The translations under genes were made by a program, and so were the position numbers. The notes beneath the pieces are model-generated. The model had not been told where the DNA came from. It saw nothing but the letters and a program-made list of their open reading frames with translations, and made no database searches. This document shows positions 1 to 64,000 of a DNA stretch of 64,000 bases, piece by piece (positions within the stretch are counted from its first letter, which is position 1; each line of letters opens with the position of its first letter). Source of the DNA: Paenibacillus sp. CAA11 (GTDB lineage Bacteria; Bacillota; Bacilli; Paenibacillales; Paenibacillaceae). Location: positions 3,620,001 to 3,684,000 of the forward strand of contig NZ_CP028922.1 in assembly GCF_003060825.1 (NCBI RefSeq). The letters run 5' to 3'.

Positions 1-270
1 CCCCACCAACTAGCTAATGCGCCGCAGGCCCATCCGTAAGTGACAGATTGCTCCGTCTTTCCCAAATCCCTCATGCGAGGAACTTGTGTATCCGGTATTA
101 GCTACCGTTTCCGGTAGTTATCCCAGTCTTACAGGCAGGTTGCCTACGTGTTACTCACCCGTCCGCCGCTAAGTTATTCAGAAGCAAGCTTCTAAATAAC
201 TCCGCTCGACTTGCATGTATTAGGCACGCCGCCAGCGTTCGTCCTGAGCCAGGATCAAACTCTCCAATAA
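1..270 (-). rRNA. rrs: 16S ribosomal RNA, 5' part
   Basis: Read on the minus strand, positions 270 down to 235 give the universal 5' end of bacterial 16S rRNA: the AGAGTTTGATCCTGGCTCAG primer site at about 245-264, followed by GACGAACG. The gene starts near position 270 and runs off the left edge, so only about its first 270 nt are here. The 5' domain continues with the expected variable regions. The rest of the rRNA operon (tRNAs, 23S, 5S) must lie outside the window to the left. Confidence 0.97.
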
Positions 271-429
271 AGGTAAAGCTTGTGACTCATTTTGAAACTG
301 ACGAGAAAGGATCGAATTTCAAATCGAGATGGATTTGAAATTCATCCGTTAATTCTCATTTATATCTCACTCGTTGTTCAGTTTTCAAAGATCAAACTTC
401 CTTGTCGTTCGCTGTGTTTCAGCGGCGAC
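271..429 (-). other. rRNA operon leader (box A and processing stem region)
   Basis: This stretch lies between the inferred rRNA transcription start (about 429) and the 16S 5' end. On the minus strand it contains TTTGAAAACTGAACAAC (about 373-389), the box-A-like segment typical of Bacillales rrn leaders, and a self-complementary element around 314-343 (GATTTGAAATT and its partner) that can form part of an RNase III processing stalk. I see no coding potential; the small open frame on the plus strand is not gene-like. Confidence 0.6.
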
Positions 430-435
430 TTAAAT

Positions 436-464
436 AATATAACACATCCACAAATGATGTGCAA
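436..464 (-). promoter_or_regulatory. rrn promoter (sigma-A type)
   Basis: On the minus strand, -35 TTGCAC (459-464) and -10 TATATT (436-441) are separated by exactly 17 nt. An A/T-rich tract directly upstream (about 465-485) could act as an UP element. The predicted start is near 429, about 160 nt before the 16S 5' end. Confidence 0.75.
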
Positions 465-531
465 TACTTTTTTTAAAAAAAGTTATAAATGCATGATTAG
501 CTTATCTAAATTAGCTGGTATGCAGACTATT

Positions 532-565
532 TTACTCTTCTGTCTTACTCTTCTGTCTTACTCTT
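532..565. repeat. 13-bp tandem repeat upstream of the rrn promoter
   Basis: The unit TTACTCTTCTGTC occurs twice in perfect tandem (532-544 and 545-557), followed by a partial third copy TTACTCTT (558-565). It lies between the terminator of the LysM protein gene and the rRNA promoter. No function is evident. Confidence 0.85.
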
Positions 566-580
566 AATCCTGGTCTAGGT

Positions 581-620
581 AAATAAGAAAAGCAGGCGAG
601 AGCTAAAGCTCAGCCTGCTT
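581..620 (-). terminator. Rho-independent terminator of the LysM spore protein gene
   Basis: The arms AAGCAGGC (590-597) and GCCTGCTT (613-620) enclose a loop that can itself pair (AGCT/AGCT). On the minus strand they are followed by TTTTCTTATTT. It lies 14 nt past the stop codon of the 634-2184 gene. Confidence 0.8.
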
Positions 621-633
621 CTACAAAATTCAC

Positions 634-2184
634 TTATTCGTTAATCCATGGGTTCTGACGTACTTTTTGTTTTGGTTGCGGTGCCCGGTCTTTTTTTCCC
701 GTTTTATTCTTGGTCTTCTTCTCAGGCACATAACCCGATACATTTCCTTGATCCTCCGCCTCCACACCTTCGTCCGCAGCATTCATCATTGCCGAATCAG
801 TCTCCTCTGCTTGCGTTCCCTCTTCCTCCCGAATTGAAGGTTCGTATCCCAGAGCTCCTAACGGCATGCTCGGAACTTCATAGGAAGGCTGCTGTGGATA
901 ATATGGTGGTGCTTCAGCCCCAGGATAGTAAGGGGGATATGACGGATACGAGGAATAAGAAGGATATTCTTCCCGATAATAATAAGGAGGCATAGCATTT
1001 GCAGAGTACATAGGTTGTTGGGCATATAGATAAGAAGGATCAGCGTGCTGGCCGCAGGACTGGCAATTTGGCCACACGGGTGCTGGCGCTGTGTAAATTG
1101 GCTGCGTATGTGGATAGCTCGGATTATAACTTTCATAAGGAGATTGGAGATTCATAGCTGGATAAGCAGGTGAATAGGCTTCTTTATGCGGATCTGCTGC
1201 TCCCCATGGCTGATAATACATCTCTTCTCCATAGTTCTGGGCATAAGGATGAGAAGGATGAGGCGGGCACGGTTCTTCCTTCATTTCTCCCCCCACTCCA
1301 TAATTGGGAAAAGGAGTAATTCCCGGATAATCTCCCACCAGCGATTCTACTGACGGTAAAGTGCTCTCATATGGTAGTTGAGGAAGCTCATAAGGAGCGC
1401 TTACTTTCTGGGCTTCCACCGACTGTTGATAGAACAGATCATGGTGTGGCGACTTGTACTTATCCGAGCAACCGCACGGCTTCTCCGTCTTAACAGGCTG
1501 CGGCTGCGGCACATACTCTGGGACTGGAACATACTCTGGAACATAGGAGAAAACAGGCGGTTTCTCTACATTAATCTCTGTATACTCTACCTCCACATGG
1601 TACTGGGGCATCACCGGAGTTACCGGGACTTCCTGTACAGGCTCAACAGGTGCTGGCTGGGGAGCTGGAACGGGTATAGGCACCTCAGATTTCGGAGCTG
1701 ATGGCGGTGCCTCAGGCGTTACCGGAACCGGAGGGGGGGCAGGCATTGTCGTCTCTGGCTTAGGAGCGGTGTTCTTCTTGCCAGATTCTGATGCAGCATA
1801 ATATACGCCGCTTTGTTCCGCCGATTGACTCTCATTCAGAAGTTGACCCGGAACCCCTGCCGGTATGTTTACGGTCTCACCGACCAGCAAGGCATTCGGA
1901 TTTTTAAGCTGAGGGTTGGCGGCAATTAAAGTTTGCAGAGGAACCCCCCACGCTTTTGATAACTTCCAAAGTGTATCTCCCTGTTTCACTACATGCTTAT
2001 GAAGAACCCCCTCTCCTCCTTCTACCGGTACAGCAGCCGTTGGAATCTTGATCTTGTCTCCAATGGTAAGCTCATTCGGATCAGTAAGCTGCGGATTAGC
2101 GGCAATGATCTTATCCAGCGGGACATTATACTTCTGGGACAGTACATACAAAGTATCTCCCTGCTTCACCATGTGTATTTTCAC
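634..2184 (-). CDS. safA: SafA-like spore coat assembly protein with two LysM domains
   Basis: The 516-residue protein has two N-terminal LysM domains (about residues 3-48 and 63-108), each with the QGDTLYxLSxKxxVxLxxIIAANPQL pattern that binds peptidoglycan. The rest is a low-complexity tail rich in Pro, Tyr and Glu with many YP and PPYY repeats, a Cys-containing CGCS (about 245) and CQSCGQ. Two LysM domains plus a Tyr/Pro-rich tail and a place beside pheA fit SafA, which sits at the cortex-coat interface and recruits inner coat proteins. The start is GTG, preceded by AGGAGG with a 9-10 nt gap. B. subtilis SafA has a single LysM, so the doubled domain is a difference. Orthology is inferred from layout and synteny. 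Confidence 0.75.
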   Translation of the reverse strand: MKIHMVKQGDTLYVLSQKYNVPLDKIIAANPQLTDPNELTIGDKIKIPTAAVPVEGGEGVLHKHVVKQGDTLWKLSKAWGVPLQTLIAANPQLKNPNALLVGETVNIPAGVPGQLLNESQSAEQSGVYYAASESGKKNTAPKPETTMPAPPPVPVTPEAPPSAPKSEVPIPVPAPQPAPVEPVQEVPVTPVMPQYHVEVEYTEINVEKPPVFSYVPEYVPVPEYVPQPQPVKTEKPCGCSDKYKSPHHDLFYQQSVEAQKVSAPYELPQLPYESTLPSVESLVGDYPGITPFPNYGVGGEMKEEPCPPHPSHPYAQNYGEEMYYQPWGAADPHKEAYSPAYPAMNLQSPYESYNPSYPHTQPIYTAPAPVWPNCQSCGQHADPSYLYAQQPMYSANAMPPYYYREEYPSYSSYPSYPPYYPGAEAPPYYPQQPSYEVPSMPLGALGYEPSIREEEGTQAEETDSAMMNAADEGVEAEDQGNVSGYVPEKKTKNKTGKKDRAPQPKQKVRQNPWINE

Positions 2185-2302
2185 GCGGCAAAAACCTCCT
2201 AATTTCTACTTCGGGCCGTGATATCCGCCCGTCACCTATTGATACATCCTATGCACTAGCCCGGAAATTGTTATCTAATTTCAGCAAAAATTAATTTGCC
2301 TC

Positions 2303-2347
2303 ACATATAAAAGAACCCAAATTCTCTGCTTAGAGAACTTGGGCTCT
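2303..2347 (-). terminator. Rho-independent terminator of ilvE
   Basis: A 16-bp stem with few mismatches (arms 2312-2327 and 2332-2347, loop GCTT) is followed on the minus strand by TTCTTTTATATG. It is 23 nt beyond the ilvE stop and closes the pheB-hom-thrCB-pheA-ilvE series. Confidence 0.8.
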
Positions 2348-2369
2348 TGAATTCATATACGATATACTA

Positions 2370-3251
2370 TTATTCAAATACCTTTAATCCGTCTTGATTC
2401 ACAATGCTGCGAAACTCTTCGAGCAGCTTCAATGTTATAGGACCAGCCTGGCCTTGGCCAATAATACGTCCATCTACCTCACGTACCGCGATAACCTCTG
2501 CTGCTGTTCCCGTCAAGAACACCTCATCTGCAACGTATACATCATGCAATGTGAACGGTTCTTCTTTGAGCTTGTACCCTTTTTTCTCACAAATTTCAAT
2601 GATTGCCTGACGAGTAATTCCTTCAAGTGCACCGAGGTAGCATGGTGGCGTAGTAATCACGCCGTTCTTAACAATAAAAATATTGTCCCCGGAGCCTTCT
2701 GTGACATACCCTTGGGCATTCAGCATGATCGCTTCACCTGCTCCAGATAGGTTGGACTGAATTTTCACAAGGATATTATTCAAGTAGTTTAGCGACTTGA
2801 TCTTCGGATTGAGTGCATCCGGAATATTACGGCGAGTAGATACAGACACAGTCTTCAATCCAACCCGGTAGGCTTCCTCTGAATAGATTGCAAGCTGCTC
2901 TGCAATGATAATCACTGTAGGCTTCGAACAGCGAGTAGGATCTAATCCCAGATTCCCCGGACCGCGGGAGACGATTAACCGGATATACCCGTCTCGCAGC
3001 TCATTGCGGCGAAGGGTCTCCACAAGCGCGTCTTCCATTTCTTGATAAGAGAGCGGTATTTCAAGCATAATTGATTTTGCCGAATCATACAGACGATCAA
3101 GATGTTCTTTACATTTGAAAATATTACCGCTATAGATGCGAATTCCTTCAAATATTCCATCACCGTACAAGAAGCCATGATCATATACCGAAACTGTGGC
3201 TTTATCCTTCGTTACATATTGACCATCCAAATAGATCCACTGCTCTGCCAT
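2370..3251 (-). CDS. ilvE: Branched-chain amino acid aminotransferase
   Basis: This class IV PLP aminotransferase has 293 residues. It catalyses the last step of Leu, Ile and Val synthesis (2-oxo acid plus glutamate). Family marks include YDHGFLYGDGIFEGIRIY near residue 23, the PLP lysine in LNPKIKSLNYLNNILVK (about 155), and EGSGDNIFIVKNG plus GITRQ in the C-terminal half. The ATG is preceded by GGAGGTG, which lies within the end of pheA, whose TAG stop is only 5 nt upstream, so the two genes are translationally coupled. A D-amino-acid transaminase is the main alternative in this fold class, but the length and motifs favour IlvE. Confidence 0.93.
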   Translation of the reverse strand: MAEQWIYLDGQYVTKDKATVSVYDHGFLYGDGIFEGIRIYSGNIFKCKEHLDRLYDSAKSIMLEIPLSYQEMEDALVETLRRNELRDGYIRLIVSRGPGNLGLDPTRCSKPTVIIIAEQLAIYSEEAYRVGLKTVSVSTRRNIPDALNPKIKSLNYLNNILVKIQSNLSGAGEAIMLNAQGYVTEGSGDNIFIVKNGVITTPPCYLGALEGITRQAIIEICEKKGYKLKEEPFTLHDVYVADEVFLTGTAAEVIAVREVDGRIIGQGQAGPITLKLLEEFRSIVNQDGLKVFE

Positions 3252-3256
3252 TATGA

Positions 3257-4132
3257 CTACACCTCCGAATTATGTTCCTCGTAAGTATAACTGGGATAGG
3301 AACCCAGTATGCGAACCTGACATCCTAAAGCTTCAATCTCACCTATCGCTGAAGCCAGCAGAATAGAATCCACAGATTCAAGTACATCCATTGTAAAATA
3401 ATAACTGCCCAATTGCTTCTTGGTTGGTCTAGACTCAATCCTCGACAAATTCAGCTTGCGCCAGGCAAAAGCCGAGAGCACTTGATGAAGGGCGCCCGGA
3501 AAATCAGAAGGAAGTGTAATTAGAACACTTGTCTTAGGAGTTCCGGACTTCAGCAATTCAAGCTTCGACGGGCCAATCAGCACAAAGCGGGTGAAATTAT
3601 TACTATGATCTGTTACCTTTTGCGCCAAAATATCCAACCCATGCTCCTTAGCTCCAAGTGCGGTGCCAACAGCTGTCCATCCTCTGCCCGGATTCAACTT
3701 GACCATCTCAATCGCTTCGGCCGTACTCCCGACGTTCTCCAACTCTGCCTGCGGCATGTGCTGTCTTATAAATTGCTGGCACTGAGCCATAGCAACAGGA
3801 TGAGAAAGCACCCGGGTCACTCCGGAGAAGTTGTCCCCAGCTTGCTGGAGCTCTTCTCTTCGCCCTATAAGGTTCTGGATTGAAGGATACACCCACTCCA
3901 CCTGCATAGGTACATCGACTTCGTGAACCAGCCAATCCATATGCAGGCTAACCGAGCCCTCAATAGTATTCTCTACGGGAATGACACTATAATCCGCCTC
4001 TTTGTTAACCACAGATTGAAATACATCGGATATTTGCTTATAGTGCTTGAGCTCAACTGGCTCTTCTCCAAATAAGTACAGAACTGCTTCATGGGACACT
4101 GTCCCCTTCGGCAGCAGTGCAATTCGCTTCAT
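3257..4132 (-). CDS. pheA: Prephenate dehydratase
   Basis: This monofunctional enzyme of 291 residues converts prephenate to phenylpyruvate in phenylalanine synthesis. The N-terminal catalytic domain has ALLPKGTVSHEA, VIPVENTIEGSV and the DHSNNFTRFVLIG segment (TRF is the catalytic motif). The C-terminal ACT domain has TSVLITLPSDFPGALHQVL and LSRIESRPTK, which in the family binds Phe for feedback inhibition. No chorismate mutase domain is present. The start ATG has AAGGGG upstream. It follows thrB by 36 nt and is directly followed by ilvE. Confidence 0.95.
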   Translation of the reverse strand: MKRIALLPKGTVSHEAVLYLFGEEPVELKHYKQISDVFQSVVNKEADYSVIPVENTIEGSVSLHMDWLVHEVDVPMQVEWVYPSIQNLIGRREELQQAGDNFSGVTRVLSHPVAMAQCQQFIRQHMPQAELENVGSTAEAIEMVKLNPGRGWTAVGTALGAKEHGLDILAQKVTDHSNNFTRFVLIGPSKLELLKSGTPKTSVLITLPSDFPGALHQVLSAFAWRKLNLSRIESRPTKKQLGSYYFTMDVLESVDSILLASAIGEIEALGCQVRILGSYPSYTYEEHNSEV

Positions 4133-4168
4133 GTAACTTCCCCTTTTGTAAAGTACGGACAGATTATC

Positions 4169-5113
4169 TCATTCTCCAAACCCGGCAGCTTCCTTAACCG
4201 TAAGCTCCCGTACCCCTTCACGGCAGGGATCAAGCCACATTGTCTGAGCCTCAATCTTATGCTGAGCCAGTACTTCACTAAGGAAAGACTCCAGCTCAGG
4301 CTTGTGGACAGAATTGCGATCCATCAATGCTAGCAGTGTTGGCCCTGCTCCGCTTAATGCCGCCCCGAGCGCACCATGTGCGACTGCTTCTCGCAATATT
4401 TGCCCCATCCCTGGGATCAATTCTGAACGGTAGGACTGATGAAGTCGATCCTGCATCGCCTCCCTGATCAGATCAAGCCTCCCCGCGCTTAAGGCTGCCG
4501 TGAGGAGTGAAGCACGGCTTACATTAAAGACCGCGTCTGCCATAGACACGCTTCGAGGAAGTGCCTCACGCGCTTTAACTGTAGACAGGTGGAAGGCTGG
4601 AATAGCAACCAACACCTCCAAATCAGCCGGAGGCTCAATACGCAAACATTCTGCATGCTGGCCGTCCCAGACGGCGGTGACAATCCCTCCGTACAGCGAA
4701 GCACCGACATTATCGGGATGCTTCTCGAGTGCAGTCGCCATATCAAAGAGCTTGCTGTCCGGAAGAGGACGCCCAATAAGCGCATTGGCAGCATACATTC
4801 CACCAACGATCGCCGATGCGCTGCTTCCAAGCCCGCGGGTTAGAGGAATGTCCGAGCGCATGGAAATCTCAAGCTCAGGTACGGATTGACCAGCTTCCTC
4901 AAAAACCATCTGTGCTACCTCGTAGATCAGATTTGTCTTGTCTCTGGGAATCCCCTGCATGCCGTCACCAGACGGAAGTATTACTGTAGCTTCTGCAGGC
5001 TTCATCTCAATGTAAGCATACAAGGATAACGCCATACCAAGCGTATCAAACCCGGGTCCGAGGTTGGCCGTGCTTGCCGGAACTTTAATACGAACCCCTT
5101 GTTCTAATATCAT
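4169..5113 (-). CDS. thrB: Homoserine kinase
   Basis: This GHMP-family kinase of 314 residues phosphorylates homoserine to O-phosphohomoserine in threonine synthesis. The N-terminus has [19 protein letters not shown], the ATP-binding [16 protein letters not shown] is at about residues 90-106, and the C-terminal [14 protein letters not shown] motif is present. The ATG overlaps the thrC stop as ATGA, which indicates translational coupling in the hom-thrC-thrB order usual for Bacillota. Confidence 0.96.
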
Positions 5114-6180
5114 ACGCCCGTACCTTCGAGTTTGGCAATGGCGCTCAAGACAGCCTCTTCAGTATCTTCAACTACAATGGGTTCTCCTCCGATGCTTTGA
5201 ATCGCAATGTTAGGATCCTTCAGTCCATGGCCTGTCAGTACACAGACAACAGTCTCTCCACCTTTGAAGTAGCCTTCCCGTTTCAGCTTATACACTCCTG
5301 CAACAGAGGCCGCGGAGGCCGGCTCTGCAAAGATTCCTTCCCTAGCAGCGATGGTTCGGTAAGCACTCAGAATTTGTTCATCGGTAACATAATTAATTTG
5401 ACCGCCAGACTCTTCAGCAGCCGCTACTGCCGTCTTCCAGCTTGCTGGATTACCGATCCGAATGGCCGTAGCCACGGTTTCCGGTTCGAGAATAGGCTCA
5501 CCTTTTACAATCGCCATGGCCCCTTCTGCTTCAAACCCAACCATGCGAGGTAAAGAACTAATCTTGCCATGCTGATGGTACTCTTTAAATCCTTTCCAGT
5601 AAGCTGAAATATTACCTGCATTCCCAACAGGTATAGCCAATACGTCGGGGGCCTGGCCTAGCTGGTCGCATACTTCAAAGGCCGCAGTCTTTTGACCCTC
5701 AATCCGGTATGGATTGACCGAATTAACTAATGTAATCGGGTGCTTAGCAGTGATCTCTCTAACAATTTCCAATGCCCGGTCAAAATTGCCTTCGATCGCA
5801 ATCACCTTGGCTCCATAGATCATCGCCTGGGCAAGCTTGCCAAGGGCAATATTATTATTAGGAATTAGCACGATACAGTTTAGGCCGGATCTGGCTGCAT
5901 AAGCTGCCGCAGCTGCCGAAGTGTTGCCCGTGGAGGCACACATAATAGTCCGGCTTCCTTCCTCAATGGCCTTTGCCACCGCCATAACCATACCACGGTC
6001 TTTAAATGAGCCTGTAGGATTAAGCCCCTCATATTTAAAATATAAATTAATGCCAAGCTCTTCAGATAGATGCTGAGCATGAACAAGCGGTGTGTTCCCT
6101 TCCTGAAGCGTCAGCATCGGTGTATGTTCAGTAACCGGAAGATATTGTTTGTAAGTTTGCAGTAGACCTTGGTATCTCAT
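5110..6180 (-). CDS. thrC: Threonine synthase
   Basis: This PLP enzyme of 356 residues converts O-phosphohomoserine to threonine. The PLP lysine is in [11 protein letters not shown] (about residue 60), the phosphate-binding loop is [17 protein letters not shown], and [17 protein letters not shown] and LTGHGLKDP complete the family signature. The short length is the Bacillus-type class, without the long N-terminal domain of plant or E. coli enzymes. It lies between hom (71 nt upstream) and thrB (4-nt overlap). Confidence 0.96.
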
Positions 6181-6251
6181 AGACGTTGACTCCTTTATTG
6201 TTAATTCAAAGACAGGTTGTTATTGAATATGATCAGAAAATTACAAGGGAG

Positions 6252-7538
6252 TTACCCTTCTACACGGTATACACTCTTAATGCGCCGTATGACCTGTAAG
6301 CCTTCAAAATGTTGAAGCACCTTATCCATACTTGCCTTGCTTGCGTCATGTGTAACAATCATGATCTCAGCTCCTGGATTCTGCTCATTTGGCGTCTGGA
6401 CAACAGAAGCAAGGCTCACTTCATATTCTGCGAATACTTGAGTGATTTGAGCCAATACCCCGGCCTTATCATCTACTTGAAGAAGAATAAAATTCTTATA
6501 GCTAATCTGATCGTCAGATTTCAGTTTCTTCTCTTTATAAGGCACAATCGCCTTCAATCCGTTAACTCCGAGCTTCAAATTTTTGACCACGGCCACCAAA
6601 TCCGCTACAACTGAAGTCGCTGTGGGCATTTCTCCTGCACCCGCACCATAGAACATTGTCTCTCCCACGGCTTCGCCATGTACATATACGGCATTAAAGA
6701 CTCCGTTGACAGCTGCAATTGGATGGCTTTGTTTTACCATAGTAGGCTGTACACTGATGGCGACTGCATCGTCCTGACGTTCGGCAATCCCCAGCAGCTT
6801 GAGTTCATAGCCGAGCTGCTTCGCATAAGCGATGTCTTCTTTGGAGACGCCAGATATTCCCCGAACACCTACATCCTTCAGCTCAACATCTGTGCGAAAG
6901 CCCAACGTTCCAAGGATAGCCATTTTACGCGCTGCATCCAAACCTTCTACGTCCGAAGTCGGATCGGCTTCCGCATATCCGAGGTCCTGAGCCTCCTTCA
7001 GAACATCATCATAGGAAGCTCCTTCCTGGCTCATTTTCGTTAAAATATAGTTGGTTGTGCCGTTTACTATTCCCATGATTTTCGTGATGCGATCCGAAGA
7101 GAAGCCTTCGATTAACGTCCGAATGATCGGAATTCCACCAGCTACACTAGCTTCATAGAATACGTCGCACTGCTTCTCCTGCGCTTTAGCCAAAATCTCG
7201 CTGCCATGCAGTGCCATTAGGTCCTTATTGGCGGTAACAATATGCTTTCCCCGCTCCAGGGCTTCAAGCAAGTAAGTCTTGGTATGTTCAATGCCTCCCA
7301 TGACTTCAACAATGACATCAATCTCAGGATCCCGGATAACCTCCCAAGGATCTTCTGTTAGCTTATGAGCATCTACCGCAATATTCCGTTCTTTATAAAG
7401 GCTCTTAACCGCTATTCTCTCAATGACAATTGGGGAGCCGACCTGACTGCTTAAATCCTCCTGATGGCCTTCCACAATACGGACAACGCCGGTTCCCACC
7501 GTTCCCAATCCAAGCAAACCTACCTTCACTGGTCTCAA
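6252..7538 (-). CDS. hom: Homoserine dehydrogenase
   Basis: The enzyme (428 residues) reduces aspartate semialdehyde to homoserine, the branch point to Thr and Met. It has an N-terminal Rossmann segment (VGLLGLGTVGTGVVRI), the catalytic-domain motif GIVNGTTNYILTKM and DPTSDVEGLDAARKMAIL, and a C-terminal ACT domain (LLQVDDKAGVLAQITQVF) for feedback control. The start is TTG with AAGGAGG 8-10 nt upstream. It follows pheB by 38 nt and is probably co-transcribed with it. Confidence 0.96.
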   Translation of the reverse strand: MRPVKVGLLGLGTVGTGVVRIVEGHQEDLSSQVGSPIVIERIAVKSLYKERNIAVDAHKLTEDPWEVIRDPEIDVIVEVMGGIEHTKTYLLEALERGKHIVTANKDLMALHGSEILAKAQEKQCDVFYEASVAGGIPIIRTLIEGFSSDRITKIMGIVNGTTNYILTKMSQEGASYDDVLKEAQDLGYAEADPTSDVEGLDAARKMAILGTLGFRTDVELKDVGVRGISGVSKEDIAYAKQLGYELKLLGIAERQDDAVAISVQPTMVKQSHPIAAVNGVFNAVYVHGEAVGETMFYGAGAGEMPTATSVVADLVAVVKNLKLGVNGLKAIVPYKEKKLKSDDQISYKNFILLQVDDKAGVLAQITQVFAEYEVSLASVVQTPNEQNPGAEIMIVTHDASKASMDKVLQHFEGLQVIRRIKSVYRVEG

Positions 7539-7576
7539 ATCAAATTCCTCCTTCTATTCCTTTTTTAACAGGTCAG

Positions 7577-8014
7577 TTAACCCTGGCCCACAATTTGAAC
7601 CCTCTTAACCCCCTGCACACTCCGCAGCTTATCCAACAAATCATCTAAATCCTCCGTCAAATGGGACGTCTCCACAGAAATAACCACGTTCGCCACTCCT
7701 TGCAACGGTATACTCTGGTTGATGGTTAGAACATTCCCGCCAAAGCTGGCTACCAAGGCCAGCACCTGAGACAAAATTCCGGATCTGTGCTCCAAATCAA
7801 ATGAAACTGTAACAATTCGGTCCCGCTCCAGCTGATTAAGCTGATGGATTCCATCCTTGTATTTATAAAAAGCACTGCGGCTGAGTCCCACTTGCTCGAC
7901 AGCTTCATGAACCGTCCTAACGCTGCCAGCAGCCAGCAGCTGCTTTACCTGAAGCGTCTTAACTACGGCTTCGGGCAAAATATCTTCACGTACTAAATAA
8001 TAACGTTCCCGCAC
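7577..8014 (-). CDS. pheB: ACT domain protein PheB (UPF0735 family)
   Basis: The protein has 145 residues with the chosen GTG start, which has TAAGGAGAGG 6 nt upstream. A longer open frame to 8077 has no ribosome site and would run across the promoter. The N-terminal part (YYLVREDILPEA, AVEQVGLSRSAFYKYKDG) looks like a helix-turn-helix segment. The C-terminal part is an ACT domain (VTVSFDLEHRSGILSQVLALV, VVISVETSHL). Despite the name it is not chorismate mutase. The family is thought to sense an amino acid, and its place heading the hom-thrC-thrB-pheA-ilvE series suggests a regulatory role there. That role is inferred. Confidence 0.85.
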   Translation of the reverse strand: MRERYYLVREDILPEAVVKTLQVKQLLAAGSVRTVHEAVEQVGLSRSAFYKYKDGIHQLNQLERDRIVTVSFDLEHRSGILSQVLALVASFGGNVLTINQSIPLQGVANVVISVETSHLTEDLDDLLDKLRSVQGVKRVQIVGQG

Positions 8015-8056
8015 AAACGTCCTCTCCTTAAAGACTGTTGTTTTTATATAGTGGAC

Positions 8057-8085
8057 ATTATAACGGAAACCTGACATAGTAGCAA
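8057..8085 (-). promoter_or_regulatory. Sigma-A promoter of the pheB-hom-thrCB-pheA-ilvE series
   Basis: On the minus strand, -35 TTGCTA (8080-8085) and -10 TATAAT (8057-8062) have a 17-nt spacer. The predicted start is near 8050, giving a short leader of about 35 nt to the GTG of pheB. Confidence 0.7.
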
Positions 8086-8117
8086 CAAAAATCTGATTAA
8101 CACTTATTAGGGGCTAT

Positions 8118-8176
8118 AAATAAAAAAAGAGCGGCCCGTAAGTCTATGGCTATCCAAAGACTTCGGGCACACTCTT
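8118..8176 (-). terminator. Rho-independent terminator of the spo0B-obg unit
   Basis: A long interrupted stem (AAGAG, CGGCCCG and TAAGTCT pairing with AGACTT, CGGGC and CTCTT) is followed on the minus strand by a run of seven T (8120-8127 region). It starts directly after the obg stop codon. Confidence 0.8.
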
Positions 8177-8177
8177 A

Positions 8178-9491
8178 TTAATAATAGTAACTGCTTCCTT
8201 CTACAAACTCGAACTCAAAGTCGCCGATCCGGACAATCGTGCCATCTACGGCTCCGCGTTTCCGCAATGCTTCATCAATGCCCATATGGCGCATCGTTCT
8301 CGCCAGCTTAAGAATGGCGTCATGCGAGTTCAGCTGCATACGCTTCATCATCCGCTCGATACGTGGACTCGATACGATAAATGATTCATTCTCCCGGGTA
8401 ATCGTGAAGGAATTGTCTTCCTTGCGGTCAAGCTTGTAGATCTTTCTTTCTTCCAGTTCTGTAACTTCCTCAATAGCCGGTGCCTCTGGGATTTCATCCA
8501 GCATATCCGCTGCCCGGTATAGAAGCTCTTGAACCCCCTGGCGAGTTAACGAGGAGATTGGCATGATCTCCAAATCTGGCCTTACCTCCGCTATCTTCTT
8601 CTTGAACTCTTCCAAGTGTTCTGGCGCTTCTGGCATATCCATCTTATTCGCAGCTACAATCTGTGGCCTATTCTCCAAGTCCGCATTATAAAGCTTGAGC
8701 TCTTCGTTAATTTTCTGCCAGTCCTCGAAGGGCTCCCGGCCTTCAGAGCCTGCCATATCCACAACATGAATAATCAGGCGGGTACGTTCAACATGCCGAA
8801 GAAATTCATGTCCCAGACCAACGCCTTCGTGGGCGCCTTCAATAAGGCCCGGCAGGTCTGCCATCACAAAGCTGCGGCCTTCACTAACATCCACAACTCC
8901 AAGGTTTGGCGTGATGGTTGTAAAGTGGTAAGCCCCGATTTTAGGCTGGGCAGCAGATACAACAGAGAGAAGTGTGGATTTACCTACGCTAGGAAAGCCT
9001 ACAAGCCCTACGTCCGCCATTACTTTCAGTTCTAGGATAATCCAGCGTTCTTCTCCTTCTTCTCCGTTCTCTGCTAGCTCCGGAGCCGGATTGTTAGGCG
9101 TGGCGAACCGGATGTTGCCTCTTCCTCCACGGCCTCCACGAGCGACCACCACCTGCTGTCCATGACGGGTCATATCCGCTAAAACTTCCTGGGTCTCCTC
9201 ATCGATAATAACTGTTCCCGGCGGGATGCGGACAATCATATGCTCAGCGTTAGCACCGTGCTGACTCTTGTTGCGTCCTTTATCCCCACGCTTAGCCTTA
9301 AAGTGGCGCTGATAGCGAAAGTCCATCAATGTGCGTAGACCTTCATCCACTCGGAAAATTACATTTCCGCCTTTGCCGCCGTCTCCACCGGCAGGCCCGC
9401 CTTCCGGCACATATTTCTCACGGCGAAAGGATACGATTCCATCCCCGCCGTCTCCGCCTTTAACATAAATTTTCGCTTTATCTACAAACAT
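8178..9491 (-). CDS. obg: GTPase Obg
   Basis: This essential GTPase has 437 residues and is associated with the 50S ribosome and stress/sporulation signalling. The N-terminal glycine-rich Obg fold is at about residues 1-158 ([30 protein letters not shown]). The G domain has [12 protein letters not shown] (G1), [10 protein letters not shown] (G2), DLPGLIEGA (G3), NKMD (G4) and a G5-like SS. The C-terminal OCT domain is at about 345-425. The ATG has GAGGTGAAAGC upstream and overlaps the end of spo0B, as in B. subtilis. Confidence 0.97.
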
Positions 9492-10243
9492 GCTTTCACC
9501 TCATTTGGATTCACGCAGGGCATGCGAAGCTCGTAACCGTTTGCCTCGGAGGCTTTACAAGCATAGATATGCTTTCCTCTCAGCGCCTCTTCGATATTTT
9601 GCCACAGCGTATCTGGGTTGCTATGAGTTCCTTCCTGTTCGAAACGGATCACCGCTTCGCCTCCTTCCCGGTAAATGGACAGATCAAGCTTTAGGGATTC
9701 ACCCCAGGAAGCTCTTCCCGCATACTGAAATATTCGAATCATATCCATGACCGCTTCTGTCAGCTCATCCGCGACCTGCTGATCCAGAAGGCTGCCTAGT
9801 GATAGCTCGTCCTCAATGTGTGTATCCAGCTGTACCGACTTGTTCATTTCCCGGAAAGACTGCAAATAATAAACTAAAGAAGGGACGCCGAGCTTTGATA
9901 TTTTACTTTCTTCCGCCATCCGTGCTTTTATTCTTTCCACAGATTGAATCAGTTTATCATGCTTTCCTAATCTAATGTATCCATAAAGAATCTGAAGGTC
10001 ATTCATCCAGTCGTGACGGTGATGTCCAAGTGTTGCCGATGCTGTGCGCTGCAGGGATTCCATCAAGAGATGCTTCTCCCTTTCATGCTGTACCTTTACA
10101 TACTTCAGATAACCCGCAATAACAGCTAGTACCCACAGGATAAGAACAAGGTGCAGAATCAAGACTCGATTAAAATAAAAAAGCACCAGAGGAGCAGCCA
10201 GCAACACTGCGGCCGCGATCGTCACCGTTTTACGATCATTCAT
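9482..10243 (-). CDS. spo0B: Spo0B-type sporulation phosphotransferase, membrane-tethered
   Basis: The protein has 253 residues. Residues 72-92 carry [13 protein letters not shown], the Spo0B phosphotransfer helix with the phospho-accepting histidine (His77) of the Spo0F-to-Spo0A relay. A degenerate ATPase-like domain follows. Unlike the cytosolic B. subtilis protein (about 190 residues), this one begins with two predicted membrane helices (about 8-24 and 28-48). Overlap with obg supports the assignment. A sensor-kinase remnant with the same SPOB_a fold is the alternative, but the histidine motif and synteny favour Spo0B. Confidence 0.85.
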
Positions 10244-10340
10244 GAATTTCCATTCCTCTTCCTATATTAAACTCATTCCTTTGACATCCTTACCCAGTAT
10301 ATCACAAACTGCCTCTTTAAAGGTCAATCAATCCTTCATA

Positions 10341-10375
10341 CTCAAAAGAGCCCACGGCACGCGGCCGTGGGCTCT
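10341..10375 (-). terminator. Rho-independent terminator of the L21-Prp-L27 operon
   Basis: A perfect 12-bp GC-rich stem (AGAGCCCACGGC at 10347-10358 and its complement at 10364-10375) is followed on the minus strand by TTTTGAGTATG. It sits 24 nt past the rpmA stop and separates the ribosomal operon from spo0B-obg. Confidence 0.9.
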
Positions 10376-10399
10376 GGGCTAACAAATATAGCAGAAGTC

Positions 10400-10711
10400 T
10401 TACGCTTCTACAGTTGCCGCTACAGGAGCGACTTCAACCGGGTATACGCTAACTTTCTTACGGTCGCGTCCCCAACGTTCAAATTTAACAACACCATCCA
10501 CTTTTGCAAACAGGGTGTCATCTTTACCGATGCCCACGTTTGTACCAGGGTGAATCTTAGTGCCGCGTTGACGCACAAGAATGCTGCCACCAGTAACGAC
10601 TTGTCCGTCAGCACGCTTTACGCCAAGGCGCTTCGCAATACTGTCACGACCGTTCTTTGTGGAACCTACACCCTTTTTGGATGCGAATAGCTGAAGGTCC
10701 AATTTCAACAT
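10400..10711 (-). CDS. rpmA: Ribosomal protein L27 with cleavable N-terminus
   Basis: This is bL27 of the large subunit (103 residues), reaching the peptidyl transferase centre. It begins MLKLDLQLF followed by [15 protein letters not shown]. In Bacillota the nine-residue extension ending in F is removed by Prp protease before L27 works, and the cut would fall between F9 and A10. The prp gene is 19 nt upstream. The conserved [10 protein letters not shown] segment is present. Confidence 0.97.
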
Positions 10712-10730
10712 GGTTAGCCAACCTCCTTCT

Positions 10731-11063
10731 TTAATTGATTATATCTTTTATCTTCAAATACTTCCCGTATGACAGCTCGATACTTTCCAGCATCACAACA
10801 AGTGAGGACAATAACAGTTGAGCTTGCTCCTTAGAAGATCCCGCAGCTGATTCCGGAAGAACCGCACTTAGAAAGCCGTGTTCCATCTCAGAATCCATCT
10901 CAATCCCGGTCAACTTCTCAATCGCGTTCACAGTACCTACAGTAACTGCCGATACCCCCGCGCAAACAATGTCTCTACCTCTTTCGGCATAATTGGCATG
11001 GCCTTTTACCCGAAAGCCCTCAATAGTCTGATCCGCATTACGCAGTATATTCACGATAATCAA
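10731..11063 (-). CDS. prp: Ribosomal-processing cysteine protease Prp
   Basis: The protein (110 residues) lies between rplU and rpmA, the conserved position. The catalytic pair is visible as His22 in [17 protein letters not shown] and Cys34 in the same segment. Prp cleaves the N-terminal extension of L27 (and phage proteins with the same motif). It was formerly annotated YsxB or DUF464. It starts 12 nt after rplU. Confidence 0.95.
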
Positions 11064-11075
11064 TATCGCACCTGC

Positions 11076-11387
11076 TTACGCTTGGATTTTCTCAATTGTC
11101 ACCTTCGTGTACGGTTGACGATGACCTTGTTTCTTCTTGTAGTTCTTCTTTGGCTTGTACTTGTAAACGACAACCTTTTGACCTTTGCCGTGACGTTCCA
11201 CCTTAGCAGTTACACTTGCGCCGGATACCAAAGGAGCACCTGCTACCAAACCGTTATCTTTGGAAACAGCCAATACACGGTCGAAAGTAACGCTCTCTCC
11301 GTCCGCTGCGTCCAATTTCTCGATGTAAAGAACATCGCCTTCTTGAACACGGTATTGTTTACCACCAGTTTCAATAATTGCGTACAT
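11076..11387 (-). CDS. rplU: Ribosomal protein L21
   Basis: This is bL21 (103 residues), a 23S rRNA-binding protein of the large subunit, starting [18 protein letters not shown] and ending [19 protein letters not shown]. The ATG at 11387 is preceded by GGAGGTG with 6 nt spacing. An upstream in-frame GTG overlaps that ribosome site and is not a credible start. It heads the rplU-prp-rpmA operon. Confidence 0.97.
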
Positions 11388-11508
11388 TGCTTGCACCTCC
11401 TCATGTCTCAGACTCGCCTAATCCAGGTGACGCTCCCTATGGATACGTGCTTTACAACCCGATCGGTGCGGTTACAGCATGTGCACAAGCAAAACTTGAG
11501 ACACATAC
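11388..11508 (-). ncRNA. Ribosomal protein L21 leader (structured 5' UTR)
   Basis: About 120 nt lie between the predicted start (about 11508) and rplU. The ends of the leader can pair: GTGTCTCA near the 5' end with TGAGACAT just before the ribosome binding site. Internal hairpins are also possible. Position, size and structure fit the L21 leader of Bacillota, which is thought to mediate autogenous control of this operon. I matched it by position and pairing, not by a covariance model. Confidence 0.6.
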
Positions 11509-11514
11509 CAAAGT

Positions 11515-11543
11515 ATAATACCATACGCTCTTCATAAAATCAA
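11515..11543 (-). promoter_or_regulatory. Sigma-A promoter of rplU-prp-rpmA
   Basis: On the minus strand, -35 TTGATT (11538-11543) and -10 TATTAT (11515-11520) are 17 nt apart. It lies just downstream of the stop codon of the RNase G-like gene; the -35 is 5 nt from that stop. Confidence 0.7.
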
Positions 11544-11547
11544 CTAG

Positions 11548-12768
11548 TTAACTAAAGTCGTCTCCTGACTCTTCGGAGTGGAGAAGCCGATAGCCCATGC
11601 CATCGCGCAATTTCTTGCGAGTGAGTTCCATTAACCCTAACCTGGTCCAGCCCAGAATATGATGCTGTGTACGATCGCTCCGCATGAAATGTTCAAGCTG
11701 TCTCTGGACTTCCATGCGGTGCTCTTCCAGCTGCATATCTATAAAATCTATTATAATAATGCCTCCAATATCCCGAACCCTAAGCAATCGAGCAATTTCT
11801 TCAGCAGCCTGCAGATTGGTTCGGTAAACTGTATCCTCCAAAGAATCCGTACCGATATACTTTCCTGTATTTACATCAATAACCGTTAAGGCCTCAGTGC
11901 GATCCCATATGAGATATCCTCCTCCACGAAGCCATGTTTTCCGCTGGAAATCCTTCTCCAATTGAACCTTAAGCCCATGCGCCTCAAATATCGATGTCTT
12001 TCCTTCATATATTCGAATCCGCGGCTTCTCACCGGGCAGCATACTCTCAAGGAACAGCTTAGCTTCCTCTGCCTGCTGCGGAGAGTCCATCACGAGTTCA
12101 TCCGTTTGCGGGCTATAAGTGTCTCGCATTAAACGCTGCACAATGCTAAGGTCTTGATGCAGCAGCATCGGAGACGAAGCTTCTTCTGCCTTGGTCTGAA
12201 TTTCTCTCCACTGGCTGCGAAGCTGATCAAGCTCCTCCTTGATCGCCTCCGTGTCCTCTGTTTCAACAACGGTTCTTAAAATGAGGCCCTCCTCTTCAGC
12301 CCGCAGGGACTCGCCGATTTGCCGGAGTCTGGTCCGTTCATGCTCAAGGTCAATTTTCTTAGAAACTGCTACATATCCTGCTGTAGGCATATACACGATA
12401 AACCGGCCGGGCAGCGAATAATGCGTTGTTACCCTGGCTCCTTTGGTTCCCATAGCTTCCTTTACGACTTGTACAACAATTTCCTGGCCTGTTCTCAAAA
12501 GTTTATCAATAGGGGGCTTGAGCTTTGGCTGCTTCTCCAGGTGGGGATGCAGCACGTCATCAATATACAGGAAAGCGTTCTTCTTCTGCCCAATATCGAC
12601 AAAAGCGGCTTGCATTCCGGGGATCACATTGACAACACGTCCTTTAAAAAAGCTGCCTACGAGCCCTTTGCTGGAGGAATATTCCACCGCATACTCTACA
12701 AGCCTTCCATCGACCAGAAGTGCTAGTTCGGTATAGCTAGGGTCGCAGTGCACCATCATCTGCTTCAT
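11548..12768 (-). CDS. rng: RNase E/G family endoribonuclease, short form
   Basis: The protein has 406 residues with the ATG at 12768 (AGAGGTGA upstream; the longer frame to 12813 lacks a site). An N-terminal S1 RNA-binding domain (KGRVVNVIPGMQAAFVDIG, about 37-120) is followed by the RNase E/G catalytic core. The core includes the metal-binding aspartates in LTVIDVNTGKYIG (about 290) and GGIIIIDFIDM (about 333). The chain ends soon after GLMELTRKKLRDGMGY, without the CPxCxG Zn-link that normally follows. B. subtilis lacks this family; Paenibacillaceae have it. Its usual substrates are rRNA precursors and mRNA, which is family knowledge only. Confidence 0.85.
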   Translation of the reverse strand: MKQMMVHCDPSYTELALLVDGRLVEYAVEYSSSKGLVGSFFKGRVVNVIPGMQAAFVDIGQKKNAFLYIDDVLHPHLEKQPKLKPPIDKLLRTGQEIVVQVVKEAMGTKGARVTTHYSLPGRFIVYMPTAGYVAVSKKIDLEHERTRLRQIGESLRAEEEGLILRTVVETEDTEAIKEELDQLRSQWREIQTKAEEASSPMLLHQDLSIVQRLMRDTYSPQTDELVMDSPQQAEEAKLFLESMLPGEKPRIRIYEGKTSIFEAHGLKVQLEKDFQRKTWLRGGGYLIWDRTEALTVIDVNTGKYIGTDSLEDTVYRTNLQAAEEIARLLRVRDIGGIIIIDFIDMQLEEHRMEVQRQLEHFMRSDRTQHHILGWTRLGLMELTRKKLRDGMGYRLLHSEESGDDFS

Positions 12769-12833
12769 GATCTCACCTCTGCTTACGCTCTGACAAAAAC
12801 AATACAAGCCCATTATAACATGCCTTAAACAGA

Positions 12834-13679
12834 TTAAGGCTTGGGCTTGACGGATAAGTATTTTGCAATTAAACGCTGTTCAGGCACGATTGCTACCAAA
12901 TCCCCTTGGGGATTTAATATGTAGACAAAATGATACTTCTCTCTCTTAAGTAGACGCAGGATTTTGTCCAAAGGTTTCGCGGCATCAGCAACAATAGGTC
13001 TGGCTACAGGCAGTGAACCCGTAAGGAAGCGCTCGCGGCTTACCAAAAATCGCAAGAACCGAAAAGGAATATTGCGATGGTCAACAATGTTGGAATAAAG
13101 TAAAAAGGTCCCAATCATACATAAATTCAGCTGAACCCCGCCATGATTAGTCAGCGGATAAAGAGCATACAGCAGCACCAATGCACTAAAAAAAACGCTT
13201 AAGCGGGATGACCACAGTAAAGAAGCATGGTACGGAACCAAGAGACTGCATAGCGCCTGACAAATCTTTCCTCCATCCAACGGCAGTACCGGCAGCAAAT
13301 TAAACATAACAAGGATTAAATTTGCCTCGATAAAGTAATCCAAGGAAGAACCGCTCCACAAGCCTAGTGTCTTTAAAAGCAATCCTGCGCCGATCATCCA
13401 TAAATTTTGCAGGGGCCCGGCAAGTGCAATAACAATTTCTTTGCGTGCGGTTAGATTACCCGAGTCCTCCATAATAGCCACCCCTCCGAAGGGGAGTAAT
13501 TGAACAGAAATAACGGTCACACCCAGCATCCGCGCTGCCGCAACATGACCTAATTCATGAACAAATACCATTCCAAACAAAGCGAATAGCTCTATAAAGT
13601 GCCCCGTCACTACTGAGGCAAGCATAATTATCACAAACAGCGGGTGGAAGGAGATCTTAACTTTAAATAATTTATTCAA
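12834..13679 (-). CDS. spoIVFB: SpoIVFB-type intramembrane metalloprotease
   Basis: This site-2-protease-like M50 peptidase has 281 residues. The zinc motif HELGH is at residues 41-45 within a membrane helix, and the second motif LLPVLPLDGGK is at about 135. Several membrane helices are followed by a C-terminal CBS-like domain (from about 205). In spore formers this enzyme cleaves pro-sigma-K in the mother cell outer forespore membrane. Its start overlaps the end of the spoIVFA gene by 8 nt, matching the B. subtilis pair. Confidence 0.88.
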   Translation of the reverse strand: MNKLFKVKISFHPLFVIIMLASVVTGHFIELFALFGMVFVHELGHVAAARMLGVTVISVQLLPFGGVAIMEDSGNLTARKEIVIALAGPLQNLWMIGAGLLLKTLGLWSGSSLDYFIEANLILVMFNLLPVLPLDGGKICQALCSLLVPYHASLLWSSRLSVFFSALVLLYALYPLTNHGGVQLNLCMIGTFLLYSNIVDHRNIPFRFLRFLVSRERFLTGSLPVARPIVADAAKPLDKILRLLKREKYHFVYILNPQGDLVAIVPEQRLIAKYLSVKPKP

Positions 13680-14496
13680 GAGAAACCACTTCTGCCGGAT
13701 CTATATAGTGCTCATTTTTCTTCACGGCAAAATATAACGTATCTGATCCCCCATAATTATCTGCAGGCGAGAGGATTCCGACCTCATCCCCACCTTCCAG
13801 CCAGTCCCCCTCCTTGACTGTCACCTCGGTCAGCCGTCCATAGATGGACAGATAATTCCCGCGATGCTGCACCACAACCGTCTTACCGGTATAAGCATCC
13901 TCGGTTACTTCAAGAACACGTCCGGTCTCTATGCTCTTCACTTCGATCGGCTGGCTCCAACCCTCCTTTGGGGAAATTTCAACCCCCTTAAGGTTCAGAG
14001 CAAACGACTCCGCCACCGTTCCCTCGACCGGTGCTGTAAACGCCAATCCAGCCTGAACCTTCTGCCCTTTGTCCCCCTGCTGATTAAATATAGGAATAAA
14101 GACAGGAGAACCCCCAAAGTGCTCTTCATACCAAGCTTCTGCTGCTCTAAAGTCCATTTCTTCTGTTAGCGATTGGGAAATAAAGGCGTGAACTGGCAAT
14201 GACCAAGCCATGGGATACCGTTGAATAGCAAAGCATGCCCCAAAAATCAGAAAGCTGATAATGGTCTGCAGGAGAAACCTTTTGCCCCAAGTGTATCCTC
14301 TGCCTGGCTGTGGCGGATCGGAACTGTCTGAGGACAGAAAGCTATCTTCACGCCATCTGCCCCGCCCTTGCTTCCACAACAGCTCGGGGTCCGGTTCAGG
14401 TAATGCTGCCGGAACTACATAAGCACTCTTCTGCTCGTCCAGCCCTTCCTCACGATAATCATCGCGAAATGGAGCTCTGTTTGGTTCATTGTCCAC
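13672..14496 (-). CDS. spoIVFA: SpoIVFA-like regulator with degenerate M23 domain
   Basis: The protein (274 residues) has a charged N-terminus, one membrane helix (about 78-95) and a C-terminal LytM/M23 domain (about 165-274: GRVLEVTEDAYTGKTVVVQH, LYFAVKKNEHYIDP). The HxH and HxxxD zinc ligands of active M23 peptidases are not evident, so it is probably a scaffold. In B. subtilis SpoIVFA holds SpoIVFB inactive until the SpoIVB signal arrives. Placement directly upstream of the M50 gene supports this role. Confidence 0.8.
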   Translation of the reverse strand: MDNEPNRAPFRDDYREEGLDEQKSAYVVPAALPEPDPELLWKQGRGRWREDSFLSSDSSDPPQPGRGYTWGKRFLLQTIISFLIFGACFAIQRYPMAWSLPVHAFISQSLTEEMDFRAAEAWYEEHFGGSPVFIPIFNQQGDKGQKVQAGLAFTAPVEGTVAESFALNLKGVEISPKEGWSQPIEVKSIETGRVLEVTEDAYTGKTVVVQHRGNYLSIYGRLTEVTVKEGDWLEGGDEVGILSPADNYGGSDTLYFAVKKNEHYIDPAEVVSLE

Positions 14497-14597
14497 CGCA
14501 TGTCTCCCCCTTATCCCTGAATGCTAAGGCTTGCTCCCTAGCATTTTATGAGACAGGCCCGGAGAATATGAACAAGCTTCCAGGCATTGCAGGTCAA

Positions 14598-14629
14598 CAA
14601 AAAAAGGCCGGCGCTATACTGCACCAGCC
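14598..14629 (-). terminator. Rho-independent terminator after minD
   Basis: GGCCGGCGC (14606-14614) pairs with GCACCAGCC (14621-14629), with two wobble pairs on the minus strand, and is followed there by seven T. It ends the mreBCD-minCD unit. Confidence 0.8.
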
Positions 14630-14654
14630 AGCCATCCCTATATTTGAATTACAA

Positions 14655-15452
14655 TTACCCACCCATACCAAAAAACTTCTTAAACCGTGAAAAAGCACCT
14701 TTTTTCTGATCGAGCACCATTAGTGGAACTGTATCCCCCAAAATTCGGCGAGCAATATTGCGATATGCAATAGCCGCCCTTGAATCCGGGTTCATCACCG
14801 TAGGCTCTCCACTGTTAGCTGCTTTAATGACCAATTCATCATCCGGTACAATCCCCACGAGATCAATATTTAGCACCTGAAGAATTTCATCAATATCCAG
14901 CATGTCTCCGGACTTCACCATATTTACCTTAATCCGGTTAATCACTAATTTAGGTGAACTGATGTGTGAGCTCTCAAGAAGGCCGATAATTCGATCCGCG
15001 TCACGGACAGCCGCATTCTCGGGCGTGGTTACAACAATCGCCTGGTCCGCGCCAGCAATCGCGTTCTTAAAGCCCTGCTCGATTCCGGCTGGACAGTCGA
15101 TGATCACATATTCAAACTCCTTCTTCAGCTCCAGAATGATATCCCGGACCTGCTCGGGAGAAATCGCATTCTTATCCTTGGTCTGCGCAGCAGGGAGCAT
15201 ATACAGCTCATCAAAGCGCTTATCCTTGACGAGAGCCTGATTAAGCCGGCATCGGCCTTCTGCTACATCAACTAAATCATAAATAATCCGGTTCTCAAGC
15301 CCCATCACTACATCCAAATTGCGAAGACCAATATCCGTATCAACCAAGCAGACCTTCTTGCCTAACAGCGCCAGCGCCGTACCAATATTGGCTGAAGTCG
15401 TCGTCTTACCGACGCCGCCTTTCCCCGAAGTGACGACAATTGCTTCTCCCAT
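14655..15452 (-). CDS. minD: Septum site-determining ATPase MinD
   Basis: This ParA/MinD-type ATPase has 265 residues. The deviant Walker A is GKGGVGKTTTSANIG (about 9-23), switch II is VIIDCPAGIE (about 117-126), and a C-terminal amphipathic, basic end (KKGAFSRFKKFFGMGG) is the membrane targeting sequence. With MinC it blocks division at the poles. It starts 2 nt after minC. Confidence 0.97.
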   Translation of the reverse strand: MGEAIVVTSGKGGVGKTTTSANIGTALALLGKKVCLVDTDIGLRNLDVVMGLENRIIYDLVDVAEGRCRLNQALVKDKRFDELYMLPAAQTKDKNAISPEQVRDIILELKKEFEYVIIDCPAGIEQGFKNAIAGADQAIVVTTPENAAVRDADRIIGLLESSHISSPKLVINRIKVNMVKSGDMLDIDEILQVLNIDLVGIVPDDELVIKAANSGEPTVMNPDSRAAIAYRNIARRILGDTVPLMVLDQKKGAFSRFKKFFGMGG

Positions 15453-15454
15453 AT

Positions 15455-16117
15455 CTACACCCCTTTGAACACGTTAAAGTCTGGACGAACTCTAACGATG
15501 TGGCTAATCTTATCTATTTGCATCGTTCCATCCTTAAGGAATGCAAATTCCATGACAGACTCCCTATTCTCCCATTCGTCCGGCGGTCGGCTGATCACCT
15601 CAGCAATACGCAGCTGGGTCGGAGCCAGATGAGAAGCGGCGATGATGGCCGACTCGTCACCATCCATCCCCGCATGAGCCATTCCTCTCAGCGCCCCCAT
15701 GATAAATATATCTCCTGTACAGGCAATGAGTCCGCCAGGATTAACATCTCCAAGGAACAGAAGATTGCCCTCATGCCGCAGGATTTGTCCGGATCGAACC
15801 ATCCCGCTCATTGTGAGGAATGTGTCTTGCTGTGTCGCCGAATTCTCCGGCTCATTAGCTTCAACAGATCTAACTAGCAGGTTGCCCTTCTGTCCAAGTA
15901 TATCAAGCAGCTCAGACTTCTGCTGTTCGGTCACTTCACGCAGGCCCATCTTTACATCAACATGCATTATAGGACCGGTTAAAATATTTTGATGGCTGTA
16001 CTCCAATTTATAGCGCAGCTCGCTTAGCAGCTCAGAATATTCACATTGATCGTCAAACAGGAAAACCAGGCCATCCTTGATGCCCTTGATCGTCACATGA
16101 TTCGATTTCACTGTCAT
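15455..16117 (-). CDS. minC: Septum site-determining protein MinC
   Basis: This FtsZ-assembly inhibitor has 220 residues. The N-terminal domain is at about 1-100 (VTIKGIKDGLVFLFDD). The C-terminal beta-helix domain (about 110-205) has the typical GQILRHEGNLLFLGDVNPGG and AHAGMDGDESAIIAASHLAPTQLRI. AAAGGGAGGG precedes the ATG. It is coupled to minD and follows mreD by 74 nt. Confidence 0.95.
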   Translation of the reverse strand: MTVKSNHVTIKGIKDGLVFLFDDQCEYSELLSELRYKLEYSHQNILTGPIMHVDVKMGLREVTEQQKSELLDILGQKGNLLVRSVEANEPENSATQQDTFLTMSGMVRSGQILRHEGNLLFLGDVNPGGLIACTGDIFIMGALRGMAHAGMDGDESAIIAASHLAPTQLRIAEVISRPPDEWENRESVMEFAFLKDGTMQIDKISHIVRVRPDFNVFKGV

Positions 16118-16191
16118 TAGCCTGTCCCTCCCTTTAGCTTAATTCGCGCTGGAAGCGGCGATTTCCTTCTTCTGACGCAAATTGTTAAGCT

Positions 16192-16722
16192 TCAGGCGGC
16201 TTCTTCCTTAGAACGACGAACACCTGCATTCTCAAGCCAGCGGCGCAGCGGTACATAAATCGCCAATGCGAATATAAACTGTACGATCATGTTCGGTATC
16301 ATATGATTGGTAAGTGCCCAATCATAAGTCTGATGGGTTAGCTCGAACAGTCTATAGGTTCCATAGAGTAAAGACTCCAGCAGCAAGCTGCCGATCAGAA
16401 CAGCAAACATCATGAGCGGAAGCGGTGTTCTCCGGGATTTGAAGATGAGTCCTATCATATAGGCAGAGAAGCCCATAGCAAAAGAGTAAGCTCCTATCAT
16501 CGATCCATAATATACAACGTCCTGAAGCAGTCCGAACACGAGCCCCAGTACCAAACCACGATGGCGGTTGTCATAGACAGATGCAAACAATATGACCACG
16601 AATACTAAATGAGGAATCAGGCGTGTCTGCCATGCTACCGGTATAAGCCAGGGAATAATGGTCCCTTCGACGATGAAGAGGCCAAACAACAATAATATAA
16701 GTAGATAACGGCGCTTCTGCAT
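16192..16722 (-). CDS. mreD: Rod-shape determining membrane protein MreD
   Basis: The protein has 176 residues starting at ATG 16722, which overlaps the mreC stop as TAATG. An upstream extension would lie inside mreC. It has about five membrane helices; LFGLFIVEGTIIPWL, LVFVVILFASVYDNRHRG and LVLGLVFGLLQDVVYYG are typical of MreD. It belongs to the elongasome that directs lateral wall synthesis with MreB, MreC and RodA. Confidence 0.92.
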   Translation of the reverse strand: MQKRRYLLILLLFGLFIVEGTIIPWLIPVAWQTRLIPHLVFVVILFASVYDNRHRGLVLGLVFGLLQDVVYYGSMIGAYSFAMGFSAYMIGLIFKSRRTPLPLMMFAVLIGSLLLESLLYGTYRLFELTHQTYDWALTNHMIPNMIVQFIFALAIYVPLRRWLENAGVRRSKEEAA

Positions 16723-17600
16723 TATTCCGGAGCCTCCGGCGTGATCACTACAAACACGATATCCCAATCAGCAAAAGTCGTAGCCGGCTCAATATAAGCC
16801 GTATCCGTCATTCCAAATTCGCCTTTTTGCCGACTTTTAACCGTACCTATCGGAATAAATTTCGGGAATTGGCCGCCAAGCCCAGAGGAAATAACCGTAT
16901 CTCCCTCTTTCAGAGGATCATCCGTCTTAATCTTCGTCATCACGAAATACCCCGAATCCTGGTCGTAGCTCTCAACCATGCCAAAGGATTTATCCTCCTT
17001 ACCCTGTACGGTCGCTGCGATTGCATTTGAAGTAGGATCCTTGGAATCCAGCGTAGTGCTCAGTCTAACCGTTGCGGTAAAATTGCTTACCTTGCTGACC
17101 GTCCCTACAAGCCCTTTGTCTGTCGTAACAGCCATATCCGGCTTGACGCCGTTTTTGCTGCCAAGATCAATAACCAGCGTACGATTCGTCGGATCGTTAC
17201 TCACGCTCAGCACATGGGCAATACGATAATCATCGTCCTTGCTCCGTGCTTTCTGCTCCTGGGTGAACCGCAGTCCGTCTTCGAGCTTCTTGATCTGAGC
17301 ATTCGTATAATTGTACTTGGCCTTATCCCGCGTATAGTGAGCCAAAGCAATCTTAAGCTGTTCGTTTTCCTCTTCGAGATCACGAAGATTAGAAATATCT
17401 TCAAAGAAGCCCGCTATATAGCCAGCGGGCTTGTAGAATATATTTTGTACGAATCCGACGGTATCTTTCACGAACTTCTCCGGCCAGGACAACCCGACCC
17501 GGGGGCCTACGGTAAAGCCCATGACACCTATAAATAAGATCAGCGCCATTAGCAAGAAAAATAATCTTTTATTCCCCAGAAGTTTAAACAGTATCAACAC
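16722..17600 (-). CDS. mreC: Rod-shape determining protein MreC
   Basis: The protein has 292 residues: one N-terminal membrane helix (about 9-28), a coiled coil (about 68-110, LRDLEEENEQLK), then the extracytoplasmic beta-barrel domain (VIDLGSKNGVKPDMAVTTDKGLVGTVSKV; ISSGLGGQFPKFIPIGTV). It links MreB to the penicillin-binding proteins. The gene lies between mreB (51 nt) and mreD (1-nt overlap). Confidence 0.95.
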   Translation of the reverse strand: MLILFKLLGNKRLFFLLMALILFIGVMGFTVGPRVGLSWPEKFVKDTVGFVQNIFYKPAGYIAGFFEDISNLRDLEEENEQLKIALAHYTRDKAKYNYTNAQIKKLEDGLRFTQEQKARSKDDDYRIAHVLSVSNDPTNRTLVIDLGSKNGVKPDMAVTTDKGLVGTVSKVSNFTATVRLSTTLDSKDPTSNAIAATVQGKEDKSFGMVESYDQDSGYFVMTKIKTDDPLKEGDTVISSGLGGQFPKFIPIGTVKSRQKGEFGMTDTAYIEPATTFADWDIVFVVITPEAPE

Positions 17601-17651
17601 CCTCTATCGTTACTTTTTCTCTCCCATACCAAGGGCGATTCTCTCTGTAAT

Positions 17652-18686
17652 TTACCGTTTAGAACGATTGGAGGCACCGTTTCTGGACTTGAATAAATGA
17701 ATATTCTCAAGTGCACGCCCAGTACCGATCGCTACACAATCCAGCGGATTCTCGGCAACAATCACCGGCATTCCGGTCTCACTAGCCAGCAATTTGTCCA
17801 GGTTACGCAGCAGGGCACCGCCGCCCGTTAGTACAATACCGCGGTCCATAATATCCGCCGCAAGCTCAGGAGGACATTTCTCTAGAGTAACCTTGACCGC
17901 TTCAACCATGGCAGCAACCGTATCGTTAAGCGCCTCAGAAATTTCGTCAGAGGTAATGGAGATCGTCTTCGGCAGACCCGTCACCAGGTCGCGGCCGCGA
18001 ATTTCCATCGTCTCTACTTGCTCCAGCGGCATCGCCGAGCCAATTTCCATCTTCAGCTGTTCTGCTGTTCTCTCACCGATCATTAAATTATATTGCCGTT
18101 TGATGTATTGAATGATTGATTCATCCATTTCATCTCCGGCTACACGAACCGATTTGCTGGTTACGATACCGCCAAGAGAGATCACTGCAACCTCTGTTGT
18201 TCCTCCACCGATATCTACTACCATACTGCCGGTCGGCTCCCATACCGGAAGATCGGCTCCAATTGCAGCTGCGAAGGGCTCCTCAATCGTATAGGCCTCT
18301 CTCGCGCCAGCCTGCTTTGTAGCGTCTTCTACCGCACGCTGTTCTACCGCCGTTATACCAGACGGGACACATACCATTACGTTCGGATGACGCTGAAAAA
18401 TTGAACGCTGCTTCTGTGCTTGACGAATAAAATATTTGATCATAGTTGCAGTTGTATCAAAATCGGCAATTACGCCATCTTTCATCGGACGGATCGCACG
18501 GATATTGCCAGGCGTTCTGCCGATCATCTTCTTAGCTGATTCTCCCACAGCTACAATATTCTTATTATCTGTATGAATTGCAACCACGGATGGCTCTCTA
18601 ACAACGATCCCCTTACCGCGGATATATACCAGCGTATTTGCCGTTCCCAAGTCAATTCCCAAATCTTTAGTAAAGCCACCCATCAT
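17652..18686 (-). CDS. mreB: Actin-like cell shape protein MreB
   Basis: The protein has 344 residues from the ATG at 18686 (AAAAGGAG upstream; a longer frame to 18710 includes the ribosome site). The actin fold is clear: phosphate 1 [19 protein letters not shown], phosphate 2 [18 protein letters not shown], and the adenosine motif [11 protein letters not shown]. It polymerises under the membrane and guides wall elongation. It heads the mreBCD-minCD series. Confidence 0.97.
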
Positions 18687-18747
18687 GCTGTACTCTCCTT
18701 TTCTTCTCATAACGCCGCTCTATCGGCATAATATCTGAAATATTATA

Positions 18748-19437
18748 TTACATGAACCCTTGCTCCTTCAAACTTACATATGTTCCGTCTCCGATAACCA
18801 AATGATCCAGCACATCAATCCCCACGATTTCTCCCGCTTCACAAAGTCTGCGAGTAATCTGAATATCCTCCTGGCTTGGAGTAGGGTCTCCGCTCGGATG
18901 GTTATGAGCGCAAATGACAGCTGCACTGCTGGACTTAATCGCTGCCCGGAACACCTCTCTAGGATGAACAATCGAAGCGTTCAAGCTCCCGATCGATAAT
19001 GTCTCTTGAGCAATAACATGGTTCTTAGTATTTAGAAACAAGCAAACAAAATGCTCTTTCTGTAGATATCTTAGCTGCTCCATAAGGATGTCTGCAGCAT
19101 CTCTCGGACTTCGAATGACAGTGGCTTCTGTAGGTGCCGAACGCGCCAGACGGCGTCCGAGCTCTATGCCGGCCTGAAGCTGAATCGCCTTGGCCTCGCC
19201 GATGCCCTTCGTTTGCATTAACTCGCTCACACTAAAATCGACGATATTCCGAATACCGCCGCTTCGTGCTAAAAGCCTGTTGGCAACGTGAACGGCTGAT
19301 TCATGCCGCGTTCCCGTTCTGAGCAATATAGCCAGTAATTCTGCATGGCTAAGCGCACCCGCACCATACCGCATCATGCGTTCTCTTGGACGTTCTTCAT
19401 GGGGGATATCGCGCAGCAAATAAGATGGCGACTCCAT
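18748..19437 (-). CDS. radC: RadC family JAB/MPN domain protein
   Basis: The protein has 229 residues. An N-terminal helix-hairpin-helix segment (SELMQTKGIGEAKAIQLQAGIELGRR, about 68-95) is followed by the JAB metalloprotease-like domain with VICAHNHPSGDPTPSQED (His-x-His and Asp metal ligands, about 175-192). Its role in DNA repair is disputed. The position between maf and mreB is conserved across Bacillota. Confidence 0.95.
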   Translation of the reverse strand: MESPSYLLRDIPHEERPRERMMRYGAGALSHAELLAILLRTGTRHESAVHVANRLLARSGGIRNIVDFSVSELMQTKGIGEAKAIQLQAGIELGRRLARSAPTEATVIRSPRDAADILMEQLRYLQKEHFVCLFLNTKNHVIAQETLSIGSLNASIVHPREVFRAAIKSSSAAVICAHNHPSGDPTPSQEDIQITRRLCEAGEIVGIDVLDHLVIGDGTYVSLKEQGFM

Positions 19438-19565
19438 GTTTCATCCTCTTTTCACTAAAATCATAGCATGAGCTGATTGCTGCACAATCTTGGCTGTTAA
19501 GACTACGTTTAGCTCGTATAAAAAGTTACACATTTTGCAGTCAAACTTCGAGTCTTTCTGCAATA

Positions 19566-20183
19566 TTATGTTCCAGAATGCGTCAAAACATCATAGCCCA
19601 TGTCAAGAAGCATGTCTCCAAGCAGCGACAAAGGGAGTCCGACGACATTAAAGTAATCCCCTTCAATTTCGGTGATCAGCATAGCGCCTAATCCCTGAAT
19701 TGCATAGGCTCCAGCCTTGTCTAAACCCTCACCGCTTTGAGCATAAGCCAGCACTTGCGTTTCTGTCATTGATTTCATGCGAACCTTCGTACTGCGCCAG
19801 CGGGTTAAGACTTTACCGGACATTATATCTAAGCAGGAGACACCGGTAAATACGGTATGCTCTCTGCCTTGAAGACTGCGAATCATCGAAGCGGCCTCCT
19901 GCACATCCTTCGGTTTCCCGAGAATGTCACTATCTCGGACAACGACCGTATCGCTGCCGATAATGATCCCGTCTGTCTGGTGTGGAGCAAGCTTGCCCAG
20001 AACGGCCTTTGCTTTACGCTGCGCCAGCTCGGATACCACCTCTTGAGGGCTCCATTCAGCAGGCGTATCTTCATTCGCATCACTCGGAATGATGTCAAAT
20101 TCGATGCGCAGGCCAGCCAAGAGCTCCTGTCTTCGAGGAGAGGTAGAAGCAAGTATAATTGTTTTGCGACTGTTTTGTTCCAA
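19566..20183 (-). CDS. maf: Maf family nucleoside triphosphate pyrophosphatase
   Basis: The protein has 205 residues if translation starts at TTG 20183, which has GCAAAGGAG 8 nt upstream. A longer frame to ATG 20240 has only a weak site, and the extra residues do not look like Maf. The motifs LASTSPRRQELL (about 10-21), SDANEDTPAEW, GSDTVVVRDSDILGKP and AYAIQGLGAMLITEIEGDYFNVVGLP are present. Maf proteins hydrolyse dTTP/UTP or modified nucleotides and affect septum formation. Confidence 0.93.
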   Translation of the reverse strand: MEQNSRKTIILASTSPRRQELLAGLRIEFDIIPSDANEDTPAEWSPQEVVSELAQRKAKAVLGKLAPHQTDGIIIGSDTVVVRDSDILGKPKDVQEAASMIRSLQGREHTVFTGVSCLDIMSGKVLTRWRSTKVRMKSMTETQVLAYAQSGEGLDKAGAYAIQGLGAMLITEIEGDYFNVVGLPLSLLGDMLLDMGYDVLTHSGT

Positions 20184-20399
20184 GTTAATTGCTCCTTTGC
20201 CGAGAATGCCTTGGGCATGTTCAAGCCATCCATGAATCATTAGCCAACCTAGCTGTGGACTTTTAATCCTGATTAATTGTTAGGTAAAAAGGTTTGAAAC
20301 GATCAAATGCCAAAATAAAGGCCGCAGTCATAGCTCTTGCCATTCCTCGCCATTTTTTGACACCTCATTATTATAAGGTTAATTCAGCTTCAATACAAA

Positions 20400-20442
20400 C
20401 AGAAATGCGGCACGGGAAACTATTTCCTGTCCCCCGTACCGC
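20400..20442 (-). terminator. Probable terminator after the SPOR-domain gene
   Basis: A 10-bp stem with one mismatch (20407-20416 with 20433-20442) is followed on the minus strand by ATTTCTGTTTG. The T tract is poor. It lies about 60 nt beyond the stop at 20506. Confidence 0.5.
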
Positions 20443-20505
20443 CTAGGTTAACAATTACACCACCGTAAAGCCGTTTTAGCTTCCTATCTGGCAAATTTAG
20501 ATTCC

Positions 20506-21678
20506 TTATATCTCCAAGAATAGCTGCTGTTCTGCAAGCACAAAGCGCATAACGGACTCCTGTATTTCCCACAGGTGGGCCTTTGACCCATTCCTTTTAA
20601 ACTGCTCTAGCGCCTCCATGGAGCTATTCATCTCCTGCTCCAAAGCCTCGGCAAGAACGGCTGCACTCGCACCGAACTTCCCTCTGATCTCCGCTGCCTC
20701 TTCCGTAAAACGCTCATGGCTGGCAGCTATCTTTTGAAGCAGTTCCGGCGAAGGAGCTTCCGGTGAATTTCTCATAAGCAGAGATGAAGAGATGGCGCTG
20801 AGCTGGTCGATCAGTTCACTGCTATTCTTCATAAACTGCTCAAGCTGAGCTTCATCTCCTTGAAAAGAAACTCTCGCCTGCTCGGGTAATGTTACCTCAT
20901 GCAAAATCAGATTGACACCGTCAGCCTTCAGCTGACCGCTTAGCAGCTTCGCCTGTTCCCGATCGGTCGAAATCCCCGCATAAACACGCCTGGAATCTGT
21001 ACGATCCGGAGCTGCTGCAATACCGGCCGCCTGAAGCTCCTTCTGAGCCTGCTCTACTCCTTGCGGATTGCTGAACACCCCATACTGTAAAAAATAATAC
21101 GTTTGCTGGGGAAGCTGGACGGTTACTGAAGCTTCCTCGCTGATCCCGCCAAGCACAGGAACAGCCGCCTCCTTGTCTGCGGTTTGAGCAGACATGAAGC
21201 CCGGAAGAGGCAGCCCCACGTCTTGATTGAACAGGGAGAGGACAACGTATCCAAATAGGCACCCAGTGATGACTGCTCCCATAATCGAACCGGCAAGCTT
21301 CCAGCCGGAACCGCGGGTCGGAGGCTTGTAACGAAAGCCTTCATCCACTTTGCTCTCGAGCTCAGGATAAGTACCCAACTCCCAATCTCCAGAAGGAAGA
21401 GGCTCCTTGACAGACATACCCGCTGGCATTACGGCAATCCCCAGCCCTGCATGATTCTGAAAAGGGTCGCTCCAGTCCTCGTAGGGCAGCTGGACAGGGG
21501 ATTCTTGTCTTGGTGTAACGCGGATTATGTCATGCTCTACCTCCGAATCGTCCCCCCCGTCAACCGGAAGGGCTATTACAGCATCCGAATGGAAAGGAGG
21601 CTTTTCCTCATCAACAGAACGGCGCACTGGCTCAGCCGTGTCGAACCGGAAGGTCATCTTGGCTTTATTCACGAACAC
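20506..21678 (-). CDS. SPOR-domain membrane protein
   Basis: The protein has 390 residues with an acidic cytoplasmic N-terminus (about 1-125), one membrane helix (GSIMGAVITGCLFGYVVLSLF, about 130-150) and a SPOR-like domain (YYFLQYGVFSNPQGVEQAQKELQAAGIAAA, about 190-262) that would bind denuded peptidoglycan. A helical C-terminal domain follows. AAGGAG precedes two in-frame GTG codons (21678 and 21672), and the second has the better spacing. It may play a part at the septum or in sporulation; its place between maf and the helicase matches SpoIID/SpoIIB-type positional genes, but orthology is not shown. Confidence 0.7.
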   Translation of the reverse strand: MFVNKAKMTFRFDTAEPVRRSVDEEKPPFHSDAVIALPVDGGDDSEVEHDIIRVTPRQESPVQLPYEDWSDPFQNHAGLGIAVMPAGMSVKEPLPSGDWELGTYPELESKVDEGFRYKPPTRGSGWKLAGSIMGAVITGCLFGYVVLSLFNQDVGLPLPGFMSAQTADKEAAVPVLGGISEEASVTVQLPQQTYYFLQYGVFSNPQGVEQAQKELQAAGIAAAPDRTDSRRVYAGISTDREQAKLLSGQLKADGVNLILHEVTLPEQARVSFQGDEAQLEQFMKNSSELIDQLSAISSSLLMRNSPEAPSPELLQKIAASHERFTEEAAEIRGKFGASAAVLAEALEQEMNSSMEALEQFKRNGSKAHLWEIQESVMRFVLAEQQLFLEI

Positions 21679-21760
21679 ACTCTCCTTGTCCCTTTATATT
21701 CTTTTAATAGCGTATGAAGGGATTGTCCGAGATATGCCCGTAAGACCGTATGAAGTTGAG

Positions 21761-24700
21761 CTAGCCTTCAGGTGAGATCATTAAAAGATCACGAATGTCC
21801 TGCTCCGACCATACTGCAAGCTCTGATTCTTCCGCATCTATCACTTCATGAATCAGATTTCTCTTCCTTTGCTGGAGCTCAAGCATCTTGTCCTCAATCG
21901 TTCCTTGGGCAATCAGCCGAATAATCTGAACTGTCCGTTTCTGGCCAAGCCTGTGCGCGCGTCCGGCCGCCTGCTCTTCCACCGCAGGATTCCACCATAG
22001 ATCATACAGAACCACAGTGTCAGCTCCCGTTAAGTTAAGTCCTGTACCTCCTGCTTTCAATGAAATGAGGAAGATATCGTTCTCCCCATCGTTAAAGCGG
22101 CTGCATAGTTCTACTCGTTCCCGGGAGGGTGTCTGACCATCAAGATAGAAGGTCGGGATATTCCTTTGCGTCAGTTCTCCGCGGATCATTTGCAGCATTC
22201 CCGTGAATTGAGAGAAAATCAGCAGTCTTTTCCCGCTGGCCAGACACTCCTCTACAATCTCGCTCAATTGTTCCAGCTTGCCTGAGCTGCCTTGATAAGA
22301 GGCCTCGAACAGTGATGGGTGACAGCAAATTTGCCGCAGGCGCGTAATGCCAGCTAAAATCTTCATTCGGCTCTTCTGGAAGCCCTCGCTTTCCAGATCC
22401 TTGAGTGTCTGCTTTTTGAAGCTGCTCAAATAAGCCGCATACAGCTTCTTCTGCTCTGAAGTCAGCTCGGACTGACAAACCGTCTCGATTTTCTCCGGAA
22501 GTTCCCTGAGTACTTGGGATTTGAGCCGCCGCAAAATAAATGGGCGGACGAGTCTCGCAAGTGTATCTCTCGGCATATCCTTGAACGCCTGTCTGCCGGT
22601 AAACAAGCCTGGAAAAATCACATCAAAAATAGACCACAGCTCATCAAGCGAGTTCTCAATGGGCGTACCTGTTAATGCAAAGCGTCTGCCGGCTTGGATT
22701 CTCTTTACCGACATCGCCGTCTGTGTTGTATGATTTTTAAAAGCCTGAGCCTCATCAAGAATCATGGTGCTAAATTTCATGTTATCGTAAATATCGCTGT
22801 CTCTTCGCAAGGCAGGATATGAGGTAATGATAACATCCGCCTCGGCTGCCGCTTGATGGGTACGCTCCTGCTTACTGCCTGCTGCAACTCTGACCTGCAG
22901 CTCGGGAGCAAACTTCTTAAATTCGTTCTCCCAGTTATAAACCAGTGATGCCGGAGCCACAATCAGCACAGGTAATCTCCCGTCACCTGAAATCTCCTCG
23001 GTTTCCTCCCATTCAGAGACGATATAAGCGATGCTTTGCAAGGTCTTCCCAAGTCCCATATCATCTGCCAGAATACCGCCAAACCTGTACCGGGCCAATG
23101 TCTTAAGCCAGCGAAATCCCCGCTTCTGATAATCGCGAAGCACAGACGCTAGCCGCGCAGGCACTTCTGCCTCGGTCATATCGGGGTCGCGAACCTGCTC
23201 CAGGAAGCGGCGCAGCGACCTGCCAAGCCGAGGACCTCCATCACCAGATTCGGTCAGGAGCAACGAGCGTACAAGCGGAAGCGTAATGCGACCATGGCCA
23301 ATATCGTTCTTGCTCACTCCAAGATCCTCCGCCATCCCGGCAAAGGTCTGAAATACTTTCCCCTCCAGGGAATAGAAGGCCCCGCTCTTCAAGCGATAGT
23401 ATTTTCTACGCTCCAAGACTGAAAGCAGAATTTTCCGAATTTCGGCCTCTCCAATGCCATCCATAGAGAAGGTGATCTCAAGCCAGTTCAGTGAAGCATC
23501 AGCATCGGCCAATGTCTCGAAGCCCCCCGAATCCGGGTATACCCAATCCCTTACCGCAGTCGTAGCAAAGACCTCCGCCTTTCCCTCTAGCTGTGGCAAA
23601 AGATGAAATAACACATTGTAAATTTGCTCTTCCTGGTCCGTTACCCAAGCTGTCCCTCGAATCGGCAGCTTCAGCTCCTCAATGACGTTCAATACGTACT
23701 TCTCTCTGTCCATCTCGCGGATTAAGATTGAGGAATCTTGATTCTCCAGCTGCCGCTCTTGTGCCTCCAATGGAAGAATGATGATTCCGTCATAATGAAA
23801 TTCCAACTTTAAGATCAATTCTTCATCCAGCCGATCCAGAAACAATTTGGCCGCAAGCTTAGGGCTAAGAATGCGGCTTTGTATTTCGGGGTCAAGACGC
23901 ACCTGACCCAGAGCTCTAAGCTTGGGCAGCGCTTGCCTAATGAATTCATCCAGCTGTTGTGCGGCCATACTGAGCCTGCCGTCTAAGCCCCCGCGGTAGA
24001 TCGTATCCTTTATTTCCGACAGCAGCTCTAATTGGCTCTGCTCCATCCTGAAGACGGTTCCCCTGGATATAGCACAACCATACTTGGGCATCAGAATCGT
24101 CTCTTCCAGTCCTTGAATCTGCAGGTAAAAATATGCATCCTGCCGCCCTAATTCATAAGAAACAGGCGGCGTTCCCTCGTATAAGGCAAGGCTTGCCGTA
24201 AAACCGCCCGGCTGTTCAATGGTTGCTCCAGCTGCAATTAAAGCAGGAAGCAGCTCGCCCCATGCCAGCGGAGGAATCGTCAGATATTTTTGCAGCCCCG
24301 AGCTACGCGAACCGGTCCTTAAGTTTCCGTCAGCCGCATAAATCTGCTCACTGGATAACACGCGGCATAACTGCTCTAGAACCTTCCTATCCTCAGGACC
24401 AAAGGTGTGCAGAGCAGGGTCATATTGAAACCGGGAGGAGAAAGGCAGGGCTCTCCCCTTCTCAGCATGCTCAAGAAATAGACGGATGTCTTGAACAACA
24501 TAAGTCCGCTTGAGTCCTACCTTCACGGATACTGTGATTTTAGGGTTTGCATCGGAGTACAGCCCTTCCTCGACCGTACAAATCCATTCCACTTGCAACT
24601 TTTCTTGCCCGGTTTGCACATATACCCTCTCCCTTAAGGGCGGGCCTCCTGAACGCTTCGCTCCTTCAAATAGCCGGATCAATTCGTTCGCGGTACGTTC

Positions 24701-25066
24701 CTCCCTAGCGGAAAGCGGGTTCCCTTGATAGTGGGAATGACTTTCTGAAATGGAAAAGGTGCCTCTGACTCCTGAAATGCTAGGCTCCGGCTTCTCGTGA
24801 ATCGCGATTAAAACTGCTGCGATATGCTCACAATACTGAAACTGCGCATGGTAAGCCGGACATTCGCATACAGCTTCCGGATGTCCTCCCTGATCAAGCT
24901 TCACTGTGACCCGGTAGCTTCTGCTTCCCTGAACAACCGCCTCATAATGGTTCGACATGTTCATGCTTAGATCCATGACCCGTCCTTGTCTGAAGTATTC
25001 CTTCCCAACTTTGAACGATTCCGTACCGCAAAGCGCCTCCACCGTCCATAATGAATATAATTCCAT
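21761..25066 (-). CDS. SNF2-family helicase with SWIM zinc finger
   Basis: The protein has 1101 residues. A SWIM zinc finger lies near the N-terminus (CECPAYHAQFQYCEH, about 67-81, CxCx(n)CxH). A long SNF2 helicase-associated region follows. The C-terminal third is a two-lobe SNF2 ATPase: LADDMGLGKTLQSIAYI (Walker A), ILDEAQAFKNH (DEAQ box), FALTGTPIENSLDELWSIFD, then FSQFTGMLQMIRGEL, SLKAGGTGLNLT and QAAGRAHRLGQ (motifs IV-VI). This is the common Bacillota HepA/YwqA-type remodeller. The DNA transaction it serves is unknown. Confidence 0.9.
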   Translation of the reverse strand: MELYSLWTVEALCGTESFKVGKEYFRQGRVMDLSMNMSNHYEAVVQGSRSYRVTVKLDQGGHPEAVCECPAYHAQFQYCEHIAAVLIAIHEKPEPSISGVRGTFSISESHSHYQGNPLSAREERTANELIRLFEGAKRSGGPPLRERVYVQTGQEKLQVEWICTVEEGLYSDANPKITVSVKVGLKRTYVVQDIRLFLEHAEKGRALPFSSRFQYDPALHTFGPEDRKVLEQLCRVLSSEQIYAADGNLRTGSRSSGLQKYLTIPPLAWGELLPALIAAGATIEQPGGFTASLALYEGTPPVSYELGRQDAYFYLQIQGLEETILMPKYGCAISRGTVFRMEQSQLELLSEIKDTIYRGGLDGRLSMAAQQLDEFIRQALPKLRALGQVRLDPEIQSRILSPKLAAKLFLDRLDEELILKLEFHYDGIIILPLEAQERQLENQDSSILIREMDREKYVLNVIEELKLPIRGTAWVTDQEEQIYNVLFHLLPQLEGKAEVFATTAVRDWVYPDSGGFETLADADASLNWLEITFSMDGIGEAEIRKILLSVLERRKYYRLKSGAFYSLEGKVFQTFAGMAEDLGVSKNDIGHGRITLPLVRSLLLTESGDGGPRLGRSLRRFLEQVRDPDMTEAEVPARLASVLRDYQKRGFRWLKTLARYRFGGILADDMGLGKTLQSIAYIVSEWEETEEISGDGRLPVLIVAPASLVYNWENEFKKFAPELQVRVAAGSKQERTHQAAAEADVIITSYPALRRDSDIYDNMKFSTMILDEAQAFKNHTTQTAMSVKRIQAGRRFALTGTPIENSLDELWSIFDVIFPGLFTGRQAFKDMPRDTLARLVRPFILRRLKSQVLRELPEKIETVCQSELTSEQKKLYAAYLSSFKKQTLKDLESEGFQKSRMKILAGITRLRQICCHPSLFEASYQGSSGKLEQLSEIVEECLASGKRLLIFSQFTGMLQMIRGELTQRNIPTFYLDGQTPSRERVELCSRFNDGENDIFLISLKAGGTGLNLTGADTVVLYDLWWNPAVEEQAAGRAHRLGQKRTVQIIRLIAQGTIEDKMLELQQRKRNLIHEVIDAEESELAVWSEQDIRDLLMISPEG

Positions 25067-25140
25067 GACTTCTGTCCCTTCGCCCTCGGCTTTACTTATC
25101 CCATTATCTTATCATAAGTACATAGGGTTTAATCGCAGAT

Positions 25141-25178
25141 AAAAAAGCAAAAGAGAACCGCTATAGCCGCGGCTCTCT
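25141..25178 (-). terminator. Rho-independent terminator of folC-murC
   Basis: A 10-bp stem (AGAGAACCGC 25152-25161 with GCGGCTCTCT 25169-25178) is followed on the minus strand by TTTTGCTTTTTT. It lies 27 nt after the murC stop. Confidence 0.85.
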
Positions 25179-25204
25179 CTATGATAAATCTTATTTCTTT
25201 TGGA

Positions 25205-26587
25205 CTAACGAATTCGTTTGGCCAGCGTATCGCCAACCTTCCAAATATCTCCCGCCCCCATGGTCAGAACCATATCGCCTGGCTTCAGGCGATTCTCAAG
25301 ATCTTCGATCACTTCTTGCTTAGTTGGAATATACCTAGCAGCCGGATTGCTATTCTCTTTAATCAACTCAACCAGCTTGGAAGAATGAATTCCCTCAATT
25401 TGCTTCTCTCCTGCCGGAGAATAAATATCCGTAATAATAACTTCGTCTGCATCCCCGAAGGCGCGGCTGAACGCGTCCAGCAAGAAAAAGGTTCGTGTAT
25501 AGCGCTGAGGCTGGAATACAGCGATAATCCTTTTCCCTGTTGCCTTAGCCGCTACAATCGTCGCCTGAATCTCAGTAGGATGATGTGCATAATCATCAAT
25601 AATCAGGATGTCCCGTGCTTCTCCAAGCACCTGGAATCTTCTCTTGGCACCATGGAATTGAGAAATAGCCCCAGCAATTTGCTCAAATGGAATTTCAGCT
25701 TCCAAACACACAATTACAGTCGCCATTGCATTATATACATTGTGCATTCCCGGTACGGAGAGCTCGATCGTTCCAAGGGATTTTCCAGCATGATTCATGG
25801 TAAAGGAGACCCGACGATCTCCAAGCACAATATTGCTGGCGGTATAATCACAGGCTTGCTCGATTCCATAGGTAACCACATTCCGGTTCACCTTAGGCAG
25901 CAGCTCACGCACTATAGCGTCATCCCCGCAAACCACGGCCTTTCCATCTGGCTTTACCTGATTCAGGAATTGTACATAAGCTTCCTTCAGACGCTCGAAA
26001 TTTCCGTCGTAATTCTCCAGATGGTCAGCCTCAATGTTCGTCACGACCGCTAAGGCCGGATGATATTGCAAGAATGAGCCATCACTCTCATCCGCCTCAG
26101 CAACGACATACTTGCCTTGTCCCGCTTTGGCATTGGTTCCGATATTCATAATCTCGCCACCAATGATATAGGTCGGATCCGTTCCGGTCTCTTCCATAAC
26201 AAGAGCAATCATCGAGGAGGTTGTGGTCTTACCGTGTGCTCCTGCTACAGCGACGCCGCTTCGCTCGTTCAGAAGTCTTGCAAGCATTTGAGAGCGGTGC
26301 AGCACAGGAATGCCCTGCGCCTGCGCTTCAACCCGCTCCACATTATCTTTAGGCAGTGCAGTAGAGTAGACAACCAGGTCTGCTCCATGCACTTGCTCTG
26401 CGGTATGTCCAATATATATCTTGGCGCCCTTGGCCGCCAGCTTCTCTGTTAATTCCTGCGAGGCTACATCCGAACCCGTTACAGTATAGCCCATCTCCAA
26501 CATCACCCGGGCAATCGCGCTCATTCCATAACCGCCGATCCCGATGAAATGTACGTGTTCTAATGTTGTATTTGCCAATGTGTTCAC
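25205..26587 (-). CDS. murC: UDP-N-acetylmuramate-L-alanine ligase
   Basis: The enzyme (460 residues) adds the first amino acid of the peptidoglycan stem peptide. Motifs are [17 protein letters not shown] (UDP binding, N-terminus), [13 protein letters not shown] (ATP loop, about 113-125), [10 protein letters not shown], and [14 protein letters not shown] in the C-terminal domain. The start is GTG, overlapping the folC stop as GTGA. Confidence 0.97.
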
Positions 26588-27957
26588 CAGCCTTTTTCAG
26601 AATCGGTTTGATGTAATAGAGCAGCGCGCACGTCGGATATTAAATAGAGCGTGCCCGACACCACTCCAAGGTCTTCTTGTGTAGTCCGTAACCGAAGAAG
26701 CTCCAAAGCTTCTCTCCAGTCCGGCTCCACAATGAGTTCCAGAGTCGGCTTCGCCTTGGCTTCCCGCAGCTGCTGAACCAGCTCAGCCAAAGCCTCGGCG
26801 TCCATCTTACGACGGAAATCCGGCTCTGTTACAATAAGCGTATCCACTATTGGTAATATATGCTCCAGATATGCTCGATGATGCTTATTAGATAACATTC
26901 CCATCATCAAATTCAAATGACGGTAACGGTAAATCTCTGGAATGGAGCGAGCAAGCGTCTCTGCTCCTTCAGGGTTATGCGCGCCATCAAGCACAACGCG
27001 CGGATGGTCCTGCACCAATTCCAGCCTGCCTGCCCAAGCAGCCCCTTTAAATCCGTTCAAAATATCTTCATCTTCAAATACAAAAGCCATGTACTGCCTC
27101 AAAATTTCAAGCACCATCATGGCGCCAGCGGCATTCTTGCACTGGTGCTCACCCTGCAGTGTAATTTCAATGGGGAGCTCGCGGAACGGCCCCTTGAACA
27201 GAAACTGCTGTCCTGCTCCGTTAAGGCCAGTCCGTTCATAACTGAATTCCTCACCCAGCAGGTATAGCGTAGAAGATTTCGCAGCAGCGGTCTGCTTGAA
27301 GACCTGAATGGCTTCCGGCTGCTCTGCACAGCTGACGACAGGAACACCCGGCTTGATGATTCCTGCTTTCTCACTAGCAATCTGCTCTATGGTATCGCCC
27401 AAAATATCCGTATGGTCCATGCCAATATTGGTAATCAGGCAAACGATCGGAGTAACTATATTCGTTACATCCATCCTTCCCCCGAGCCCAGTTTCCCATA
27501 CTACAACATCGGGGTAACATACCTCTGCATAGTAGAGGATAGCAAGCGCGGTGGATACCTCGAACATCGTTGGAGACCCCAGCTCTGTCCCTGTAATTTG
27601 CTCTACCAACGGGTATAGACGGTTAGACAGCCCTAGAAGCGTGTTCTCAGGGATGTCTTCCCCATTATATTGAAAACGGTTTGTAAACTTCGTAATATAC
27701 GGTGACGTAAACGTCCCTACCGAATACCCTCCGCGAAGCAGCGTACTCGTTAGAAAAGCGCAGGATGAGCCCTTTCCGTTCGTTCCCGCTACATGAATAA
27801 ACTTCAGCTTTCGATGCGGGTTGCCTAGCATCTCAAGCATTCGTTCAATGCGTTCTAGACCTGGGCGGATGCCAAACGGAATCAGTCCATTAATCCAGTC
27901 GACCGCTTCAGCATAGCTGCGCAGCGGCTGGGAATTACCTTCTTCGGTTGCCCCCAT
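26584..27957 (-). CDS. folC: Folylpolyglutamate synthase / dihydrofolate synthase
   Basis: The Mur-ligase-fold enzyme (457 residues) adds glutamate to dihydropteroate and folates. [19 protein letters not shown] is the ATP loop (about 54-72), and [33 protein letters not shown] and [19 protein letters not shown] are family signatures. AAAGGGTG precedes the ATG. It is downstream of valS, as in B. subtilis, and translationally coupled to murC. Confidence 0.96.
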
Positions 27958-28057
27958 GATATATCACCCTTTTTCCCGTCCCTCCAGCTAAGCTAATTCT
28001 ATCCTAGTAGAAGCCTCAGCCCGAGGGACGCTTCTCTCATCTACAGTTATTGTAGTT

Positions 28058-30730
28058 TTAGCCTTTTAACTCTTGAATTCTCGCCAGTACCTTATCGCGC
28101 TTCTGCGCATAGTCCACTTGCTTGGCGCGTTCTTCCTCAATCACCTTGGCCGGAGCCTTGGCAACAAAGCCTTCATTGGCCAGCTTTTTCTCCACGCGTT
28201 CAACTTCTTTATTTAAATGATCCAGTTCCTTCTCCAAACGAGCGATCTCCTGCGCAATATCAATGAGCCCCGAAAGCGGCAGATACAGCTCTGCCCCTGT
28301 AACTACAGCGGTCATAGCTTTATCCGGAGCCTCTGCGCTCAACGAGAAGCTGAATTCGGAAGTATTGCAGAAACGGCGTACGTAATGCTCATTCCGAGCG
28401 ATAATATCTTCAAGCTCTGCTGAACCCGGCTTAAGAATGAGCTCAATTTTCTTGCTCATCGGCACGTTCACTTCAGCACGGATATTGCGGACAGAACGGA
28501 TGATATCCATAAGCAGATTCATTTCCTGCACAGCTCCCTCTGCTTCAAACGCCGGGTCATATACCGGCCATTCGGCGAGTGTGATTGTCTCGCCCTGATG
28601 AGGGAGATGCTGCCAGATTTCTTCGGAAATAAACGGCATGAACGGATGGATCAGGCGCAGTGTTCGGTCCAGTACGTAAGCAAGCACAGACTGTGTCTTC
28701 GCTTTAGCCGCTTGGTCTTCCCCATAAAGGGAAAGCTTCGCAAACTCAATGTACCAGTCGCAGAGATCATCCCATATGAAGTTGTACAGGAGGCGTCCGG
28801 TCTCACCAAATTCGTAGGCATCCATCAGCCTTGTAATATCACGCGCTGTCTCATTCAAACGATGCAAAATCCAGCGGTCAGCTGTACTGAGCGTTCCGCT
28901 AATGTCGATCTCCTCCGCTTTAACACCTTCAAGATTCATCAAGGCAAATCGGGAAGCGTTCCAAATCTTGTTCGCAAAGTTACGCGCCTGTTCTACGCGC
29001 TCCCAGCGGAAACGCAGGTCCTGACCTGGCGTGCTGCTTGTAGAAATCATATAACGCATGGCATCCGTACCATACTTCTCGATAACTTCAAGCGGGTCCA
29101 CACCATTCCCCAGCGACTTAGACATTTTACGCCCTTCACTGTCCCGAACCAGTCCGTGCATCAGCACGTCCTTGAACGGAATCTCGCCCGTAAATTCAAG
29201 TGCTGTAAAGATCATCCGGGCAACCCAGAAATAAATAATATCGTAACCGGTAACCAGCACATCGGTCGGATAATAGCGTTTGAGGTCTTCGCTCTCTGTA
29301 TTTGGCCAGCCTAATGTAGAGAACGGCCAAAGTGCAGAGCTGAACCAAGTATCCAGAACGTCCTCATCCTGGCGGATATTGTCGGTACCGAGCTTGGCCC
29401 TCGCCTCTTCCTCCGAGCGGGCAACCACCACCTCGCCCGTTGCTTCCGAATACCAGGCCGGGATGCGATGACCCCACCACAGCTGACGGGAGATACACCA
29501 GTCACGGACATTCTCAATCCAGTGCAGATAAGTCTTCTCAAAGCGCTCAGGCACAAAGTTAACGCCTTTGCCGGATTTCTGAGCCTGAATCGCTGCATCA
29601 GCCAGCGGCTGCATCTTCACAAACCATTGTGTCGACAAATATGGCTCGACCACTGCTCCGGTTCTCTCACTGTGTCCTACCTGATGAACATGCTCCTCGA
29701 TCCGGATCAGTACCCCAAGCTCCTTCAGTTCGGCAACAATCTGCTTGCGTGCATCACTGCGGTCAAGACCTTGGTATTTGCCGGCTTCTTCATTCATCGT
29801 GCCCGTCTCGTCCATCACCGTAATCTGCGGCAGATTATGACGAAGACCAAGCTCAAAGTCGTTCGGATCATGAGCAGGCGTAATCTTTACCGCACCGCTG
29901 CCGAATTCTTTATCAACATAATCATCGGCAACAATCGGAATTTCACGGCCGATAATCGGCAGAACCAGCGTCTTCCCAATCATGTCCGCATAGCGTTCGT
30001 CCTCCGGATGAACAGCTACCGCCGTATCTCCCAGCATCGTCTCCGGACGTGTTGTCGCGACTGTGATATGGCCGCTTCCATCCTTAAGCGGGTACTGCAA
30101 ATGATACAGGTTACCATTGACTTCTTTATATTCAACTTCAATATCCGAAAGGGCTGTGCGTGCAGCCGGATCCCAGTTGATGATCCGCTTGCCCCGGTAT
30201 ATCAAGCCCTTCTCATACAGCTTAACGAATACTTCGCGTACCGCTTGAGACAGCCCTTCATCCAGCGTAAACCGCTCACGCGAATAATCCAGCGAGAAGC
30301 CCATCTTAGCCCATTGCTCATGGATTGTTTCAGCATACTGATCCTTCCATTCCCATACCTTCTCCAGAAATTTCTCGCGGCCCAGATCATAACGGGTAAT
30401 TCCCTGTTCACGCAGGCGCTGTTCCACCTTAGTTTGCGTGGCAATGCCGGCATGGTCCGCACCAGGAAGCCAAAGCGCATCATAACCCTGCATTCGCTTA
30501 GCCCGAATAAGAATATCTTGAAGCGTGAAATCCAAGGCATGGCCGATGTGAAGCATCCCCGTTACATTCGGAGGCGGAATCACGATTGTAAAAGGCTTGG
30601 CATCTTTTCGCTGCCCTGCTTTAAAAAACTCTCCTTCCATCCAGTAGCGGTACCATTTCTGCTCAGCTGTCTTCGGATCGTATGTCGTCGGCATTTCCGA
30701 CGAGGCGGTTTGTTGACGGTTCTCTTCCAT
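28058..30730 (-). CDS. valS: Valyl-tRNA synthetase
   Basis: This class I synthetase has 890 residues from ATG 30730 (GGAGGTAATG upstream; the longer frame to 30787 enters the T-box terminator). The HIGH motif is in [21 protein letters not shown] in [14 protein letters not shown], the editing domain is between them ([17 protein letters not shown]), and the C-terminal coiled-coil arm is [20 protein letters not shown]. It is under a T-box leader that senses uncharged tRNA-Val. Confidence 0.98.
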
Positions 30731-30773
30731 TCCATTACCTCCAGGAACATTATCATCAATGATTTGTGAAAAC

Positions 30774-31067
30774 AAAAAAAGCCCCACGTCTCAAAGGACG
30801 AAAGGCTCTATCTTTCGCGGTACCACCTTTGTTTCGCAAGGATCCTGTAAACCAATCGCGATAAAGAACGCGTAAGGGGCCAAGCGACACTCAATTGCAG
30901 GATAACGGCTGCATGCCGGCCCGTTCTAACCGATGATATTACGGGTTCAAACGGGCGACTTCCGGGCGACTTCGGAGAGCTGCATCCTACGGAATTTCCC
31001 AGCGCTACAATTCCGCTCTCTGTAAGGGCTATGCCTACCTACTCTTCCCGTTCATCGTCTTTGACTA
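30774..31067 (-). promoter_or_regulatory. T-box riboswitch of valS
   Basis: The T-box bulge AGGTGGTACCGCG (30816-30828) is followed by a terminator hairpin (30781-30806) and a run of T at about 30774-30780, just before valS. Stem I begins GATGAACGGGAAGAGTA (about 31041-31057), with the AGTA loop E element. GAAGUC occurs in the 3' part of stem I, giving GUC, a valine codon, as the likely specifier. An 11-bp unit containing it is perfectly duplicated in tandem (30952-30962 and 30963-30973), so two GUC codons are present. Binding of uncharged tRNA-Val would favour the antiterminator. Confidence 0.93.
30952..30973. repeat. 11-bp perfect tandem duplication inside T-box stem I
   Basis: CGGGCGACTTC occurs twice in direct succession (30952-30962 and 30963-30973). 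On the RNA strand each unit reads GAAGUCGCCCG, so the probable specifier codon and its flanks are doubled. Confidence 0.97.
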
Positions 31068-31073
31068 TAGTAC

Positions 31074-31102
31074 ATAATAACTTTCTTACCGCATATAGTC
31101 AA
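31074..31102 (-). promoter_or_regulatory. Sigma-A promoter of the valS T-box transcript
   Basis: On the minus strand, -35 TTGACT (31097-31102) and -10 TATTAT (31074-31079) have a 17-nt spacer. The start is predicted near 31067, directly before stem I. The promoter lies between the spoVID stop and the leader. Confidence 0.8.
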
Positions 31103-31137
31103 TGCCGACAAACAAGAACCCACAGCTGCCCCTTCGC

Positions 31138-32760
31138 TTAAGGGATGTACAGAACTTGGCCCTCCGATAAGTTTTGCTCAGTCAGACGATTATGAAGCAG
31201 CAGCTCCCGAGGGCTTAAGCGGTAACGCTCCGCGATTTCATCGATGGTCTCTTCGCGCTGAACAATAACCAGACGCACCTTGCGGAACGGTGTCTGTTCA
31301 GACATTTTAGTCAGGAATGCCTGCTTCCAGCCCGGATCCTCGGCTTCAATGAGTGCACTGCCTTCAGGAGGAACAAGATCTTCATCAGGACGGGGATCTT
31401 CGATGGCGGATGAAGGTTTGCCGGCTCCTGTATGAAGAAGTTGGCTCAGAGCGGCGCTGTCTGTCCGTTCTGCCGAAGAGGACTCCTTCTTGCTGCCAAG
31501 CGCTATTTTCATTTCCTGCGGCTTGTCGGCCTCAGGTGCTTCTTCAGTCTCCAACTCGCTAACAGGCGCCGCACTTACAGGAACTTCTTCCCCTGACGGC
31601 TGGGCAGATTCCACATTCGCTGCAGCATCTGTATTTCCCGCAATTCCTGCAGTTTCTTCCACTGGAGACTCTTCTGCCTTCGGAGCTAGAGTTTCAGCAG
31701 CATCCGCCTGGGCTTTAGTCTCCTTGGGTACAGATTTGCTTTTGAAGAGAGTCCGCTCTGTCTCAGCTTGCTTGGATATCAAGCTATCCTCCGAATTCGC
31801 CGCTGGTGCTCTATCTGGCTTTGACTCCAGGTTTGCCTTCAGCGTCGGCTCCGGTTTTGACTCCGGTTTCAGCTTCGGCTGCGACTCCAGCTTCACCTCT
31901 GTCTGGAATTCTTCGGATTCATGCGGCTGCTCTGTACGCCATACGGGCTTAGGTACAGCACGAACAGGCTCATTCTCAAACCAAGAGTCGGCAGACAGCT
32001 CATCTGCAGGAGGCTGGGCCGTTTCCAGGCTAAGGTTCTCCTCGGCCTTTTCAGACTCCCTTCCAGCCGGTACAATGATCGGGTCGATCTGCTGAGCGGC
32101 CGTGTCTAAGAGATCTTGTCCTAATTCACTAGGAAGGTCCTGTTCTTCCACGCCAGAAGAGTTAGTACTCGAAGTCCACACCCTCTGCTCTGCCCAAAAA
32201 TCAGCATTCTCCACCTGTTCCACCGCTTCACTTCCAGGATCAGCAGCAAATACAGGCTCTTCCTCTTCTTGTTCTTCTTGCACAGAGCTAACCGGTTCAG
32301 CTAGTTCGGTAAAATCCGTCTCCTCCGCAAGCTCTTGCTGCTCTCCAGAATAAGCCGCAGTATATTCACGGTTGCTCCAATCATGCGCTGACTGTGTATA
32401 AGCTGCCGTCTCAATGCCCTGCAAGGAAAGAACCCCGGTAACGTTCAGACTGCGGGGATTTAGTAAATCGACATCAAAATTCTCAATCTCAACGGCGATA
32501 TCCTCTACCCGATTCACGCGGTTTAAGGGTACGGTAATCTCCACAGGAATCAAGTGAGACAATTCGCGGGTCTCTCCCTCCCCGCGGTATAAGCCTGTCA
32601 GCAGCAAATGGCCGCGCATTGTAGCATAATCATTTCCCGGCACTACCTGAATTCGAGGGTAAAGCTCAATCTCTTCCAATTCCTCAATTCCGATCTCTTC
32701 GTCCGATAAATGGACGCGCTCATAAATATCAAATCGCAATCCATAAGATTGATCAGCCAA
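31138..32760 (-). CDS. spoVID: SpoVID-like spore envelope morphogenetic protein with C-terminal LysM
   Basis: The protein has 540 residues from TTG 32760, which has AAAGGAGG 9 nt upstream; the frame above it lacks a site. The N-terminal domain (LRFDIYERVHLSDEEIGI, YATMRGHLLLTGLY, about 1-135) resembles the SpoVID N-terminal domain. A long acidic, repetitive Glu/Ser/Ala-Pro region (KLESQPKLKPESKPEPTLK) follows. A C-terminal LysM is at about 490-540 (EETIDEIAERYRLSPRELLLHNRL, ending GQVLYIP). SpoVID drives coat encasement with SafA. Position between valS and hemL is the B. subtilis one. The linker is fast-evolving, so orthology rests on the ends and synteny. Confidence 0.82.
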   Translation of the reverse strand: MADQSYGLRFDIYERVHLSDEEIGIEELEEIELYPRIQVVPGNDYATMRGHLLLTGLYRGEGETRELSHLIPVEITVPLNRVNRVEDIAVEIENFDVDLLNPRSLNVTGVLSLQGIETAAYTQSAHDWSNREYTAAYSGEQQELAEETDFTELAEPVSSVQEEQEEEEPVFAADPGSEAVEQVENADFWAEQRVWTSSTNSSGVEEQDLPSELGQDLLDTAAQQIDPIIVPAGRESEKAEENLSLETAQPPADELSADSWFENEPVRAVPKPVWRTEQPHESEEFQTEVKLESQPKLKPESKPEPTLKANLESKPDRAPAANSEDSLISKQAETERTLFKSKSVPKETKAQADAAETLAPKAEESPVEETAGIAGNTDAAANVESAQPSGEEVPVSAAPVSELETEEAPEADKPQEMKIALGSKKESSSAERTDSAALSQLLHTGAGKPSSAIEDPRPDEDLVPPEGSALIEAEDPGWKQAFLTKMSEQTPFRKVRLVIVQREETIDEIAERYRLSPRELLLHNRLTEQNLSEGQVLYIP

Positions 32761-32901
32761 GGACGTCTTCCTCCTTTCAGCATATCCAAAACGGGATGCT
32801 CGCTCATAACTCACGGAATATGAACCAAATCATCGCTCGTTTTTATCTATATGCTGCAAAAGGAAGCACATGCCTAACTTTTGTCCGCGAGGCGATCACT
32901 T

Positions 32902-33798
32902 CTATCGCTTTAACTGATCATGCAGCTCACAAATGACCGGCGGCCAAGGATCGTTCACGCTGATGAACTCTCCGGTGAGCGGATGTACAAACTCCAGAGC
33001 TTCTCCGTGGAGCGCCTGATAACGAATCCGCTTGGGATCGCCGCCATACAATTCGTCACCCAGCAGCGGGTGGCCAATATGACTCATATGCACCCGAATT
33101 TGATGGGTACGCCCCGTCTCGAGCTGCAGGCGGACCAAGCTGGCGCCACGAAGCACTTCCAGGCACTCCAGATGGGTCACAGCCGGCTTTCCGGTAGGGC
33201 TTACTCTGCGGCGCTTGGGATGATGCCTGTCTCGCCCGATCGGAGCATCAATGGTCATGCGCCCAAGCTTCATCTCTCCTTGGGCTATAGCGATATAGAC
33301 GCGATGAATTTCCTTCCTCGCCATGGCGCTGTCCAGCTTAAGCTGCGCGAATTCGTTCTTTGCGTACAGCACAGGGCCGGACGTATATTCATCTAAGCGA
33401 TGAATATGCCGCACAGCCGCCTGCTCACCGCTGGCCGCATAATGGGCCGCCACTGCATGTGCCAGTGTTGGCTTGCGCTCTTCGCCATCCGGATGAACCT
33501 TGCAGCCGGCCGGTTTATGTACAACGAGGCAGAAATCGTCCTCGTAAAGCACAAGCGGCGGATCACTGATCGCCGCAAAGCCGGGTTCCCGCGGCAGAAA
33601 CATCCGCAGCCGGAGACGATCCCCGGCAAGGCGGATGCCCCCTGCCTCATGCAGCTGCTGCAGTAATTTTGGCGGGAACGCAAGACTTGATTGCAGCCAC
33701 TGCGATGCGGCAGCCAAAGGATCGGGAGCACCTTTGACCGCCTTACCTGGCATCAGCTCAAGCCATTCGCCTCTTCGCTTATAGCTGATCCTGCTCAC
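32902..33798 (-). CDS. RluA-family pseudouridine synthase
   Basis: The protein has 298 residues. The catalytic aspartate is in [17 protein letters not shown] (about 140-156), and [31 protein letters not shown] is the family's C-terminal signature. It isomerises uridine in rRNA or tRNA; the target site cannot be read from sequence. The start is GTG, overlapping the hemL stop as GTGA, so it is carried at the end of the haem operon. B. subtilis has ysxE near here instead. Confidence 0.9.
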
Positions 33799-35096
33799 AG
33801 AGCCGCGAGCGCACGGCGCTGCGCCTCAATGGTCGCATCGATATCCTCGGTGGTATGAACACCGGAGACAAACATCCCCTCGAATTGGGACGGAGCTACG
33901 CTCACTCCTTCATTCACCATGGCAGCAAAATAGCGGCGGAACAGATCCAAATCACTCGTTCTAGCCGTCTCAAAGTTCACAACCGGTCCTTCCGTAAAGA
34001 AAGGGCATACCATGGAGCCGACGCGGTTAACCGTACAAGGAATTCCCTTTTCCTTCGCGTTCTGCTCAAACCCAGCCTGCAATCGTGCTGACAGCTGCTC
34101 CAGACGCTCATATACTTCCGGAGTAAGCAGTGAGAGCGTAGTGAATCCGGCCGTCATCGCCAGCGGATTTCCGCTCAAGGTTCCCGCCTGGTAAATAGGG
34201 CCTGTAGGTGCAATTTGTTCCATGATCTCTCTCTTGCCGCCATAAGCTCCAACAGGAAGGCCGCCGCCGATAACTTTTCCAAGACAAGTCAAATCAGGCG
34301 TTACCGCGAACCGGCCCTGCGCGCAGTTCAAGTCGACCCGGAAACCGGTCATCACTTCATCAAAAATCAGCACGCTGCCGTATTCTGTAGTCAAACGGCG
34401 CAGCCCTTCCAAAAATCCCGGCAATGGGGGAACGACTCCCATGTTGCCTGCAACAGGCTCGACAATAACACCTGCAATCTCCTCTCCAAAACGCTCAAAG
34501 GCAAGTTCAGCCGAAGCTATATCATTATAAGGGACGGCAATCGTGTTAGCTGCTACCCCCTCCGGCACCCCAGGGCTATCAGGCAGTCCTAATGTAGCGA
34601 CCCCTGAGCCGGCCTTAATCAACAGGCTGTCTGCATGTCCGTGATAAGACCCTTCAAATTTCAGGATTTTGCTGCGTCCCGTGTAGCCACGCGCCAGACG
34701 GATTGCACTCATCGTAGCTTCTGTACCCGAATTGACCATACGCACAATGTCAATGGAAGGGACGCGTTCAGCCACAAGCTTGGCCATCGCAGTCTCCAGC
34801 AGAGTGGGCGCGCCAAAGCTCGTCCCCTTAGCAGCAGCCTCCTGCAGTGCCTTGACCACTTCTGGATGGGCATGGCCCATAATCAGAGGACCCCAAGAAG
34901 CCACGTAATCAATAAATGTGTTGCCATCAATATCGTAGACTCTTGAGCCTACTCCATGATCTATGTAAAGCGGAGTCAACCCTACCGATTTGAAGGCGCG
35001 AACAGGGCTGTTCACACCACCCGGAATATACTGCTTAGCTTCTTCAAATGCCTGCTTGGACCGTTCTTCACGGCGTCTATTATTCATCTCATTCAT
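33795..35096 (-). CDS. hemL: Glutamate-1-semialdehyde 2,1-aminomutase
   Basis: This PLP enzyme (433 residues) makes 5-aminolevulinate from glutamate-1-semialdehyde, step two of the C5 haem route. It has [44 protein letters not shown], and the PLP lysine in [18 protein letters not shown] (about residue 270). The ribosome site is weak, and there is an alternative ATG three codons on. Confidence 0.96.
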
Positions 35097-35166
35097 CTTG
35101 AGGACACGCTCCCATCTATCATTTTTAAAGCCGGGACTCTATAAGCCCCGGCCTTTCATTTCTAAA

Positions 35167-36171
35167 TTAATTACCCTCTCGCAGCCAGCGTGCCATATCC
35201 TTGGCGAAATAAGTAATGATGATATCCGCCCCGGCCCGCTTCATTCCAAGGAGAGATTCTGTAACAATGGCCTGCTCGTTAATCCAGCCTTGCTGGGCAG
35301 CCGCTTTGACCATCGAGTATTCCCCGCTGACATTGTATGCAACGAGTGGAAGGTCAAACTCCTGCCGAAGTAGTCGAATCACGTCCATGAAGGCGAGCGC
35401 CGGCTTAACCATCAGCATGTCCGCGCCTTCTTCTACATCGCTCTGTGCTTCGCGGAGCGCTTCACGTACATTGGCCGGGTCCATCTGGTAGGACTTCCGG
35501 TCGCCAAACTGCGGAGCCGAATCCGCAGCTTCCCGGAAAGGACCGTAGAATGCAGAAGCATATTTTACAGAATAAGACATGATTGGAATATGAGCATACC
35601 CCGCCTCATCTAGCCCATGGCGAATAGCCTGAACAAAACCGTCCATCATATTGGACGGAGCGATAATATCCGCGCCTGCCCTTGCCTGGGATACTGCCGT
35701 GCGGGCTAATAGCTCCAGCGATTCGTCATTCAGCACATCTCCGTGCAGATGACCTTCATGCTCAAACGTATGAACCATCCCGCAATGGCCATGATCCGTA
35801 AATTCACATAGACAGGTGTCCGCTACCACAAGAAGCTCAGGATACAGCGATTTAATCTTGCGGGTTGCAGCCTGCACGATCCCATTCTCGTCAAAAGCCG
35901 ATGAGCCTACCGCATCCTTGGTCTCAGGAATTCCGAACAGCAGGACTGATTTGATTCCTAAGTCAACGATTTCCTTCAATTCCTCTTCCAGCGTGTCTAG
36001 AGAGAAATGATATACCCCTGGCATCGAGGGAATTTCACGCTTAATTCCTGTACCGTAGGTTACAAAAATCGGTTGAATGAAGTCATCTACATTCAGCACC
36101 GTCTCGCGCACTAAGCTGCGCATGCCAGCACTTTGCCGCAAGCGGCGGTGACGAACAATTGGAAAAGCCAT
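35167..36171 (-). CDS. hemB: Delta-aminolevulinic acid dehydratase (porphobilinogen synthase)
   Basis: The enzyme (334 residues) condenses two 5-aminolevulinates to porphobilinogen. The three-cysteine zinc site is visible in [15 protein letters not shown] (about 121-135), so it is the Zn-dependent class. Active-site lysine regions ([19 protein letters not shown] and [14 protein letters not shown]) are intact. Confidence 0.97.
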
Positions 36172-36248
36172 ATCAATACATCTCCTTATATAATAGGCAC
36201 TGTCTTATAGAGAAGTGCTATTTGAAATCCATTTTAAACTTATGATGT

Positions 36249-37793
36249 CTAGGTTCGTGTCCGGGCGTTCCAAGCACATAATTCATCGATCAGGCTGTCG
36301 ATAGTTGCTTCCTTAGCCAACATAGTGACCTGCAATCCTGCCTCTTCAGCCGTCTTGGCCGTAACCGGACCGATGCAGGCAATCTCGATCTGAGACAGCG
36401 CCTCTACCGGATCGCTTAATCCCATTCTCCTGAGAATATCCAGCAGATAATGAACCGTGGACGAGCTGGTAAAGGTTATCGCATGAATACCGCCCTCTTC
36501 CAGCAGCTTCAGCAGCTCAACATCGTCCTCCCCGGTTGCCACCGTCTCATAGAGTAACGCTTCTGTGACGGAAACGCCTAGTTCGGTCAGCTTCTCCCGC
36601 AGCCAGCTTCTTGCCAAGTTCCCATGCGGCAGCAGAACCTTTTGTTCCGGCTTAAGCTCCCCAGCAAAGGCCTCAAATACCCCTTCCGCCTGGTAGCGCT
36701 CAGGCAGGCTTTCCGCAATGATTCCCCGCTGAGCCAGCGCCTTAGAGGTTGCAGGGCCTACAGCAGCGACGCGCGCTTTATACAGCCCTCTGATATCCTT
36801 CCCTAACTTCTCCAGCTGGACAAAGAAATAGTCTACCGCATTGACGCTGGTAAAGAACACCCAATCATAGGCCTCCAGTTGGCTCAAAGCTTCGCTAGTA
36901 TCGGACAATACCCCAGCATCCGCTGGCGTGCGCGTCTCAATCACAGGGAATTCATAGGGCTCGCCTCCAAGGTCTTCAATGCGGCGGACCATATCACTCG
37001 CCTGTGCCCGCGCCCTTGTCACAAGAATCCGCTTGCCGAAGAGAGGCATCACCTCGGCCCATTTCAGCTTATCCCGCTGCTCTACAGCCTCCCCAACCAC
37101 GATAACGGCCGGAGACTGAAAATTTGCAGCCTTCACCTTGGCTTCAATATCCTCAAGCGTACCGACCAAGGTCTCTTGCTCTGCACGAGTTCCCCAGCGA
37201 ATAAGAGCTACTGGCGTCTGAGGAGAACGCCCATGCTCGATGAGCTGGCAGCTGATGTAACCGATCTTGGCCACGCCCATCATGAAGATGAGTGTACCTG
37301 TTGCTTGGGTTACCTTATCCCATTTAATAGATACATCCAGCTTATCCTGATGCTCATGCCCTGTAATAATGGAGAGAGATGAGGCAATATCCCGATGAGT
37401 TACAGGAATTCCCGCATAGGCGGGAACAGATATAGCCGCAGTAATGCCTGGCACTATTTCATAAGGAATCCCATGCTGGCGAAGCAGTTCAGCCTCTTCG
37501 CCAACCCGGCCAAAGATGGTAGGATCTCCGCCTTTCAAGCGTACTACCGTCTTGCCTTGAAGAGCCAGATCAACCAGCAGCTGATTGATGTCCTCCTGCT
37601 TCATCGTATGCCGATCCGGGAGCTTGCCTACATAGATCTTCTCAGCTCCCTGCTTGGCCTCCTTCAGCAGGCGCGGATTCGCCAGCCGATCATACACCAC
37701 TGCATCTGCAAGACGAAGACAATCCAGCCCTTTCACCGTGATCAACCGTGCATCCCCTGGACCAGCTCCGACTAAGTATACCTTTCCCGCCAT
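36249..37793 (-). CDS. Fused uroporphyrinogen-III methyltransferase / uroporphyrinogen-III synthase
   Basis: The protein (514 residues) has two domains. Residues about 1-245 are SAM-dependent uroporphyrinogen-III C-methyltransferase (CobA/SumT: VYLVGAGPGDARLITVKG, VVRLKGGDPTIFGRVGEE, GIPVTHRDIASS). Residues about 255-510 are uroporphyrinogen-III synthase (HemD: GKRILVTRARAQASDMV, ITFTSSSTVHYLLDIL). The fusion makes both haem's tetrapyrrole ring and precorrin-2, the precursor of sirohaem and B12. It is common in Paenibacillaceae; in B. subtilis hemD is separate. It starts 4 nt after hemC. Confidence 0.95.
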   Translation of the reverse strand: MAGKVYLVGAGPGDARLITVKGLDCLRLADAVVYDRLANPRLLKEAKQGAEKIYVGKLPDRHTMKQEDINQLLVDLALQGKTVVRLKGGDPTIFGRVGEEAELLRQHGIPYEIVPGITAAISVPAYAGIPVTHRDIASSLSIITGHEHQDKLDVSIKWDKVTQATGTLIFMMGVAKIGYISCQLIEHGRSPQTPVALIRWGTRAEQETLVGTLEDIEAKVKAANFQSPAVIVVGEAVEQRDKLKWAEVMPLFGKRILVTRARAQASDMVRRIEDLGGEPYEFPVIETRTPADAGVLSDTSEALSQLEAYDWVFFTSVNAVDYFFVQLEKLGKDIRGLYKARVAAVGPATSKALAQRGIIAESLPERYQAEGVFEAFAGELKPEQKVLLPHGNLARSWLREKLTELGVSVTEALLYETVATGEDDVELLKLLEEGGIHAITFTSSSTVHYLLDILRRMGLSDPVEALSQIEIACIGPVTAKTAEEAGLQVTMLAKEATIDSLIDELCAWNARTRT

Positions 37794-37797
37794 TACC

Positions 37798-38751
37798 TCA
37801 TCCCCTAACTTCTGCTAATATCTCTCCTGCACCCTGAGCCATCAGCCGTTCTGCCACCATTTGACCCAGCTTCTGCGGGTCAGATCCGACAGCAGACTCC
37901 TTCAGAATGGTCTTGCCGTCAGGTGATCCGACCATGCCTGTAAGACGCAGCATAGCTCCTTCAGACGGCTGAGCGTCGGCCTGAAGATGTTCGGCATAAG
38001 CACCGATCGGAACCTGGCACCCTCCATTGAGGACGCCGAGAAATTCACGTTCTGCGGCAACAGATAGCGCTGTCGAACGGTCATTATAGAGGGACAGCAG
38101 GTGCCGAACCTCTGCGTCATTCTCCCGGCATTCAATGCCGAGCGCCCCTTGTCCTACAGCCGGGAGACATACGTCCACCGGCAGGAAGGAGCTGATCCGA
38201 TCCTGCCAGCCCATCCGGTATAACCCTGCGGCTGCCAGGATAATAGCATCGAACCCTTCTGTCTCAAGCTTGCGAAGACGGGAATCTATATTTCCCCGCA
38301 CAGGCTCCAGGATAAGATCGGGGCGGTATGCCTTAAGCTGACTGGCACGGCGCAAGCTGCTGGTCCCCACCTTGGCGCCTTCTCTTAGTTCATCTATACT
38401 CTGACAGCCAAGGGAAATGAGTGCATCCCGCGGATCTACCCGCCGCGGAACGGCTCCATTGATTAAGCCATCCGGAAGCCAAGCAGGCATGTCCTTCATG
38501 CTGTGAACGGCCAGGTCAATCTCCCCGTCAAGCATCGCTTGTTCGATCTCCTTCACGAACAACCCCTTCCCTCCAACCTTAGAGAGGGTCACGTCGAGGA
38601 TTTGATCTCCGCGGGTAACGATCTTGCGAGTCTCAAACCGCAGCGGCAGCTGCTTCTCTGCACAAATCCGTTCAAGGGCCTCGATGACCTGCCCAGTCTG
38701 TGTTAGCGCCAATTGGCTTTGTCTGGTTCCTACAACTATTGTACGCATCAT
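37798..38751 (-). CDS. hemC: Porphobilinogen deaminase (hydroxymethylbilane synthase)
   Basis: The enzyme has 317 residues from ATG 38751. The ATG at 38757 touches the AAAGGA ribosome site, whereas 38751 or 38748 has proper spacing. It polymerises four porphobilinogens. [17 protein letters not shown], the Asp-containing [14 protein letters not shown], and [14 protein letters not shown] with the cysteine that carries the dipyrromethane cofactor (about 240) are all present. The ribosome site lies within the end of the preceding sirC-like gene. Confidence 0.96.
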
Positions 38752-38753
38752 GC

Positions 38754-39392
38754 TCATCCTTTCGTCATCCAGCGGTCAATCTCTTCCTCGCCCCAATCGC
38801 GGAGACTGCCATCACGAACTCGTTCTAGCCACTGTGCTTCCGTTAGAGAGTGAAGGAGGCGGGCCTTTTGGACCCGGTCCGTGACCTTATCTTTCACTCG
38901 GCTTCTTACTCTTTTTATAAACGCCAGGTATTCCTCATACTCTTCTCCATAGCGTTCCTTCAAATCTTCAGTAATCCTGACAGCTGCCGCAGGCCCCGCA
39001 CCGGAGGTGGACACGGATATTACAAGATCACCACGGCGAAGCACACTCGGTGTAATGAAATTTCCGCTCTGCGCTCTGCTAGCAACGTTTACAGGAACGG
39101 CGTGTTTCTTGGCCTCGGCAGCAACCATTTCGTTCACCTCAGGGTTGTCTGTTGCTGCGAAGGCTAGTCCTGCTTCCGCCAAATCACCGTTCCGATATTC
39201 CCTTGACAGCCATGTTATCTTGTTCTCTTGGGCTGCTTGATGGAGCACGGGGCCAAGCGCTGGGCTAATCACGATAAGGTCAGCCCCTGCCTCCCACAAA
39301 GGTTCCGCTTTTCGGGCAGCCACCCCGCCGCCGCCAACAATAACCGCTTTGACTCCCTCAACATTCAGCATGATGGGAATAAAGTTCGTCAA
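38754..39392 (-). CDS. Precorrin-2 dehydrogenase (SirC/YlnF-like)
   Basis: The protein has 212 residues. An NAD-binding motif near the N-terminus ([17 protein letters not shown]) is followed by the conserved [34 protein letters not shown]. It oxidises precorrin-2 to sirohydrochlorin on the way to sirohaem. It works on the product of the methyltransferase domain encoded two genes downstream. It lies 4 nt after hemX. Whether it also chelates iron, as Met8/CysG does, cannot be told. Confidence 0.9.
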
Positions 39393-39396
39393 AGGC

Positions 39397-40224
39397 TCAC
39401 CTCCAGTTCCAACTGTGAAAAGCAGACCAGGAATTCATCAAAAAGTTGATAATAAGTACCGCATACCCCACAAGCGCCCATTGCGCCATCCGAACGCCGG
39501 TATAACGCTTATAATGCCTTCCCAGAAAATAGAGCAAATAAACCCCCAAGGCGGCAATGGTAATCCCAACCTTCAAATCCGCCAGCGTCTCCCAGCTGCC
39601 TTCTGTAGCAATAACGGCCCCTGCAATCAGCAAAGAGACGGATAATAGAGAGGTCCCCCACATCATCGACAGTGGAATGTAATGATCCAAGGTTTCGAGA
39701 CTCGGCAGTCGGCGGATCGTATCGCTCCACTTCTTAACCTTTAGCCTGCGGTGCAAATAAAGGTACAATCCCGCAAATACAGCAGCTAGCGAAAGCGCCG
39801 CAAAGCTGATTCCCGCAAGTGCTACATGCAGTACAAGGAGGCCATGAACGGTATAGCCGTGAATGAGCGGATAATCTTGGTCTGAGAAGCTAAGACGGTT
39901 CACCATCATAATGAGAAGTCCGATCACATTAACCAGAGCGGCAGCCAGCTCCGACTTTTGAAAAAAAGTCATGACCAGCGCAGCTCCTCCCAGGCTGAAG
40001 CTCACTAGCAACAAATAATCGTAAGGGGAGAAGAGAGCTTCTACCCCATCCTTCCAAAAACGAAGGCAGAATCCAGCCAGCTGCAGCAGGAGCACACATG
40101 CAAGAAGCCCTGCTCCCACCCGCTTCGCTCCCGGATTGCGTCTCATGCAATTCGAGAAATAAAACAGAAGGCTCAGGGCATATATATAGATCATTGCATC
40201 ATCAATCAGATCAAGAAGCGTCAA
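39397..40224 (-). CDS. hemX: HemX / CcsA-like membrane protein
   Basis: The protein (275 residues) has about eight predicted membrane helices and the CcsA/ResC-family core (IHGYTVHGLLVLHVALAGISFAALSLAAVFAGLYLYLHRRLK, about 120-160) with histidines in membrane segments. In B. subtilis HemX lowers the amount of glutamyl-tRNA reductase. The likely start is TTG with GGTGA upstream. It follows hemA by 14 nt. Confidence 0.88.
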   Translation of the reverse strand: MTLLDLIDDAMIYIYALSLLFYFSNCMRRNPGAKRVGAGLLACVLLLQLAGFCLRFWKDGVEALFSPYDYLLLVSFSLGGAALVMTFFQKSELAAALVNVIGLLIMMVNRLSFSDQDYPLIHGYTVHGLLVLHVALAGISFAALSLAAVFAGLYLYLHRRLKVKKWSDTIRRLPSLETLDHYIPLSMMWGTSLLSVSLLIAGAVIATEGSWETLADLKVGITIAALGVYLLYFLGRHYKRYTGVRMAQWALVGYAVLIINFLMNSWSAFHSWNWR

Positions 40225-40238
40225 GGCCTTTCACCGCC

Positions 40239-41615
40239 TTACATAGACATCTGTGCCAAAGGAAAAGAAAGCTTCTCCGGCGACGGGGATTTGCTGCTTT
40301 GAGCTTCACGGGCCTCTGAAGCAGACTTCTGCTCAGATCCAGCTTCAAGCTGTTCTTCCAGCGCAAAGATTTGAGTGAACATCTCAAGCGCTTCTGCACC
40401 ATTCTTCTCCCCGGCCATTTCTTTAATTCGGTTGATAGGATCATGCATCATTTGGTTAACGATGCTCCGTGTAAGACGGCGTATAACCGTACGCTGCCGC
40501 TCGTCCAGTTCAGGAAGCTTGTTGAACATGCTCTCTAGTGTGTCTTCATGAATTGTAGTTGCCTTCTCCTGAAGCGCGCGAATCACTGGACGGACTCCCA
40601 GAGTCTGCAGCCAGTTCGCAAAAGCCGCCATTTCCTCACTGATCATAGCATCAATCTTCTCAGCTTCCATACGTCGCATCTCCAGATTACTCTCGACAAT
40701 GCCTTCCATATCGTCAATATCGTATAGAAATACATTTTGAAGCTGAGCGATCATCGGATCCAAATCCCGAGGAACCGCGATGTCTATCATGAATAGAGGA
40801 CGCGAAGGGCGCTTCTTCATACACTGAGCAACGTCTGCGGCCTGAATGACATAGCCTTCCGCACCGGTTGAACTGATCAGAATATCCATCTCAGCGAGTC
40901 TGCTTACCGCATCTGTAATCGTGCATGGCGTTCCGTTAAACTTCTTGGCGAGCTCTTCAGCACGAGCTAAAGTCCGATTAGCCACAATGATTTCCTTCGC
41001 TCCATTGGCATGCAGATGCTTCGCTGTCAGCTCACTCATCTTCCCTGCCCCAAGAATCAATACCTTCTTACCGACAAAGCTTCCGAAGATTCGCTTACCT
41101 AGTTCTACGGCAGCATAGCTCACGGATACAGCACTCTCTCCAATGGAGGTTTCAGAATGAGCTCGCTTGCTGAGCGTTACAGCTTGCTTGAACAACATGT
41201 TGAACCAGGTTCCTGTCGCCTTCTCCTGTTGAGCCTGCAAGAAGGCATGCTTCACCTGACCCAATATTTGAGTCTCTCCAAGGACCATTGAATCCAGCCC
41301 GCAAGCCACCTTGAATAGATGGCGGATTGCCTGATCATCCTCATATATATATAAATGCTGGGTAAATTCCTCACGCGGAACCCCAAACCATTGCTCCATA
41401 AAGCTACGAATATGGTATCCACACATAGGCAGACGATCAACTACTACGTACAGTTCTGTACGGTTGCATGTTGCTAGCAAGACCCCCTCCAATACACCCT
41501 TGGTGCGTTTCAACTCCGCCAGCGCTCTTGGCATATCCTGCTCTGCAAGTGAAAATCGTTCTCTTATCTCTACTGGCGCTGTACGATAGTTCAACCCGAC
41601 GACTACGATGTGCAT
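40239..41615 (-). CDS. hemA: Glutamyl-tRNA reductase
   Basis: The enzyme has 458 residues from ATG 41615 (AGGCAGGTGA upstream; the frame above adds 11 unlikely residues). It commits glutamyl-tRNA to haem synthesis. The catalytic cysteine is in LLATCNRTELYVV (about 50). GETQILGQVKHAF, VLILGAGKMSELTAKHL (NADPH) and FMIDIAVPRDLDP are present. The C-terminal tail after about 420 is Ser/Ala/Glu-rich and poorly conserved. It heads the hemAX-sirC-hemC-cobA/hemD-hemBL operon. Confidence 0.97.
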   Translation of the reverse strand: MHIVVVGLNYRTAPVEIRERFSLAEQDMPRALAELKRTKGVLEGVLLATCNRTELYVVVDRLPMCGYHIRSFMEQWFGVPREEFTQHLYIYEDDQAIRHLFKVACGLDSMVLGETQILGQVKHAFLQAQQEKATGTWFNMLFKQAVTLSKRAHSETSIGESAVSVSYAAVELGKRIFGSFVGKKVLILGAGKMSELTAKHLHANGAKEIIVANRTLARAEELAKKFNGTPCTITDAVSRLAEMDILISSTGAEGYVIQAADVAQCMKKRPSRPLFMIDIAVPRDLDPMIAQLQNVFLYDIDDMEGIVESNLEMRRMEAEKIDAMISEEMAAFANWLQTLGVRPVIRALQEKATTIHEDTLESMFNKLPELDERQRTVIRRLTRSIVNQMMHDPINRIKEMAGEKNGAEALEMFTQIFALEEQLEAGSEQKSASEAREAQSSKSPSPEKLSFPLAQMSM

Positions 41616-41782
41616 TGTAAAGTTCACCTGCCTTCTATGAATTAACAAACTTAAAATCTAATCACAAACTATGTTAAGTATATCACATAAGAAAAGCATA
41701 ACTCGGTCGTTTTTATGAAATGTTTATGAAGAAACCAATAACGGAGATAGACTACACATATAGCATTTACAATTATGAAAAC

Positions 41783-41814
41783 AAATAACCATGGAATTCC
41801 TCCATGGTTATTTT
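41783..41814 (-). terminator. Rho-independent terminator of speD
   Basis: A perfect stem AAATAACCATGGA / TCCATGGTTATTT (arms about 41783-41795 and 41801-41813) has an ATTCC loop, with A/T tracts on both sides, so it may work in both directions. It lies 56 nt past the speD stop and upstream of hemA. Confidence 0.75.
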
Positions 41815-41869
41815 CTAATGATCTCTTCCGGGTTTATCCTTCAGAAACAATGTTCGTATTATATTACGC

Positions 41870-42268
41870 TTATACCAGCTCTGCTTGAGTCATAGTTGGT
41901 GACTCAACCGTCATCTCACCCAAACCGCGAATCAACTTCTTGGCATAAGTTCTTTCCGGCTTCAATACGGACACCAGGTAATCGATAGCAAGCTGCGGAT
42001 CAACTGTTTCTCCACAGGTGTAGCAATCAATAGCCGCAAACCCTCTCTCAGGATAAGTATGAATCGAGAGATGGCTCTCAGACAGCATAACAAGGACCGT
42101 AGCCCCTTGTGGCTCGAACTGCTTGGATTGAACAGACAATACCGTAGCTCCGCATGATTCGGCAGCTTCCACCAAATGAGCTTGCAAGAGTTCAGCGTTG
42201 TTCAGTACCTCAAAATCGACTCCCCAAGTATCAACAGCAACGTGTCTTCCGAAAGTTGAATATTCCAC
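41870..42268 (-). CDS. speD: S-adenosylmethionine decarboxylase proenzyme
   Basis: The protein (132 residues) is the short bacterial class. The self-cleavage site is in MLSESHLSIHTYPERG: the chain is cut before Ser65, which becomes the pyruvoyl group. Conserved CYTCG follows. It makes the aminopropyl donor for spermidine. The start is GTG with AAGGGGG upstream. It is monocistronic, with its own promoter, leader and terminator, standing between the hem operon and an unknown gene. Confidence 0.96.
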   Translation of the reverse strand: MEYSTFGRHVAVDTWGVDFEVLNNAELLQAHLVEAAESCGATVLSVQSKQFEPQGATVLVMLSESHLSIHTYPERGFAAIDCYTCGETVDPQLAIDYLVSVLKPERTYAKKLIRGLGEMTVESPTMTQAELV

Positions 42269-42409
42269 CTTCCGGTTCCCCCTTCCTAGGAATAAAATGT
42301 TTGAAAAATTTCATCCGCTAGGACCTACGTCATTCACTTCCCGAGGGAATAATCTCTCGCAACATCTCCATGTCCTGAGTGAATCCTGGTTCCTATATTC
42401 TTTTCAACG
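42269..42409 (-). promoter_or_regulatory. Long, partly structured leader of speD
   Basis: About 140 nt separate the predicted start from the GTG of speD. ATTCACT and its exact complement AGTGAAT (42332-42338 and 42378-42384) can close a helix around an inner hairpin of six pairs and one mismatch (42342-42348 with 42353-42359, loop of 4). This may be a control element for polyamine or SAM response, but it matches no class I know. Confidence 0.35.
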
Positions 42410-42415
42410 AGATTA

Positions 42416-42444
42416 AAAATAACATCTATTCGTGACAAATGCAA
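42416..42444 (-). promoter_or_regulatory. Sigma-A promoter of speD
   Basis: On the minus strand, -35 TTGCAT (42439-42444) and -10 TATTTT (42416-42421) have a 17-nt spacer. The start would be near 42409. Confidence 0.6.
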
Positions 42445-42553
42445 CACTTTTTTCACTCATTTTTAAAGATAGGCTCTTCCTAAATTTGAAAACTGTCAAA
42501 GAAATAGGCCCCCCCTTTGTAAAGGGCAGACCTTATTGATCACTACTTCTTAT

Positions 42554-43144
42554 TTAAGCCTCAAGAGCGAACAGCCGCTTCGTCTTCAGACGGAGCTCGT
42601 CGTCAATCCATTTGACCGTTTCAGGCTCAACGGAGGCGATTCTTAAATCGAGCAGAGCATTGATGGATTGATGGATACCCAGGATCTCCATCTCCACACC
42701 GTTACGCTTGAACATCCGCGTAAGCTGCCCCATCGTATCCTTATGTTCGTAGATCAAATTGCAGGCCTCAGGCTGTGATTCCTCCATAATTCTGATAACC
42801 TGGCCTTCTTCATAAACATACACCATTGTAAATCCTTCATAAATACGGTTAACCCGGCCGCTGCCTTTACATTCAGAGAACATGCGCCGGACTACATTAG
42901 TCAGCTTAAGGGAACGCAAGCGGAAAGACAATTCACACACATAGGCCCCGTCTTTGATGTCAAAAGACAACTGCACTTCCTCACCCTGTTCATCGGCCAG
43001 TACAACAACCTGTCCTCCACCATCCAGAACCTTGACCATTTGATGGACTTGTGGATCATTTACACGATGAACAAACTCATTTAATTGAGCTTCCGACAAC
43101 CGCATACTGGCTTCTACATACTCTGTGGCTATCCGCTTAGCCAT
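42554..43144 (-). CDS. Conserved protein of unknown function
   Basis: The protein (196 residues) is soluble and of mixed charge, without signal peptide or membrane helix. The start AUG is preceded by TGAGGAGATTTTT, a good ribosome site. Notable segments are MVKVLDGGGQVVVLADEQGEEVQLSFD (a beta-rich stretch, about 37-63), FSECKGSGRVNRIYEGFTMVYVYEEGQVIRIME (about 88-120) and a helical C-terminus. I do not recognise the family. A possible weak terminator lies at 42505-42538. The gene stands alone between speD and engB, with its own upstream gap of about 210 nt. Confidence 0.75.
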   Translation of the reverse strand: MAKRIATEYVEASMRLSEAQLNEFVHRVNDPQVHQMVKVLDGGGQVVVLADEQGEEVQLSFDIKDGAYVCELSFRLRSLKLTNVVRRMFSECKGSGRVNRIYEGFTMVYVYEEGQVIRIMEESQPEACNLIYEHKDTMGQLTRMFKRNGVEMEILGIHQSINALLDLRIASVEPETVKWIDDELRLKTKRLFALEA

Positions 43145-43357
43145 AAAAATCTCCTCAATTCTTTTAGCTATCCTTTAGTATAATTATACACTACCCATTA
43201 AACCCTTTGCTCGGCAGCTAAATCATGATTTTCCATCGAATTTCATAATATACCGCATTGAGGTCGACTAAGCTCCACAGATTCACCTGCATGCTCACTT
43301 TCCTGCTGAAAGTTCTCTTGTTCCCTTAGCTATTTAAAGGCAATTCTCAAAAATTTC

Positions 43358-43972
43358 TTAAGATTCAGACGAAACCTGTTCTCCTTCGTCCTCCATATAA
43401 CGGCTAATTACGCCCCATAGCTCATCTTTACCAACGCCTTCCTCCGAGGAGAACATGACCAGCTCATCTCCTGCCCGCAGCATAAGACCCTCTTTAACCA
43501 CTTTAAGATGCTTTTGCCAACGGCTTTTAGGAATCTTATCGGCCTTGGTTGCTACCACACATACAGGAATATTATGATGCTTCAGCCAGTCATACATCAG
43601 CTCATCATCCTTGCTTGGAGGATGGCGAAGATCTATCACCTGAAGCACCAGCTTTAGCGGCTCGCGCTCGGTCAAATAGGTCTCGATCATTTTACCCCAA
43701 ACTTGACGAAGCGACTTGGATACTTTGGCAAATCCATAGCCTGGCACGTCTACAAAATACAAATCATCATTAATCCGGTAATAGTTCAAATGCTGAGTCT
43801 TCCCGGGTGTCGAGCTTGTTCTTGCCAGGTTCTTACGGGCAATCATCCGGTTGATCAGTGAAGACTTTCCCACATTGGAACGCCCTGCCAGAGCAATCTC
43901 CGGCAAGGCGTCAACAGGATACTGATCAGGCCGGACCGCGCTAATAATAAATTCGGCCTTGTTCACTTTCAT
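43358..43972 (-). CDS. engB: Ribosome biogenesis GTPase EngB/YsxC
   Basis: This TrmE-Era-EngA-EngB-type GTPase has 204 residues. G1 is [19 protein letters not shown] (about 28-46), G2 [15 protein letters not shown]3 [12 protein letters not shown], and G4 [11 protein letters not shown]. It is needed for late 50S assembly. Directly downstream of lonA, as in B. subtilis ysxC. Confidence 0.97.
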
Positions 43973-43987
43973 TATGCTTAACTCCTT

Positions 43988-46324
43988 CTAATGCACTCCG
44001 CTTTGTTCCACTAGTGCATGTTTGAGTACCTGATCCATATGAGATACCGGTACAAATTCTACATCGTGCTTAATGCTGTCTGGAATTTCCTTCAGATCCC
44101 GCTCGTTATCTTTAGGGAGCAATATCTTCTTATAGCCAGCCCGGTGAGCGGCGAGCGACTTCTCCTTGAGGCCACCAATGGGCAGAACGCGTCCACGAAG
44201 CGTAATCTCTCCAGTCATCGCTACATCCTTAGAGACGTGCCGGTTCGTAAGCGCAGAGATCAATGCCGTAGCCATAGTAATGCCAGCCGACGGACCATCC
44301 TTCGGTATCGCTCCTTCAGGGATGTGAATATGGATGTCGTTCTTCTCGTGAAAATCCGCAGGAATCCCCAGCTCTCCAGCCTTGGAGCGCGTGTAGCTAA
44401 AGGCAGCCTGAGCTGACTCCTTCATCACATCTCCAAGCTTGCCGGTCAGCGTAAGCTTACCCGTCCCTGGTACGACAGTCACTTCAATGACGAGTGTCTC
44501 TCCACCAACCTCTGTCCAGGCAAGGCCCGTAACCGTGCCGATTTGATCCTCAAGCTCTGCCATACCATAGCGGAACTTGGGCGTTCCTAAGTAATCCTTG
44601 ACTTCATCCGGCCCAATAACAATCTGTTCCTCTTCACTGGATACGATCCTCTTCGCTGCCTTGCGGCATAAAGCCGCTACCTGCTGCTCCAAGTTCCGCA
44701 CGCCGGACTCCCGAGTGTATTCACGGATCGTGCGCAGCAATGCCTCCTGGCCAATCTCAAGCTGCTCAGGGTTCAGGCCATGATCGCGCTTTTGCTTTGG
44801 TAGCAAATATTGTTCGGCGATTTGCAGCTTCTCCAGCTCCGTATAGCCTGGGATATGAAGCATCTCCATCCGGTCAAGCAGCGGCCTTGGGATATTATGC
44901 ACCGCGTTAGCCGTCGTAACGAACATCACATTGGAGAGATCGAATGGAATCTCAATAAAATGATCGCTAAACGTATTGTTCTGTTCGGGATCGAGCACTT
45001 CCAGCAAAGCTGCGGAAGGATCGCCTCGGAAATCCGAGGCCATCTTGTCGATTTCATCCAGCAGAAAGACCGGATTGGCTGAGCCTGCCGTCTTCATTCC
45101 TTGAATAATACGGCCAGGCATCGCTCCGACATAGGTGCGCCGATGACCGCGAATCTCGGCTTCATCACGTACGCCGCCAAGCGAGATTCTGACGAATTCC
45201 CGCCCCAGAGAACGCGCAATCGAGCGGGCGAGCGAGGTTTTCCCTACCCCTGGAGGGCCGACAAGGCACAGGATAGGCCCCTTCAGCTTCTTCACCAGCT
45301 TCTGTACGGCCAAATATTCTAGCACCCGCTCTTTTGGCTTATCCAGTCCATAGTGGTCTTCATTAAGAATCTGCTCCGCTCTGTCCAGATCAAGATCATC
45401 CTCAGTCAAATGGCTCCAAGGCAGAGACAGCAGCCAGTCTACATAGTTGCGGATTACCCCGCCTTCCGCAGAACTTGCAGGCATCTTCTCCAGACGGTCA
45501 ATCTCCTTGGCAACCTTCTCATGGACCTTCTCTGGAAGCTGCTTCTCTTCCAGCTGGGCACGAAGTTCCTCCACTTCGCCGGCACGGCCTTCCTTGTCGC
45601 CAAGCTCCTTCTGAATGGCCTTCATCTGTTCACGCAGATAATACTCTTTCTGCGTCTTCTCCATCTGCTTCTTCACGCGCTGGCTGATCTTGCGCTCCAG
45701 CTCCAGCACTTCACGTTCATTATTTAAAATGTCAAGCAGCTTCTCCAAACGCGCTCTGACATCAATGGTCTCCAGAATCTCCTGTTTGTCTTTGATCTTT
45801 AGAGCCAGGTGGCTGGTAATCACATCGGCAAGACGCCCCGGCTCTTCAATATCGGAGACCGCTGCAAGCGTCTCGGGAGTTACCTTCTTGGACAGGTTAA
45901 TATAGTGTTCAAATTGCGTTAGCACAGAACGCATGAGTGCGTCAATTTCCGGGTCCTGGGACTGCTCCTCGGGCCGCTCTTCCGCAAGCACCTCGTAATA
46001 TTCTTCATTATCAAGATACTCCATAATTTCAGCCCGTTCCATGCCCTCCACCAACACGCGAATAGTTCCATTCGGCAGCTTCAGCATTTGGCGGACCTTA
46101 GCTACGGTACCAATTCGAAAAATATCTTCCTGTGTAGGCTCTTCAATGTTCACTTCCGATTGAGAACATAGGAGAATCAAGTTATCGTCAACCATCGCCT
46201 TTTCCAGCGCCTTAACCGACTTCTCACGCCCTACATCCAGATGCAGTACCATACTGGGATAGACAAGAAGACCGCGCAAAGGCAGCAGGGGAAATCGACG
46301 GCTCTTGGACTTATGATGTCCCAT
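43988..46324 (-). CDS. lon: ATP-dependent protease Lon (LonA)
   Basis: The protease has 778 residues from ATG 46324 (GGAGGTGCG, 9-nt spacing). An N-terminal substrate-binding domain with coiled coils is followed by the AAA+ module ([19 protein letters not shown] Walker [11 protein letters not shown] Walker B). The C-terminal peptidase has the catalytic serine in [14 protein letters not shown] and the lysine about 43 residues later in [14 protein letters not shown]. It degrades misfolded and regulatory proteins in the cytosol. It lies 16 nt upstream of engB. Confidence 0.98.
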
Positions 46325-46432
46325 CGTTTCGCACCTCCATGGGTTCTCAGGTACAATCACGCCAACACTTTCCTATTTGGAGTGATATCATTCCTATTTT
46401 ATCAAATGTTCCTTTAAAACACCAACGAACAA

Positions 46433-46455
46433 GCGGCTGCCATTAGAGCAGCCGC
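46433..46455 (-). terminator. Possible terminator of lonB
   Basis: A perfect 8-bp GC-rich stem, GCGGCTGC (46433-46440) and GCAGCCGC (46448-46455), is followed on the minus strand by TTGTTCGTTGG, a poor T tract. The next 25 nt upstream repeat AGCCGCGTGCT twice (46450-46460 and 46470-46480). Confidence 0.45.
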
Positions 46456-46481
46456 GTGCTAAAGGGAACAGCCGCGTGCTC

Positions 46482-48194
46482 CTACAGCGAACCGGATGGC
46501 GGTGATTCCGCATGAAGGTAGGGAGCTGGGGCAGGATTGAAGAGATCGGCCGTTTGCGAGTGTTCCAGCTCTTGTGTTTCTTCCGGCCCGAATATAACTC
46601 CAAAGGCCTCGGTTATCGTCTCCACGGGGATTACCCGCAACCCGTCCAACCCTTCGAATAAGGATTGCCAGTTCTCCTTCGGGATAATCACCGTCTTGGC
46701 TCCGGCCTGGAAGGCTGCCTCCGCCTTCGCAACCACGCCGCCGATCGGCTTGACCTTTCCGTGGATACCAAGCTCTCCTGTCATCGCGATCCGATGATCT
46801 ACGGGAACCTTGCGAATTGCGGAAGCAATCGCTGTAGCGATCGCTAATCCGGCTGAAGGACCATCAATAGGAGTCCCCCCAGGAAAGTTGATATGAATAT
46901 CATACTTGAAAGGCGCAAGCCCAATACTCTTCAGCACGGTCAGCACATTTTCCACCGATCCCTTGGCCATGCTTTTACGACGTAACGTCCGGCTGCCTCC
47001 GCCAATTTCCTCTTCATCCACTACACCTGTGATGTTAAAGGTACCCGTCTTGCCCTTAGGCACAGGAACCGCCGTCGCCTCGATCTCAAGCAGTGTGCCC
47101 ATATTGGGCCCATACACGGCCAACCCGTTAACAATGCCAATCTGCGGCTCTTCCGCTACTTTTTTGTCCGGACGCGGAGTAAGCTGGCTGCTTGTAGCCA
47201 CCCATTCGAGGTCGGAGGCTCGAAGCTCATTGCGCTGCTCCGTCAAGGCAAGTCCTGCGGCTAACTGGATCATATTCACCGCCTCACGCCCATTGGTGGC
47301 AAACTTTTTAACCACCTCAATCGCTTCAGGACATGGCGGGAAGCCGATTCTCTTCACTGCATCTTCTGAGATTTGTGCAATCTCATCCGGCAGCAGCGGA
47401 CGAAAGAAAATCTCCATACACCGTGAGCGAAGCGCTGGCGGAAGCTCTTGTGGAGATCTTGTTGTTGCGCCTACCAACCGAAAGTCAGCAGGAAGACCAT
47501 TTTGAAAAATATCGTGGATATAGGCAGGTGTCCCATTGTCCTCGGAATTATAGTAAGCACTGTCGAGAAAGACTTTCCGGTCCTCCAGCACCTTCAGTAA
47601 CTTGTTCATCTGAATCGGATGAAGCTCCCCAATTTCATCAATGAACAAAATCCCCCCGTGCGCCTTCGTTACAGCTCCGGCCTTAGGCTGAGGAATTCCT
47701 GCGACCCCCATAGCCCCCGCACCTTGGTAAATGGGATCATGCACCGAGCCGATCAAGGGGTCTGCGATTCCCCGCTCATCAAAGCGGGCCGTTGTTGCAT
47801 CAATTTCCGTAAACTTAGCATCCCCTTTGAAGGGAGAGATTGGGTTCTTCTTCGCTTCTTCCATCACCACACGAGCGGCTGCCGTTTTGCCAACACCCGG
47901 AGGCCCGTAAATAATGACATGCTGCGGATTGGCACTGCAGAGAGCCGCTTTCAGCGCCCGCAAGCCGTCCTTCTGGCCCACGATATCCTTCATGCTTGCC
48001 GGCCGTGTTCGTTCAGCCAGCGGCTGAGTGAGGGATACGGCCCGAAGCTTGCGCAGCTTATCCAGCTCTTTGCGGGATTCCCGATCAACAGCACTGCGAT
48101 TTCCTTTCTGGCTCCGCAGCAGGTTCAAGAAGTACATTCCTATAATCACCGCAAAAAACAACTGCACCATCATTACAACAATACTCCAGTTCAT
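46482..48194 (-). CDS. lonB: ATP-dependent protease LonB
   Basis: The protein (570 residues) has an N-terminal membrane helix (VMMVQLFFAVIIGMYFLNLL, about 7-26) and then the AAA+ domain ([37 protein letters not shown]). The Lon peptidase domain has the catalytic serine in PIDGPSAGLAIATAIASA and the lysine in GGVVAKAEAA. In B. subtilis LonB acts in the forespore under sigma-F and sits beside lonA, as here. Confidence 0.95.
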   Translation of the reverse strand: MNWSIVVMMVQLFFAVIIGMYFLNLLRSQKGNRSAVDRESRKELDKLRKLRAVSLTQPLAERTRPASMKDIVGQKDGLRALKAALCSANPQHVIIYGPPGVGKTAAARVVMEEAKKNPISPFKGDAKFTEIDATTARFDERGIADPLIGSVHDPIYQGAGAMGVAGIPQPKAGAVTKAHGGILFIDEIGELHPIQMNKLLKVLEDRKVFLDSAYYNSEDNGTPAYIHDIFQNGLPADFRLVGATTRSPQELPPALRSRCMEIFFRPLLPDEIAQISEDAVKRIGFPPCPEAIEVVKKFATNGREAVNMIQLAAGLALTEQRNELRASDLEWVATSSQLTPRPDKKVAEEPQIGIVNGLAVYGPNMGTLLEIEATAVPVPKGKTGTFNITGVVDEEEIGGGSRTLRRKSMAKGSVENVLTVLKSIGLAPFKYDIHINFPGGTPIDGPSAGLAIATAIASAIRKVPVDHRIAMTGELGIHGKVKPIGGVVAKAEAAFQAGAKTVIIPKENWQSLFEGLDGLRVIPVETITEAFGVIFGPEETQELEHSQTADLFNPAPAPYLHAESPPSGSL

Positions 48195-48309
48195 GACTTG
48201 GCTAACCTCCCGTATACTCCATTAGCTTTAATAAATGGTAGTATAGCCTTTTCAGGCTGAGCTAAACGCCCGGCTCACTGTTTTTTTGGAAGATTCCCCT
48301 TATGGAGTA

Positions 48310-48351
48310 TTAAAAAACAGCGCAGAATAGCTGTTAAGCTTCTGCGCTGTT
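48310..48351 (-). terminator. Rho-independent terminator of ispG
   Basis: A perfect 12-bp stem, AACAGCGCAGAA (48316-48327) and TTCTGCGCTGTT (48340-48351), is followed on the minus strand by TTTTAATACTCC. It is 5 nt past the ispG stop. Confidence 0.85.
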
Positions 48352-48355
48352 CTAT

Positions 48356-49471
48356 TTAAGATGAGGCTACTCCGTGCTTACGGCCCGGAATTTCCCCGGT
48401 CTTCTCATACACCTCTACAATATGGTCAATTTCCTTCTTAAGCTCGGATAGGAGCTCGGCTTCGGGAACCTTGCGGATCATCTCCCCATAGCGGAACAGC
48501 AAGCCTTCGCCTCGGGCTCCAGCAATCCCGATATCGGCCTCTCTGGCTTCCCCCGGTCCGTTAACCGCACAGCCCAATACAGAGACTTTGATAGGAACCT
48601 TAAGATTGGAAATATAATCTTCCACTTCATTAGCCAGCGAGAAGAGGTCGATATCAAGGCGTCCGCAAGTCGGACAGGAGATCAATGTCGCTGCATTGGA
48701 GATCAGTCCAAATGTCTTAAGCAGCTCTCTTGCAACCTTAACTTCCTCTACAGGATCTGCACTCAAGGAGATTCTCAGCGTAGAACCGATTCCCATGGAC
48801 AGCAAAGCACCAATTCCCGCAGCGCTCTTAATGGTTCCCGAATAGATCGTTCCTGCCTCTGTAATCCCAAGGTGAAGCGGGTAAGGAATAACCTCCGCTG
48901 CCTTCCGGTAAGCCTCAATAGCCATAGGAACGTCCGAGGCCTTCAGAGACACGATAATATCATGGAAGTCCAGCTCTTCCAGGATTCCAATATGAAAAAG
49001 TGCGCTCTCTACCATGGCGTCCGCTGTGGGATAGCCGTACTTCTCCAGCAAATGGTTCTCCAAAGAGCCTGCATTAACGCCAATCCGGATAGGAATGCCG
49101 CGCTCTTTACAAGCATTAACAACGGCTTCAACTTTCTCCCGTCGTCCAATGTTCCCCGGATTGATGCGCACCTTATCAATTCCGTTCTCAATGGCCAGCA
49201 GGGCAAGCTTATAGTTGAAATGAATATCTGCTACCAGCGGAATATGAATCCGCTTCTTGATCTCCTTGATCGCAGCTGCAGCCTCTTCGTTGTTAACCGT
49301 AACCCGTACAATTTGGCAGCCAGCCTCTTCCAATCTAAGAATTTCTGCAACAGTCGCTTCTACGTCAGCCGTCTTGGTCGTGCACATACTCTGTATGATC
49401 ACTTCATTGCTGCCGCCAATGGTCAGATTCCCGACTTTGACAGGCCGCGTATCTTGTCTCAGAAATGTCAT
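48356..49471 (-). CDS. ispG: 4-hydroxy-3-methylbut-2-en-1-yl diphosphate synthase
   Basis: The enzyme has 371 residues from ATG 49471 (GGGGAGAG, 9-nt spacing). This [4Fe-4S] enzyme of the methylerythritol phosphate route makes HMBPP for isoprenoids. N-terminal TIM barrel: [43 protein letters not shown]-terminal iron-sulphur cysteines are in [12 protein letters not shown] and [11 protein letters not shown]. An inverted repeat (CTCCACCCTC/GAGGGTGGAG, 49499-49508 and 49541-49550) lies between it and clpX. Placement in a protease cluster is not its B. subtilis location. Confidence 0.97.
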
Positions 49472-49590
49472 TTCAGATCTCTCCCCTAAAGCCAAAGCTC
49501 CACCCTCTAACAAAGGCTCCAAAAAGAAGCCCCGTTTGGGAGGGTGGAGGATTCAGCATCTATTTGGTCACCTTAGCCATTCAAACTTGC

Positions 49591-50847
49591 TTAGGCGCTC
49601 TCTTCTTGTTTCTTGCTTTTTTGCGATTGCAGTTCTGGAATGATCTTCTCTTCCACAACCTTCTCAGTAATTACACAGCTTGTGATATCGTCACGAGACG
49701 GAACCTCATACATTACATCCAGCATAATGCCTTCAATAATAGCACGGAGTCCACGCGCGCCGGTATTCCGCTTAATAGCCTCGCGAGCAATCGCTTCAAG
49801 TGCTTTCGGCTCAAATTCCAAATTAACGTTATCCAGCTCCAGCAGCTTCTGATATTGCTTCACAAGCGCATTCTTCGGCTCAGACAGAATTCGCACGAGC
49901 GTCTTCTCATCAAGCGGCTCCAAAGTGGAGATAACCGGCAGACGACCTACAAACTCAGGAATCAGACCGAATTTAAGCAGATCTTCCGGCAATACCATTT
50001 GCAGGTATTCCCCTGGCTTCAGATCCTTCTGCCCGTCGGAACCCGCATTAAAGCCGATGACCTTCTTGCCGACGCGGCGTTTGATCATTTGCTCCAGACC
50101 ATCAAAGGCACCGCCGCAAATGAACAGAATATTGGTTGTATCAATTTGAATAAATTCTTGATGCGGATGCTTGCGCCCGCCTTGCGGAGGCACCGATGCT
50201 ACCGTACCTTCCAGAATCTTCAGCAGAGCTTGCTGAACACCTTCTCCGGACACGTCACGGGTAATCGAAGGATTCTCGGATTTACGAGCAACCTTATCAA
50301 TTTCGTCAATGTAGATGATGCCGCGTTCAGCCTTCTCTACATCATAATCTGCTGCTTGAATCAGCTTCAATAAGATGTTCTCAACATCTTCGCCTACATA
50401 ACCCGCTTCGGTCAAAGAGGTTGCATCTGCAATAGCAAAAGGTACATTCAAGATCTTAGCCATGGTTTGAGCCAGCAGCGTCTTCCCTGAACCGGTTGGA
50501 CCGAGCAGAAGAATGTTACTCTTCTGAAGCTCAACATCTTCAATTTTGCTGCCTGTATTTACACGTTTGTAGTGGTTATACACCGCAACAGACAATGACT
50601 TCTTCGCTTGTTCCTGACCGATTACATACTGGTCCAGGATGTCACGGATTTCACGAGGTTTTGGAATCTCTTTGAGATCCAGCTCTTCTTCGTGACCGAG
50701 CTCCTCTTCTACAATCTCCGTGCATAGCTCGATACACTCATCACATATATAAACGCCAGGACCTGCAACCAGTTTACGAACTTGGTCCTGTGACTTGCCG
50801 CAGAAAGAACATTTCAATTGGCCTTTCTCGTCATTAAATTTAAACAT
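49591..50847 (-). CDS. clpX: ATP-dependent Clp protease ATPase subunit ClpX
   Basis: This AAA+ unfoldase has 418 residues. The N-terminal C4 zinc finger ([11 protein letters not shown]... CDECIELC, about 10-41) dimerises and binds adaptors. Walker A is [20 protein letters not shown], pore GYVGEDV, Walker [13 protein letters not shown], and ClpP-docking IGF is present as KKVIGFNAG. It feeds ClpP, encoded 12 nt upstream, so the pair forms one operon. Confidence 0.98.
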
Positions 50848-50859
50848 CTGAACACCCCT

Positions 50860-51450
50860 TTATGAAATGATGGGCTTATTAATAACCTGATCGATGATCC
50901 CATAAGCCTTAGCTTCTTCCGCGCTGAGGAAATAATCGCGGTCCGTATCCTGCTGTATTTTATCAAGGGATTGACCCGTGCGTTCAACGTAAATTTGGTT
51001 CAATTTCTCTTTGGTCTTCAAGATCCAATCCGCATGAATTTTGATATCTGCGGCTTGACCCTGAACACCACCCAGCGGTTGATGAATCATCACTTCGCTG
51101 TTCGGAAGCGCAAACCGCTTGCCGGGTGCTCCTGCAGTTAACAGAAGGGAGCCCATGCTTGCGGCCATGCCTACACAGATGGTAGACACGTCTGATTTGA
51201 CAAATTGCATCGTATCATATATACCCATCCCCGCTGTAACAGAACCACCCGGGGAATTTATATAGAGATGGATGTCTTTGCCGGGATCTTCGGCATCCAA
51301 AAACAACAATTGAGCAATGACCAGATTAGCTACTTCATCATCAATTGCGCTGCTGAGAAAAATGATCCGGTCTTTAAGCAGCCGCGAATAAATATCGTAG
51401 GACCGCTCTCCCCGATTCGTTTGTTCAACAACCATAGGTACTAAGCTCAT
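50860..51450 (-). CDS. clpP: Clp protease proteolytic subunit ClpP
   Basis: This serine protease has 196 residues. The catalytic serine is in [16 protein letters not shown] (about Ser98), the histidine in [18 protein letters not shown] (about His123), and the aspartate in [15 protein letters not shown]. It forms the tetradecameric chamber used by ClpX and ClpC. In B. subtilis clpP lies elsewhere; adjacency to clpX is typical of Paenibacillus and proteobacteria. Confidence 0.98.
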
Positions 51451-51497
51451 GTGACCGACCCCTTTTCCTTAGCATCTCACGATTCGCTTACATCATT

Positions 51498-51526
51498 ATT
51501 TTAACATGTTCAATGCCCCATGTCAT
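51498..51526 (-). promoter_or_regulatory. Probable sigma-A promoter of clpP-clpX
   Basis: On the minus strand, -35 ATGACA (51521-51526) and -10 TAAAAT (51498-51503) have a 17-nt spacer. The start falls about 40 nt before clpP. I found no clear CtsR heptad repeat next to it. Confidence 0.55.
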
Positions 51527-51619
51527 TTTTCACAATTGATACAGTGTATCGAAATCCCAATTATTATATGCAGCCAACAGCACACCACCGCATATGGTAA
51601 TTACTGTATTTGTTTTTAT

Positions 51620-51657
51620 TGAAAAATTAAGGCACGCAATGAATCTACGTGCCTTAA
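51620..51657 (-). terminator. Rho-independent terminator of tig
   Basis: A perfect 10-bp stem, TTAAGGCACG (51627-51636) and CGTGCCTTAA (51648-51657), is followed on the minus strand by TTTTTCAATAAAAAC. It lies 73 nt past the tig stop. Confidence 0.75.
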
Positions 51658-51729
51658 CCTTCATAGGTTTCATATGAAATTTACAAGGTGTCAGAAGCAA
51701 CGCTTCTGTCCAAGCGCCTATAGTGATTA

Positions 51730-53121
51730 TTACTCTGCAGAAGCCTCTTCAGAAGCAGCCTTCTTGGTTGTTTTCTTAGCAGGCTTCTTAGTCTCTTTAG
51801 CTTCTTCCTTAACTTCTTTTTTAGCTTCAGCAGGAACTTGCTTGCTGTTAGCTACAAGGAACTCGATCGTCTTGCGAAGTTGAACCTCTTCGCGGATGCT
51901 GCCCAGCGATCCGTTCGCAGCAAGGATATCGCGAATTTCTTCAGAAGTACGTTTGTACATTTCAGCCATATTATTGAGCTCTTCAGTAACTTCGTCCTCA
52001 GAAACTGTAATATTCTCTTGCTTAGCGACTTGTTCCAATACCAGGTTGTTACGAACACGCTTCTCAGCGTCACCTTCCATTTGCTCTTGCAGCTCGGACA
52101 GAGTTTGTCCAGAGAAGCTGAGGAACATGTCCAGATTCATGCCTTGAGTGCGAAGACGGTTGTCAAAGTCGCGAACCATGTTTTGAACTTCGCCAAGAAT
52201 CATCGGTCTTGGAATTTCAACTTCAGCATTTTCGCCGACCTTGTCCACCAATGCGGATTCAGCAGCGGCTTCGTTTTCTTTTTCCTTACGGGAAGCCAGT
52301 TGCTTCTTCAAGTCTTCTTTATATTCTTCAAGAGTGTCGAACTCACTGACGTCCTTCGCAAATTCGTCGTCCAGTTCAGGAAGCTGTTTACGTTTGATTT
52401 CATGAACCTTAACCTTGAATACAGCTTCTTTACCAGCCAGATCTTCCGCATGATAGTTCTCTGGGAAGGTTACAGTCACGTCTTTAAAGTCGCCAGTAGC
52501 AAGACCTACGAGCTGTTCTTCAAATCCAGGAATGAACTGTCCGCTGCCAAGCTCCAGGGAATGACGCTCTGCTTTGCCGCCTTCGAATGGAACACCATCA
52601 ACGGAACCCTCAAAGTCGATCACTACAGTGTCGCCGTTCTGAGCTGCTTCTTCGTCGATAACGACCAGCTCAGCATGACGCTGTTGCAGACGCTCAAGCT
52701 CTTGAGTCAATTCCTCGTCTGTAACTTCGGAGCTTGCTACAGAAACTTCAACACCTTTGTAGTCTCCAAGTTTAACTTCAGGCTTAACCGTTACTTTAGC
52801 TTTAAATTTGAAAGATTGTCCTTTAGCAAATTGCTCGATATCGACATCAGGACGGTCTACCGGGAAAATGTCGGTTTGCTCGACAGCTTCGGTATACACT
52901 TCAGGAAGCAAAATATCGATGGCGTCTTGGTAGAGGCTCTCCACGCCATAACGAGCTTCGAAAATAGACCGAGGCACTTTACCCTTACGGAAGCCAGGCA
53001 CGTTCGCTTTCTTCACCACTTTATTAAAAGCTTTATCCAGCGCCGCCGTTACGCGTTCCGCTTCGACTTCAACCTCGAGAACGCCGAGGTTCTTCTCTAT
53101 TTTTTCCCAAGTTGCTTTCAT
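51730..53121 (-). CDS. tig: Trigger factor
   Basis: The chaperone and peptidyl-prolyl isomerase (463 residues) docks on L23 at the ribosome exit tunnel. Ribosome-binding signature VPGFRKGKVPRSIFEARYG (about 40-58), FKBP-like PPIase domain (GDTVVIDFEGSVDGVPFEGGKAERHSLELGSGQFIPGFE, about 162-200) and a helical C-terminal domain are present. The tail beyond 430 is Lys/Glu/Ala-rich and unlike the core. The next gene upstream is the TPR protein, as in B. subtilis. Confidence 0.97.
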   Translation of the reverse strand: MKATWEKIEKNLGVLEVEVEAERVTAALDKAFNKVVKKANVPGFRKGKVPRSIFEARYGVESLYQDAIDILLPEVYTEAVEQTDIFPVDRPDVDIEQFAKGQSFKFKAKVTVKPEVKLGDYKGVEVSVASSEVTDEELTQELERLQQRHAELVVIDEEAAQNGDTVVIDFEGSVDGVPFEGGKAERHSLELGSGQFIPGFEEQLVGLATGDFKDVTVTFPENYHAEDLAGKEAVFKVKVHEIKRKQLPELDDEFAKDVSEFDTLEEYKEDLKKQLASRKEKENEAAAESALVDKVGENAEVEIPRPMILGEVQNMVRDFDNRLRTQGMNLDMFLSFSGQTLSELQEQMEGDAEKRVRNNLVLEQVAKQENITVSEDEVTEELNNMAEMYKRTSEEIRDILAANGSLGSIREEVQLRKTIEFLVANSKQVPAEAKKEVKEEAKETKKPAKKTTKKAASEEASAE

Positions 53122-53298
53122 TTTATGCTTTCCCCTCCAAAATTGATCACATTACTGAAATGAAGAACGAATCGATGTTATCCGTTTTCAGTCCGCCTGA
53201 TTCATTTTCACGTTCAGAATAACCACTATATTATACTCAACAATGTATCTTTTTACAAGTGTTCCGATAGAAGACAAGACATTCCAGCGCCTGTCATT

Positions 53299-54165
53299 CT
53301 ACACGCTCATCCCTTTGGATGCAAATTGCTTCATAGAACGATAGGCTTGTTCAAATCTAAGCCGCATAGAATCCGTAATTCCGTATGCCATTCGAATCTC
53401 TTCATCACTCCGGTTATCGGCCAGGCTCTCGGCCACAGTCTGATGAAGAGCAGCCGCCCAAATATCTAGTGAAGCGTCCTCTTCGCTCTGTATGGAGTGA
53501 TAATCCATCGTCCCATACACCGCCATAACAAACTGATACCAGAATTCCTGTGCAAAATAAAATAGAGTTGGATCATGAATCTGTGCTTCCTGACCGACCC
53601 GTTCGAGAACACTCTGTACAGAATCGGGGAAATCTCCGGGCCTTAATGGCACCGTCTCAATCTCTATAGTCACAAGTTCCTGACCGCGCATAAGCTGTAC
53701 TGTACCTTGAATTCCTCTTCTTCGCAGGGTCTGAAGCACGCGAAACTGCAGCAGCGGATGGTGCTCTCTGCCAGCAAGCCATGTGAGCAACGCTTCGTCT
53801 ATATCGGGTGCTTCAAGATGTGCGAGCTGCTCTAATGCCAGAAATGTATGCTCAGACAACGGCTGATTCGTCACTACGTTCAGCATCTTCATCGCATAGC
53901 CCTGATCCTCAGCAAGCTTGGCTTCAGCATGTCTACGAGCAAGATCCTCCTCGCCCTCATCCTCCTGCTGCCAGTTCGAGCGTTCCTCAGCGGACCCTTT
54001 TACTCCAGGAAAAGCATCCTTAAGCCATTCAAGCAGCGCCCGCCACTCATCATAATGGTGTGGATCTTGTCCCTGGCACTGAAGCAGAAATTCCAACAGA
54101 TCTACCGCTTCCTGGTAGCGTTCAGTTTCCAGCATCCGGGTCAGCTCCACTTGATAGTAATCCAA
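53299..54165 (-). CDS. TPR-like protein, positional equivalent of YsoA
   Basis: The protein (288 residues) is soluble and mostly helical, with TPR-like helix pairs near the N-terminus (MLETERYQEAVDLLEFLLQC, about 10-30) and HEAT-like spacing in the middle (ALEQLAHLEAPDIDEALLTWL). It is without membrane segment or known catalytic motif. In B. subtilis ysoA, a TPR gene, occupies this place upstream of tig. Function is unknown. Confidence 0.75.
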   Translation of the reverse strand: MDYYQVELTRMLETERYQEAVDLLEFLLQCQGQDPHHYDEWRALLEWLKDAFPGVKGSAEERSNWQQEDEGEEDLARRHAEAKLAEDQGYAMKMLNVVTNQPLSEHTFLALEQLAHLEAPDIDEALLTWLAGREHHPLLQFRVLQTLRRRGIQGTVQLMRGQELVTIEIETVPLRPGDFPDSVQSVLERVGQEAQIHDPTLFYFAQEFWYQFVMAVYGTMDYHSIQSEEDASLDIWAAALHQTVAESLADNRSDEEIRMAYGITDSMRLRFEQAYRSMKQFASKGMSV

Positions 54166-54314
54166 TGTCTTCGGAAATAAGACGATGTTGTCTTTGCCCC
54201 GATGTTGAAACCCGCTGATAAGAGCACCTCCTCTCTTCGATCATTTGCTCAAATTATTTGTAGATTATAGCACAGACCTTTGAAAAAGTTAAAATATGCA
54301 CTTATAAATTTAGC

Positions 54315-54343
54315 TTGCTTACTGGCCACATATGTGCTATATT
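54315..54343 (+). promoter_or_regulatory. Sigma-A promoter of the tRNA-Arg gene
   Basis: -35 TTGCTT (54315-54320) and -10 TATATT (54338-54343) have a 17-nt spacer. The start would be near 54350, 29 nt before the tRNA. Confidence 0.7.
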
Positions 54344-54378
54344 ATTTATTGCTTGAATTTTCACATATTATATATCAT

Positions 54379-54452
<74 letters not shown>

Positions 54453-54461
54453 TAAGACGAG

Positions 54462-54487
54462 AGACTTCCAACTGGAAGTCTTTTTTC
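54462..54487 (+). terminator. Rho-independent terminator of tRNA-Arg
   Basis: AGACTTCC (54462-54469) pairs with GGAAGTCT (54474-54481) around AACT, followed by TTTTTTCG. It starts 10 nt past the tRNA. Confidence 0.85.
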
Positions 54488-54530
54488 GTATTTTCTTTGT
54501 TTCCCCCTGTTTCCCCACCTCAGAAATCGA

Positions 54531-54751
54531 TTAACTACTGTCAGCCCCGGCTTCAACTAACAGCTTGACAATTCCCAAGTTACCGCTTCGGCAGACTATA
54601 TGTAGAGGCGCCCCATCTATAGGAGTCTTATAATTTGTAAGTTTCTTATTTATGCGCTAGGCTTAGCATGGACGAGCAAGCGTTGAACCAGCTCTATAGC
54701 CTCATTGTAACTAGCCGTATGTAAATCTTCTTTTTCAATCTTAGCCGGCAA
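54531..54751 (-). pseudogene. Broken ankyrin-repeat protein gene
   Basis: On the minus strand a TTG at 54751 (GAGGG upstream) opens LPAKIEKEDLHTASYNEAIE then LVQRLLVHAKPSA, and stops at TAA 54650-54652. In the next frame NYKTPIDGAPLHIVCRSGNL and GIVKLLVEAGADSS continue to the TAA at 54531. Together they read as one and a half ankyrin repeats (xxTxLHxAxxxGNxxIVxLLVEAGAD). The coding length is 1 nt short of a multiple of three, so a deletion near 54652 has broken the gene. It is short even for a small ankyrin protein, so the 5' end may also be lost. Confidence 0.7.
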
Positions 54752-54785
54752 AATAGATCAACCCTCTTCAATGTAAAATACGAAT

Positions 54786-54832
54786 AAAAAAATCGCCAAC
54801 CCGGTAATGCGATTTACCGAAGGTGACGATTT
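54786..54832 (-). terminator. Rho-independent terminator of the PAP2 gene
   Basis: A long interrupted stem (AAATCG, CA and CGGTAA pairing with TTACCG, TG and CGATTT) is followed on the minus strand by seven T. It lies about 60 nt past the PAP2 gene stop. Confidence 0.8.
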
Positions 54833-54891
54833 AAAAAAAATCATATCATGTTCTCCAAATCCTATCCATTCCCACCATGAATCCTAAAAGC

Positions 54892-55566
54892 TTAAGCCCC
54901 AAACCCTCGCGCTTGTTTGGCAGTTCTTCTGGAACGGACCAAAGCCGGAATGGCTTTGATTAGCAAATTGTATACTTCTACTAACGCAATCCCTGAGACG
55001 ACATCCAAAATAACATGCTGCTTCATAAAGAGGGTTGAAATGATGATCAGCAACGACATGCCGCAAATCAACGTCGTATTTAATCGATTTCGTGCAGGAC
55101 TTGTAAGAATCATCCGCATTACCATGTAACTAGAGAAGCAGTGTATGCTCGGGAAACAGTTAAAAGGTAAGTCCCGGTTATATATATAGCGGACCAGATC
55201 AGAGAATACGTCATTGCCTATGATCACTGGACGAGGAACTGTTGTCTGAAACACTAAGTAAATCCCATAGCATGTCATAGCGCAAACTGTGTAGATCAGC
55301 AATGATTTATAGTAAGATTTGCGGTCTTTAAAGAAGAAGTATACGATGCAGACATAAATATAGAAAATCCATACTCCATAAGGGAGAGCAAAATACTTAA
55401 TGAAAGGAATTGCTTCATCTATAGGTGTCATTAGAGAATAGACGCGCTCCGCAGGTCCGTTGACAAGCTGGTACAGAGCGCCAAGCACCGGGAAAATCAG
55501 CATTAGCAGCAACGGAGAAAAGCGCATTAGCTGCTGCTTTGTAAACCAAGAATTTGATTTATTCAC
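54892..55566 (-). CDS. PAP2-superfamily membrane phosphatase
   Basis: The protein (224 residues) has about six membrane helices. PAP2 motif 2 is FPSIHCFSSYMV (about 138-149) and motif 3 STLFMKQHVILDVVSG (about 188-203), which carries the catalytic His and Asp. The usual arginine before motif 3's His is replaced (STxxxKQH form). That form is shared with the phosphatidic-acid-phosphatase/inositolphosphorylceramide-synthase-like group. The substrate is probably a lipid phosphate at the outer membrane face. It is monocistronic. Confidence 0.85.
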   Translation of the reverse strand: MNKSNSWFTKQQLMRFSPLLLMLIFPVLGALYQLVNGPAERVYSLMTPIDEAIPFIKYFALPYGVWIFYIYVCIVYFFFKDRKSYYKSLLIYTVCAMTCYGIYLVFQTTVPRPVIIGNDVFSDLVRYIYNRDLPFNCFPSIHCFSSYMVMRMILTSPARNRLNTTLICGMSLLIIISTLFMKQHVILDVVSGIALVEVYNLLIKAIPALVRSRRTAKQARGFGA

Positions 55567-55993
55567 GTGAACATCAATACCTTTCCATTACATATTCATG
55601 CCGACTACTCATTTTACTTCCCGGAGAGAAAACCTTCAACACTTTTCTTAACACTCCGATAATAAATGCCTTGCCTAAACTTCACTTCGTTTCGTTATGA
55701 TCAAAAAACTGGTAGACAACGGGCATCCGCAAGCGGTAATACGACAATAAAGAGGGAAATAATTTATTCTATTGTAAAAGGCCCCTAGGGGCTTTTTTTC
55801 AGTTCCATGTTTGATCCCATAATATCTAGGTTAATTAATTTCGTTAAGCTCTATTACGATTCCTTAATATGTTCAGGTCAATACTTTATAATGCTTACAT
55901 TTCCTCCGGAATGCAGGAACCAATATATGGGAACTCTATAGCTGACTCAAGTAAGTACTTAATCAGTAGTCTGTTAGCGAAAGGGTGTATGTT
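55567..55993. other. Divergent intergenic region, 427 bp, no gene seen
   Basis: This gap lies between the PAP2 gene (minus) and the prenyltransferase gene (plus). It holds a short GC hairpin, GCCC-CTAG-GGGC (55781-55792), followed by seven T on the plus strand and preceded by AAAA, so it may terminate in either direction. A TATAAT (about 55891) lies some 100 nt before the prenyltransferase start. I see no open frame with a ribosome site and no tRNA. What transcript the hairpin would end is unclear; a small RNA from about 55620-55780 is possible but unsupported. Confidence 0.5.
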
Positions 55994-56917
55994 ATGAATC
56001 TGCTCAAACAATTGACCCAGGCCTCCCGTATGCACTTTGTTCCTATTATGGTGATTTGTGTAGTTCTCGGAACGCTGGCTGCATATTTATGGAACGATGA
56101 ATTTCATCCTTGGAGATTTCTGCTAACACTAGTTGGTGCTTCAGCGGCCCATATGTTCTCTACCATGTATAACGATATCTGGGATTACCGGAGCGGTGCA
56201 GACTTGGCTGCCTTGGCATCCGAAGAAGCACTGTCAACGGATTCCGGTTATTTAACCAGAAGCGTCTGGAAGCACTCCATTTTTGTAACGGTGACTTGGT
56301 CCATGCTTGGAATTGCTGCAGGATGCGGACTCATCTTATATTTCTTAAGCGGACCTGGCGTTCTATTGCTGGGACTAATTGGCGGCTTGCTGGCCTCCTG
56401 CTATGTAGCTCCTCCGATCCGCTATGGCTATTGGGGAAGAGGAACCAGCGAGTTTGCCCATGTGCTCTCCTTCGGTCCTCTGCCGGTTATGGGATCATAC
56501 TACGTCCAGACCTCCCATTTCGATACCCGGCTGCTGCTGCTGTCCCTGCCTGTCGGCCTGTTAACCACGCTTACCTTCTTTAATCATCATTTTCTCCACT
56601 GGAAAACCGATAAAGAGGTTGGCAAGCACACCCTGGTCGTCATGTGGGGAGAAAAGAAGTCGTTCCGTCTCTCTCCCTTGCTTCTCATCATGGCGTACCT
56701 CAGTCTGGCCATCTGCATATTCTGTAAAGTCCTTCCTGTATATGCTATCGTTGCCTTGTTTAGTGCATGGCCGTTAGGAAGAATGTACGGGGCCATGAGA
56801 GTAAGCAGAAGCCTGCAGTCTTATCAATCACTGATGGGATTGTCCCTTGAGGCAACACTTCGCTGTGGAATGATCATGATTGCCGCATTATTCATACAAA
56901 GCATGGCCGGACATTAA
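55994..56917 (+). CDS. UbiA/MenA-like prenyltransferase
   Basis: The protein has 307 residues from ATG 55994 (AAAGGG, about 9-nt spacing; an in-frame GTG at 55985 is too close to the site). It has about eight membrane helices. The first Asp-rich motif is MYNDIWDYRSGADL (about 56-69, NDxxD). The second is HHFLHWKTDKEVGKHTLVVMWG (about 198-219, equivalent to the DxxxD(K)xGKxTL motif of MenA). It would transfer a polyprenyl chain to an aromatic acceptor; whether it is the housekeeping MenA or a paralogue cannot be told, since no other men genes are nearby. Confidence 0.82.
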   Translation: MNLLKQLTQASRMHFVPIMVICVVLGTLAAYLWNDEFHPWRFLLTLVGASAAHMFSTMYNDIWDYRSGADLAALASEEALSTDSGYLTRSVWKHSIFVTVTWSMLGIAAGCGLILYFLSGPGVLLLGLIGGLLASCYVAPPIRYGYWGRGTSEFAHVLSFGPLPVMGSYYVQTSHFDTRLLLLSLPVGLLTTLTFFNHHFLHWKTDKEVGKHTLVVMWGEKKSFRLSPLLLIMAYLSLAICIFCKVLPVYAIVALFSAWPLGRMYGAMRVSRSLQSYQSLMGLSLEATLRCGMIMIAALFIQSMAGH

Positions 56918-57128
56918 CAGTGAATCTATAGCTTAACAACGTTTCAACAAAAACTGACGGAATCTAGGTCGATAGTCATGATAAATAATGGAAACTGGAA
57001 TTTTTTCATCTAATTTCATGGGCTAATCGATTCATTTTTCCGATCAAAAACCTCCTAATGCCGTAATTTCAGCCCAAATATGATAAGTTAGAGACTGACA
57101 AAAAGATATACAAGAGAGGGAGAATTTA

Positions 57129-58244
57129 GTGAAAAGAATAAAAAAGATGCACTACAAACTTATGATTCTGACTCTGGCGGCCGTGTTCCTGATTGCTGGC
57201 TGCAGCAGCAAGTCAGATAGCAAGAACAGCAATAAGGATACCAGCACCAACACCACTGCCGCTGCCAACACTTCGGCCAAGGATAGCAAGAAGACTGAAG
57301 AGAAGGATGAAGGCAACGTCCTAAAGTCATCAGATGACAGTATCCAAATTACCCTTCCAGATGGCTGGAAAGAGGACAGCACCCTTAACAATATGGCCCT
57401 GATTGGAGCATCACAGCGTCTGAAGGATAAGTACGTTCTAGTGACTCCAATATCCAAAGCAGATATGAGCGATAATGCGACACTTGAAGATTTCCACAAA
57501 CTGTTCCAGGGCAATATTCAAATTTCCCTTCAGAACTATAAAGAGATCGAGACAAAGGATATTACCATTGACTCACAACCAGCTAAATTAATCGAATTCT
57601 CCGGTTTAGCTCAAAATGTAAAAGTGCACTATTTAGCAGCACTTACAAGCAAAGGCAATTCATACTATCAAATTGTTACCTGGTCTTCCGAGAAAAAGTT
57701 TGATGACAGTAAAGAGGACTTCATGAAGGTGATTGAATCCTTCAAAGTGCTCAAAGATACAACTGCAACCGCACCGGCTGCATCGAATAGCACAACCAAA
57801 ACTCAAACTTTGAAGAACAGCGACGACAGCATTGAAGTCAAAGTACCGTCCAATTGGAGTACTGGATTAAACTTATCTCCGGATGCGGATATTCAGGCAG
57901 CAGCTCCTGCTAGCGAAGACTATATCGTTGTTCTTAGGGAGAGCAAGACAGATTTCCCTGACAATGTAACACTGAATGACTACTACAAGGTCATCCTAGA
58001 TAACATGAAGGGGTCCATGACCAATCCAGAACAAACAGAACCTAAACAGGTTACTATTAACGGTCTGAAGGGTATGCAATACGAACTTACTGGTGAAGTG
58101 GATAAGATTAAGATCAGCTACCTGATTACCATTCTTGAATCCGACAAGAACTTCACCCAAGTGCTGTTGTGGACCCGTGCGAATATGATGGATCAGAAGC
58201 GTCCAGGCTACACAGATATCGTCAACACATTTACAGAGAAATAA
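57129..58244 (+). CDS. Lipoprotein with duplicated PsbP/DUF1795-like domain
   Basis: The protein has 371 residues; the start is GTG with GAGGGAG upstream. The signal peptide ends in the lipobox LIAGC (Cys25), followed by a Ser/Thr/Asn/Lys-rich spacer (26-70). Two related domains then occur: about 72-210 (SSDDSIQITLPDGWKED, LEDFHKLFQGNIQ, IDSQPAKLIEFSG) and about 228-370 (NSDDSIEVKVPSNWSTG, LNDYYKVILDNMK, INGLKGMQYELTG). The duplication is clear by eye. It would be anchored outside the membrane. The fold resembles PsbP-like proteins; function is unknown. A terminator follows. Confidence 0.8.
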   Translation: MKRIKKMHYKLMILTLAAVFLIAGCSSKSDSKNSNKDTSTNTTAAANTSAKDSKKTEEKDEGNVLKSSDDSIQITLPDGWKEDSTLNNMALIGASQRLKDKYVLVTPISKADMSDNATLEDFHKLFQGNIQISLQNYKEIETKDITIDSQPAKLIEFSGLAQNVKVHYLAALTSKGNSYYQIVTWSSEKKFDDSKEDFMKVIESFKVLKDTTATAPAASNSTTKTQTLKNSDDSIEVKVPSNWSTGLNLSPDADIQAAAPASEDYIVVLRESKTDFPDNVTLNDYYKVILDNMKGSMTNPEQTEPKQVTINGLKGMQYELTGEVDKIKISYLITILESDKNFTQVLLWTRANMMDQKRPGYTDIVNTFTEK

Positions 58245-58269
58245 TCATTTCACTTACAGGCTTGAGCAA

Positions 58270-58306
58270 GAGCAGGGGAATTTCATTTCCCCTGCTCTGC
58301 TTTATT
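58270..58306 (+). terminator. Rho-independent terminator of the lipoprotein gene
   Basis: GAGCAGGGGAA (58270-58280) pairs with TTCCCCTGCTC (58287-58297), followed by TGCTTTATTTAT. The loop is TTTCAT. Confidence 0.85.
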
Positions 58307-58325
58307 TATATGAAGGAGGAACAGT

Positions 58326-58805
58326 ATGTCCGAAATTTACTCTTTTCAAGTAACAACCATTGATGGCCAAAAGACGACACTAGAAGCATACAAAGGCAAG
58401 GTGCTAGTGATCGTCAATACCGCCAGCCGTTGCGGCTTAACCCCTCATTATCAGGGACTACAGCGCCTTTATGATGCTTACAAGGATCAGGGCCTTGTCG
58501 TTCTTGGATTCCCATGTAATCAGTTTGCCGGCCAAGAGCCGGGTACCGAGGAAGAGATTAAGGAATTCTGTAATTTGAACTACCAAGTTTCCTTCCCCCT
58601 CTTTTCCAAGATCGATGTCAAGGGCGAGAACGCCCATCCTCTATACACTTATTTAGTGAACCATACCCCTGGACCGTATAGAACAGGTGAAATTGAATGG
58701 AATTTCGTGAAATTCCTGGTGGACCGTAAAGGCCATATTATCAGGCAGTACAGTGCTCGGACAGAGCCAGATGCTATTGAAGCCGATGTGCAAAAGCTGC
58801 TGTAG
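58326..58805 (+). CDS. bsaA: Glutathione peroxidase family thiol peroxidase
   Basis: The protein (159 residues) has its peroxidatic cysteine in NTASRCGLTPHYQGL (Cys36), with the expected LGFPCNQFAGQEPG (Gln) and EIEWNFVKFLVDRKG (Trp) partners. A third cysteine in IKEFCNLN is the likely resolving residue, so thioredoxin rather than glutathione is the probable reductant. GGAGGAACAG precedes the ATG. It faces the regulator-peptide pair and shares a terminator with it. Confidence 0.95.
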   Translation: MSEIYSFQVTTIDGQKTTLEAYKGKVLVIVNTASRCGLTPHYQGLQRLYDAYKDQGLVVLGFPCNQFAGQEPGTEEEIKEFCNLNYQVSFPLFSKIDVKGENAHPLYTYLVNHTPGPYRTGEIEWNFVKFLVDRKGHIIRQYSARTEPDAIEADVQKLL

Positions 58806-58829
58806 AGTGAATGATAAACTGGTTAAGAT

Positions 58830-58866
58830 ATGAAAAAGGGGAATCTTACGATCCCCCTTTTTCATA
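58830..58866. terminator. Bidirectional terminator between gpx and the peptide gene
   Basis: TGAAAAAGGGG and CCCCTTTTTCA (about 58831-58841 and 58854-58864) pair around AATCTTACGATC. T runs exist on both strands, so it can end the peroxidase transcript (plus) and the regulator-peptide transcript (minus, 1 nt past the peptide stop). Confidence 0.85.
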
Positions 58867-58977
58867 TTAATTCAATTCCCCACCAGCACCATGAGTTAAA
58901 AGTGTAATGAGCGGGCTGCTATAAACACTAACTGCAAACAGAAATCCCATCGATAGCAACAGTTTGACTTTTTTCAT
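58867..58977 (-). CDS. Secreted pre-peptide, candidate quorum-sensing signal (Phr/AloP-like)
   Basis: The 36-residue open frame has a strong ribosome site, AAGGAGG, 9 nt before its ATG. The N-terminus is MKKVK, followed by the hydrophobic core LLLSMGFLFAVSVYSS (6-21), a signal-peptide or membrane-export segment. The tail is PLITLLTHGAGGELN. Its first 50 nt lie in another frame inside the 3' end of the HTH-TPR regulator gene, and a terminator follows at once. This is the layout of RRNPP pre-peptides (Phr, PapR, NprX, AimP, AloP): export, trimming to a C-terminal oligopeptide (perhaps around THGAGG), re-import and binding to the neighbouring regulator. The mature form and function are inferred. 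Confidence 0.8.
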   Translation of the reverse strand: MKKVKLLLSMGFLFAVSVYSSPLITLLTHGAGGELN

Positions 58978-60337
58978 GTTCCCAAGCCTCCTTACAAATA
59001 TAATTATATTTATATTGAAGGTCTGTGCTGACATATTCACGATATCTCTCAAATAGAAGCATAGAGTCGGCCATTAAAGCCTTGTCTTGAGTAGTTAGCA
59101 AAATATTCAGTCTATATAAATTATATTTAGCCCCTTCGTCATAATTCATCGTTTTAAAACAATATTCAGAATAAACTCTACAAAAGTTCTCGTATCGTCG
59201 TAAACTGAAATGTTCTTTATACTGTTTTTTTAGAGTTGTAGGATTAAAACAATTATATGTCTCTAGTTCTTCCGCGAACAATTCTAGAAGACTATCAATC
59301 TCAAAGGAGTATTTTAGCGCGGACTCCAACAAAGTGACCAAACCTTCCATAATTTCAGAAGGATGATCTTTTAGATAATTTATGTACCGTGGAATAGCTT
59401 GAACATTACCCATTTTAATTTCAATGGACATTAGATTTGCTTCCGCATAGCTGCTAAATAGATGAACTGCCGATTTCCCTAGATCATTCAAACCTTGAAA
59501 CCAGCTTAGATCCTTATAATGTTCGATCCATTTCTTCGCTTGTTTAAACATTCCTCTATTCTCAAAAGATCCTGCCTTAAGCAAATAGGCTTGTCCATAA
59601 TAATAGATTAAAGGATATTTGGGCTGATATAACTCTTGACTTTCGCTTCCGGAAAATTTGTAAACCGCCTGCGATAGTTCAATCAGCTCATCTGTCATTA
59701 ACTCCATATCTCCCCATTGCTGCTTCAGATAATACATTTCAGCCAGCATCAGCAAACCGTCAAGCGCCAAAGGCTCTGGCAGCCGCTTGCGATAATTCAA
59801 AAATCGCATGGCGGTTTCTGTAGACTTCTGCCCATCCTTCTCGAAAATTTGAAACAGCCGCAGGTGGCTGATCGCCAAACGTTCTGAGTGGCTTGATTGC
59901 TCGCTTTCTATGATGTACTCATATAACAAAATGGCTGATGGATAATGCCCTCGGAGAAACATCTCTTCTGCGGCATCAAATACTGCCGGATTGTGAGACA
60001 AACGCTCAGCCAGACAGGTTAAAATATCTCGGATGACATCCAGTTTCTCCAATTCGGCACACCGGATCAAGAATGGCCTAAGACGTCTCCAGTTCGGAGC
60101 CACTAGCACAAAGCATTCATCCACAAACAGGGAGTAAAGTGCGCCTTCAGAAAGCCCCATAGCCTGCGTAATCTTATCCAGCTGAGAAACCGATAGCGGC
60201 TTGGGCGGATTCCTATTTAAGATGGCGCTAAATGTTCCGCGGTTAACCCCGGATAGATCAGCGAGCCGCTTAACCGTAATATCAGTGTCTCGAATATAAT
60301 CTTCCATGACTGTACGTATCGTGGCTGTAGCATTCAC
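58928..60337 (-). CDS. HTH-TPR transcriptional regulator of the RRNPP type (AloR/AimR-like)
   Basis: The protein has 469 residues from GTG 60337 (GAGGGTGG upstream). The N-terminal Xre-type HTH is at about 10-62 (ITVKRLADLSGVNRGTFSAI, LDKITQAMGLSEGALYSLF). Residues about 70-460 are all-helical with repeated helix pairs (YPSAILLYEYIIESEQSSH, LLMLAEMYYLKQQWGDMELM, MNYDEGAKYNLYRLNILLT), the TPR-like peptide-binding fold. The PNWRRLRPFLIRCAELEKLD segment after the HTH is characteristic of the abundant Paenibacillus group. It has its own promoter. The overlapping small gene encodes the likely ligand. Target genes cannot be seen from here. Confidence 0.85.
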   Translation of the reverse strand: MNATATIRTVMEDYIRDTDITVKRLADLSGVNRGTFSAILNRNPPKPLSVSQLDKITQAMGLSEGALYSLFVDECFVLVAPNWRRLRPFLIRCAELEKLDVIRDILTCLAERLSHNPAVFDAAEEMFLRGHYPSAILLYEYIIESEQSSHSERLAISHLRLFQIFEKDGQKSTETAMRFLNYRKRLPEPLALDGLLMLAEMYYLKQQWGDMELMTDELIELSQAVYKFSGSESQELYQPKYPLIYYYGQAYLLKAGSFENRGMFKQAKKWIEHYKDLSWFQGLNDLGKSAVHLFSSYAEANLMSIEIKMGNVQAIPRYINYLKDHPSEIMEGLVTLLESALKYSFEIDSLLELFAEELETYNCFNPTTLKKQYKEHFSLRRYENFCRVYSEYCFKTMNYDEGAKYNLYRLNILLTTQDKALMADSMLLFERYREYVSTDLQYKYNYICKEAWEHEKSQTVAIDGISVCS

Positions 60338-60394
60338 ACAAACACCACCCTCATAACAATCATTTAGCAACCATCCAAATATTTGAATAATTTC

Positions 60395-60423
60395 ATTATA
60401 TGTACAAGCTTACAGGCCGTCAA
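60395..60423 (-). promoter_or_regulatory. Sigma-A promoter of the regulator-peptide operon
   Basis: On the minus strand, -35 TTGACG (60418-60423) and a perfect -10 TATAAT (60395-60400) have a 17-nt spacer. The start would be about 60388, 51 nt before the GTG. It begins directly after the terminator of the acetyltransferase gene, so the pair is an isolated transcription unit. Confidence 0.85.
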
Positions 60424-60424
60424 C

Positions 60425-60453
60425 AAAAAAAGACCCTTATTCAGGGTCTTTTT
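60425..60453 (-). terminator. Rho-independent terminator of the GNAT gene
   Basis: AGACCC (60431-60436) and GGGTCT (60444-60449), extended by A/T pairs on both sides, form a stem followed by seven T on the minus strand. It lies 26 nt past the acetyltransferase stop. Confidence 0.85.
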
Positions 60454-60478
60454 CCAGAAAGGTCATTATCAATATCAT

Positions 60479-61051
60479 TTATAGCTTTCTAGCTTTGCGC
60501 AGTCTATACTCATCCTCCAAAATACTCATGATCACAGAATCGTAATATTGATGGTTATAATATAAAGCTTCCCGCTGGATGCCTTCCTCTACAAAGCCCA
60601 GCTTTTTGTATACATGCCGGGCCCGCTCATTATAATCAAAGACATTGAGCTCAATTCGGTGCAAATTCAATACGCCAAACGCATAGTCAAGCAGAATATC
60701 CATGGCTTCACTGCCATACCCCTGCCCTTGATGCTCAGTTGTGATTGCAATCCGTATGCCAGCAGAACGGTTACTGTGGTCCACATCCATCAGCTGGATA
60801 TCTCCCACAGGTTCATCCGTCCTTTTATCGACAATCCACAATAGCACTTCCGAAGCATCCTGTCTTTTGGCTTCCAAATAGCTGCGAGTCGCTTCTTGCC
60901 CAAAAACCGGCTTCGTCCCCGTTAATCTCCGAACCTCATTGTCGTTAAGCAGGCTGAGGTATAACTCTGCCTCCTGTGCCTCAATAGGACGCATGTAAAC
61001 CTTATATCCTTCCAAAAACTTAGCAGCACCTTCTTGTTGCATATCGACCAT
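60479..61051 (-). CDS. GNAT family N-acetyltransferase (RimJ/RimL-like)
   Basis: The protein has 190 residues. Acetyl-CoA binding loop is EHQGQGYGSEAMDILLDYAF (about 111-130), with HRIELNVFDYNERARHVYKKLGFVEEGIQREALY characteristic of the RimJ/L-SpeG group. The ATG has GGGGTGGTGA upstream; a second ATG is three codons on. The substrate is unknown: a protein N-terminus, a polyamine or a small amine are all possible. Confidence 0.85.
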   Translation of the reverse strand: MVDMQQEGAAKFLEGYKVYMRPIEAQEAELYLSLLNDNEVRRLTGTKPVFGQEATRSYLEAKRQDASEVLLWIVDKRTDEPVGDIQLMDVDHSNRSAGIRIAITTEHQGQGYGSEAMDILLDYAFGVLNLHRIELNVFDYNERARHVYKKLGFVEEGIQREALYYNHQYYDSVIMSILEDEYRLRKARKL

Positions 61052-61158
61052 CTAAATATCACCACCCCGATTTTTCACTAATTCTATATGAAATCCAGGT
61101 TCGCTAACAACGTAAAATTCGATTTATATTCAAAGTTTCTCCAATCCGAAGGGAAGCG

Positions 61159-61871
61159 CTAGCGCTTTAATTTCCGGTTGTTGAACCAAAGTGGGATGCG
61201 GAACAGTAAGTTAATCAACAGGACGACAAATACCAGAACGGCAGCTGACTTATCGGCAATCTGCCTTGCATCTTCTACGATAGCCTGGGACTGTACATAC
61301 CATAGATGAACTGCGAGCGTCTCACCGGAAGTGCTCAGCCCCGCCGTCAGGATGATGACTGCGGATTCCCCAAAGGCCCGGCCTGCCACAAGCCACACTC
61401 CTGTAACGATGGCGTGCAGCGGCACGGGAAGAACTACTGTACGGATCACTTGGAACTTGGTCATTCCGAGCGCATAAGAAGCATGCCTAAGATCTTGCGG
61501 AACAGCGCGAACCGCTTCCTCTGATACGCGGGCCAGCATAGGGAGATTTAAGACAGCCAAGCTGACAGCCCCGCCAAGAATTGTAAGGCCGATGTCAAAA
61601 TACTCTGCGAAGTCGCCAGGCCAAGCAGCCCAAATACGATCGAAGGAACGGAAGACAGCGTCTCCACGCAAATTCTCAGCACCTGAGTAAATTTATTGTC
61701 AGGCGCATATTCAGCCATATAAATTCCGGCACCGATCCCTATCGGAATGGAGATGATCAGCGACAGCAGCAGAATATAGAAGGAATTGAACAGGACAGGA
61801 CCAATACCTCCGCCTACATCGATTTCCTCAGGGAGCTTGATGAGGAAATCCCAGCTAGATTCTCCTAGCGG
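61159..61871 (-). pseudogene. pstA: Phosphate ABC transporter permease PstA, truncated and frameshifted
   Basis: Minus-strand reading from about 61871 gives PLGESSWDFLIKLPEEIDVG, then GGGIGPVLFNSFYILLLSL up to SSVPSIVFGLLGLA in one frame. From about 61612 the protein continues in another frame as FAEYFDIGLTILGGAVSLAV, ARVSEEAVRAVPQDLRHASY (the EAA-loop region), and AGRAFGESAVIILTAG to the normal end FRIPLWFNNRKLKR. One missing nucleotide near 61611 explains the shift. The first 60-80 residues, with the first membrane helix, are absent, and a TGA precedes the remnant. No pstB follows and no pstC precedes. It probably encodes no working permease. Confidence 0.85.
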
Positions 61872-62178
61872 TCAAAGACATATCCCCATTTCTGGAGATA
61901 TCGTCGTACCTTTTGAGTAAATCAAAGAAATGGTTGCCAAGAAGCAATCCCTAATGGAAGTAGAACAAAGTGGGTCCAAAAACCGAGAAACTCTTGGGAT
62001 TGACGGACGCTCAGATAAAACAAGGAAATGGAGAGATAGCTACATGCCGCAACATGAGGTGCGAAGCACCTGGCTTCGGGCCAAATCAACCCGAAGTTAC
62101 AGGGTTTGGGGAAGGCACTCCCCAACAAGCAATTTTTGAGATTTTCCCGTAAGGGAAAATCTCAAAAATGTGCATGTG
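61872..62178. other. Hairpin array at the pstA junction, possible oriT remnant
   Basis: No credible gene is seen. Four consecutive inverted repeats occur within 120 nt: AGGTGC-GAA-GCACCT (62057-62071), CTTCGGG...CCCGAAG (about 62074-62096), GGGGA...TCCCC (about 62109-62123) and a perfect 17-bp repeat with a 4-nt loop (62132-62148 and 62153-62169). Closely packed hairpins of this sort occur at transfer origins of integrative conjugative elements and at single-strand origins. The last could also end the crp-like transcript, but it has no T tract. The identity is inferred from shape only. Confidence 0.45.
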
Positions 62179-62886
62179 TCAATACACTTGCCCTGCTTGC
62201 CGGTTAGTGAACATCTTTTCTACTGCTTTTTGCAATAGCTTAAATTCGTTTCTATAAAAGTCAATCAAGCCGTCCCGCTTCATCCATGCAAGCTCTCTGG
62301 ATAAAGCACTTCGATCTACATCTAAATACTCAGCCATCGCTTCTCTATCAAAAGGAATAGTAAAAGTTTCTGTTCCAGTTTCACGCATAACTCTTGTTAA
62401 ATAAGTTAAGACCTTATCCCGAATAGTAGGCATAATCAGACAATCATTTCGGTCATGCAGTTCTAACGCTCGTTCTGCAATACTATCAAAAAGATTACCA
62501 AGTAATTGTTCGTGTGCCATACATAACTTCGTACAACGGCTCAATATGTTTTTGATAGGAATAAACAGAACCTCAAGTGGTTCTATTGCCTGTACTGACA
62601 TAGGGCATCTTCTTCCACGGCTAGCCGCTGTTAAAACTGCGGTATATCCACCCGGATAATGGAGGGATACAATAATTTGTTTTCCCGTGACGCTCAATTT
62701 CGTACTTTGAGCGCTACCCTGCAATATAATGCCGACATCATCAACTAAATCGCCCTCACGGACAACCATCTCATCTTTTGCATATTCTTTCCGTGTGGCT
62801 GACAGACATTTAAGCATTTTGGGAATATCATTTGGGGAAATCCCCGAAAATAAACGTGATTGACATAGGGAATCTAAATTGTTCAT
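62179..62886 (-). CDS. Crp/Fnr family transcriptional regulator
   Basis: The protein (235 residues) has an N-terminal cyclic-nucleotide-binding-like beta-roll (about 10-120: MVVREGDLVDDVGIILQGS, VSLHYPGGYTAVLTAASRG) and a C-terminal winged HTH (about 150-222: FTIPFDREAMAEYLDVDRSALSRELAWMKRDGLI). No four-cysteine iron-sulphur set of Fnr is seen. The Crp-type cAMP-binding residues are not clear, so the ligand is unknown. It diverges from the LUD gene, and a palindrome between them is the likely operator. Confidence 0.92.
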   Translation of the reverse strand: MNNLDSLCQSRLFSGISPNDIPKMLKCLSATRKEYAKDEMVVREGDLVDDVGIILQGSAQSTKLSVTGKQIIVSLHYPGGYTAVLTAASRGRRCPMSVQAIEPLEVLFIPIKNILSRCTKLCMAHEQLLGNLFDSIAERALELHDRNDCLIMPTIRDKVLTYLTRVMRETGTETFTIPFDREAMAEYLDVDRSALSRELAWMKRDGLIDFYRNEFKLLQKAVEKMFTNRQAGQVY

Positions 62887-62898
62887 GAGAGGATCCTC

Positions 62899-62947
62899 GT
62901 TGCACGTGCAACATACTTTTTCTTTTTACTATACTATATTAATCATA
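62899..62947 (+). promoter_or_regulatory. Palindromic operator and promoter between the crp-like and LUD genes
   Basis: A perfect 14-bp palindrome GTTGCACGTGCAAC (62899-62912) lies 13 nt upstream of the regulator's ATG. On the plus strand a -10 TATATT (62935-62940) gives a start near 62947. The palindrome's centre (62905.5) is then at -41.5, the class II activator position of Crp/Fnr proteins, and there is no good -35. The same site would lie close to or inside the regulator's own promoter, allowing self-repression. Confidence 0.55.
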
Positions 62948-62996
62948 AACACACAAAGTTAGTCACCTTTTCTAACGTCAGAATGGAGGAAAAACA

Positions 62997-63674
62997 ATGC
63001 AAGGGAAAGAAAATTCAATAAAAGCGAGAAATCGACTTTTAGCCTCAAAGGTTATTAAAAATCTGCAAAGCAGAAAGTTTGAGGCTTATTACTGTGATAA
63101 CGCCATAGAAGCTGTAGAAAAGGCTCTGTCATTTATTCCGGAACATTCTTCGGTATCATGGGGTGGGTCAGTCACGCTTGAGGAAATCGGGCTTCTTAAT
63201 CGAGTACGTCAAGGCAGCTATATAATCACTGATCGTGATAAAGCGCAAACAATGGAGGAACGTTATGACCTCATGCGCCAATCTCTTTTGTGCGACACCT
63301 ATTTAACGAGCTTTAACGCCGTTAGCGAAGATGGCATATTGGTCAATATAGACAGTGTGGGCAATCGAACAGCGGCGATTACCTTTGGACCGAAAAGTGT
63401 TATTGCTATCGTTGGGATGAATAAGGTTTGCAAGACCGCTGAAGACGCAGTTATAAGAGCCAGAACATATGCGGCCCCCATTAATGTATACCGCTGTTCG
63501 TGTTCGTCCAGCCCATTTTTACATTCGCCTCAAAAAACGCCCTGCTTAATCAATGGTGCTTGCGGAGATTGTAAAACAGATGATTGTATCTGTTCTTACA
63601 TCGTCCAAACAAGAATGTGTAGAACGGCGGGGAGAATAAAGGTTATCCTCGTTGGTGAATCTTTGGGATTTTGA
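62997..63674 (+). CDS. LUD-domain protein (LutC/YkgG-like) with Cys-rich tail
   Basis: The protein has 225 residues; GGAGG precedes the ATG. The LUD (DUF162) domain is at about 8-165: NLQSRKFEAYYCDNAIEAVEKAL, SVSWGGSVTLEEIGLL, ADAITFGPKSVIAIVGMNKVCKTAEDAV-like core. The last 60 residues carry eight cysteines (RCSCSSSP, CLINGACGDCKTDDCICSYI, RMC), suggesting a metal or iron-sulphur site. LUD proteins take part in lactate oxidation as LutC; this stand-alone form, controlled by a Crp-like regulator, is common in anaerobic Clostridia. The reaction is unknown. Confidence 0.85.
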   Translation: MQGKENSIKARNRLLASKVIKNLQSRKFEAYYCDNAIEAVEKALSFIPEHSSVSWGGSVTLEEIGLLNRVRQGSYIITDRDKAQTMEERYDLMRQSLLCDTYLTSFNAVSEDGILVNIDSVGNRTAAITFGPKSVIAIVGMNKVCKTAEDAVIRARTYAAPINVYRCSCSSSPFLHSPQKTPCLINGACGDCKTDDCICSYIVQTRMCRTAGRIKVILVGESLGF

Positions 63675-63788
63675 ATAAGGATATAGTTTAATAGCTGCCA
63701 AACGGCATATAAAAAAAGCCGCCTACGGATAAACCTTGGCTGAAACTTGTTTATACGTTCACGCAACCTTTTCCTAGTTAACGTTGTA

Positions 63789-63803
63789 GTGTCAAGGTGA
63801 CAC
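63789..63803. repeat. 15-bp inverted repeat
   Basis: GTGTCA-AGG-TGACAC (63789-63803) is a perfect 6-bp inverted repeat with a 3-nt spacer, lying between the LUD gene and the recombinase fragment. It could be an operator or a recombination site. Between 63675 and 63880 I see nothing else that looks functional. Confidence 0.4.
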
Positions 63804-63886
63804 CAAATGAATCGCTTTCGGAAGTCCCTCTTGCATGTTCCTCATTCAGAACTCTACATATTCGCCAACAAAAATATATTCGTCCT

Positions 63887-64000
63887 CATCTTCTTGCAGT
63901 CGTCAAAAATGTGTTTGCTTGGTTTTTAGAAGGATTGAGCAAAAATGCAATTGTCCGTAGACTAAACGACAGCGGCGTTTTATGCCCGTCCCCAAGCGTC
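63887..64000 (+). pseudogene. Large serine recombinase fragment (window edge)
   Basis: The plus frame through 63902 reads VVKNVFAWFLEGLSKNAIVR then RLNDSGVLCPSPSV, which matches the start of the Recombinase domain of large serine recombinases (xxVxxIFxWxxxGxSxxxIxxxLNxxGI-P). Only 210 nt separate it from the LUD stop, too little for the 250-residue catalytic and linker part that should precede it. The upstream frame shows no such domain. The 5' end is therefore missing; the 3' end is beyond the window. Confidence 0.55.

Follow-up and report, generated by a model that had tools for sequence, protein, structure and literature searches.

The locus

The window (the whole analysed stretch of 64,000 nucleotides) contains a regulator gene and a small peptide gene that partly overlap on the reverse strand, together with a promoter-like sequence and two hairpins (Table 1). 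The regulator ORF starts with GTG. The peptide ORF starts with ATG, is read in a different frame from the 3' end of the regulator gene that it overlaps, and encodes MKKVKLLLSMGFLFAVSVYSSPLITLLTHGAGGELN. The initial annotation of a helix-turn-helix (HTH) regulator with an overlapping, signal-peptide-like ORF describes a real arrangement, confirmed by the coordinates, the ribosome binding site, the 50-nt overlap and the HTH match; the AAGGAGG motif is present where it had been reported.

Table 1. Features of the regulator-peptide locus, with positions in the window
Feature	Position	Strand	Basis
aloR-type receptor/regulator, 469 aa, N-terminal Xre-type HTH and TPR-like body (by homology)	58928..60337	-	ORF, Pfam, tree, AloR13 similarity, homologs
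aloP-type propeptide, 36 aa, 50 nt shared with the receptor gene	58867..58977	-	ORF and ortholog comparison
Codons THGAGGELN and stop, likely mature-peptide part	58867..58896	-	position checked; ortholog tails; mature form predicted from AloP13 (passage on AloP13 in PMC7425212)
Ribosome binding site AAGGAGG of the peptide gene	58987..58993	-	sequence; ends 9 nt before the ATG
Promoter-like TTGACG-17-TATAAT of the pair	60395..60423	-	promoter scan, 11 of 12 consensus bases
18-bp hairpin and T-run 3' of the peptide gene	58822..58872	-	fold -26.8 kcal/mol, z -9.1
10-bp hairpin and T-run (U-run in RNA) upstream of the promoter	60420..60452	-	fold -13.5 kcal/mol, z -5.0
Weak candidate operator TTTAGCAACCATCCAAATAT in the 5' leader of the receptor gene, like the element before ortholog Spo0E-like genes	60363..60382	+	post hoc regular expression

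The N-terminus of the receptor carries a Cro/C1-type HTH at residues 15-67 (Pfam HTH_26, E 5e-5, over the gathering cut-off); among 41 aligned receptor homologs HTH_3 is matched in 23 and HTH_26 in 15. The Xre-type HTH proposed earlier therefore stands. The “all-helical TPR-like” body proposed with it was not found in the window protein directly: the protein matches no Pfam TPR model, some homologs do (TPR_7 in 6/41, TPR_2 in 4/41), and the description thus rests on the homologs. The peptide, judged from its sequence, has a basic start and a hydrophobic core, lies directly 3' of the receptor and falls within the range of 32-50 aa set for AloP peptides.

The promoter scan returned 8 promoter-like sites, about as many as shuffled sequences lead one to expect (7.6), so only the high score of the site before the receptor counts. 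The hairpin 3' of the peptide gene is probably a terminator for both strands, and a glutathione-peroxidase gene converges on it; the upstream hairpin is probably the terminator of the preceding acetyltransferase gene. A simple terminator scan flagged neither of the two.

Eight flanking proteins were searched against the other loci, most of which have flanks of only 1.5 to 4 kb, and this limits the synteny comparison. A UbiA-family protein was found at the matching place in two of them (L058 and L060, P. antarcticus and P. macquariensis), where its gene is convergent as in the window; presumably this neighbour is MenA-like. The acetyltransferase gave one partial match of 53 residues in a viral contig (L087).

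Placement in the Alo family

Such loci were described in Paenibacillus polymyxa as Alo systems by Voichek et al. in 2020; in the passages of that paper on AloR13-AloP13, mature AloP13 is predicted to be SHGRGG, and AloR13 activates a Spo0E-like gene downstream, which is no longer expressed when the peptide acts (PMC7425212). A paper on RRNPPA evolution (PMC9765709) is, from its part on the family, also relevant here. The search of the regulator against AloR gave 35.0% identity to an AloR13 ortholog over 463 aligned columns (query 2-457 of 469, E 3e-91). This lies above the 30% identity which, with 80% mutual coverage, makes a cluster known according to the relevant part of the RRNPP_detector paper (PMC10075063).

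The AloR13 reference used is the ortholog from P. brasilensis (L123/L181), not P. polymyxa itself, and was recognised by the exact SHGRGG tail and the downstream Spo0E-like ORF. The pattern for this tail matched in two of six genomes and its backwards control in three of six (one match each). One tail match each in P. brasilensis (L123) and Paenibacillus sp. BJ-4 (L124) forms the end of a signal-type frame with a Spo0E-like ORF behind it, and for this reason we take the two peptides as AloP13 orthologs. AloR13-AloP13 and the window pair share an HTH receptor, an overlap of the peptide gene with the receptor gene (also 50 nt in P. brasilensis) and an HG tail. The predicted core THGAGG of the window differs from SHGRGG at two positions, and the window tail has three extra residues (ELN) compared with the AloP13 hexapeptide; a less closely related Alo peptide (L066, ...LTHGAGGY) also contains THGAGG. 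The peptide specificity of its own that the initial annotation ascribed to the pair is thus a hypothesis.

In a tree of 94 receptors, rooted at the midpoint, the window receptor lies inside a clade of 36 rows (support 100), which is nested in a larger supported group that includes the AloR13 orthologs. Its branch is long (0.84), and its nearest relative among the matches listed has 46-47% identity. Receptors of same-genus genomes are identical to those of named Paenibacillus and Fontibacillus records, in keeping with the occurrence of Alo systems in Paenibacillaceae. The claim of a “previously unannotated-type” pair was thus overstated, considering that the type was published in 2020 (PMC7425212, in the part that describes the loci) and that orthologs occur in many named Paenibacillus.

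The window genome has five further Alo receptors (27-34% identity). All five are followed by a short end ORF, a candidate AloP, with the tails SHGWGTGED, QDTVGGM, NHGEG, DQIGGF and NHGANY; HG is present in three. Sequence, phylogeny, gene overlap and peptide tail together support the Alo branch of the RRNPP systems as the right placement. We believe, with a probability of about 0.9, that the pair is an AloR-AloP peptide quorum-sensing pair.

Orthologs and the neighbouring Spo0E-like gene

Matches at E up to 1e-60 were found in 37 of 59 genomes searched (own included), and 20 of the 35 other same-genus genomes have an ortholog-like receptor (43-47% identity). A single-sequence search of the genome contigs with the window protein found no relative; an alignment-based search of these contigs gave 42 loci. 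Orthologous Alo loci that keep the peptide intact, from P. timonensis, P. barengoltzii, P. fonticola, P. macerans, P. antarcticus and others (L036, L042-L055, L057-L060), have 41-46% receptor identity, and their peptide genes share the MK start and the HG tail; the overlap there is 47 nt, against 50 nt in the window.

A Spo0E-like ORF lies 3' of the peptide gene in 19 of the 26 orthologous loci inspected (the same 19 by tblastn), and Pfam confirms its identity in all three cases tested. In those 19 loci a hairpin-like stretch was seen by eye between the two genes, and the element TTTRGCAAC precedes the Spo0E-like ORF in 16, with a looser form in the other three. The remaining seven loci are L051 (the contig ends there), L058, L060 and four that we take to be P. 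polymyxa-like; in the last six no Spo0E-like gene was found in flanks of roughly 4 kb. Most orthologous loci with an intact peptide thus have the Spo0E-like gene behind the conserved element, and those of P. antarcticus and P. macquariensis, like the window, do not. The view of the pair as an isolated module holds for the near-consensus promoter and the two strong flanking hairpins, and fails for the family, where a Spo0E-like gene adjoins the pair in most loci.

A search of the window found no Spo0E-like gene; the gene that meets the terminator there is the convergent glutathione-peroxidase gene. The genome itself has three Spo0E-like genes, one of them beside another Alo locus (L004). This differs from AloR13, which controls the Spo0E-like gene directly downstream according to the passage on it in PMC7425212, as the gene order in L123 and L124 also has it. 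The adjacent Spo0E-like gene is the likely target in most orthologous loci inspected. Since it is absent from the locus in the window, the target here would be elsewhere (the pair's own promoter or an unlinked gene).

Alternative readings

The receptor could be functional and the peptide gene a decaying relic, so that the receptor is an orphan or senses a peptide from another locus. Losses of this kind do occur. As scored, with one best candidate per locus kept by the script, 24 of the 36 rows of the window clade (window included) have an overlapping peptide and 12 lack it, which means that a receptor can persist without its peptide. In L023 the receptor frame is open and the peptide gene is broken by stops; in L024 the frame is open and the peptide gene lacks its start part. 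All seven P. polymyxa-like loci (L037-L041, L061, L063; the grouping is our assumption) keep the receptor and have neither an intact signal-type peptide nor a Spo0E-like gene in the flanks. The other misses are the deeper rows L027, L031 and L067, and reading all twelve in three frames revealed no intact peptide. The loss of the Spo0E-like partner in the window agrees with decay as well. Against it, the window ORF is intact, with a signal core, a strong ribosome binding site, the overlap typical of the family and the HG tail; we consider a relic improbable here.

Still less probable is that the small ORF is no signal at all, having arisen by chance across the terminator region or encoding a small membrane protein. 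The peptide matches no family in Pfam or PHROG, and its one match in NCBIfam is to a small membrane protein (E 0.07, far under the cut-off). However, its position, overlap and HG tail recur in relatives: 18 of the 20 nearest orthologs have an intact overlapping peptide with an HG tail, and with five distinct named rows added the count is 23 of 25 distinct orthologs. This was the comparison of the 3' overlapping frame that the initial annotation had proposed as a check. The tails vary around the fixed HG (NHGWG, SHGYWG, THGAGN, AHGVGH, FHGWGGR, THGAGY, MHGWS, THGLFN). With Markov resampling of the downstream sequence and with the start and the overlap kept, 0.5% of 48,000 trials gave an ORF of 29-45 aa that has HG among its last ten residues; this is the chance per locus. 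Considering this rate and the conservation in orthologs, the peptide ORF is more than chance.

Selection was estimated on the non-overlapping part of the peptide gene in pairs chosen as close relatives, none of which includes the window. Ten pairs were listed and nine run; L017/L018 was dropped for unequal length, two overlapping pairs were left unpooled and six were pooled. The pooled pairs have 17 synonymous changes per 83.2 sites and 14 non-synonymous changes per 249.8 sites (pS 0.204, pN 0.056, pN/pS 0.27, Fisher p about 3e-4); one of them, L012/L013, goes against the trend with 0 synonymous and 2 non-synonymous changes. In these close pairs of relatives the overlapping peptide is under purifying selection, which also speaks against a frame that carries no signal.

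A Rap-Phr, NprR, PlcR or AimR system instead of Alo would have a similar general layout and is very improbable, given the strong similarity to AloR13, the HTH of the window receptor, which the Rap cluster lacks in the description given by the relevant part of PMC10075063, and a search of the 41-sequence profile against PDB (E up to 10), where no chain named Rap, NprR, PlcR, AimR or PrgX was among the 24 sequences listed.

Alo receptors without HTH

The sixth receptor of the window genome (L006/L127; L127 1501-2376, G000:C1:456104-456976) has no HTH. The passage on receptor domains in PMC7425212 says that all Alo receptors contain one. Receptors without HTH were found in 9 of 40 same-genus genomes (own included, E up to 1e-45) and in P. 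terrae. Of 19 such receptors, 18 (277-300 aa; L127, L128-L139, L174, L175, L177-L179) form one clade with support 100/99; the grouping of this clade with AloR13 is weaker (86/87). The exception, L176, is a separate truncated gene outside the clade, since it alone has same-direction homology to the N-terminal part of the receptor upstream. No same-direction homology to the HTH part was found upstream of the 18 clade genes; L179 has one weak opposite-strand match to the N-terminal part there. Fourteen of the 18 come with an overlapping peptide ORF of their own; several are near copies, and all fourteen have HG in the tail. A promoter-like sequence was seen by eye right before the start in five of ten genes inspected. 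The branch looks like a parallel to the split between Rap and NprR.

Candidate operator and mobile relatives

The regular expression TTTRGCAACN{5,9}AATAT, derived from the ortholog Spo0E promoters, has one match in the window genome, in the aloR leader, and a loosened form has two, of which the second precedes an unlinked Spo0E-like gene; those sites had already been seen when both patterns were adjusted. The backwards control has 0 matches in the window genome and 17 in all across the 40 genomes searched. With a position matrix trained without the window, the core of the leader site scores 11.4 (training sites, when left out, 8.6-21.6), and three other places in the 64 kb score higher. The full-length site scores 3.2, against 16.7-37.3 for the left-out sites; chance levels of this order are also reached upstream of some other orthologs. 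The consensus with up to 3 mismatches is absent from the whole window genome. The operator is too weak to rely on and is kept as a weak lead. The unlinked Spo0E-like gene (L171 1340-1640, G000:C1:721279-721404) has upstream TTTGGCATCATCGGTTACAATAT, which resembles the element before the ortholog genes; this likeness is also post hoc. The gene could be the target that the locus lacks in cis.

Relatives of AloR occur on mobile DNA. In Brevibacillus phage SecTim467 (L122, 2161-3984) an annotated Spo0E gene immediately precedes an AloR-like gene, which in turn is followed by a small ORF that overlaps it. AloR relatives are encoded at thirteen loci (L078-L090) of twelve viral contigs, and eight of these loci show a candidate peptide of the signal type; the contig of L078 may hold host DNA, since its receptor has the same sequence as one from a Paenibacillus chromosome. 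A plasmid of P. polymyxa ATCC 842 (L121 3831-3962) bears an Alo receptor; the small protein that overlaps it is annotated and has the tail YIGGA.

Discussion

We presume that the pair works as AloR13-AloP13 does. The propeptide would leave the cell by means of its N-terminal signal, and extracellular processing would release a short C-terminal peptide of roughly THGAGG or perhaps THGAGGELN. An oligopeptide permease would bring this mature peptide back into the cell, where the TPR-like body of the receptor would bind it and the activity of the receptor at target promoters would change. By analogy, layout and mode of action are like those of Rap-Phr and NprR-NprX in Bacillus.

It is tempting to propose that the pair was freed from a Spo0E-like target in cis and rewired, via an element captured by its leader, into a self-regulating or trans-acting signal, with crosstalk to the five other Alo loci, including the receptor without HTH that could compete for similar HG peptides; we regard this scenario as doubtful.

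The window pair adds a new, well-supported member to the published Alo family. The monophyletic Alo branch without HTH is the least expected result and deserves a study of its own. The comparison of orthologs yields a testable rule for the order of elements: hairpin, conserved element, then Spo0E-like gene. Lineages in which the peptide or the Spo0E-like gene, or both together, have been lost are useful for studying the connection between quorum sensing and sporulation in Paenibacillus.
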